Of a stretch of DNA of 50,455 nucleotides, positions 1-50,455 are shown in pieces. Below the pieces are notes generated by a model. That model was not told the origin of the DNA, ran no database searches, and worked only from the letters and a program-made list of their open reading frames with translations. The position numbers were made by a program, and so were the translations under genes. Origin of the DNA: Acidithiobacillus ferrivorans (GTDB lineage: Bacteria; Pseudomonadota; Gammaproteobacteria; Acidithiobacillales; Acidithiobacillaceae); NCBI GenBank assembly GCA_020723125.1, contig DYJM01000003.1, forward strand, positions 8,634-59,088, given 5' to 3'. The number at the start of each line of letters is the position of its first letter. Within the stretch, counting starts at the first letter, position 1.

Positions 1-7
1 GGGGAAC

Positions 8-1435
8 TCATTGCGGCTCACGAACAGTACCCAGATGGCGCCGATGTTCAGGATGAATGCGGCCATGAACCCTGAACACATAGACCAGGACCAAAAGAGC
101 AAAACCCAGCCAGCCAGCCAGGGACCAGTCCAGTGGATAGGCCAGCGGGATAACGGATTCATATAACACCCACCAGAACAGACCGGTGGCCACGACCGGC
201 AGGAGATAATGATAGAACAGACGCGTGCTGGTTCCTTCGTGATCCGCATGGGCGAGACGCATCAAGGACACATTCATCAAAGTATGTGCGGTGACCAGAC
301 CGAACAGGACCGCCGTGGTCAGAACATTAAAGCCATTACTGGCTCCAAATACAGCGACGGCCAGCACCGCAACAACAATGGTCAGCCCGGTAAAGACCGA
401 AATGCTGCGTTGCGGTGCCTGGGTACTGTTCACCTGGGCAAAGCCTTCGGAAATCAGTGCATCGCGACCAATGGCAAATAATACCCGGGAAGAGCTGTTC
501 AGCAAGGCAAGACTATCGGCCATGGCGCTATTAATGGCGAGGATGATCAGCACAATGCCACCCACCGGGCCAAGATAACGCAGAAATACGGTCACACCAG
601 GCGCGTCAGCTTTGGCAAAACTCGCCATATCGGCGGGACCCCAGCCAACGGTCAAGGCATAGGCGGAAAGCACTAGTGCTGCGCCCACCAGGGTCAAAGA
701 CAGTAATGCCGCCTTACCAATGAGTCTGCCCCGCTGGGTCCGGGGTCCGCGCACTTCCTCGCCGAGGGGCGTGTGACTGCCTATCCCGATAAAACTGGTT
801 ATGGCAAAAATCATACCCATGGCCACACCCTTGAAACCATCGGTCGGAATACTAAACGGGGCCAGAGGATGCACGGGTGCCGCTTTGACAATAATGATCA
901 TGGACGCCACTACCAGAAACGCTACTTCCACAAAACTGGTAATGGCCACCACCCGAATACTGGGGCGAATCCCGGAAATACTAAGTAACCACGGGACTCC
1001 AATAAAAAACAAAATGGACGCCAACCAGAACCAGACAGGTAAGGGATAGCCCAGACTTTTTGCCAGCCCCGGCAGAAACACCCCACCCACATACACTGGA
1101 ATAGCCGCAACACTGAGCAACTGGTAGAACACCACCATGAAACCGGTCAGCAAGGCAGGTCTGGCTCCCAAACCCGCCGCCACATAGGCGTAGTATCCGC
1201 CGGCTGAAGCCCGATGCTTGCTGAGGTGATAAATCGTGTTCATTTCGATGAACATGAGCGCAAAAGCCCAGAGATAGGACAGGGGTAGAGCCACCAGGGC
1301 AAAGGCCGCACCCGCCGTCATGAAGGCCACCACATCACATGTGGGCGCCATGCCGGAGATGCTCTGGCCGATCAGTCCCCGGAGACTGACCACGTCCTCT
1401 TGCAGGGTTTCGGGAGCGGCGGATACTTTTTCCAT
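8..1435 (-). CDS. APC-family amino acid permease
   Basis: Long ORF with many hydrophobic helices and an APC-like N-terminus (SLRGLIGQSISGMAPT...). ORF track starts at TTG 1444; ATG at 1435 with upstream AAGG looks more likely. Confidence 0.85.
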   Translation of the reverse strand: MEKVSAAPETLQEDVVSLRGLIGQSISGMAPTCDVVAFMTAGAAFALVALPLSYLWAFALMFIEMNTIYHLSKHRASAGGYYAYVAAGLGARPALLTGFMVVFYQLLSVAAIPVYVGGVFLPGLAKSLGYPLPVWFWLASILFFIGVPWLLSISGIRPSIRVVAITSFVEVAFLVVASMIIIVKAAPVHPLAPFSIPTDGFKGVAMGMIFAITSFIGIGSHTPLGEEVRGPRTQRGRLIGKAALLSLTLVGAALVLSAYALTVGWGPADMASFAKADAPGVTVFLRYLGPVGGIVLIILAINSAMADSLALLNSSSRVLFAIGRDALISEGFAQVNSTQAPQRSISVFTGLTIVVAVLAVAVFGASNGFNVLTTAVLFGLVTAHTLMNVSLMRLAHADHEGTSTRLFYHYLLPVVATGLFWWVLYESVIPLAYPLDWSLAGWLGFALLVLVYVFRVHGRIHPEHRRHLGTVREPQ

Positions 1436-1647
1436 GACTGACAACCTTTATATTTGCAACTTTGTTGCATTATCGCCAAGCACAAACATTACTGTCAACT
1501 ATGCAATTGCGGAGCACCCAAAAATCATCAAAAGCAAATCCGCGAATAATACTTGTAATATTGACAAATAGCCGGTACTCATCAACACTGCTGACAAAAT
1601 GTGTAGGCATTTCTCATTTGCCGAGCTGTTCATCATGGAGAACCGTT

Positions 1648-2115
1648 GTGTCTGATATTCTTCCCAACATCACCGCGAGCCTGCTGCAGCAACCAGACAC
1701 AAAACGTCTGACCGGCGCTGCGGTCACTCAACCCCCACCGCGTATATTGCTGCTCTATGGCTCCAATCGGGAAAAGTCCTACAGTCGCCTGCTGACCCTG
1801 GAAGCAGAGCGACTATTACGCCATTTTGGTGCGGACACGCGGGTATTTCATCCCAGCGGCCTGCCACTGCCCGATGATGCGCCCGCAACTCATCCCAAAG
1901 TCATTGAGTTGCGGGAACTGGTAGAATGGTCGGAAGGGCAGGTTTGGTGTTCACCCGAACGGCATGGTGCAATGACCGGAGTATTCAAGTCACAAATCGA
2001 CTGGATTCCGCTGAACTCCGGAGCAGCAAGACCGAGCCAGGGAAAAACCCTGGCATTGCTGCAGGTTTGCGGAGGCTCACAGTCCTTTAACACGGTTAAT
2101 CAGATGCGGATTTAA
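1648..2115 (+). pseudogene. arsH: ArsH-like NADPH-dependent FMN reductase, C-terminally truncated
   Basis: [20 protein letters not shown]...[23 protein letters not shown]...[24 protein letters not shown] matches ArsH, but stops where full-length ArsH continues with about 70-80 more residues. In-frame GTG at 1648. Confidence 0.8.
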
Positions 2116-2175
2116 ATTCACCCTGCATTTGTTACAGGCCTTCCCGATTGATGTTAAACTGAATCCACACCCTGA

Positions 2176-3159
<984 letters not shown>

Positions 3160-3162
3160 AGC

Positions 3163-3750
3163 ATGAGACGGCGGCGACCACCCAAGCCAACACCGGTTTC
3201 GCTCGCCGTCCATCCTGCTGAAAAGGCTTGCTTTGAAGAAGCCATGGCGGATGTGAAACGCTTTCCAGCACCGCCCATCCCCGCACGACCCAGTCCCCCG
3301 GCACCTTTGCCCCTGCAACGGCAAAAAGACGAACTGGCCGTGCGGATGGCGCTCAGCCACACATTGAATAGCGACGAAATCCTGGAAGCAGGAGATGAAT
3401 GGCTCTATTTGCAGCAGGGGCAATCTCCTGCTCTCCTCAGGGATTTACGCAAGGGGCGTTTCCGGATCCAGTCCAGACTGGATTTACATGGTTGCACTGT
3501 TGAAGAAGCCCGACTCGAACTGGCGGCCTTTTTGCACGAAGCCCAGCAATGGCGCTGGAATTGCGTGTGCATCGTGCATGGTAAAGGGTTGGGGTCTCCA
3601 GGACGCATACCAGTACTGAAAAGACTGATAGGTGGTTGGCTGATGAAGCACCAGGAGGTTCTGGCTTTTACTCAGGCCCGCCCCGGAGAAGGCGGGGGCG
3701 GGGCCTTGCAGGTATTACTCGGCTGGCGCCGCCACCAACATCGCAATTAG
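3163..3750 (+). CDS. Smr/MutS2-domain protein
   Basis: LDLHGCTVEEARLEL...CVCIVHGKGLGSPGRIPVLK... is a typical Smr domain; 3 nt after trxB. Confidence 0.85.
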   Translation: MRRRRPPKPTPVSLAVHPAEKACFEEAMADVKRFPAPPIPARPSPPAPLPLQRQKDELAVRMALSHTLNSDEILEAGDEWLYLQQGQSPALLRDLRKGRFRIQSRLDLHGCTVEEARLELAAFLHEAQQWRWNCVCIVHGKGLGSPGRIPVLKRLIGGWLMKHQEVLAFTQARPGEGGGGALQVLLGWRRHQHRN

Positions 3751-3953
3751 CGGACTTGAGCCGTATAGCCTTCGCTTTCAACAGCCTGAACCAAGGCCTC
3801 AGCGTCCAGGGAGTCACCCTCCACGGTAGCGCTGTTAGCGTCAAGATGTACTGCAACAGTCTGCACCCCGGGTACCGCTCGAAGTGCCTTCTCTACAGCA
3901 GCCACGCAGTGCTTGCAGGTCATTCCCTGAACAGACAATTCAATCTGTGCCAT
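3747..3953 (-). CDS. Heavy-metal-associated (HMA) domain protein, CopZ/MerP-like
   Basis: 68 aa; GMTCKHC metal-binding motif. Confidence 0.9.
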   Translation of the reverse strand: MAQIELSVQGMTCKHCVAAVEKALRAVPGVQTVAVHLDANSATVEGDSLDAEALVQAVESEGYTAQVR

Positions 3954-3962
3954 ATACTTGAC

Positions 3963-4442
3963 TCAACGCTGGGCAACGCTACGCGGTGCGGAAGGATCCC
4001 GACTGACATCCCAGCGCCGGCGCACAGCCATGTCACCTTCTGCTTCGGACAAGGAGGCCAGAATAGGACAATTGTCTACTGAACCATGGCCAGGGCAACG
4101 CTCCGCCTGAGTCGCCAGGGCGGAACGCATCCTCTGCAGATCTGCGATTTTGAAATCAATCTCTGCAATTTTCTGTTCGGTCAGCGCCTTCACATCGCCC
4201 ATGTCATTTTCGGCGCTGCTGCTGATATCCAGCAACTCTTTCACCTCGGTCAGGGAAAACCCCAGATTCTGGGCGCGGCGGATAAAGCGCAGACGCGACT
4301 CGGCGTGGCTATCATAAAGACGATAATTGGACTGGGTGCGCTGTACCGGCTGAATCAGGCCAATACGCTCGTAGTAACGCAATGTTTCTGCAGCCAGCCC
4401 AGCTTCACGGGCCAGACGACCTATTGTCACAGGCGTATCCAT
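3963..4442 (-). CDS. MerR-family heavy-metal-responsive transcriptional regulator
   Basis: TIGRLAREAGLAAETLRYYERIGLIQP N-terminal HTH; C-terminal CPGHGSVDNCPI metal-binding-loop-like motif. Confidence 0.92.
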   Translation of the reverse strand: MDTPVTIGRLAREAGLAAETLRYYERIGLIQPVQRTQSNYRLYDSHAESRLRFIRRAQNLGFSLTEVKELLDISSSAENDMGDVKALTEQKIAEIDFKIADLQRMRSALATQAERCPGHGSVDNCPILASLSEAEGDMAVRRRWDVSRDPSAPRSVAQR

Positions 4443-4510
4443 CTTGTCTCCCTCCTTATATTGACTGAATTTTTACGCTCCACACGTATAGTGTCCTCAT
4501 TCTAAAGCAT

Positions 4511-5599
4511 CTAGTCAACACAAAGGTCAAGCCTATCGGCGCGAACTTGCTCATGGCCCAGTAATGCTTCAATACAACTGGTTGCAAATACGCCCGCAGG
4601 TAGCGAAAACTCCAGAATCAGGGTGCTGGCATCCTGCCAGTGGTATTGCAGCGAATCCGGACGCGCGCGCAGGGCGCGGCGGGCAGCGTCCACGTCCTGC
4701 GCGGCCAATTGTTGTGGCCAATGACGGATATTACCCAAAGTCTCTGATTCCTCGGGCAAGGCATCCAGCGCCTGTTTTTCCACGAGGGCAGCCTGATTTT
4801 CAGGAGAGAGCCCGCCCCGGCCCGGCAGGGGTCCACTGGGGTGCACATCCCACTCTGCAGCTCGCTGCTGCAAGCTCTCCTGTTCATTGGCCCGGGCCAG
4901 AAAAATGCTGTGCGAACCATTTAATTGCACAATTTCTCCCGCCAAGAGAACATTCCAGTTATTTTGGCGCACCCGTTCGGCCAGCACCTGATTGAAAAGT
5001 GCAGAGCGCGCCGCTGACAGCAGCAGGCCACGTTGATGACGATCCATTTTGCGCGCTGTACCGGACAACAGGCGGCTGACCTCCTGCAAATTGCGGTGGC
5101 CAAAGCGTTGCGCTCCAAAATAATTGGGAAAGCCCGTTTTTTGCAAATGCTGCAAACGCGTCTCCCACAAAGCTGGTTCGCCCTGACAATGGCGCAAAAC
5201 CAGGCGAAAATGATTTCCCTTGAGCACCCCCCTGCGGAGCTTGCGGTCATGGCGGGTCATCTCCAGAAAATGGAGATTTTCACTTTCCAGGCTCAGCCAA
5301 TCCGGCGTTGTCCCGGCTTGTACCGGGACGGAAAAACTCTGTCGGGTAATGGCGTGCCGATCTTTCATTCCCGCATAGCCCACATCACGCACGGGGATGC
5401 TGGCAAGTTGTGCCAGCCGTTTGGCTACTTCCTGGGTATTCAGTCCGCGCTTTTCAATGGAAAACCAGTAATGCGATCCCGTACCGGAAGGCGTAAAGGG
5501 CAGCATTTCCGTAACCTGAAAATCCTCTTCCGTCGATTTGAGTTCGGCTTCCAGCAGGACATCCACATGCGGATAAATGCGTGGGAATAATTCAGACAT
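4511..5599 (-). CDS. truD: tRNA pseudouridine(13) synthase TruD
   Basis: [33 protein letters not shown] motifs. Confidence 0.95.
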
Positions 5600-6071
5600 G
5601 TTGAATCAGGGTCACGGCGTGGGCAGCGATGCCTTCACCCCGACCGGCATAACCCAGCTGCTCAGTCGTCGTCGCCTTGATGTTGACCGCATCCTCAGCA
5701 ACCTGCAGATCTTCGGCAATGTGCGCGCGCATTTGCGGTATGTGGCTCGCGAGTTTGGGTCGCTGACAAACAATAGTGGCGTCCACATTCCCGACCGAAA
5801 AGCCCTTTTCCTGAATCAAAGCATGACAATGCCGGAGCAAAAGACGGGAATCGGCGCCGGCAAAACGGGCATCCGTGTCGGGAAAATGGCGACCAATATC
5901 TCCCAATGCTGCGGCACCCAGCAAGGCGTCACAAATGGCATGCAGCAAGACGTCCGCATCGGAGTGCCCGGCCAGACCCCGCTCATAGGGAATCCTGACC
6001 CCTCCGAGTATCAACAGGCGCTCGGGAACCAGAGCATGCACATCAAAACCATGACCAATACGCAGCTGCAT
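5592..6071 (-). CDS. ispF: 2-C-methyl-D-erythritol 2,4-cyclodiphosphate synthase
   Basis: [43 protein letters not shown] motifs. Confidence 0.97.
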
Positions 6072-6787
6072 TATTTCTCCTCGTCACGGGCCGCCAGGAT
6101 GGCTGCGGCCAAAGCCAGATCATCTCCCAGGGTAATCTTGATATTATCCCCATGCCCCTGAATCAGACGCGGACGCCAACCCTGCAGTTCCATCGCTGAA
6201 GCTTCATCGGTAATGGGCATTGCGGCGCCCTGCGCAGATTGCAGGGCTGCAAGCAATGCTGCCAGGGGGAAAGCCTGAGGTGTTAAAGCCCGCCATAACC
6301 CTTCCCGATCCACCGTACCCAGGGAAAGGCCGTCTTTTTCGCGCTTGAGGGTGTCGGCAACGGGAATGCCCAACAATGCCCCCTGCGGTGATTCTCTCAG
6401 ACTATCCAGCAAATTGCCCAGGTCTTCGGCGCGCAAACAGGGGCGTGCAGCATCATGTACCAGCACCCAGTCCGTATCGGCAGCACCGGCTTTCCGCAAG
6501 GCCTCCAAACCGAGCCGCACGGAATCAGCACGTTGCTTCCCGCCTCTTACCGGGGCCAAAGACAAGGCCAAATCATCACCCAACCAGTCCCGCCAGGCTC
6601 CGCTTTCCAGGTCCTCACCCGGCAACACCAACTGCACTCCAGATATCCGTTTTTCATGCAGAAAAATGTTCAGGGTATGCACAAGAACCGGCTGCCCGCG
6701 CAGCAAAACATATTGTTTGGCCTGGGTTCCACCAAAACGTTGGCCCCGCCCTCCGGCTGGAATAATGACCCAGATCCGCTCCATCAA
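6071..6787 (-). CDS. ispD: 2-C-methyl-D-erythritol 4-phosphate cytidylyltransferase
   Basis: [37 protein letters not shown] motifs; overlaps ispF by 1 nt. Confidence 0.96.
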
Positions 6788-6923
6788 TTTTCCTCAACCT
6801 ATGGGATTCAGACGCAGTATCCGCAGTCTATCCAGCAGGCGCAAGCGTTTCAGCTTTTGCAGTTTGGGCACGGGCACCTTACACTAGGCTCCCTGAATTT
6901 GCTGATATGATATCCCGGATATT

Positions 6924-9900
6924 TTGGACTTTCCTCTCGCTTTGGGCCCTGTCCCCCGTGCAGGTAATGCACGCAGTTTCAGCCATGTTTTCGGGGCTGC
7001 CGATTGCTGGCTGGCAGCCGAAATGCTCCGCAAATGGCAAAAACCTCTGTTGGTGCTCCTGCCCAATCCCCGTGATCTGGAAGAATGGCAGCGCGAGTGG
7101 TCATTTTTTGCGCCGGATCTGGATGCGCCCCTGATTTTCCCGGATCGGGAAATTCTGCCCTATGATCGTCTGGCACCTCCGGCTGATGCGACCGCCACCC
7201 GTCTCGCGACATTGGCGGCCTTACCCAATTGGCGTGGGCTGTGTCTGGTCCCTCTGGCGGCCGCTCTACAACGTCTTCCGCCCAGGAGTTTTCTTGATCA
7301 ACATGCCTTTGTACTGGCGGTGGGAGACAAGCTCCAGCCCGAGCGCTTTCGGCAACGCCTGATTGATGCGGGCTACCGCAATGTCAGCGAAGTTTCCGAA
7401 CCCGGAGAGCTCGCCTGGCGCGGCGGCATTATTGACCTGTTTCCCAGTGGTAGCCCGCTGCCCTACCGGATTGAGCTATTTGACACCCAGGTGGAAAGCA
7501 TCCGGGCATTTGATCCGGAAACCCAGCGGACTCTGGAGAAAGTATCCAGGGTATCCCTGCTGCCGGCGCGCGAGATTCCTGTGGATGCGGCAGCACTGAA
7601 TGAATTCCGCAGCCAGTTTCGGGCAAAATTCAGTGGTGACCCGCAACGTGCCGAAGTCTATCGAGCGGCAAGTCGCGGACAGGTTCCCCAGGGAGCAGAG
7701 CATTACCTGCCTCTGTTTTTCCCGGAAAGCAGCCATCTGCTTACCCATTTTCCTCCGGACGGGATCATTTTCATGCCGCCCGGTCTGGAAAACGCCAGCC
7801 AGCAGATTCGCCAGGACTGGCAGGAACGCCATGAAGAGCGGGCATACGACAGCAGTTATCCGATTTTGCCACCAGACGCACTTATTTTGACGCCTGCCGA
7901 ATGGGAAACAGCACTCCAGAGTCGTGCACAGGTGCATGGCGAGGTAGAAGGCCCCGGTGCAAGCCTACCCTGCGGACCACTACCAGCCTTGCAGGGAAAC
8001 AGCGAAACGCCCCTGTCAGCTCTGGAAACTTTTCTGCGTCAGCTCCCCCAGCAGGGACGCGCCCTGATTGCTGCAGAATCTCCGGGCCGCCAGGAAGCGC
8101 TGTCTGAGCGCCTGAACAAAGCGGGTTTAAGTGCCACCCGCCTGAAAAACTGGCCGGATTTTCTCCAGTCCACAGAAAAAATTGCCATTACCGTAGCCCC
8201 TCTGGAGCGCGGTCTGCTGCTGAAAGAGAAAAATCTGGTCCAGCTTGCACTCATCTCGGAAGCGCAGATTTTCGGTGACCGGGTATTTGCGCAAAGACGC
8301 AGTGCGCAGGTCCGCCAACGTCATGTGGAAGGCATGGTTCGCGATCTGGGCGAACTGCAGCCCGGCGATGCGGTCACCCACGAGGAATATGGCATTGGTC
8401 GTTTTCAGGGGATGAGTACCCCTTTTGCGGCGCAAGGCGATGTCAACGAATATGTGGTGCTGGAATATGCCCAGGGAGATTTGGTGTATGTCCCGGCAGA
8501 TCATCTGGATCGCATTGCCCGTTATGTGGGCAATGGGGCAGCAGAACCGGTGCTGTCCCGCCTCGGCAGTCAACACTGGGATAAAGCCAAAGCCAGGGCC
8601 CGAGAGAAAGCCATTGATGCCGCCAGTGAACTGCTGGACATATACGCGCGGCGGGCAGCTCGCCAGGGCCGTGCTTTTGCGCCACCGGATGAAGCCTATT
8701 GGGATTTTGTTTCCCGCTTTCCCTTTGAAGAAACCCCCGATCAACAACAAGCCATTGACGCCGTCATTGCCGACATGATCAGCCCGCATCCCATGGATCG
8801 ACTGGTTTGTGGTGATGTAGGGTTCGGCAAAACCGAAGTGGCGTTGCGGGCAGCCTTTCTGGCCGCCCATGGCGGCGCACAGGTCGTGGTTCTGGTACCA
8901 ACCACTTTGCTGGCTCAGCAGCACTATGAAAACTTTCAAAACCGCTTTGCCGGAATACCGCTGCGGATCGAGGTCCTGTCCCGTTTTCAGAAGGGCAAAA
9001 CCCACAAGGAAATCCTGGCCGCCACCCAGGCCGGAGACGTCCGGATTCTGATCGGAACCCATCGCCTGCTCCAGAAAGATGTGGCTTTTAAGGACCTTGG
9101 CCTGTTGATTCTGGACGAGGAGCACCGCTTTGGTGTGCGGCAAAAGGAGCAGATCAAGGCCCTGCGTGCCGAAGTGGATATTCTCACCCTGACGGCCACG
9201 CCTATTCCCCGCACCCTGAATCTGTCCCTGGCCGGATTGCGGGATTTATCCATCATCGCCACCCCACCCCAGCGTCGGCAACCAGTGCGTACTTTTGTGC
9301 AGACCTGGGATGACGCGGTGGTCGTCGAAGCCTGTCAGCGCGAATTACATCGGGGCGGACAAATTTATTTTCTGCACAATGAAGTACGGGATATCGAACG
9401 CATGGCCAGCAAGCTCAAGCGCCTGCTTCCCGAAGCCCGGCTCCGGGTCGCCCACGGGCAAATGCCTGAAGGCGAGCTGGAGGCGGTCATGCTGGATTTT
9501 TATCATCAACGCTTCGATATTCTGCTCAGCACCACCATTATCGAATCCGGCATCGACAATCCCCACGCCAATACCATACTCATCAATCGCGCTGATAAAT
9601 TTGGCCTCGCGCAACTCCACCAGCTCCGGGGCCGGGTGGGACGTTCCCATCAACGGGCCTATGCGTATCTGTTTACCCCCGATGTACGCGCCATGAGTGA
9701 TGATGCCCGACGCCGCCTGGATGCCATTCAGTCCCTGGAAGATCTGGGAGTCGGCTTTGCCCTGGCCAGTCATGATCTGGAAATCCGTGGAGCCGGTGAA
9801 CTTCTGGGCGAAGAGCAAAGCGGGCACATGGATGAAGTCGGTTTCACGCTCTTTATGGAATGGCTCAACGACGCAGTTGCCGCCATCCGTGCGGGCAAGG

Positions 9901-10373
9901 ACCCCCGCAGCCTGGCCGAACAACGCGCCAGCGGACCGGAAATTCATCTGAATACGGCGGCACTGATTCCCGACGATTATCTGCCCGACGTGCACTTGCG
10001 TTTGCAACTATACAAGCGCCTCAGCGATGTCCGCAGCGATTCCGCCATTGGTGAAATCATGGTGGAAATGATCGACCGATTCGGGCCGTTGCCAGACCCG
10101 ACCAGAACCTTGCTGTGTCAGACCCAGCTCCGCCTCCTGGCCAGCCAAATCGGCATTGATCAGATTGATGCCGGACCTTCCGGAGCGCGCCTGCAATTCG
10201 CCCAGGAAAATCAGGTATCCCCGGAAAAAATCATTGCGCTTGTTCAGCGTCCGCACAGTGTCTACCAACTGGATGGCGAGCAAGGCCTGAGAATTCGTCA
10301 GGATTTACCCGACGGCGAAGCACGCTGTCAAACAATCATCCAACTCATTGAACCATTGAGGAGCCATACATGA
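6924..10373 (+). CDS. mfd: Transcription-repair coupling factor
   Basis: 1149 aa SF2 helicase: VCGDVGFGKTEVALRAAF, LDEEHRFGVRQKE, TLTATPIPRTLNLSL, QLRGRVGRS. Apparent TTG start. Confidence 0.97.
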   Translation: MDFPLALGPVPRAGNARSFSHVFGAADCWLAAEMLRKWQKPLLVLLPNPRDLEEWQREWSFFAPDLDAPLIFPDREILPYDRLAPPADATATRLATLAALPNWRGLCLVPLAAALQRLPPRSFLDQHAFVLAVGDKLQPERFRQRLIDAGYRNVSEVSEPGELAWRGGIIDLFPSGSPLPYRIELFDTQVESIRAFDPETQRTLEKVSRVSLLPAREIPVDAAALNEFRSQFRAKFSGDPQRAEVYRAASRGQVPQGAEHYLPLFFPESSHLLTHFPPDGIIFMPPGLENASQQIRQDWQERHEERAYDSSYPILPPDALILTPAEWETALQSRAQVHGEVEGPGASLPCGPLPALQGNSETPLSALETFLRQLPQQGRALIAAESPGRQEALSERLNKAGLSATRLKNWPDFLQSTEKIAITVAPLERGLLLKEKNLVQLALISEAQIFGDRVFAQRRSAQVRQRHVEGMVRDLGELQPGDAVTHEEYGIGRFQGMSTPFAAQGDVNEYVVLEYAQGDLVYVPADHLDRIARYVGNGAAEPVLSRLGSQHWDKAKARAREKAIDAASELLDIYARRAARQGRAFAPPDEAYWDFVSRFPFEETPDQQQAIDAVIADMISPHPMDRLVCGDVGFGKTEVALRAAFLAAHGGAQVVVLVPTTLLAQQHYENFQNRFAGIPLRIEVLSRFQKGKTHKEILAATQAGDVRILIGTHRLLQKDVAFKDLGLLILDEEHRFGVRQKEQIKALRAEVDILTLTATPIPRTLNLSLAGLRDLSIIATPPQRRQPVRTFVQTWDDAVVVEACQRELHRGGQIYFLHNEVRDIERMASKLKRLLPEARLRVAHGQMPEGELEAVMLDFYHQRFDILLSTTIIESGIDNPHANTILINRADKFGLAQLHQLRGRVGRSHQRAYAYLFTPDVRAMSDDARRRLDAIQSLEDLGVGFALASHDLEIRGAGELLGEEQSGHMDEVGFTLFMEWLNDAVAAIRAGKDPRSLAEQRASGPEIHLNTAALIPDDYLPDVHLRLQLYKRLSDVRSDSAIGEIMVEMIDRFGPLPDPTRTLLCQTQLRLLASQIGIDQIDAGPSGARLQFAQENQVSPEKIIALVQRPHSVYQLDGEQGLRIRQDLPDGEARCQTIIQLIEPLRSHT

Positions 10374-11488
10374 GTACCACGCGCCTTGCCATATTGAGCC
10401 CCGCCGGACGTGGCCCCATGACTTTGCCCTCCAGCATGGGACAATTTGTTCATAGTACGGAAAGCCATCAGGAACTGTGGGGATGCTGGCTACAAAGCTG
10501 GAATTTACCGGTTGCCGTCAGCGAAATAGCACCCTTTCTGGATGAATTATCGCGGCAGGCCTTGCATCAGGAACGGGAAGTTTTCTGGTCCCCCATGCCC
10601 AGTGCAGACAGCGTCTCCCGTATGGTGTTGCGCGGTACGGCGCAGCCCGAGGCGCTGCGCCGTGCATTGACGACCCTGCATCTTCAGAACAGCATGCCTG
10701 GCCGCATACTTCATGCCCAGGGCGATAGTCTGGCCATTGCCATCCACGGCCCTCAAGGTCCGGTTCCTGCCGCCAATCGCGCCTTGGCTGATGCTCTGGA
10801 GGGCATCCAGCTTGATCTGGCCATAACACCACTTTGGGAAGCTGGTCACTTCAAGCTGTTGTTGACCGACATGGACTCCACCTTGATCAGCATTGAATGT
10901 ATTGATGAAATGGCGGATCACCTGGGTCTCAAGCGACAGGTTGCCGCCATCACCGAACGCTCCATGGCGGGCGAACTGGACTTTCAGACCTCCTTGCGCG
11001 AACGCGTGCGCTTGCTCCAGGGAACACCCGCCAGCAGCATCGACACCATCATCCGCGAACGCCTGCAACTGAGTCCAGGCGCCCGAGAACTCATTCAGGC
11101 AGCCAAGGCGCAAGGCCTGGAAACCGCTGTGGTTTCCGGTGGATTCACCCAGTTTACCCGCTATCTCCAGGAAATGCTGGATCTGGATTATGCCTTTGCC
11201 AATACCCTGGAGATTGTCGATGGTAAAATCACCGGGCAGGTTTTGGGGGATATTGTCGATGCCAATGCCAAGGCCGACCTTCTCGATTTGCTGGCCATCA
11301 GTGCCGGAACCGATGCCAGTCACTGCATTGCCATTGGCGATGGCGCCAATGATCTGCCGATGTTACGCAAGGCAGGCGTGGGTATTGCCTACCATGCCAA
11401 GGCGGTTGTTCGCGCCCAGGCCGATTTTCAGATTCGCTATGGCGGACTGGATACTGCAGCGCATTTTCTTGGCTGGTCATGTGCTTAG
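10370..11488 (+). CDS. serB: Phosphoserine phosphatase
   Basis: LLTDMDSTLISIECIDEMADHLG, AVVSGGFTQFT, AIGDGANDLPML HAD motifs; 4-nt overlap with mfd. Confidence 0.95.
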   Translation: MSTTRLAILSPAGRGPMTLPSSMGQFVHSTESHQELWGCWLQSWNLPVAVSEIAPFLDELSRQALHQEREVFWSPMPSADSVSRMVLRGTAQPEALRRALTTLHLQNSMPGRILHAQGDSLAIAIHGPQGPVPAANRALADALEGIQLDLAITPLWEAGHFKLLLTDMDSTLISIECIDEMADHLGLKRQVAAITERSMAGELDFQTSLRERVRLLQGTPASSIDTIIRERLQLSPGARELIQAAKAQGLETAVVSGGFTQFTRYLQEMLDLDYAFANTLEIVDGKITGQVLGDIVDANAKADLLDLLAISAGTDASHCIAIGDGANDLPMLRKAGVGIAYHAKAVVRAQADFQIRYGGLDTAAHFLGWSCA

Positions 11489-11492
11489 TCCT

Positions 11493-11521
11493 AAAAGCGG
11501 CAGTTGCCGTGGATGCTTTTT
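11493..11521 (+). terminator. Candidate intrinsic terminator downstream of serB (possibly bidirectional)
   Basis: AAAAGC-GGCAGTTGCC-GTGGAT-GCTTTTT: outer AAAAGC/GCTTTT arms around a small CGGC/GCCG hairpin, then T-run. Confidence 0.5.
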
Positions 11522-11539
11522 GCTCCATTGTTCCTTGCC

Positions 11540-11630
11540 TGTTGTTCTAACGTCCTGCTATCGGGAAAGAACTCGCCCTGCGGGCTCAGATAGTTCTCCT
11601 GACGGGCGCAAGATTTCGCCAAGAACAACA
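11540..11630. other. Highly self-complementary intergenic element (candidate structured RNA or gor leader)
   Basis: Nested arms: TGTTGTTCT (11540-11548)/AGAACAACA (11622-11630); CGTC (11551-11554)/GACG (11601-11604); AGAACT (11568-11573)/AGTTCT (11592-11597) with inner GCCC/GGGC; GGCG (11605-11608)/CGCC (11617-11620). Confidence 0.45.
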
Positions 11631-11715
11631 ACGGCGCGGGCCAAAGTCGCGGCAAAGCTTCCCCATCTGTCGGGTCAATACCGGAATAATCGCAGCAAAA
11701 CAAGGAGAAACCAGC

Positions 11716-13065
11716 GTGAACCAGGATTATGATTTAATCGTCATTGGCGGCGGCAGTGGCGGTATTGCCACGGCCAACCGGGCAGCCAGCTATGGGGCCA
11801 AAACTGCATTGATCGCAGCAGGACCATTGGGAGGCACCTGCGTCAATGTTGGTTGTGTGCCTAAAAAAATCTTCTGGAATGCTGCTCACATGGCCGAACA
11901 AATGCGGATGGCAGAAGACTATGGTTTTGATGCGGTTGCCTCCAGTTTTCATTGGGAACGGCTCAAGGCCAAAAGAGACGCTTATATTGATCGTCTCAAT
12001 GGCCGCTATGCACAGGGACTGGATGGTAATGGCGTTACCCTGATTCGTGGACATGCGCGTTTTCATGACGAAAATCAGGTGGAAGTAGACGGTAAGATTC
12101 TGCAGGCCCCGCACATCCTCATCGCTACCGGTGGCCAACCCACCTGGCCGGATATTCCCGGGGCCGAGCTGGGTATCAGTTCGGACGGTTTTTTTGAGTT
12201 GGAACAGGCTCCGCGCTGTGTCGCCATTGTCGGAGCCGGTTATATTGCCGTGGAACTGGCTGGCGTTTTGCATGCTTTGGGCAGTGATGTATCACTGCTC
12301 ATGCGACGCAAGCATTTTCTGAATGATTTCGAGCCGATGCTCCGTGAACATCTGATGGATGCCATGCTCCATCAAGGCATCAATTTGCTGGCCCAGCGTC
12401 AGGTGCGTGAGCTGGAAAAACGCCCTGATGGTTTATGCCTGCACTTTCAGGATGGAGACTGTCTGGGCGGACTGGACACCGTCATTTGGGCGATTGGCAG
12501 ACGCCCAAACAGTGCGGAACTGGGGCTGGAAAATGTCGGCATCAGCCCAGACGCACACGGATTCATTCCCGTGGATGCTTTCCAAAACACCACCATTCCT
12601 GGCATTTATGCGTTGGGGGACGTGACCAGCGCTCCCGCCCTGACCCCGGTGGCTATTGCTGCCGGGAGAAGACTGGCGGATCGTTTATTCAACCAGCAGC
12701 CCGAACGCCACCTGGATACCACGCTGGTGCCGACGGTAGTCTTCAGCCATCCCCCCATCGCCACGGTAGGCCTCAGCGAAACGGCCGCGCGGGAAACTTA
12801 CGGGGATGAAGCCGTCAAGGTGTATCAAACCGGTTTTACCCCCATGTTGCGGGCATTTTCCGAAGACCCTGAAAAAACCGCCATGAAACTGGTGACCGTA
12901 GGACGGGAAGAAAAAATTGTCGGTTTGCATGCCATTGGTGATGGCGTCGACGAAATGTTGCAGGGTTTTGCAGTGGCTTTACGCATGGGCGCCAGCAAGA
13001 AGGATTTTGACGATACCATCGCCATTCATCCCACCAGCTCGGAAGAGTTGGTCACTTTACGCTGA
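11716..13065 (+). CDS. gor: Glutathione-disulfide reductase
   Basis: [13 protein letters not shown] redox motif, [21 protein letters not shown]-terminal [17 protein letters not shown] start with AAGGAG upstream. Confidence 0.93.
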
Positions 13066-13135
13066 ATGTTAATGTGGAAGGAATGGAGCCATTTTTCTTT
13101 ACATTCTCCGGGGTGGCGCGAGTGGACGTTAGAAG

Positions 13136-13163
13136 GCAGATCTGACTGACGATCTGCATTTTT
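13136..13163 (+). terminator. Rho-independent terminator of gor
   Basis: GCAGATC-TGACTGAC-GATCTGC-ATTTTT: 7-bp perfect stem and T5. Confidence 0.75.
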
Positions 13164-13172
13164 AGCCGCTCG

Positions 13173-13988
13173 TTACTTGCGCCGACTGTGCAAATGTTTA
13201 AGTGCTTCCGGGCCTACGGAGACGCCGCAGTCACATTGCGGGCAATCAGCCAGCAGAGGCACCGTGCTGGCCAGAATCGCCCGGACTCTTTCCATGCCCT
13301 CATGCATGACGGCGTCAATGGCCTCCATGGTGATGGGCTCACTGGATTTGCCAGCGGCCGGATTGACCACCAACGATAGTGGTGCATAACAAAGACCGAT
13401 CTCGCGGGCCAAGACCGCTTCCGGTGCACCGGTCATGCCCACAATATCTCCACCATCTTTTTCGATGCGCCGAATTTCCGCAATGGTTTCCAGGCGGGGA
13501 CCTTGGGTAGCCGCATAGGTAGCCCCATCTACCACCCCCACATCCGAAACCTTTGCCCCCTCTAAAAGACGTTCACGAATACGTCCGCAGTAAGGCTCGG
13601 AAAAATCAATATGGACCACCATGCTTTCGCCACCTTCAAAGAAAGTGCCAGGCCTTCCGCTGGTGTAGTCAATCAACTGGTCCGGAATACATATCACCCC
13701 GGATTGCATGGCTGCACTGATACCACCCACCGCCGCCACGGCAATCACATGGGTCACTCCCACATGGTGCAAGGCCCAGATATTGGCACGATAATTCACC
13801 CGGTGCGGGGGAATGGTGTGCCCGTATCCGTGCCGGGCCAGGAAAACCACTTCCTGCCCACCCAGATCACCAAAAGTCAGGGGGCCGGAAGCCTCACCAA
13901 ACGGTGTTCTCACCACCCGACGATTACGGATCTGCAGGTTATTGAGTCGCGTCAAACCACTTCCACCAATAATGCCGACCACACCCAT
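13173..13988 (-). CDS. Purine nucleoside phosphorylase family; probable S-methyl-5'-thioinosine/thioadenosine phosphorylase
   Basis: IIGGSGLTRL, FLARHGYGHTIPPHRVNYRANIWALHHVGV, QGPRLETIAEIRRIEKDGGDIVGMTGAPEAVLARE; resembles MTI phosphorylases; carries a CPQCDCG C-terminal tail. Confidence 0.88.
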   Translation of the reverse strand: MGVVGIIGGSGLTRLNNLQIRNRRVVRTPFGEASGPLTFGDLGGQEVVFLARHGYGHTIPPHRVNYRANIWALHHVGVTHVIAVAAVGGISAAMQSGVICIPDQLIDYTSGRPGTFFEGGESMVVHIDFSEPYCGRIRERLLEGAKVSDVGVVDGATYAATQGPRLETIAEIRRIEKDGGDIVGMTGAPEAVLAREIGLCYAPLSLVVNPAAGKSSEPITMEAIDAVMHEGMERVRAILASTVPLLADCPQCDCGVSVGPEALKHLHSRRK

Positions 13989-14537
13989 TCAGTGATCCTC
14001 CGGGAGAAAAAAAATTCCTGGGGCATTACGGCCCAGGCCTCGGGCATCCAGACCATAGCCAAACACAAACTGATCTGGAACCTCCAGACCGACATAATCC
14101 ACCTGCAGGTCCACAGATCGTGGCCGCATCTTGCGCACCATCACCGCCGTATGCACCGCCACAGCACCTTCTGCCATGCAATAGTCCTGAATGGATTTGA
14201 GGGTAATACCTTCATCCAGAATATCATCCACCAGGAGCACAACCGCCCCCGAGAGAGACTCCTTGGGACGCGTACGCCATTGCAACTCGCCACCACTGGT
14301 TTCGGAACCGTAGCGACTGACCTGCACACAATCCAGCGTCATGGGAAAATGCAGATGCGGCATGAGCTGGCCCACCACGACAATGGCGCCAGTCAATACA
14401 CAGAGCAGCACCACCGGGCGATGTGGGGTCAGATGTTCAAGATCCTTATTAATGGCAACGGCCATCCTCTGGATGGCCGCTTCCACCTCTTCCGCGCTGA
14501 ACAGATGTTCAGCGGGCCCCAAATGGGTAGGTGTCAT
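13989..14537 (-). CDS. Hypoxanthine(-guanine) phosphoribosyltransferase family protein
   Basis: VVLLVDDILDEGITL PRPP motif, VSRYGSETSGGELQW; start MTPTHLG preferred over the upstream ORF start. Confidence 0.88.
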   Translation of the reverse strand: MTPTHLGPAEHLFSAEEVEAAIQRMAVAINKDLEHLTPHRPVVLLCVLTGAIVVVGQLMPHLHFPMTLDCVQVSRYGSETSGGELQWRTRPKESLSGAVVLLVDDILDEGITLKSIQDYCMAEGAVAVHTAVMVRKMRPRSVDLQVDYVGLEVPDQFVFGYGLDARGLGRNAPGIFFLPEDH

Positions 14538-14544
14538 CTTGGCA

Positions 14545-14922
14545 TCAATACGTAAAGGTGACCACGTCGTCGTCCATGGCCTGCTCAATCACATAAGCGC
14601 CACCGACCACGTCGGATACTTCAGGAATCAAATCTTCCTTGGTGCAGTCCCACAATTCCAGAGTCGGGGTGCAGACAAAAAACTTTACACCAGCCTCATG
14701 GGCATCCTTGATGAAATCGTAGACGCTTTTGGGACTGCCAGGCATCACGAACATTTTTTCCGCCACGCCTTTTTTGGCCAACTCACCGGCACGGGCGGTC
14801 AACACCACTTCCACGTCAAAATCCATTGCGGCGGCAACGGTAGCCTGAAAGAAAGGCGCGCCCAGTTCCTGGGGATTGGAAGGATCGGTGTTTACCATAA
14901 CCATCAACAATTTATCAGCCAT
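14545..14922 (-). CDS. DsrE-family protein
   Basis: 125 aa; MADKLLMVMVNTDPSNPQELGAPFFQATVAAAMDFDVEVVLTARAGELAKKG... DsrE-like fold; FFVCTPTLELWDC cysteines. Confidence 0.75.
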   Translation of the reverse strand: MADKLLMVMVNTDPSNPQELGAPFFQATVAAAMDFDVEVVLTARAGELAKKGVAEKMFVMPGSPKSVYDFIKDAHEAGVKFFVCTPTLELWDCTKEDLIPEVSDVVGGAYVIEQAMDDDVVTFTY

Positions 14923-15029
14923 CTGTATCTCCTTGAGAATTCGGTCTGCACATCATAGCCGTCCCGCCCCGGAACCGCACCATGAAATGATTGATTACAC
15001 CATAAAAAGTCACGTGGCGAACACTGAGA

Positions 15030-15392
15030 TCAGAGGTTCTCTTCTTCTTCCAACAGCTCTTCCCGGCGGGCACGTGCGCTTCTGGTAAGAATGTCCCGCT
15101 CGTCGGCCAGAGCCCGCTTGGCTACCTGGATAGCCTCCAGCAAATCTTCACGTTTGGATTCCATCAAATCTCCGCCGGCATCCATCAATCGCGCAGTTTT
15201 TTCCTGAATTTCATCAATCAACAGCGCAATGCGTTCTTCGGCCAAAGATTCGAGGTTGTAAAAACGCTCTCTACCCTTGTCCATCGCCTTACGCAATTCC
15301 TGGCGGGTTTCCGCACCGCTGGCTGGTGCCAGCAACAAGGCGCCTACTGCACCGACCAGAATCCCCACTACAAAACCTTCTGCGTTTCTCAT
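15030..15392 (-). CDS. YtxH-like domain protein (gas vesicle/general stress type)
   Basis: MRNAEGFVVGILVGAVGALLLAPASGAETRQELR N-terminal TM segment plus coiled-coil; GAGGAG upstream of ATG 15392. Confidence 0.75.
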   Translation of the reverse strand: MRNAEGFVVGILVGAVGALLLAPASGAETRQELRKAMDKGRERFYNLESLAEERIALLIDEIQEKTARLMDAGGDLMESKREDLLEAIQVAKRALADERDILTRSARARREELLEEEENL

Positions 15393-15418
15393 GGCTTTTC
15401 TCCTCGCCGTTTCCGGCT

Positions 15419-15772
15419 TTAACGTTTTCGTGAAAAATAGCGCCAGCCTGTGCGCAAAGCCCGATACCACATACCGAGTTCCTGTACAGGCTGTACCAGG
15501 GTTTCGGTGGTTTCCATGATCTCCCGACTGAGATATTTCATGGTGGAATCCACCCGATTCATCTGCGCCCGCCCCACCTGGGTCATTTTCTTGATGTCTA
15601 CCAAGGCAGACTTGAGCTCAAAAATCAGGGGGCCAACATCCTGTTCAGCACGGGCCAGCAATCTTTCCAAACGCAAAAAGGTCCGAATAAATACGCCCGC
15701 AGTCACCGCGATGATCAGCAAAATAATGATCAAGACAACGGCAATAACGGTAATGCCTGCGTTAATACCCAT
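15419..15772 (-). CDS. DUF948-like membrane-anchored coiled-coil protein
   Basis: N-terminal TM helix (ITVIAVVLIIILLIIAVTAGVFI), helical remainder; adjacent to the YtxH gene. Confidence 0.55.
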   Translation of the reverse strand: MGINAGITVIAVVLIIILLIIAVTAGVFIRTFLRLERLLARAEQDVGPLIFELKSALVDIKKMTQVGRAQMNRVDSTMKYLSREIMETTETLVQPVQELGMWYRALRTGWRYFSRKR

Positions 15773-15894
15773 TATTTCTCCCTACGTTTTGCAATTTTCC
15801 GGCAGCCAGTCCGTGGCTTCCATAAGCCCCGCCGCAACCCGCTTATAGGCTCATTATAGGCAGCAACAGCGCAGCGGGTAAAATAACACCCATC

Positions 15895-16266
15895 TTATCC
15901 ACCCCCAGCATGGAAATACTGCCACAAAATCAGCAACAGCAGAGCAACACCGACGCTACTCAAAACAAAGACCGCTGCCGCCCCACAATCCTTGGCGCGA
16001 GCAACCAGGGGATGAAATTCGGGACTGACCAGATCCGCCAGCGACTCTACTGCACTATTCAATAACTCGGTAGCCAACAGCATGGCCATCCACAGCAGGG
16101 CCAAGCCCCACCACCATAAAGCAACCTGCGCCCAAAGCAAAAACGCCACGGCCGCCAGCACCGCCCATAATTCTGCGCGAAAGCTGGCTTCTTCCCGTGC
16201 GGCAATCTTCAGCCCGCGCAGAGCATAGAGTGCGCGCTGCCAGATGGGTTTATTTTTATTCACCAA
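15895..16266 (-). CDS. dgkA: Diacylglycerol kinase
   Basis: [37 protein letters not shown] is the DgkA signature. Confidence 0.92.
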
Positions 16267-16934
16267 CCCCCCTGCTCGCGCAAAGACAAGGGTTCACCTT
16301 CACCGACAATAAAATGATCCAGCAAACGCAACTCCAGTAACTGCATGGCACTTTCCAGACGACGGGTCAGCGCGAGATCAGCAGAGCTCGGCTCTGCCAC
16401 GCCGGAAGGATGATTGTGGGCGACAATCAAGGCGGACGCATTCAACTCCAGCGCGCGCTTCACCACTTCGCGAATATGGACTGTCGCAGCATCTATGGTC
16501 CCCAAAAACATTTCTTCGAGCTTCAACACCCGGTGGCGATGATCCAGAAAAATGACAGCGAATATTTCCCGGCCGCGATCGCGCAGGCTGGCCGACAAAT
16601 ACTGACGGACGCGTTGCGGAGAGTCCAGACAACTACCCCGCTGCCAATCCTCTGCCAGATGCCGTCGCCCCATCTCCAATACCGCCTGCAGTAAAGCATA
16701 TTTCGCATCACCCATACCATGATGCGCACAAAACTGATCCCGGGTAGCGGTCAGCAAGGCCCGCAACCCACCAAAAATTTGCAGCAATTCCCGGGATACA
16801 TCCACTGCACTTTTACCTTTCACACCAACCCGCAGAAAAATTGCCAAAAGCTCGGCATCAGACAAACTTTGCGCGCCTTTCTGTAATAATCTTTCTCGCG
16901 GCCGTTCGTCCACCGGCCAATCAGTAATAGCCAT
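16260..16934 (-). CDS. radC: RadC/JAB-domain DNA repair-like protein
   Basis: [40 protein letters not shown] motifs. Confidence 0.95.
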
Positions 16935-16966
16935 TTGCTCCCTCCATCCCTTAAACTGGGAATATC

Positions 16967-18217
16967 ATGATAGAAACCCTATTCAACACGACCGAGCCCC
17001 TGGCTGGCAAACGAATTCTGCTGGGAATTTGTGGCAGCATTGCGGCCTATAAAAGTCCGGAAATAGTCCGTCATTTGCTGCGCCTGGGTGCCGAAGTACG
17101 CGTAGTCATGACCCAAAGTGCCAGGCAGTTTGTTACGCCCATCACTTTACAGGCCCTGAGTGGTCAGCCGGTACGCCAGGATTTATTTGCCGCTGAGGAA
17201 GAAGCCGCAATGGATCATATTCGCCTGGCGCGCTGGCCGGATGCCATTATTGTGGCGCCGATGACGGCAAATAGTCTTGCTCGTTTTTCCCTGGGCCTTG
17301 CCGATGATCTACTCAGTACCCTGCTGCTGGTCACGCGCGCACCCGTTTTTCTTGCTCCGGCCATGAACGCCAGCATGTGGTCACATCCTGCCACCCAGGG
17401 ACATGTCCAGCGTCTGCTTGAATTCGGTGCCAAATTTCTGGGCCCTGATGCCGGAGTTCTGGCTTGTGGCGAAGAAGGTGCGGGACGCATGTTGGAACCA
17501 GAGCAGATAGTTGGCCAACTGCGCCTGGCTCTGGCCAGTAAAACGCTTTCCGGAAAGCAAATACTGATTACTGCAGGCCCCACCTGGGAACGCATTGATC
17601 CAGCCCGGGGACTGACCAACCGGGCAAGCGGCAAACAGGGATTTGCCCTGGCTCAGGCTTGTGCTGAAGCCGGTGCGCAGGTACGACTCATCAGCGGTCC
17701 CAGTCATGAAGCAACGCCGCCGGGGGTTCTGCGCGAAGATGTCACCTCGGCCCAGGAGATGCTCGAGGCCTGCCTGCATAGTCTGGAAATACCCACGGAT
17801 TTATTGATTGCCAATGCCGCAGTTGCGGACCATCGACCCACTCTGCACAGCCCACATAAAACGCCCAAATCAGCAGTTCCTGAGCAGATTGCGTTAACGC
17901 AGAATCCTGATATCGTGACCAGCATCCATCGTCACCCCCAACGCCCACGCGTCATTGTTGCCTTTGCCGCAGAAACCCGGGATCACCTGGATTCAGCACG
18001 CGCCAAGGCAAGCCGCAAGGGGGCCGATACCATCATTGTCAACGATATCAGCAGCAGCACGACTGGAATGGGCAGTGAAATCAATGCCTGCACCCTACTC
18101 CACGATAAAATGCACATAGAAATTCCAGCTTGTCATAAAATTGATATGGCAAGAATACTCATCCGCCACATCAGCAAAATCCACTTCGCCAGCGAGGTTC
18201 ATCATTCCCGTGACTAA
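16967..18217 (+). CDS. coaBC: Bifunctional phosphopantothenoylcysteine decarboxylase / phosphopantothenate-cysteine ligase
   Basis: GICGSIAAYKSPEIVRHLL, PAMNASMWSHPATQ, ITAGPTWERIDPARGLTNRASGKQGFALA. Confidence 0.96.
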   Translation: MIETLFNTTEPLAGKRILLGICGSIAAYKSPEIVRHLLRLGAEVRVVMTQSARQFVTPITLQALSGQPVRQDLFAAEEEAAMDHIRLARWPDAIIVAPMTANSLARFSLGLADDLLSTLLLVTRAPVFLAPAMNASMWSHPATQGHVQRLLEFGAKFLGPDAGVLACGEEGAGRMLEPEQIVGQLRLALASKTLSGKQILITAGPTWERIDPARGLTNRASGKQGFALAQACAEAGAQVRLISGPSHEATPPGVLREDVTSAQEMLEACLHSLEIPTDLLIANAAVADHRPTLHSPHKTPKSAVPEQIALTQNPDIVTSIHRHPQRPRVIVAFAAETRDHLDSARAKASRKGADTIIVNDISSSTTGMGSEINACTLLHDKMHIEIPACHKIDMARILIRHISKIHFASEVHHSRD

Positions 18218-18662
18218 TTTGCAAATTCGCATCCTCGACCCACGCATTGGTACACAATGGCCATTACCCCATTATGCCAGCGCTGACGCCGCCGGAATGG
18301 ATTTACGCGCCTGCCTGGATGAGCCCCTGCATCTGTCGGCAAACACTGTGGAGTTAGTATCAGCAGGCTTTGCCATGCACATCGCTGATCCCGGAATCAC
18401 CGCACTCCTGTTACCCCGCTCCGGGCTCGGACACAAGGGACTGGTATTGGGTAATCTGACCGGTCTCATTGATGCGGATTACCAGGGACCCATAAAAATG
18501 TCTCTATGGAACCGCAGTCAAGAAGAAATCATCATTGAACCGGGTGAACGGGTAGCGCAGATGGTTCTGGTACCCGTTATTCGCCCCGAAATTCTGGTGG
18601 TGGATGAGTTTGCTGCCACTGAGAGGGGTAGTGCCGGATTTGGCAGTACCGGACAGCAATAA
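18210..18662 (+). CDS. dut: dUTP diphosphatase
   Basis: ASADAAGMDLRAC, LLPRSGLGHKGLVLGNLTGLIDADYQG, ERGSAGFGSTG; GTG start at 18210 overlapping the coaBC end. Confidence 0.96.
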   Translation: MTNLQIRILDPRIGTQWPLPHYASADAAGMDLRACLDEPLHLSANTVELVSAGFAMHIADPGITALLLPRSGLGHKGLVLGNLTGLIDADYQGPIKMSLWNRSQEEIIIEPGERVAQMVLVPVIRPEILVVDEFAATERGSAGFGSTGQQ

Positions 18663-18671
18663 TTCAGCGAT

Positions 18672-18953
18672 TTATTTTTTCGGCATATAAACAGCGCAAT
18701 ACCCATGGGGACTGATTTTGCCCGACACGACCTTGCACGACCCATCTTCGTTGGGCTTGGCTCCCGGGATAAAAAATTTGCAATTACTGCACATTTCCTT
18801 GCCGTTGGGGTGGGTAACATACTGCACTGAGGCCTGACTGGCTTTGCTGGTCGCTGCCTCTGCGATATTGGACAGCACTGCCGGTGCCACTGCGGCCGCC
18901 AAAACCACCCTACCACTCGACCGGAACCATTCACGACGGGTCAACTTTTTCAT
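18672..18953 (-). CDS. High-potential iron-sulfur protein (HiPIP) with Tat-like signal
   Basis: RREWFRSSGRVVLAAAVAPAVL signal; C-x2-C...C...C spacing (EMCSNCKFFIPGAKPNEDGSCKVVSGKISPHGYCAVYMPKK) fits HiPIP. Confidence 0.88.
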   Translation of the reverse strand: MKKLTRREWFRSSGRVVLAAAVAPAVLSNIAEAATSKASQASVQYVTHPNGKEMCSNCKFFIPGAKPNEDGSCKVVSGKISPHGYCAVYMPKK

Positions 18954-19058
18954 AACCTTCTCCTATAAGCCTGGGTACCGAAAGAAAAACACAACAACAC
19001 CGAACCACTATAGTACATAGTCATGTTGAATGTGTAGCAAGAGGCATGAAAAAGGCAC

Positions 19059-19090
19059 AAAAAAACGGCCCCGATTTTCATCATGGGCCG
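19059..19090 (-). terminator. Rho-independent terminator of the ribosomal supercluster
   Basis: Minus strand CGGCCC-ATGATGAAAATC-GGGGCCG-TTTTTTT, just after rplQ. Confidence 0.85.
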
Positions 19091-19122
19091 GTTTTGGGTT
19101 TAAAAACCCTTGTATAGCGATA

Positions 19123-19494
19123 TCAGGCAGTGGCAACCTGACGGTCGACCAACTCGACAATAGCCAAAGGGGCATTGTCACCAGCGCGGAAGCCGTATTT
19201 GACAATACGCAGATAACCACCTGGACGCGCCGCATAATGCGGGCCGAGATCATCAAAAAGCTTGACCACGGCCTGCCGATCATGCAAGCGCGCAAAAGCC
19301 AGACGACGCTTGGCAACCGTGGCATCCTTCGCCAAGGTTATCATCGGTTCGGCAAAGCGACGCAGCTCTTTGGCCTTTGGAAGCGTCGTAACAATACGCT
19401 CATGGTGAAACAAGGACACCATCATATTGGCAAACATGGCCTGCCGATGGCTGCTATTTCTATTTAGTTGCTTACCACTTTTGCGATGACGCAT
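19123..19494 (-). CDS. rplQ: 50S ribosomal protein L17
   Basis: [45 protein letters not shown]. Confidence 0.97.
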
Positions 19495-19523
19495 AACCCA
19501 TTCCCTCTACCAAATTCTGAACA

Positions 19524-20540
19524 TTAGCCGTTAACATCAACGTCTGCGCCGCGCCCGGAAATGGGCGGCAGGTTCTCCGGCGGCCAGTTTTCAACACGCA
19601 TACCCAGACTGAGGCCATGGGCCACCAGCACTTCCTTGATTTCAGTGAGTGATTTTTTGCCGAGATTAGGAGCTTTCAACAGTTCCTGTTCGGATTTTTG
19701 AACCAGATCACCAATGTAAAAAATATCTTCTGCTTTGAGACAATTGGCAGAACGAACGGTCAGCTCCAGATCATCCACGGGACGTATCAGCAAGGGCATC
19801 AGATCCTGGCCGTTTTGTACCTGAGAAGCTTCAGGCTCCTGCTGGTTTTCAGCGCCAGCCAAAACGGCCAACTGACTACGCAGAATCCGTGAGGCCTCCT
19901 GAACGGCCCAAACCGGATCAACGACGCCGTTGGTTTCCACATCCAGTACCAGGCGATCCAAATCGGTACGCTGTTCTACACGCGCACTTTCGACCTGATA
20001 ACTGACTTTCAAAACCGGACTGAAACTGGCATCCAGCGCCATCACGCCAATACGTTTTTCATGATTCTGACGCCGGGTAGCTGCAGCATCATAGCCGCGA
20101 CCTTCGTCAATCCGCAGATGCATGACCAGTTCGACATCCCGAGTCAAAGTAGCAATGACCTGGTCAGGATTGGCCACTTCAATACCATGCTCGGAAACAA
20201 TATCTGCACCGGTCATCAAACCCGGGCCACGCTTGCGCAAGGTAACCATCACACCACTGTGTCCCTGGGAGCGGACCGCAAGCATTTTCAGATTGAGAAG
20301 AATATCCACGACATCTTCCTGCACCCCTTCGATGCTGGAATATTCGTGCAGAACACCCTCAATCTCCACCTCGGTCACTGCCGCTCCCTTCAGTGAAGAG
20401 AGCAGAATACGCCGCAAACCACTGCCCAAGGTGTGACCAAAGCCACGCTCCAGAGGGCCCAAAGACAGGCGCGCACGACGTGCGGAAATTTCTTCAACTT
20501 CTACGCCCTGCGGACGTAACAAATCACCAACATCAGTCAT
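19524..20540 (-). CDS. rpoA: RNA polymerase alpha subunit
   Basis: [37 protein letters not shown]-terminal alphaCTD. Confidence 0.98.
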
Positions 20541-20562
20541 AAGCGTTCCTCAACCCCTGGTC

Positions 20563-21189
20563 TTACTTAGAGTACAACTCCACGACGACCTGTTCGTTCA
20601 AATCCGGTGCGATATCTTCACGCGCCGGAACGGCCTTAATTGTTGCACTGAGTGTGGCAGCATCCATACTCACCCATTCAGGAAATCCACGAGCTCCGGC
20701 AGCTTCAACCGCAGCCACAATTCGTACATGTTGACGGGCCGATTCAGCCACACTCACCACATCACCGGCACGGACCTGATAGGATGGAATATCCACGCGG
20801 CGGCCATTGACCAGAACATGGCCATGGCGAACGACCTGACGGGCTTCCGCACGCGAAGATCCAAATCCAAGCCGGTACGCAACATTGTCCAGACGCAGTT
20901 CAAGAAGACGCAGCAGGGTCTCACCGGTTACACCCCGAGTCTGACTGGCCCGCTCGAAATAACGCCGGAACTGACCCTCGAGAACACCATAAATGCGCCG
21001 AATTTTCTGCTTTTCACGCAGCTGACCGCCGTATTCGCTCACTCGTCCACGACGCTGACCATGTTGGCCTGGTGCATAGGCACGAATGCTCACAGGACAT
21101 TTGTCCGAAAAGCATTTCTCACCTTTCAGAAAGAGCTTGCCGCCTTCACGACGGCACAAACGACAACTGGGACCTGTATATTTAGCCAC
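20563..21189 (-). CDS. rpsD: 30S ribosomal protein S4
   Basis: [33 protein letters not shown]. Confidence 0.98.
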
Positions 21190-21208
21190 TAACTACCTCC
21201 ACCTAAAA

Positions 21209-21604
21209 TTAAACACGCCGCTTTTTAGGCGGACGGCAGCCGTTATGGGGAATCGGTGTGACGTCGCGAATACTCGCAATGCGAAAGCCGATGGAATGCA
21301 GCGCACGAACGGTACTTTCCCGACCGGGCCCAGGACCGCGCACTTCTACATCCAGATTTTTGACACCATATTCCTGCGCCTTTTTTCCTGCGTTTTCCGC
21401 TGCCACCTGAGCGGCAAATGGGGTGCTTTTGCGCGACCCACGGAAACCGGAGCCACCTGCGCTCGCCCAAGTCAGGACATTCCCCTGACGGTCACTGATG
21501 GTAATGATGGTGTTATTGAATGACGCATATATATGCGCTACTCCATCAAGTACGTTTTTCTTTACTTTCTTCCGCACGCGGGAGTTTGTCTGAGTTTTCG
21601 CCAT
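21209..21604 (-). CDS. rpsK: 30S ribosomal protein S11
   Basis: [19 protein letters not shown]...[13 protein letters not shown]; start trimmed to [10 protein letters not shown]. Confidence 0.97.
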
Positions 21605-21621
21605 TACTGGAATCTTCCTAG

Positions 21622-21978
21622 TTAACGAGTGATCGATTTGGCAGGACCCTTGCGTGTCCGTGCGTTCGTCTTGGTACGCTGGCCATGAACAGGAAGTCCA
21701 CGACGATGCCGAATACCGCGATAGCAACCAAGATCCATCAAGCGTTTGATGTTCATGGTTACCTCACGACGGAGATCACCTTCCACCAGAAACTTGGCGA
21801 CCTCAGCCCGAATGCGTTCCAGCTCGGGTTCGCTGATGTCCTTGACGCGCATATCAAACGCAATACCAGCTGCAGATAAAATACTCTGCGAACGAGTTCG
21901 GCCGATGCCATAAATATACGTCAAAGCAATTTCTATTTGCTTGTTGTTTGGAATATTAACACCAGCGATGCGGGCCAT
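21622..21978 (-). CDS. rpsM: 30S ribosomal protein S13
   Basis: [30 protein letters not shown]; start trimmed. Confidence 0.97.
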
Positions 21979-22037
21979 CCGCAATTCCTCCAAAAGACTA
22001 CGTGGGTCAATCCCACAGACTGATAAATTTAGTCGTC

Positions 22038-22151
22038 TTAACCTTGACGTTGTTTGTGACGGGGTTCCACGCAAATGACCCGCACCACACCGTTACGACG
22101 GACTATCTTGCAATTACGACAGAGCTTTTTTACCGACGCCCGAACTTTCAT
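22038..22151 (-). CDS. rpmJ: 50S ribosomal protein L36
   Basis: Below the ORF-track length cutoff; translated by hand: [37 protein letters not shown]. Confidence 0.96.
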
Positions 22152-22160
22152 TACAACCCC

Positions 22161-22379
22161 CTATTTGGCACGATATATAATGCGACCCTTGGTTAAATCA
22201 TAGGGCGTCATTTCTACGGTCACCTTATCTCCTGGCAAAATACGGATATAATGCATACGCATTTTGCCGGATATATGTGCATTCACTACATACCCATTTT
22301 CGAGACGCACTTTAAAAGTGGCACTCGGCAGGTTTTCGATGACTTCGCCCTGCATCTCCAGAGTATCTTCTTTAGACAT
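22161..22379 (-). CDS. infA: Translation initiation factor IF-1
   Basis: [53 protein letters not shown]. Confidence 0.97.
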
Positions 22380-23042
22380 CTAATCTTTTTCCCTCACCGC
22401 TTCCACGATTCTGGCAAACACTTCATCCGCCTCACCATGACCATCAATCTGATGGTAGGCTGGCCGATCGTGATAATAAGCGATCAAAGGAGCTGTTTCC
22501 GCCTGATAAACCGCCAGACGTTTTCTGATCACATCCGGCTGGTCATCTTCACGCTGGACCAGACTGCCCCCACATTGATCACATACTGCAGTGACCAATG
22601 AAGGATGATAGCGTTCGTGATAAATCGCGCCACAACCAGAACAGACACGCCGTCCTGAAAGCCGCATAACAATTTCATCATCATCCAGTGCAATATGCAG
22701 TACAGCAGAGATGTCTCCACCGCTATCCTGCAATAGTTGGTCCAGTGCATGCGCTTGATACACGGTACGCGGGAAGCCGTCGAATATCACCCCGGCAACC
22801 GCATCTTCCAACGTCAAACGCTCTGCAACAATACCAACGATAATGTCGTCGCTGACCAGTGCTCCAGAATCCATCACTGCAGCAGCACGACGTCCTATAT
22901 CACTACCAGACTGAACAGAGGCGCGGAGCATATCACCGGTAGAGACATGAGGCAAGCCCAAATATTGAGCCAGGCGCTGAGCCTGTGTACCCTTACCCGC
23001 CCCTGGAGCACCCAGAAATATGATGTGTCTGGCCAAACTCAT
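22380..23042 (-). CDS. adk: Adenylate kinase with four-Cys lid
   Basis: [28 protein letters not shown]; lid [26 protein letters not shown]. Confidence 0.96.
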
Positions 23043-24370
23043 CGTCCACTCAGGGGATTCTTACGAATCAACCCTTCATATTGATGGGTAAGCAGATGAC
23101 TTTGAATCTGCCCCATAAGATCCATCATCACCACAACCACAATCAGCAAACTGGTGCCACCTAAATAAAAGGGCACGTTGTACTGAACAATGAGAAATTC
23201 CGGCAACAAGCAGACCAGTGTCAGGTAAATGGCTCCCCAAAGGGTTAGACGCGTTAAAATCCTGTCCATGTAACGGGCAGTATGTTCGCCCGGTCTGATC
23301 CCTGGAACAAACGCACCGGATTTTTTGAGGTTATCGGCCGTATCTCTCGGATTAAAGACCATTGCCGTATAGAAGAAGGCAAAAAATACAATGGCAGTAG
23401 TAAATACGACGACATATAGCGCAGAACCCGGACTCAAGGCCTGGCCAAAGCGCGCCAACCATTCCATACCTGGGACATTGGCAAACCAGCCCGAAAGCGT
23501 AGCTGGCAACAATAATATGCTGGACGCAAAAATCGGTGGAATCACGCCACTCATATTGACCTTGAGGGGCATGTGGGTGCTTTGCCCACCATAAATTTTA
23601 CGTCCAACCTGACGCTTGGCGTATTGAATAGGAACACGTCTTTGGGCGCTTTCCATAAAGACCACAAAAGCGGTAACCAGAAGGGCCAGAACAAACAACC
23701 CCACCACGAACAGCGGCTGGAACTGCCCGGTTTGCATCAACTCAAAGGTGGTCCCGATAGCATCAGGCAGCCCCGCGACAATCCCCGCGAATATGATCAG
23801 CGATATGCCATTGCCAATGCCGCGCTCGGTGATTTGTTCACCAATCCACATGAGAAAAACGGTACCACAGGCCAGGGAAATTGTTGTGGTAAACAAAAAC
23901 AAGGGACCAGGATCAATCACCACTGGAATTTGACCAGCGTGCATTTTTTCAATAGCAACAGCAATACCCAGTCCTTGCATGAGAGCGAGACCGACCGTGG
24001 CATAACGCGTGTATTCGGTAATTTTTCTTCGACCTGACTCGCCTTCTTTTTTTAGTTCTTCCAGCTTGGGAAAAACCGAACCCGCCAGTTGGAAAATAAT
24101 GGAAGCGCTGATATAGGGCATGATCCCCAATGCAAAAACCGTCAAGCGCGACAGAGCACCGCCGGAGAACATGTTGAACATGCCGAGAATTGTTCCGCGC
24201 TGCTCATTGAAAAAAGAAGCCATAGCCGCCGGGTCAATACCCGGCACCGGAATATGCGCGCCAATACGAAAAACCAGCAAAGCGCCCAGCAAAAACAAAA
24301 TGCGGTTACGTAACTCATTGATCTTACCAGCGCCCTGTGCGGCACCCGCAATGTTACGCAACCCAGCCAT
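23039..24370 (-). CDS. secY: Preprotein translocase SecY
   Basis: Multi-[54 protein letters not shown]. Confidence 0.98.
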
Positions 24371-24807
24371 TATTCTTCGACCTTTCCGCCAGCACTTTCA
24401 ATCGCAGCCTTGGCTCCCGCACTGACCCGCAATCCACGCACGGTAAGCGCTTGGCGCAATTCACCCGTCATAATAACCTTAACGACATCCGGACTGCCCC
24501 GGACAATACGCCGCAACAGCAGCCCTTCCATGTCTACCACAGCATCAATCGCTGCATTTTCCAGCTGGGACAAGGTTACCTCGCAAGTACGGGCACCAAG
24601 GTTATTCCGAAATCCTCTTTTAGGAATACGACGTTGCAAGGGCATCTGACCGCCCTCAAAACCGACTTTGTGGTAACCACCTGACCGCGCATGCTGCCCC
24701 TTGTGACCACGACCTGCGGTTTTACCGAGGCCACTTCCAATGCCGCGTCCGACACGACGACGATCTTTCTTGGCACCCTCTGCAGGCGCTATCGTATTTA
24801 ATTTCAT
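24370..24807 (-). CDS. rplO: 50S ribosomal protein L15
   Basis: [38 protein letters not shown]. Confidence 0.97.
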
Positions 24808-24989
24808 GACAACTCTTCCCAGCGCAATAGGTAAGGCACTTTATTGACCATGCCACGGATTTCTGGCGTATCCGGACGTTCAACAGTATGGTTGGTGCGG
24901 TGCAAACCAAGACCGACCACAACACGGCGATGTTTCTCGGTCACCCCAATTAAGCTTTTGACCAGAGTAATGCGTAACTGTTTACTCAT
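24804..24989 (-). CDS. rpmD: 50S ribosomal protein L30
   Basis: [51 protein letters not shown]. Confidence 0.95.
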
Positions 24990-25512
24990 CATGACCTCCC
25001 TCGCCACGAATCTCCTTCAGGCTTTTGCCACGCTTCATGGCGATGGCCTGGGGGCTGGAAAGCTTGTTGAACGCATCAAAAGTTGCACGCACAACATTGA
25101 TAGGATTATTGGAACCAAGCGACTTAGCCACCACGTTGCGCAAGCCTACTGCCTCACAGACAGCACGCATGGCACCCCCAGCAATAACGCCACTACCTTC
25201 TGGAGCAGGACGCAACACGACGCGAGCAGCACCATGACGACCTTCTACCGGGTAAGGAATTGTGCCACCACGCATCAGTGGGATTTGGGTCATCCAACGA
25301 CGCGCCTGGTCTGTGGCTTTCTGGATTCCCGCAGGAACCTCCTTGGCTTTACCACGACCAAAGCCGACCTTGCCATCACCATCGCCGACGACCATCAGTG
25401 CTGCAAAACCAAATTGCCGACCGCCCTTGACCACCTTAGATACGCGATTGATATGAATCAGCTTTTCCTGCATGCCATCGCTGGGCTGAGCATCACGATT
25501 TTCCCTTGCCAT
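24982..25512 (-). CDS. rpsE: 30S ribosomal protein S5
   Basis: [35 protein letters not shown]. Confidence 0.98.
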
Positions 25513-25526
25513 TTTTCAGATCTCCG

Positions 25527-25880
25527 TCAGAACGACAACCCGCCCTCGCGGGCGGCGTCGGCCAGGGCTCGCACCCGACCATGATAACGATAACCGCTTC
25601 GGTCAAAGGCAACTTCCTTCACACCAGCAGCCAATGCTTTGGCGGCAACCCGCTGACCGATGGTCACTGCGGCAGCCACATCCGCACCACGCGGCATGGT
25701 CGCCCGCAACTCACCTTCCACACTGGAGGCCTGAACAATAACAATACCCTTGGAATCATCAATGACCTGTGCATAGATGTGCTTTCCGGAACGGAAGACG
25801 CAAAGCCTTGGTTTGGCCTGAGACGCAATCCTGGCACGGGTTTTACGTGCACGACGGAGTCTGGATGTATTTTTATTCAT
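25527..25880 (-). CDS. rplR: 50S ribosomal protein L18
   Basis: KPRLCVFRSGKHIYAQVIDDSKG...AFDRSGYRYHGRVRALADAAREGGLSF; start trimmed to MNKNTSRLRRARKTRARI. Confidence 0.97.
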   Translation of the reverse strand: MNKNTSRLRRARKTRARIASQAKPRLCVFRSGKHIYAQVIDDSKGIVIVQASSVEGELRATMPRGADVAAAVTIGQRVAAKALAAGVKEVAFDRSGYRYHGRVRALADAAREGGLSF

Positions 25881-25898
25881 GATTACCTGCCTCAACCA

Positions 25899-26423
25899 TT
25901 ATTTCTTCTTGGCTTCTTTACGACGGACATTTTCACCTGCATAACGTACACCTTTACCCTTGTACGGCTCGGGAGGACGATACGCACGAATGTCTGCGGC
26001 AATTTGCCCGATTTTCTGCTTATCAATACCCTTGATCACGATTTCTGTCTGGGTCGGCGTTTCGATCGTAATGTCGTCAGGCACCGGATAATCTACAGGA
26101 TGTGAAAATCCCAGACTCAAGCTCAGGGTTTTGCCTTTTGCTTGGGCACGATAACCCACACCGATAATTTCGAGTTTCTGCTCAAAACCTACCGAGACGC
26201 CATGCACCATATTGTTTAACAAGGCGCGCATCGTGCCGGCAAAAGCATTTTGCCCTTCCGCCCAAACTAAGGTAGCGACGCCATCGTCCACCTGCAGTGT
26301 CACACTGGAGTGAAATGGTGTGGAGATCTGACCTTTGGGACCCTTCACATGCAAATACTTATCAGCCACATGAACTTCCACACCTTTAGGAAGAGCAACA
26401 GGCTGTTTCCCTACTCGAGACAT
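25899..26423 (-). CDS. rplF: 50S ribosomal protein L6
   Basis: [17 protein letters not shown]...[26 protein letters not shown]. Confidence 0.98.
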
Positions 26424-26435
26424 ACTGAATCTCCC

Positions 26436-26831
26436 TTAAGAGACTACGCAGAGGACTTCACCACCAATCCCGGCACTACGTGCCGCACGATCGGTCATGA
26501 TTCCCTGCGAAGTGGAAATGATGGCAATGCCAAATCCATCCCGAACCTTGGGAAGATCATCAGCACCACGATAAATACGCACACCCGGTCGACTTATACG
26601 GCGGATTTCGGCAATAACCCCGGCTCCAGCATAATACTTAAGAGTCAGGTTCAGAACCGGATGACCATCCTGAGTTTCTTCCCGGAAATCGGTAATATAA
26701 CCTTCTTCAACCAGAACGCGAGCAATGGCGCGTTTCAGTTTTGAAGCAGGCATTGAGACTTTCGCTTTATTCACTTGTTGCGCATTTCTAATGCGCGTAA
26801 GCATATCAGCAATAGGATCCGTTACGCTCAT
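26436..26831 (-). CDS. rpsH: 30S ribosomal protein S8
   Basis: [25 protein letters not shown]...[22 protein letters not shown]. Confidence 0.98.
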
Positions 26832-26840
26832 CGTGTTTCC

Positions 26841-27026
26841 TCACCAGCTCGCTTTGACAATACCGGGAATCGAACCCGCCGAGGCATGCTTACGCAGGCA
26901 CAAACGACACAGACCAAATTTCCGATAGTAACCACGTGAACGTCCGCACAATTTGCAACGGTGGTACGCACGCACCTTAAACTTTGGGGTCCTTTCGGAC
27001 TTAGCAATCAATGATTTTTTTGCCAC
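26841..27026 (-). CDS. rpsN: 30S ribosomal protein S14, short four-Cys (type Z) form
   Basis: 61 aa; [20 protein letters not shown]. Confidence 0.97.
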
Positions 27027-27040
27027 GCGTCAAACTCCCT

Positions 27041-27583
27041 TCAAGGCCGGAAGGGCATCTTGAAGGCTTTTAGCAGCCCAAGGCCCTCTTCATCATTCTT
27101 GGCGGTGGTAGTGAACACCACGTCCAACCCGCGCAAACGATCAATTTTATCATATTCAATTTCAGGGAATATGATTTGTTCTTTAACACCCAAGGTGTAG
27201 TTACCACGGCCATCAAAAGATTTTGGTGACAGGCCACGGAAATCGCGAATACGGGGAATAGCTACCGTAACCAGGCGATCCAGAAACTCATACATGACCA
27301 GACCACGTAAAGTCACCATGCAACCAATTGGATAACCATCCCGAATTTTAAAAGCAGCAACTGACTTACGGGCACGGGTGACCACGGGCTTCTGACCCGC
27401 AATTTTAGTCATGTCAGCAACGGCGGCTTCAAGAATCTTCTTGTCACCAACCGCTTCACCCACCCCCATATTCAAGGTGATTTTGAGAATCTTGGGAACT
27501 TCCATCACGCTCTGATAACCAAAATCCTGCATCAGCTTGGGGACGATGGCGCTTTTGTACAAAGTATGTAAACGTGCTTCCAT
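27041..27583 (-). CDS. rplE: 50S ribosomal protein L5
   Basis: [60 protein letters not shown]. Confidence 0.98.
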
Positions 27584-27597
27584 TTTATATTTTATCC

Positions 27598-27918
27598 TTA
27601 ACGGCCGCTGATAACTTCGCCGCTGCTTTTGAAAACGCGAACCTTACGTTCGTCTTCGAGCGTTTTATAACCAACTCTATCTGCAGTTCCCGTAGTAGCA
27701 TTGAAAATAGCCACATTGGAAATATGAAGTGGCGCTTCTTTTTCGACAATGCCGCCAGGCTTGCCCATACGATCGGGACGAACGTGACGCTTGATCATGT
27801 TCACCTTCTCCACCAGCACCCGTGATTCGCCACGAAGAACTTTCAGCACCTTACCGCGCTTACCTTTGTCCTTACCGGCCAGAATCACGACTTCATCATC
27901 TTTACGCAACTTCGACAT
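27598..27918 (-). CDS. rplX: 50S ribosomal protein L24
   Basis: [25 protein letters not shown]; second ATG preferred by AGGGG spacing. Confidence 0.95.
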
Positions 27919-27927
27919 GGTCATCCC

Positions 27928-28296
27928 CTACAGCACTTCTGGCGCTAACGAAATTATTTTCATGAAATTAGCCCCGCGCAATTCACGGGTTACTGGCCCA
28001 AAAATACGCGTACCAATAGGCTGCAACTGATTGTTAAGCAGTACCGCCGCATTGCTATCAAAACGGATCAAGGAACCATCCTCACGACGAACACCTTTGC
28101 GAGTGCGGACGACCAGAGCATTATAAACATCGCCCTTTTTGACCTTACCACGGGGCACTGCGTCCTTGATGCTGACCTTGATGACATCGCCAATATCCGC
28201 ATAACGCCGGTGCGAGCCGCCGAGAACCTTGATGCACATCACTTCCCGCGCACCACTGTTGTCCGCCACGCTTAATCTAGTCTGCATCTGAATCAT
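27928..28296 (-). CDS. rplN: 50S ribosomal protein L14
   Basis: [33 protein letters not shown]. Confidence 0.98.
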
Positions 28297-28571
28297 GCGT
28301 TATCTCCTTCGACAACACCCTGGCTGAGCACATTCACCAGACGCCAGCTTTTGGTTTTAGACAAAGGCCGACATTCTTCAATTTTTACCGTGTCACCAAT
28401 GTGGCAGGTATTATCAGCGTCGTGCGCATGAAACTTTTTGGAACGACGAATATATTTTTTGTAAAGCGGATGCTGGATACGTCTTTCGACCAGAACCACA
28501 ATGGTTTTATCCATACGGTCGCTTACAACGGTGCCAACGAGACTACGGGGGTTTTTTACTTCACTCATCAC
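28293..28571 (-). CDS. rpsQ: 30S ribosomal protein S17
   Basis: [39 protein letters not shown]. Confidence 0.97.
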
Positions 28572-28762
28572 TGCACTCCCTTCTTGGCACTAATAATTGT
28601 GCGCACACGAGCAATATCCCTGCGTACCGTCCGCAAACGCGTCGTGTTGCCAAGCTGATTGGTGGCGTGCTGCATGCGTAACTTGAACTGCTCTTCCAGC
28701 AATTGCATGAGTTCAGTCTGGCAGCCAGCCAGATCCAGTTTTTGTATTTCTTGCGCTTTCAT
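28568..28762 (-). CDS. rpmC: 50S ribosomal protein L29
   Basis: [56 protein letters not shown]. Confidence 0.96.
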
Positions 28763-29175
28763 CCCATCACCCGCCGACTTACAAATACGGTCTGCACTGG
28801 AAGTTTGGCCGCACCCAAAGCAAAAGCTTCACGGGCCACTTCCTCACTGACACCTTCCATTTCATAAAGGACTTTACCAGGCTGGATCAGCGCCACCCAA
28901 TATTCAGGGTTACCTTTACCTTTACCCATCCGGACTTCTGCCGGCTTTTTACTGATGGGCTTGTCAGGGAAAATACGGATCCAGATCCGACCGCCGCGTT
29001 TTACATGACGACTAATGGCACGCCGTGCGGCTTCCAACTGACGCGCAGTAATTCTGCCCCGGCCAATGGCCTTAAGGCCGAATTCGCCAAAGCTAACCTT
29101 ACTCCCACGCGTCGCTATACCGCGATTGCGTCCCTTGTGTTGTTTACGAAATTTCGTACGTTTAGGCTGCAGCAT
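28759..29175 (-). CDS. rplP: 50S ribosomal protein L16
   Basis: [36 protein letters not shown]. Confidence 0.98.
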
Positions 29176-29187
29176 CTGAAGCTCCCG

Positions 29188-29850
29188 TTACTTCTGGTGA
29201 GCACCGGCATTTTGTACCGTGCTCCATTCCAGAATCTCGCCCTTAAAAATCCATACCTTGACGCCAATAATACCGTAGGTGGTTTTCGCCTCGGCAAAAC
29301 CGTAATCGATATCGGCACGCAGGGTGTGCAAAGGCACTCGCCCTTCCCGATACCATTCAGTACGAGCAATTTCGGCTCCACCCAAACGGCCGGCACAATT
29401 AATGCGCATACCCAGTGCTCCGAAACGCATGGCATTGGTAACGGCTCTTTTCATCGCTCGACGGAACATGATTCGGCGTTCCAACTGTTGGGCAACACTT
29501 TCAGCAACCAGTTGCGCATCCAATTCGGGCTTACGAATTTCTTCGACATTGATATGAACCGGAACGCCCATGCGCTTTTGCACATCATGGCGCAACTTCT
29601 CGATGTCTTCGCCCTTTTTACCGATTACGATACCAGGACGCGCAGTATGTACTGTGATACGCGCACTCTTTGCAGGACGTTCGATAATAATATCGGAAAC
29701 AGCTCCACCGGAAAGTCGCTCGCGAATGAACTGGCGGATTTTAATATCTTCCAGCAACTTTTCCTGGAAATCGCCCTTCCCGTACCAACGGGAGTTCCAA
29801 TTCTTAATGATTCCCAGACGCAGTCCGACTGGATTGGTTTTTTGTCCCAT
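29188..29850 (-). CDS. rpsC: 30S ribosomal protein S3
   Basis: [25 protein letters not shown] domain [15 protein letters not shown]. Confidence 0.98.
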
Positions 29851-29861
29851 AGCTTCCTCAG

Positions 29862-30194
29862 TTAACTCTCTGCGACCACAATCGTAATATGGCTGGTCCG
29901 TTTCAGGATCCGTGAGCCCCGACCTTTTGCCCGGGCCGCAAAGCGCTTCAGCACCGCACCGCCGTCAATCAGAATCTGTTCGACGAAAAGAGCGTCCACA
30001 TCGGCACCTTCATTGTTTTCTGCATTAGCAATTGCTGATTCGAGACATTTACGAATGGGCAATGCTGCTTTCTTGTTGGTAAACTGCAAAATCTCCAACG
30101 CCTTGTCTACCGGTTTGCCACGCACCAGGTCAGCAACCAGTCGCGCTTTTTGGGGAGACATCTGTAGTCCTTTAAGTACAGCTGATGATTTCAT
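29862..30194 (-). CDS. rplV: 50S ribosomal protein L22
   Basis: [32 protein letters not shown]...[20 protein letters not shown]. Confidence 0.97.
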
Positions 30195-30206
30195 CTGATT
30201 CCCCTC

Positions 30207-30482
30207 TTATCGCTTGGCTTTTTTGTCAGCCACGTGACCTTTGAAGGTCCGTGTCAGTGCAAATTCACCGAGCTTATGGCCAACCATGTTCTCGTTGACC
30301 ACAACAGGAATGTGCTGACGACCATTATGTACACTGATGGTCAGACCGATGAAATCAGGGGTAATAGTGGAACGACGCGACCATGTTTTGATCGGACGCC
30401 GGCTACTACTCGCCTGTGCACTTTGTACTTTACGGTCCAGATGTTCATCAATGAACGGACCTTTTTTAATGGAACGTGGCAC
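30207..30482 (-). CDS. rpsS: 30S ribosomal protein S19
   Basis: [19 protein letters not shown]...[24 protein letters not shown]. Confidence 0.98.
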
Positions 30483-30500
30483 GTCAAATCCCCTTAAGCA

Positions 30501-31325
30501 CTAACGCGAACGACGTCGTACAATCATATTGCTTGTACGCTTGTTTTTACGGGTACGATAACCCTTGGTCGGTTGCCCCCAAGGTGAAACCGGATGCCGA
30601 CCACCGGAAGTACGACCTTCACCACCACCGTGGGGGTGATCTACCGGGTTCATTACCACACCGCGTACGGTTGGGCGAACACCACGCCAACGCGTGGCAC
30701 CGGCCTTACCCAATTGCTGAGATCCGTGTTCTTCATTTCCGACCTCGCCGATGGTAGCGCGGCAGGATACATGAATTCGCCGCACTTCACCAGAGCGCAA
30801 ACGCAATTGAGCATATTCACCATCACGCGCCATGAGCTGAGCCGATGCGCCTGCCGAACGGGCAATCTGCCCACCCTTGCCCGGACGCATTTCAACATTG
30901 TGCACCACCGAACCTATCGGGATAGCGCGCAGAGGCATACAGTTACCCGGCTTGATGGGCGTTTGTTCAGCCGAAAGAATACTGTCACCGACATTCATTC
31001 CTTTGGTGGCCAGAATGTAACGACGTTCTCCATCGCCATAACAAACGAGTGCAATATGCGCCGAGCGATTGGGATCGTACTCCAGGCGTTCCACCTTGCC
31101 GGGAACGTCAAATTTATTGCGCTTAAAATCAATAAGACGATAGTGTGACTTGTGCCCACCACCCTGGTGACGTCGGGTGATTCGCCCATGATTATTGCGG
31201 CCGCCACTATGCGATTGCGATTCCACCAGCGTCGGATACGGGTCCCCTTTGTGCAGACGCGTATCTACGCTCTTCACGACAAAACGTCGTCCTGCGGAGG
31301 TGGGTTTGCTTTTAATCAATGCCAT
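30501..31325 (-). CDS. rplB: 50S ribosomal protein L2
   Basis: [30 protein letters not shown]...[32 protein letters not shown]. Confidence 0.98.
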
Positions 31326-31341
31326 CTTTTAGATCCTTTCC

Positions 31342-31635
31342 TCAGGCCACGCCGTAGTCAATGCTGTTGCCCTCGGCCAGACGTACATAAGCCTTTTTCC
31401 AGGAAGAGCGGCGGCCAACGTGCCGTCCCATACGCTTTTCCTTGCCCATGTAATTGCAGGTTTGAACAGACAACACCTGAACTTCAAAGAGTTTTTCAAC
31501 AGCCGTCTTAATTTCGAGTTTGGTGGAGTCGCGCGCCACTTTGAATACAACCTGATTCGACTTCTGCTGCACCATGGTGCTTTTTTCGCTGATGACCGGG
31601 GCCAAAAGGACAAGATATTTACGTTCTGGGTTCAT
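31342..31635 (-). CDS. rplW: 50S ribosomal protein L23
   Basis: [50 protein letters not shown]. Confidence 0.97.
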
Positions 31636-32249
31636 CCGTACACCTCACCGAATTTCATGGCAGCGTCTTGATCCATCAACACACGACCATATTGGAGCAG
31701 ATCTGCAGGTCCGACATCCTGCCAGCCGGCAATACCGACTTTCGGAAAATTGCGCAAGCTCAGGAACAAATTGATTGGAACCTCGCCCATGACCAGGAGA
31801 AAATCCGTACCTCCGGCACGCTCTATCCACTCACGCGCGTTCTTACTGCGTGCTTCGGGAAAATCTTCCTGCTGAATAATCTGCAACCGCCCCTGACGCA
31901 ACAACTCGGCCAGAACAGTTCGCATGGCGCCTGCCCACATCTTTTTATTGACCTTTTGATGATAGTTTTCACCACCAGCAGGGAACACCCGACCACCACC
32001 ACGCCAGATTGGGCTGCGCGTTGTACCAGCGCGCGCACGACCGGTGCCCTTTTGCTTCCAGGGCTTACGACCACCACCGCTCACGGCAGAACGATTCTTC
32101 TGGTGCGCAGTGGCAGCCCGCATGCCAGCCATTTGCGCTACAACCACCTGGTGCAACAGCGCTTCGTTGTAGGGAACGTCAAAAACACCCTCAGCAATTT
32201 CAAGCGGAGTGCTTTTGCCACTGGCAATTTCCAGACTTTGGACTTGCAT
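31632..32249 (-). CDS. rplD: 50S ribosomal protein L4
   Basis: [39 protein letters not shown]. Confidence 0.97.
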
Positions 32250-32260
32250 ATTTATCTCTC

Positions 32261-32887
32261 CTAACCGCGCACAGCAGGACGCACGATGACATCAGCATCG
32301 CGTGCACCAGGTACAGCACCTTTGATCATCAGCAAATGCCGGGCTTCATCAATGCGCACCAACTCAAGGTTCAGCGTGGTAACCTGTTCATCACCCAAAT
32401 GACCGGCCATCTTCTTGCCCTTGAACACCCGCCCAGGGGTCTGCCGGCAACCAATGGAACCCGGTGCATTGTGCGACCGTGAGTTACCATGACTGGCTCG
32501 GTTACTCCGAAAATTATGGCGCTTGATGGCACCAGAAAAACCTTTACCTTTGCTGGTTCCGGTTACGTCAACTTTTTGTCCTGCAGTGAACAGTTCAAGA
32601 CCGATCTCGCTCCCATTACTGTAAGTCGCAGTATCTTCAACCCGGAACTCTTTCAATACGCGTCCGGGGACTACACCACTTTTACGAAAATGTCCTGCCA
32701 GTGCAGATGTGACCCTTTGGGGACGACGTTCACCGCAGGATACCTGCACAGCACTGTAACCATCAGTGGCGATATCTTTAATCTGGGTCACCTTGTTCGG
32801 TGCCACATGAATGACGGTCACCGGCAAAACCCGCCCATCATCCGAGATGATACGCGTCATACCTACTTTCCGTCCGATCAGACCCAT
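32261..32887 (-). CDS. rplC: 50S ribosomal protein L3
   Basis: [26 protein letters not shown]...[17 protein letters not shown]. Confidence 0.97.
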
Positions 32888-32911
32888 TACCATTTTCTTG
32901 TCCTTTCTAAA

Positions 32912-33220
32912 TTACAGCTTGATCTCGACGTCGACACCCGCTGCAAGATCCAGCTTGATCAGCGCATCTACGGTTTTATCATTGGGATCGAGAATATCGA
33001 GCAAACGCTTATGCGTACGCTGTTCAAACTGATCCCGGGCGTTCTTGTCCACATGGGGTGAACGCAACACCGTGAAGCGCTCAATCTTGGTGGGCAGAGG
33101 AATAGGACCACATACCCGAGCCCCGGTCCGCCGGGCTGTTTCAACGATTTCTGCTGCAGAAATATCCAACATGCGGTAATCGTATGATTTCAAGCGAATA
33201 CGAATTTTTGAACTATCCAT
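32912..33220 (-). CDS. rpsJ: 30S ribosomal protein S10
   Basis: [40 protein letters not shown]. Confidence 0.98.
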
Positions 33221-34410
33221 TACTCGACCACCTTGGAGACGACGCCGGCACCCACCGTACGGCCACCTTCACGTACCGCAAAGCGCAAGCCTTCTTCCAT
33301 CGCAATCGGGGCAATCAGAGTCACCTTGAACTGGACGTTGTCACCGGGCATCACCATCTCTACCCCTTCCGGCAATTCCACAGCGCCCGTCACGTCCGTG
33401 GTCCGGAAGTAAAACTGCGGACGGTAGCCATTGAAGAACGGCGTGTGACGTCCGCCTTCTTCTTTCGACAACACATACACTTCCGCTTCAAAACGGGTGT
33501 GCGGCTTGATGCTGCCCGGCTTGGCCAACACCTGCCCACGCTCCACTTCGTCCTTCTTGGTGCCACGCAGCAACACGCCGACGTTGTCTCCAGCCTCTCC
33601 CTGATCCAGTATCTTCCGGAACATTTCCACACCGGTGACAATGCTCTTGGCGGTGTCGCGAATGCCGATGATTTCAATTTCATCTCCGACCTTGACAACC
33701 CCTCGCTCAATACGACCGGTGACCACCGTGCCCCGTCCGGATATCGAGAAGACGTCTTCAATCGGCATCAGGAAGGGCTTGTCAACCGGACGCTCCGGCA
33801 GCGGAATGTAGCTGTCCAGGGCCTCTGCGAGTTTGAAAATGGCGGGCTCGCCGATGTCGCTCTGATCGCCTTCCAGGGCCTTCAGGGCGGAGCCAATGAC
33901 CACCGGGATATCGTCTCCCGGGAAATCGTACTTGGACAGCAGTTCGCGCACTTCCATTTCGACCAGCTCCAGCAGTTCGGCGTCATCCACCATGTCGGCC
34001 TTGTTCAGGAACACGACAATGTAGGGTACGCCCACCTGCCGGGCCAGCAGGATGTGTTCACGGGTCTGCGGCATGGGGCCGTCCGCCGCCGAGCAGACCA
34101 GAATGGCTCCATCCATCTGCGCCGCTCCGGTGATCATGTTCTTGACATAGTCGGCGTGTCCGGGGCAGTCCACGTGGGCGTAGTGTCGCGATTCCGTCTC
34201 ATACTCCACGTGCGAGGTCGCGATCGTGATGCCACGTGCCCGCTCTTCCGGCGCGTTGTCAATCTGATCATAGGCCCGTACTTCTCCACCAAACTTCGCC
34301 GACAGCACCTTCGTCAGCGCCGCCGTCAATGTGGTCTTCCCATGGTCCACGTGACCAATCGTTCCCACGTTTACATGCGGCTTCGTCCGCTCAAATTTCC
34401 CTTTGGACAT
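33220..34410 (-). CDS. tuf: Elongation factor Tu, copy 1
   Basis: [40 protein letters not shown]; downstream of fusA. Confidence 0.98.
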
Positions 34411-34430
34411 CTTGAAATCTCCCGTTACGA

Positions 34431-36530
34431 CTAGCGCTGACTTTTCTTGACAATGGCCTCGGCCACATGGCCGGGGACTTCCATATACTTCTCAAACTGC
34501 ATGGTGTAAGTGGCACGCCCCTGCGACAGGGAGCGAACCGTGGTTGCATAACCGAACATTTCCGACAGTGGCACTTCGCAACGAATGATCTTGGCACCCG
34601 CCTCATCTTCCATACCCTGCATCATACCCCTGCGGCTGTTGATGTCGCCGATAATATCACCCATATATTCTTCGGGGGTCACCACTTCCACCGCAAAAAT
34701 GGGTTCCAGCAATACCGGGTTGGCTTTGACAGCACCTGCCTTGAAGCCCATGGAACCGGCAATTTTAAAGGCTGCTTCCGATGAGTCGACGTCATGATAA
34801 GAACCGTCAAAAATAGTCACCTTGACGTCGACTACCGGGAAGCCGGCGATGATACCATTTTCGAGCGCTTCTTCAACACCTTTTTGCGTGGGTCCGATAA
34901 ATTCTTTGGGAACTGTTCCGCCAACCACAGCATTTTCAAAAACGAATCCGCTTCCCGGCTCCATGGGCTCAAGGCGTAACCAGACATGACCGTATTGTCC
35001 ACGACCACCAGACTGGCGCACAAACTTACCTTCTGCCTCAACGCTCTTGCGGATTGTCTCGCGATAGGCGACCTGTGGGGCACCCACAGTGGCCTCGACG
35101 TTAAACTCGCGCTTCATGCGATCGACAATAATTTCGAGGTGAAGCTCACCCATACCAGAAATAATGGTCTGTCCGGATTCTTGATCAGTGCGTACCCGGA
35201 AAGAGGGATCTTCCTGAGCCAACTTACCTAGGGCAATGCCCATTTTTTCCTGATCAGCCTTGGTTTTTGGCTCGACCGCAACATGAATAACCGGCTCGGG
35301 GAATTCCATCTGTTCAAGGGAAATAGGTTTATTGAGATCGCAAAGCGTGTCTCCGGTGTAGGCGGTCTTCAGACCTACCGCAGCGGCAATATCACCTGCG
35401 AGAACCTCCTTGATTTCATGGCGCTCATTAGCGTGCATTTGAAGCACACGACCAATCCGTTCCTTTTGATTACGCCCCGGATTCAATACCGTGGAGCCAG
35501 CCGTCAAAACGCCGGAGTACACCCGAAAGAAGGTCAACTGCCCCACAAAGGGATCTGTAGCAATTTTGAATGCCAGAGCAGAAAATGGCTCTTCATCAGA
35601 GGCGGAACGCACGATTTCAGCGCCAGAATCCGGATCTGTACCAACCACGGCCGCAATATCTATGGGTGAGGGCAAGTAATCCAGCACCGCATCTAATGCA
35701 GCCTGAACCCCCTTGTTTTTGAAGGCACTGCCACAAAGAACCGGAACAGCCGTCCCCGCGATGGTGGCCTTGCGCAAAGCGGCCTGAAGCTCTGGAATGG
35801 AAATTTCTTCTCCTTCCAGATATTTCATCATGACCTCTTCATCCGCGTCAGCAATAGCTTCGACCATAAAGTGACGGGCGGCTTCGGCTTCTTCACGCAG
35901 GTCTGCCGGAATTTCTTCTTCAGTAAAGCGTGTCCCTTGAAGAGCATCATCCCAGTTGATGGACTTCATTTTCATCAAGTCGATAACACCACTGAAACGT
36001 TCTTCTTCACCGATCGGCAACTGAATGGGAACCGGGTTCCCTTTCAGTTTGCTGGCAATCTGTTCGACCACCCGCTTGAAATTGGCGCCCTGACGATCCA
36101 TCTTGTTCACGAAGGCGATGCGCGGGACCTTGTATTTGTTGGCCTGGCGCCATACCGTCTCGGACTGGGGCTGCACACCGCCCACCGCACAAAAAACCGC
36201 CATCGCGCCGTCGAGGACGCGCAAAGAACGCTCTACTTCAATGGTGAAGTCTACGTGTCCGGGGGTATCAATGATGTTGATGCGATGTTCCGCCCGCTGC
36301 CCATCCATACCCTTCCAGAAACAGGTCGTGGCGGCAGAAGTAATGGTTATGCCGCGCTCCTGTTCCTGGGCCATCCAGTCCATGACGGCAGTGCCCTCAT
36401 GCACTTCACCAATCTTATGGGACACGCCTGTGTAAAATAAGATGCGCTCAGTGGTAGTCGTTTTGCCGGCATCAATATGCGCCATAATGCCGATATTGCG
36501 ATAACGTTCAATGGGAGTCGTGCGAGCCAC
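34431..36530 (-). CDS. fusA: Elongation factor G
   Basis: [47 protein letters not shown]. Confidence 0.98.
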
Positions 36531-36566
36531 AGTTTAATCCTTTTGGGTGAGAGGCCGGTCAATTAG

Positions 36567-37037
36567 TTACCAACGGAAATGCGCAAAAGCCTTGTTGGCT
36601 TCCGCCATACGATGGGTTTCTTCACGTTTACGAACGGCGTTACCGCGATTTTCCGCTGCCTCAAGAATCTCGGCTGCAAGACGGTTGCCCATGGATTTTT
36701 CATTCCGCTTGCGCGCTGAATCACGCAGCCAGCGCATGGCCAAGGCCATTCTCCGGTCGGAACGAATCTCTACCGGCACTTGATAAGTGGCACCACCGAC
36801 GCGACGACTTTTGACCTCGACGACCGGACGGACATTGTCAATAGCCTTGCGGAACACTTCCAGAGCATCACTCTTACTGCGCTCCGCAACCATTTCAAGG
36901 GCACCGTAGACAATTTTTTCGGCCGTGCTTTTCTTGCCGTCACGCATGATGACATTTGCAAATTTGGCGATGACTTCTTCTTTATACTTGGGATCCGGCA
37001 GAACAATCCGCTTGGGGACTTCACGACGTCTGGGCAT
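36567..37037 (-). CDS. rpsG: 30S ribosomal protein S7
   Basis: [47 protein letters not shown]. Confidence 0.98.
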
Positions 37038-37063
37038 GGCGCAACAACTCCTTTAATTCTTGC

Positions 37064-37435
37064 TTACTTGGGACGCTTGGCGCCGTACTTGGAGCGGGAC
37101 TGCTTGCGGTTTTTTACGCCAGCGGTATCCAGGGTACCACGCACAATATGATAACGAACGCCGGGCAAATCCTTGACACGACCACCGCGGATGAGAACCA
37201 CCGAGTGCTCCTGCAGGTTATGACCTTCACCAGGAATATAGCTACTGACCTCAAAACCATTCGTGAGACGCACACGGGCAACCTTACGCAACGCCGAGTT
37301 CGGCTTTTTAGGCGTCGTGGTGTAAACACGGGTACATACCCCACGTTTTTGTGGATTTGCGTCCAGGGCTGGCACCTTACTTTTGGCGACAGGCCGCTTG
37401 CGTGGCTTGCGCACGAGTTGATTTAATGTGGGCAT
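37064..37435 (-). CDS. rpsL: 30S ribosomal protein S12
   Basis: [15 protein letters not shown]...[59 protein letters not shown]. Confidence 0.98.
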
Positions 37436-37488
37436 TTACAATCTCCAGAGTACGATGATGGCACCCAGCCTCACCGATGAGAGGGCGC

Positions 37489-37517
37489 ATTCTAGTGAGG
37501 CTTGCCCTGACTGTCAA
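37489..37517 (-). promoter_or_regulatory. Sigma70-type promoter for the str operon (rpsL)
   Basis: Minus strand TTGACA-N17-TAGAAT (-35 at 37512-37517, -10 at 37489-37494), in the rpoC-rpsL spacer. Confidence 0.85.
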
Positions 37518-37544
37518 GGCAAACCTCGGACATAGCTTACAAAA

Positions 37545-40500
37545 TTACGGATTTTCGCTGCTCAGCACGGTTTCTGCCAAAATGGGGGCAGCTTCTCCAC
37601 CAACTGCCAAGACTTCCCCACGATTCAGTCGCCGGCGATGTTCATGGTAGGCAAGGCCTGTTCCAGCGGGAACCAGACGACCGACGATGACGTTTTCCTT
37701 GAGGCCACGCAGGTCGTCCAGCTTTCCTGATACCGCTGCTTCGGTCAGTACACGCGTGGTTTCCTGGAAACTCGCCGCTGAAATAAAGGACTCGGTGGAC
37801 AAGCTGGCCTTGGTGATACCCAGCAGCATCGGCGTAAAGCGGGCCGGTTCCTTGCCATCCCGCTCCAACTGGGCATTTTCATCTTCAACCCGGGCCCGAT
37901 CCACCTGGTCGCCAGCAATAAAGGTTCCATCGCCACTGGAAGTCACCTCTACCCGCCGCAGCATCTGGCGCAGAATCACTTCAATGTGTTTGTCGTTGAT
38001 GCGCACGCCCTGTAAGCGATAGACGTCCTGCACTTCGTCGACAATGTAATTGGCAAGCGCCTGGACACCCAACACCCGCAAGATGTCGTGGGGTACAGGC
38101 TGGCCTTCTACCAGTTGCTCACCAGGAACAACACGCTCCCCTTCGTACACCGTAACATGACGGCCCTTGGGAATGAGATACTCATGCTGCTCAGCATTTT
38201 CGTCGGTAATGATGAGGCGCTGCTTACCCTTGGTATCCTTGCCAAAGCCGACAATGCCTTCGTGCTCCGCAATGATTGCAAAGTCCTTGGGACGACGGGC
38301 TTCAAACAACTCGGCCACACGTGGCAAACCACCCGTAATATCGCGGGTTTTCGTGGTACCGGCGGGCAGACGGGCCAAAATGTCGCCCGGGAATATCTCC
38401 ATCCCTTCCTGCACCGCAATAATCGCTCTGGCGGGCAGGAAATAACGCGCCGGCAAGTCGGTTCCCGGCAACTTAAGGTCTTGCCCCTTTTCATCGAGAA
38501 TGCCAATCACCGGGCGCAGATCCCGACCGTGCGCTGGACGCTGTTTTGCATCAATGACCATCAAGGTCGACAAACCAGTTATTTCGTCGGTCTGGATGGC
38601 CACGCTGGCACCTTCAACCGCATCCTTCAGCGATATTCTACCGCCCACCTCGCTGACAATCGGGCGGGTATGCGGATCCCATTCGGCAACCCGCATTCCG
38701 GCCGTCACCGGGGCATTATCATCGACCAGCAATGTGGCCCCGTAAGGCATTTTATAACGCTCTTTTTCGCGTCCCTGCTCGTCGGTCACGGTCACTTCAC
38801 CATTACGACCGACAACGACGTGACGACCACTGGAGTGCGTCACTACGCGCAAATTCGACTGATAATGGAATATGCCACCCTGTTTCACATCCAGACTGCT
38901 TTGCGCAGCAGAACGACTGGCGGCACCACCTATATGGAAAGTCCGCATGGTCAACTGGGTACCCGGTTCGCCGATGGACTGGGCGGCGATGACACCTACT
39001 GCCTCACCAGTATTGACCAGATGGCCCCGAGCCAGATCACGTCCATAACACAGGGCACAAACTCCGTGCCGCGAATGACAGGTGAGTGGTGAACGTACTT
39101 TCAGTGCATCCACACCCAGTGCGTCGAGCTGGCCCAAATGCTGCTCCGCCAACATGGTATTGCGGGGGATGACAATCTCCCCGGTATTCGGGTGCAGAAG
39201 GTCTTCGGACAGGACGCGGCCAAGCACCCGGTCGCGCAAGGGTTCGATGACTTCCCCCCCTTCCACCAGCGAAGTCATGGGCAGGCCTTCTTCCGATCCA
39301 CAATCGTGTTCAACCACCACCAGATCCTGGGTCACGTCCACCAGTCTGCGGGTCAGGTAACCGGAGTTTGCCGTTTTCAGCGCCGTATCTGCCAGTCCCT
39401 TACGTGCACCGTGGGTCGAGATGAAATACTGCAGAACGTTGAGTCCCTCTCGGAAATTCGCGGTAATAGGCGTTTCAATGATGGAGCCATCCGGCTTGGC
39501 CATCAGACCGCGCATACCGGCCAACTGACGAATCTGGGCCGCAGAACCACGCGCTCCGGAATCCGCCATCATGAAGATGGAGTTAAACGAATCCTGTTGC
39601 ACCTTGCTGCCGTCGGGGAGTTCAACGGTTTCCTTGCTGACCCGATCCATCATGGCTTTGGCCACTTCATCGGTCGCTCTTGACCAGATATCGACGACTT
39701 TATTGTAGCGTTCACCCTCGGTGACCAGACCCGAAGTATATTGGGCCTGAATGGCTTTGACCTCGTCTTCGGAGCGACTGAGAATGCCTTCCTTCTCCTG
39801 GGGGGTCACCATATCGCCGGCACCAAACGAAATACCCGCGCGGGTCGCCATACGGTAGCCGGTATACATCAGCTGATCCGCAAAAATGACCGTATCCTTG
39901 ATTCCCAGGGTGCGATAACACGTGTTGATCAGTTCGCCGATGACTTTTTTCTTCAGAACCCGGTTGATGATGCTGAAGGGCAGACCTTCGGGCAGAATAT
40001 CGCCGAGCAGCGCTCTGCCCACTGTGGTTTCAATGCGCTCGCCACGGAAACGGACCGTAATGCGGGCATGGAGTCCCACCTGACCGGTCTCATAGGCCCT
40101 ACGTACTTCGCGGATATCGGCGAACATACTGCCGGCACCCTTGGCATCAGCACGCTCCCGACTGGCATAGTAAAGTCCCAGCACAATATCCTGTGACGGG
40201 ACAATGACCGGATCACCATTGGCAGGACTGAGAATATTGTTGGTGGACATCATTAATGTCCGGGCTTCGAGCTGGGCTTCCAACGACAGCGGTACATGGA
40301 CCGCCATCTGGTCACCGTCAAAGTCGGCGTTGTAGGCCGCACAAACCAGCGGATGCAGCTGAATGGCCTTGCCTTCGATCAACACCGGCTCAAACGCCTG
40401 GATGCCCAGACGGTGCAGGGTCGGGGCGCGGTTCAGCATGACCGGATGCTCGCGAATGACTTCTTCGAGAATATCCCAAACCTCGGGTTTTTCCTGCTCT

Positions 40501-41711
40501 ACCAGGCGTTTGGCCGCCTTGATGGTCGTCGCCAAACCACGCTCTTCCAGTTTGTTGAAAATAAAGGGTTTGAACAACTCCAGCGCCATTTTCTTGGGAA
40601 GGCCACACTGATGCAGACGCAACTCCGGACCCACCACAATGACCGAACGGCCAGAGTAATCGACCCGCTTGCCCAGCAAGTTCTGGCGGAAACGTCCCTG
40701 TTTACCCTTGATCATATCCGCCAAGGACTTGAGCGGACGCTTGTTGGGGCCGGAAATGGCGCGACCACGACGACCATTATCCAGAAGGGCATCAACCGCT
40801 TCCTGCAACATGCGTTTTTCGTTGCGCACGATAATATCCGGCGCCTTCAGTTCCAACAGGCGCTTCAGACGGTTGTTGCGGTTAATAACGCGACGATACA
40901 AATCATTGAGATCCGAAGTCGCAAAACGACCACCATCCAAAGGCACCAGAGGACGCAGATCAGGTGGCAGTACCGGCAGAACTTCCATGATCATCCATTC
41001 CGGACGATTCCCTGAAGATTCGAAACCTTCCAGGATTTTCAGACGCTTGCTCAGTTTTTTGGTTTTGGTGTCGGAGTTGCTTTCGCGCAGTTCATTACGG
41101 ATACGTTCAATTTCCTGAGCCAGCGGAATGCCGCGCAGCAGGTCGCGAATACCTTCTGCCCCCATCTTGGCAACAAATTCGTCACCATGTTCTTCGAGGG
41201 CATCCAGGTATTGGTCTTCACTCATGATCAGACCACGTTCCAGCGCAGTCACACCAGGATCCACCACCACGTAAGCCTCAAAATAGAGAACCCGCTCAAT
41301 ATCCCGTAATGGCATATCCAGAATCATGCCCATACGACTGGGCAAGGACTTGAGGAACCAGATATGGGCTACCGGGCTGGCGAGTTCAATGTGGCCCATA
41401 CGCTCACGCCGCACACGCGCCTGGGTGACTTCCACACCACATTTTTCGCAGACCACGCCACGATGCTTGAGACGCTTGTACTTGCCACAAAGACATTCGT
41501 AGTCCTTGATCGGGCCGAAAATCTTGGCACAGAACAGACCCTCGCGCTCGGGCTTGAATGTCCGGTAGTTAATGGTTTCGGGCTTTTTTACTTCACCATA
41601 TGACCAGGACCGCACCTTGTCCGGAGAGGCAATGCCAATCCGTATGGCATCAAATTCTTCCTGCTGATCGTTCTGTTTGAAGAGCTTCAGTAAGTCTTTC
41701 AACGCATCCAT
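37545..41711 (-). CDS. rpoC: RNA polymerase beta' subunit
   Basis: [40 protein letters not shown]. Confidence 0.98.
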
Positions 41712-41735
41712 CCTTGCCCGCCCGGGGCGGAAATA

Positions 41736-45824
<4,089 letters not shown>

Positions 45825-45893
45825 GGATGCTCCGCGCGACAACTGCAAGGTTCAGGGAAAACACTTAAAGCTGCTTTCCACAAACGATGAAGG

Positions 45894-45920
45894 GGCTGGC
45901 AACCGTATTTGTTGCCAGCC
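45894..45920 (-). repeat. Perfect inverted repeat / hairpin in rplL-rpoB spacer
   Basis: GGCTGGCAAC-N7-GTTGCCAGCC, 10-bp perfect stem, no following T-run. Confidence 0.8.
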
Positions 45921-45950
45921 GGATAAACTGCTTAATGCATATACAACAGA

Positions 45951-46340
45951 TTACTTGATCTCCGCCTCGGCACCAGCCTCGACGAGTTGGGCCTTGACGC
46001 TTTCGGCCTCAGCCTTGGCGACACCTTCTTTCACAGCCTTGGGCGCGCCGTCCACCAGATCCTTGGCTTCTTTCAGGCCAAGACCGGTAATGGCACGCAC
46101 TACCTTGATGGTGTTCACCTTGTTGGCACCTGCACTGGTCAGAATGACATCAAATTCAGTTTGTTCTTCTGCTGCAGCAGCTCCATCACCACCACCAGCA
46201 GCACCACCGGCAGGGGCGGCAACGGCTACTGCGGCTGCAGAAACACCAAATTTTTCTTCCATTTCCTTGATCAGTTCGGAAAGTTCCAGAACCGTCATGC
46301 CTGCAATAGCGTCTAAAATTTCAGCTTTGGACAATGCCAT
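45951..46340 (-). CDS. rplL: 50S ribosomal protein L7/L12
   Basis: [46 protein letters not shown]. Confidence 0.98.
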
Positions 46341-46370
46341 TTTTACAACTCCTTCATCATTAATTTTGAG

Positions 46371-46892
46371 TTAGGCAGCGCGTTGATCGCGAACTGCTGC
46401 AAGGACCCGAACAAAACGACTCGGAACCTCGTTGAGGGTGCGTACGAAACCGGATACGGGTGCCTGCATGGTGCCGAGCAACTTGGCCAGCAATTCTTCA
46501 CGAGACGGCATTTTGCTCAATTGGGCAATAGCCGCAGCATCAATCTGCTTGCCACTCAATACGCCACCGGTAACCACCAGCTTGTCAAAACGCTTGGCGA
46601 ACTCCGTAAAAATTTTGGCCAATGCCACCGGATCTTCCGCCGCTCCAAATACCAGGGGTCCCTTCAACAAAGAGTCCATGACCGCGAATGGCGTGCCCGC
46701 CAGGGCCCGCTTCAACAGCGTGTTTTTTACCACCTGAACATGTACGGACTGTTTCAGAGCTTCTGCCCGAAACGCCGTCATTTGTGCCACAGTCAAACCA
46801 CGATACTCTGCTACCACAGTGGCTTGCGCCTCTGCGATTTTGGCTTGAAGGGCGATGACGACCTGTTCCTTTTCTGCGAGTTTGAGACTCAC
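46371..46892 (-). CDS. rplJ: 50S ribosomal protein L10
   Basis: [42 protein letters not shown] start after GGAGGTGAC. Confidence 0.97.
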
Positions 46893-47034
46893 GTGAATGT
46901 CACCTCCTATCTAACCGAGGCGGCCAAAAGGCTGGCGCGCCGTCGCCTACGCAGGGAAAAACATTAAGGCTTGCGCCCCCTGCGGTCTTTGTACGCCGGC
47001 TCACGCCGACCTTTCCGCCCGAAGACAGAAACTG
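46893..47034 (-). ncRNA. Ribosomal protein L10 leader (autoregulatory mRNA leader)
   Basis: Minus-strand rplA-rplJ spacer contains AGACCGCAGG...CCTTAATGTTTTTCCCTGCGTAGGCGACGG, resembling the conserved L10-binding leader core. Confidence 0.75.
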
Positions 47035-47727
47035 TTACACCAAGCCAGAAAGATCTACGCCGACCCCGGGACCCATGGTCGGAGACAAACTGACTTTACG
47101 AATATAAATGCCCTTGCTGGTAGCCGGTTTGGCTTTACGCAAGCTGTCAATCAGCGCCATCAGGTTTTCCTGCAGAGCTTTAACTTCGAAGGAAGCCTTG
47201 CCAATACTGCTATGCACAATACCGCCCTTGTCGGCACGGTAACGCACCTGACCACCCTTGGCATTGACTACTGCGGTACGCAGATCTGCCGTGACGGTAC
47301 CCACTTTGGGGTTTGGCATCAAACCTCGCGGCCCCAGAACCGGGCCCAAAGTGCCGACAATACGCATCGCATCTGGAGTGGCAATGACCACGTCAAAATC
47401 CATCTGTCCGGCCTTGACCTGTTCGGCCAAATCTTCCATGCCAACAATGTCAGCTCCAGCTTCACGGGCTTCATTAGCCTTGTCAGCCGTTGCAAACACG
47501 GCGACCCGCATTTGTTTACCGGTACCATTGGGCAACACTACCGCGCCGCGAACCACCTGATCGGATTTGCGGGGATCAATCCCCAGACCGACTGCGACAT
47601 CTACTGATTCATCGAACTTGGCCGTGGCCATTTTCTTGACCAGTTCCAATGCTTCTTCAATGGCGTAGCGTTGGTTGCGATTGACCAAATCACGAGCAGC
47701 GGTACTCCGTTTGGATTTATTAGCCAT
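47035..47727 (-). CDS. rplA: 50S ribosomal protein L1
   Basis: [34 protein letters not shown]...[19 protein letters not shown]. Confidence 0.98.
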
Positions 47728-47730
47728 GTC

Positions 47731-48159
47731 TTAGCCCTCCACCGTCAGGCCCATGCTCCGGGCAGTACCACGCACACTCCGTTTGGCCGATTCGAGATTT
47801 TCGGTATTGAGATCGGGCATCTTGGTCTTGGCGATTTCCTCGACCTGTGCCTCTGTCACCTTACCAACCTTCATGGTATTTGGACGGCCGCTACCTTTCG
47901 GCAAGCCTGCAGCTTTCATCAACAACACGGCAGCGGGTGGGGTTTTAACTTCAAAAGTAAAACTTTTGTCTGCAAATACTGTAATCACCACGGGCAAAGG
48001 CAAACCGGGTTCTACGCCCTGAGTTTGGGCATTGAAAGCCTTGCAAAATTCCATGATGTTGAGGCCGCGCTGACCCAAGGCCGGGCCAATGGGCGGACTC
48101 GGGTTGGCTTGGGTAGCCTTAACCTGTAATTTGATATAACCTGTTATTTTCTTTGCCAT
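47731..48159 (-). CDS. rplK: 50S ribosomal protein L11
   Basis: [40 protein letters not shown]. Confidence 0.98.
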
Positions 48160-48212
48160 TACTCAGCTCCTGTGAGGTGCAAACGCCGTCAGGCTCCCTC
48201 GTCATGTAACCG

Positions 48213-48746
48213 TCAGACTTTTTCTACCTGACCGAAATCCAGCTCTACGGGGGTGGAGCGACCAAAAATGGTGACCGATACCCGCAGTTTACTTTTCTCA
48301 AAATTGACTTCTTCAACCACACCATTGAAGTCCTTGAAAGGACCGTCGATGACCCGCACCTGCTCGCCCGCATCGAAACTGAATTTCGGACGCGGCTTTT
48401 CAACGCCTTCCTTGATGCGATCCATGATGGCATCGGTCTCTGCATCACTGAGCGGATGCGGACGCCCGACCGAGCCGCCCACAAAACCGGTGACCCTGGG
48501 CGTGCTTTTTACCAGGTGCCAGGTTGTATCATCCATTTCCATTTGCACGAGAACGTAGCCTGGATAAAACATGCGCTGTGAATTGGTTTTTTGACCATTG
48601 CGCATTTCCACGACTTCTTCCACGGGGACCAGTATCTCGCCAAAACAATCGCCAAGACCCTCGCGTTGCGCCCGCTCGCGAATTTCTGCCTGAACTTTCT
48701 TCTCAAAACCCGAGAATGCATGCACTACATACCAACGCATAGCCAT
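48213..48746 (-). CDS. nusG: Transcription termination/antitermination factor NusG
   Basis: [24 protein letters not shown]...[15 protein letters not shown]-terminal KOW domain. Confidence 0.98.
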
Positions 48747-49097
48747 TTAGCCAACTCCTCCGAGTAGTAGCCGTACCACACCAAGGAGTGCCAGATCGAC
48801 CAACCACAGAAAGGCCGCAATAACGGCAATCAACCCTATGATTATGGCAGTGCTCCGCAATACTTCAGGGCGGGTTGGCCAGACGACTTTCAGCAATTCA
48901 AGATATGCTTCCCGAAAAAATACCAAAAGCTTCTTTCCGCTTTCACTATAGGCAAACAAGCCTGCGGCAATCAGCAGGCCGACTGCCAACCCAACACTCG
49001 GGTAATACGTCCCGATACGCGTGGGCATCAGAAAATACGCGAACACCCCGAGGGCAGCGAAACCTGCCGCAAAATAGAGCTTCACTTTTTCCGACAT
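48747..49097 (-). CDS. secE: Preprotein translocase SecE
   Basis: FFREAYLELLKVVWPTRPEVLRSTAIIIGLIAVIAAFLWLVDLALLGVVRLLL; start trimmed to MSEKVKLYFAAG because the upstream ORF runs through the tRNA gene. Confidence 0.95.
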   Translation of the reverse strand: MSEKVKLYFAAGFAALGVFAYFLMPTRIGTYYPSVGLAVGLLIAAGLFAYSESGKKLLVFFREAYLELLKVVWPTRPEVLRSTAIIIGLIAVIAAFLWLVDLALLGVVRLLLGGVG

Positions 49098-49117
49098 GAC
49101 CACCGCACCTTTAATAA

Positions 49118-49193
49118 TGGCAGGGCAGGAGGGGATCGAACCCCCAACCTGCGGTTTTGGAGACCGCTGCTCTACCAATTGAGCTACTGCCCT
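49118..49193 (-). tRNA. tRNA-Trp (CCA anticodon)
   Basis: AGGGCAGTAGCTCAATTGGTAGAGCAGCGGTCTCCAAAACCGCAGGTTGGGGGTTCGATCCCCTCCTGCCCTGCCA; cloverleaf with encoded 3' CCA. Confidence 0.96.
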
Positions 49194-49245
49194 GCAGACG
49201 GCAAACGGCGGTCAGGCCGCCGTTCAACTTTACAACTAAACTGAC

Positions 49246-50436
49246 TTACTCGACTACCTTGGAGACGACGCCGGCACCCACCGTACGGCCACCTTCACGT
49301 ACCGCAAAGCGCAAGCCTTCTTCCATCGCAATCGGGGCAATCAGAGTCACCTTGAACTGGACGTTGTCACCGGGCATCACCATCTCTACCCCTTCCGGCA
49401 ATTCCACAGCGCCCGTCACGTCCGTGGTCCGGAAGTAAAACTGCGGACGGTAGCCATTGAAGAACGGCGTGTGACGTCCGCCTTCTTCTTTCGACAACAC
49501 ATACACTTCCGCTTCAAAACGGGTGTGCGGCTTGATGCTGCCCGGCTTGGCCAACACCTGCCCACGCTCCACTTCGTCCTTCTTGGTGCCACGCAGCAAC
49601 ACGCCGACGTTGTCTCCAGCCTCTCCCTGATCCAGTATCTTCCGGAACATTTCCACACCGGTGACAATGCTCTTGGCGGTGTCGCGAATGCCGATGATTT
49701 CAATTTCATCTCCGACCTTGACAACCCCTCGCTCAATACGACCGGTGACCACCGTGCCCCGTCCGGATATCGAGAAGACGTCTTCAATCGGCATCAGGAA
49801 GGGCTTGTCAACCGGACGCTCCGGCAGCGGAATGTAGCTGTCCAGGGCCTCTGCGAGTTTGAAAATGGCGGGCTCGCCGATGTCGCTCTGATCGCCTTCC
49901 AGGGCCTTCAGGGCGGAGCCAATGACCACCGGGATATCGTCTCCCGGGAAATCGTACTTGGACAGCAGTTCGCGCACTTCCATTTCGACCAGCTCCAGCA
50001 GTTCGGCGTCATCCACCATGTCGGCCTTGTTCAGGAACACGACAATGTAGGGTACGCCCACCTGCCGGGCCAGCAGGATGTGTTCACGGGTCTGCGGCAT
50101 GGGGCCGTCCGCCGCCGAGCAGACCAGAATGGCTCCATCCATCTGCGCCGCTCCGGTGATCATGTTCTTGACATAGTCGGCGTGTCCGGGGCAGTCCACG
50201 TGGGCGTAGTGTCGCGATTCCGTCTCATACTCCACGTGCGAGGTCGCGATCGTGATGCCACGTGCCCGCTCTTCCGGCGCGTTGTCAATCTGATCATAGG
50301 CCCGTACTTCTCCACCAAACTTCGCCGACAGCACCTTCGTCAGCGCCGCCGTCAATGTGGTCTTCCCATGGTCCACGTGACCAATCGTTCCCACGTTTAC
50401 ATGCGGCTTCGTCCGCTCAAATTTCCCTTTGGACAT
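49246..50436 (-). CDS. tuf: Elongation factor Tu, copy 2
   Basis: Protein identical to the copy at 33220-34410; one nucleotide difference seen by eye. Confidence 0.98.
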
Positions 50437-50455
50437 CAGAAACTCCCCAAGAAAA

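Follow-up and report, generated by a model that had tools for sequence, protein, structure and literature searches.

The 227-nt spacer between serB and gor most likely holds a fused and decayed copy of a dispersed MITE, the palindrome of which is maintained and flipped by template switching during replication, and neither a leader of gor nor a new class of non-coding RNA; this reading comes from comparing sequences within and between genomes. The window, as we call the whole 50,455-nucleotide stretch of Acidithiobacillus ferrivorans DNA that was analysed, has serB at 10370-11488, the spacer at 11489-11715 and gor at 11716-13065, according to our reading of the sequence and the ORF listing. Both agree with the first-pass annotation that the spacer contains no convincing ORF, and an out-of-frame ORF (11139-11732) only crosses it. 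Equally correct was the statement that the spacer represents no known riboswitch class: a search against Rfam gave no gathering-level match in the spacer and only weak sub-threshold matches in six loci. The sole gathering-level match in the whole window is a tRNA gene at 49121-49193 on the minus strand. The parts of the window copy are listed in Table 1, together with a motif outside the element, AAGGAG, that is probably the ribosome binding site of gor.

Table 1. Features of the serB-gor spacer and of the element copy within it (window coordinates).
Feature	Position	Strand	Basis
Whole element (fused, decayed MITE copy)	11490..11674	+	Homology to about 49 copies in own genome; comparison of its ends with occupied and empty sites
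Left target duplication (TTAGT, against TTAAT in G004); overlaps the stop codon of serB	11485..11489	+	Filled and empty sites after serB in G004, G002 and G010
Left arm, type A (CCTAAAAGCGGCAGTTGCCGTGGATGC), shared with the serB-PGdx insertion of G004	11490..11516	+	
Element core	11517..11650	+	Core alignment and covariance model
Conserved helix, 5' half (TGTTGTTCT)	11540..11548	+	Helix 5 of family consensus
Conserved helix, 3' half (AGAACAACA)	11622..11630	+	Helix 5 of family consensus
AACGTCC replacing consensus AAGGCTCATCC	11549..11555	+	Comparison with L224, L228, L035 and L034
Apical hairpin GCCC-TGC-GGGC	11575..11585	+	Helix 8 of family consensus
Right arm, shared with the PGdx-gor insertions of G002 and G010	11651..11674	+	
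AAGGAG, outside the element	11702..11707	+	Sequence

Among the options first offered for the spacer was a dispersed REP-like repeat, and the dispersal is real. A search of its own genome with the spacer returned about 40 further places, mostly 82-93% identical, and relatives carry copies as well: eight others in a set of 40 genomes have the element, and these eight belong to two genera of the family. Scanning GTDB genomes for the sequence pattern gave matches in A. sulfurivorans, A. concretivorus, A. marinus, A. montserratensis, A. sulfuriphilus, A. sp. HP-2 and a related MAG, with two further isolated matches elsewhere that look like chance. Using a covariance model of the core, we counted 49 copies in the window genome, 59 in the complete genome G003, 62 in G002 and 8-47 in six others; the same model gave zero matches in the remaining 19 genomes of Acidithiobacillaceae and one fragmentary match, at 2.9e-4, in a sample of the class outside the family. 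One weaker isolated match (E 4e-11) was seen in G042, a genome from a genus otherwise without the element. Plasmids and viral contigs searched for the element gave no match, and we found no earlier description of such an Acidithiobacillus repeat in the literature that could be searched.

Copies are non-coding and about 200 bp long. The left end reads CCTRAAAACGGC, the left arm measures ~30 bp and the core ~140 bp, and the right arm, which complements the left one, ends in GCCGTTTTYAGG. Arm sequence varies from locus to locus. A consensus structure was derived from an alignment of 53 copies picked for differing arms. It folds as one long hairpin with internal loops, and none of 500 shuffles attained any of five structure measures. 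Covariation was strong in this family alignment, with 63 pairs, 96.1% of cells paired and 36 pairs changed on both sides. The nested helices that had been drawn within 11540-11630 survive in part: the closing helix TGTTGTTCT/AGAACAACA is kept in nearly all family copies (98.4% of cells paired) and the inner GCCC-TGC-GGGC hairpin is conserved in the family, but CGTC/GACG, AGAACT/AGTTCT and GGCG/CGCC are private to the window copy and amount to chance pairings, the family consensus pairing the same region as CCTGC/GCAGG and TGTCAGGAGAG/CTCTCCTGACG. Taken alone, the spacer folds no better than dinucleotide-shuffled controls (z 0.12 on the plus and -0.36 on the minus strand), and trimmed to the element the window copy reaches a z of about -1.8, the weakest of 90 copies. 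On the folding-energy criterion for refutation that the first-pass annotation had set, the window copy therefore fails. This lack of folding energy concerns the window copy only, since the 90 copies, the window copy included, have a mean z of about -11.5 on both strands, and the structure is thus borne out at the level of the family. As for the possible bidirectional terminator at 11493-11521, the region is the element's left arm, and its self-palindrome is shaped like the core-deleted mini copies AAAAACGGCAGTTGCCGTTTTT of other loci.

Several loci hold altered forms of the element. Core-deleted mini copies such as CCTAAAAACGGCAGTTGCCGTTTTTAGG occur at L211, L232, L234, L242 and L243; some mini-copy loci are full-length in other species, and the mini copies look like compact bidirectional terminators. 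Three copies of 80-112 bp (L226, L227, L229) are internally deleted, and in two of these a loss of sequence between GGCTC direct repeats accounts for the shortening; L086 and L095 carry a 12-nt extension (TTGTTCCCCTTGATGTTCT) in the conserved TGTTGTTC helix region.

Comparison with the empty sites of relatives revealed clean 5-bp target duplications, namely TTCAA (L061), TTCAT (L041), GTTAT (L025), ATCAG (L023) and, downstream of serB in G004, TTAAT. A 5-bp duplication with at most one mismatch flanks 27 of the 44 copies with both ends intact, compared with 1 of 91 control offsets, and the consensus of the duplicated target is NTNAN. We first took the duplication to be TTAA, of 4 bp; aligning empty sites showed it to be 5 bp long. 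We also rejected insertion of the core into pre-existing terminator hairpins, because truly empty sites have no hairpin; sites with a hairpin only resemble core deletions between TGCCGT direct repeats of the arms. Multiple copies (49), a length of ~200 bp, complementary ends, 5-bp duplications and matching empty sites are the features of a MITE, and the "REP-like" part of the first description was accordingly dropped: REP and BIME palindromes measure 20-40 bp and go with a RAYT transposase, unlike an element of ~200 bp with target duplications. The family also resembles YPAL, ERIC and Correia (NEMIS), which are likewise dispersed intergenic palindromic mobile elements of 100-200 bp forming long hairpins, some of them thought to affect upstream mRNA (PMC2229807). 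However, ERIC and Correia have TA at their ends and YPAL has duplications of 3-26 bp and internal repeats, whereas the present element has CCT ends and 5-bp NTNAN duplications.

With regard to mobility, an IS1380-type transposase gene lies in L336 between the ends CCTAAATTCGGCAGTT and AACTGCTTTTTTTAGG, with the duplication ATGAT, and further IS1380-type transposase genes lie in L338 and L339 beside the end CCTAAAAACAGCAGTT. The transposases match PF13701, and their best NCBIfam model, NF033539, scores 149.7 bits, below its cut-off of 180. Between these three loci and the element, 16-17 of 19 end bases are in common. Because the ends match over about 16-19 bp, an IS1380-type transposase is the likely mobiliser of the element, acting in trans; counting against this reading, no complete pair of a MITE and an autonomous parent with identical ends was found. 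MITEs of DDE insertion sequences of the IS1380 type are similarly short and non-coding, with terminal inverted repeats, a 5-bp duplication and ends that match a resident transposase-bearing element (CCTAAANNCGGCAGTT). The present family differs from them in that its arms are locus-specific beyond the terminal ~16 bp and its core is a long conserved hairpin that probably flips in place; it is in how the palindrome is kept and flipped that the family is unusual.

A 1.06-kb copy, L224, was considered as the parent transposon and rejected, as it holds an IS110-type fragment inserted in the core. This transposase fragment lies at L224:715-1254 on the minus strand (PF02371, NF033542 below cut-off), and short remnants of the same insertion were seen in L035, L044, L045, L046, L048, L049, L228 and L230, all at one fixed core site after TGTTGTTCT. 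It seems that an IS110-type, RNA-guided insertion sequence family targets this MITE. In the window copy, the AACGTCC that replaces the consensus matches the left edge of the IS110-type insertion found in other copies, and is perhaps the scar left by deletion of such an insertion.

A probable origin of the window copy emerges from the same region in relatives. G002 and G010 have, in this order, serB, a peroxiredoxin-glutaredoxin gene (PGdx), the element and gor. In G004 the element lies instead between serB and PGdx, and in G003 a core-deleted mini hairpin occupies that place and gor has no element upstream. The loci with PGdx between serB and gor in close relatives are L009, L010, L211 and L212. 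The window copy combines the left arm of the serB-side insertion with the right arm of the gor-side insertion, and these arms pair at only 16 of 22 positions. PGdx is absent from the serB-gor interval of the window and from the rest of the genome, which has only a 34% glutaredoxin match elsewhere. The simplest account would be that two copies recombined, removing PGdx and leaving a fused element with mismatched arms. In this draft genome, contig ends frequently fall in the repeats, so a misassembly at the serB-gor junction is conceivable; the private changes in the core of the window copy speak against an artefact of joining.

Gene context was taken from a simple codon-usage gene finder, by which 141 copies were placed, none overlapping a predicted gene. 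Their neighbour genes are convergent in 73 cases, tandem in 57 and divergent in 11; adjacent 3' gene ends lie at a median of 13 bp (at most 30 bp in 151 of 203) and 5' gene ends at a median of 91 bp (at most 30 bp in 12 of 79), these position counts including copies common to several species that are hence non-independent. The core shows little preference for either orientation relative to transcription in tandem contexts (30 to 27). Four T residues follow the right arm in 88 of 155 copies (57%) and four A residues precede the left arm in 80 (52%), each against 7% of control windows, and both tracts are present in 72 of the 155. Judged by position and tracts, a two-way terminator or transcription boundary at gene ends is a plausible role, and the element is probably tolerated or used there as such. 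Bidirectional intrinsic terminators likewise have a GC-rich stem with A residues on one side and T residues on the other and are often found where genes converge, but the element is far longer than a terminator needs to be, is mobile, and keeps T4 in only about half of its copies.

The insertion is common to species, as judged by both flanks, at 36 loci, and core orientation differs at 23 of them. Counted by pairs, 23 have the same orientation and 32 are flipped, the locus-specific arms being common nonetheless, and 4 of 11 are flipped even in the closest pair, G003 and G004, the flanks of which are 96.6% identical. Template switching between inverted repeats homogenises arms and inverts the spacer between them (PMC8604942, PMC8794818), as in the quasi-palindrome corrections and spacer inversions published; those inversions span 2-8 bases, however, whereas the element has a spacer of ~140 bp and would invert at dozens of loci of one dispersed family. 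A dedicated site-specific recombinase, in the style of phase variation, would equally make orientation differ between species, but the locus-specific arms offer it no common site and the copies lie at 3' ends, where a flip switches nothing obvious; we hold such an enzyme to be very improbable, although its site could be placed within the conserved inner stem. A better, if still limited, chance attaches to ectopic gene conversion or replacement from other copies, with no inversion in place. Orthologous cores are mutual best matches in only 8 of 55 pairs, so that cores probably also swap sequence between loci, and some of the flips and of the changes in the arms could stem from ectopic conversion. 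As the general explanation it would need tracts that end at the arms, inverted, at many loci, and some flipped pairs, e.g., L013/L093 and L073/L082, are nearer to each other than to any paralog.

To follow change in the arms, we compared 936 arm positions at 26 loci, using 39 pairs of orthologs from close species. Double changes with pairing preserved numbered 41, where about 2 would be expected under independent change, and single changes numbered 69; two pairs of orthologs displaced by a 3-bp indel that both arms have were omitted from the double changes, as they would inflate that count. An identical 3-bp indel in both arms distinguishes L270 from L250. The transversion share is 34% among double changes and 35% among single changes, and stem mismatches in tandem contexts, read in the frame of the transcript, comprise 30 G-T and 32 A-C. 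An RNA hairpin under selection should be enriched in G-U and in transitions, whereas copying of one arm onto the other predicts the pattern observed; with no G-U bias, and with one spectrum for single and double changes alike, the covariation appears to have arisen by mutation at the level of DNA. If pairing were instead kept by selection on RNA, copies would have become terminators or mRNA-stabilising 3' hairpins and the arm changes would be ordinary compensatory mutations. The way in which copies hug gene 3' ends, the enrichment of T4 and A4 and the strong covariation all fit this, yet besides the lack of a G-U excess and of a distinct transversion share, independent steps could not have given nearly so many double changes where flanks are ~95% identical, folding is equally good on both strands and orientation is random, and we judge it distinctly unlikely. 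A structured cis-regulatory or trans-acting RNA is not supported either, as G-U is not favoured over A-C and copies have no fixed place or orientation with respect to one kind of gene, lying beside many genes in both orientations. The minus-strand sRNA of the first-pass annotation likewise lacks support, having no Rfam match and no G-U preference in its stem mismatches. Its cis leader controlling glutathione reductase agrees with the window copy being directly upstream of gor, but gor in G003 and G004 has no element there, elsewhere the element neighbours unrelated genes, in either orientation and mostly at their 3' ends, and the window copy folds like shuffled sequence, so that we give the idea almost no credence. 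A different kind of selection, on the core as a functional unit, e.g., as a hairpin of DNA or RNA to which a protein binds at gene ends, is unlikely but not far-fetched. The element would then have been retained at some places from a time before the genera diverged, with arms wholly turned over and orientation randomised, and copies would be exapted, freely invertible two-way transcription boundaries chromosome-wide. L273 (G004) and L083 (G017), from two genera, do have the same insertion place, with flanks 75% identical and differing arms, suggesting either great age or retention by selection.

Under our preferred reading, template switching acting on a MITE, intact copies inserted at NTNAN targets with 5-bp duplications, most likely through IS1380-type transposases in trans, and they persist next to the 3' ends of genes, convergent pairs above all. 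There, a hairpin of such length, with its A and T tracts, could end transcription both ways. During replication one arm may serve as template for the other, so that changes turn up in both arms together and the palindrome would be kept by DNA events and not by selection on RNA. Switching between arms would also invert the core, leaving orientation close to random between species, and the same instability may delete the core, of which a mini hairpin remains. Finally, neighbouring copies after serB and before gor would have recombined to give the window copy, with loss of PGdx.

The family may serve as a natural record of template switching at bacterial palindromes, with arms copying each other and a core of ~140 bp flipping at dozens of loci. 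It also carries a warning, in that low folding energy, dozens of covarying pairs and conservation across genera would normally be taken to mean a structured RNA. For the genomes that carry them, copies would in addition be a means by which genes are deleted through recombination, as appears to have occurred in the window.
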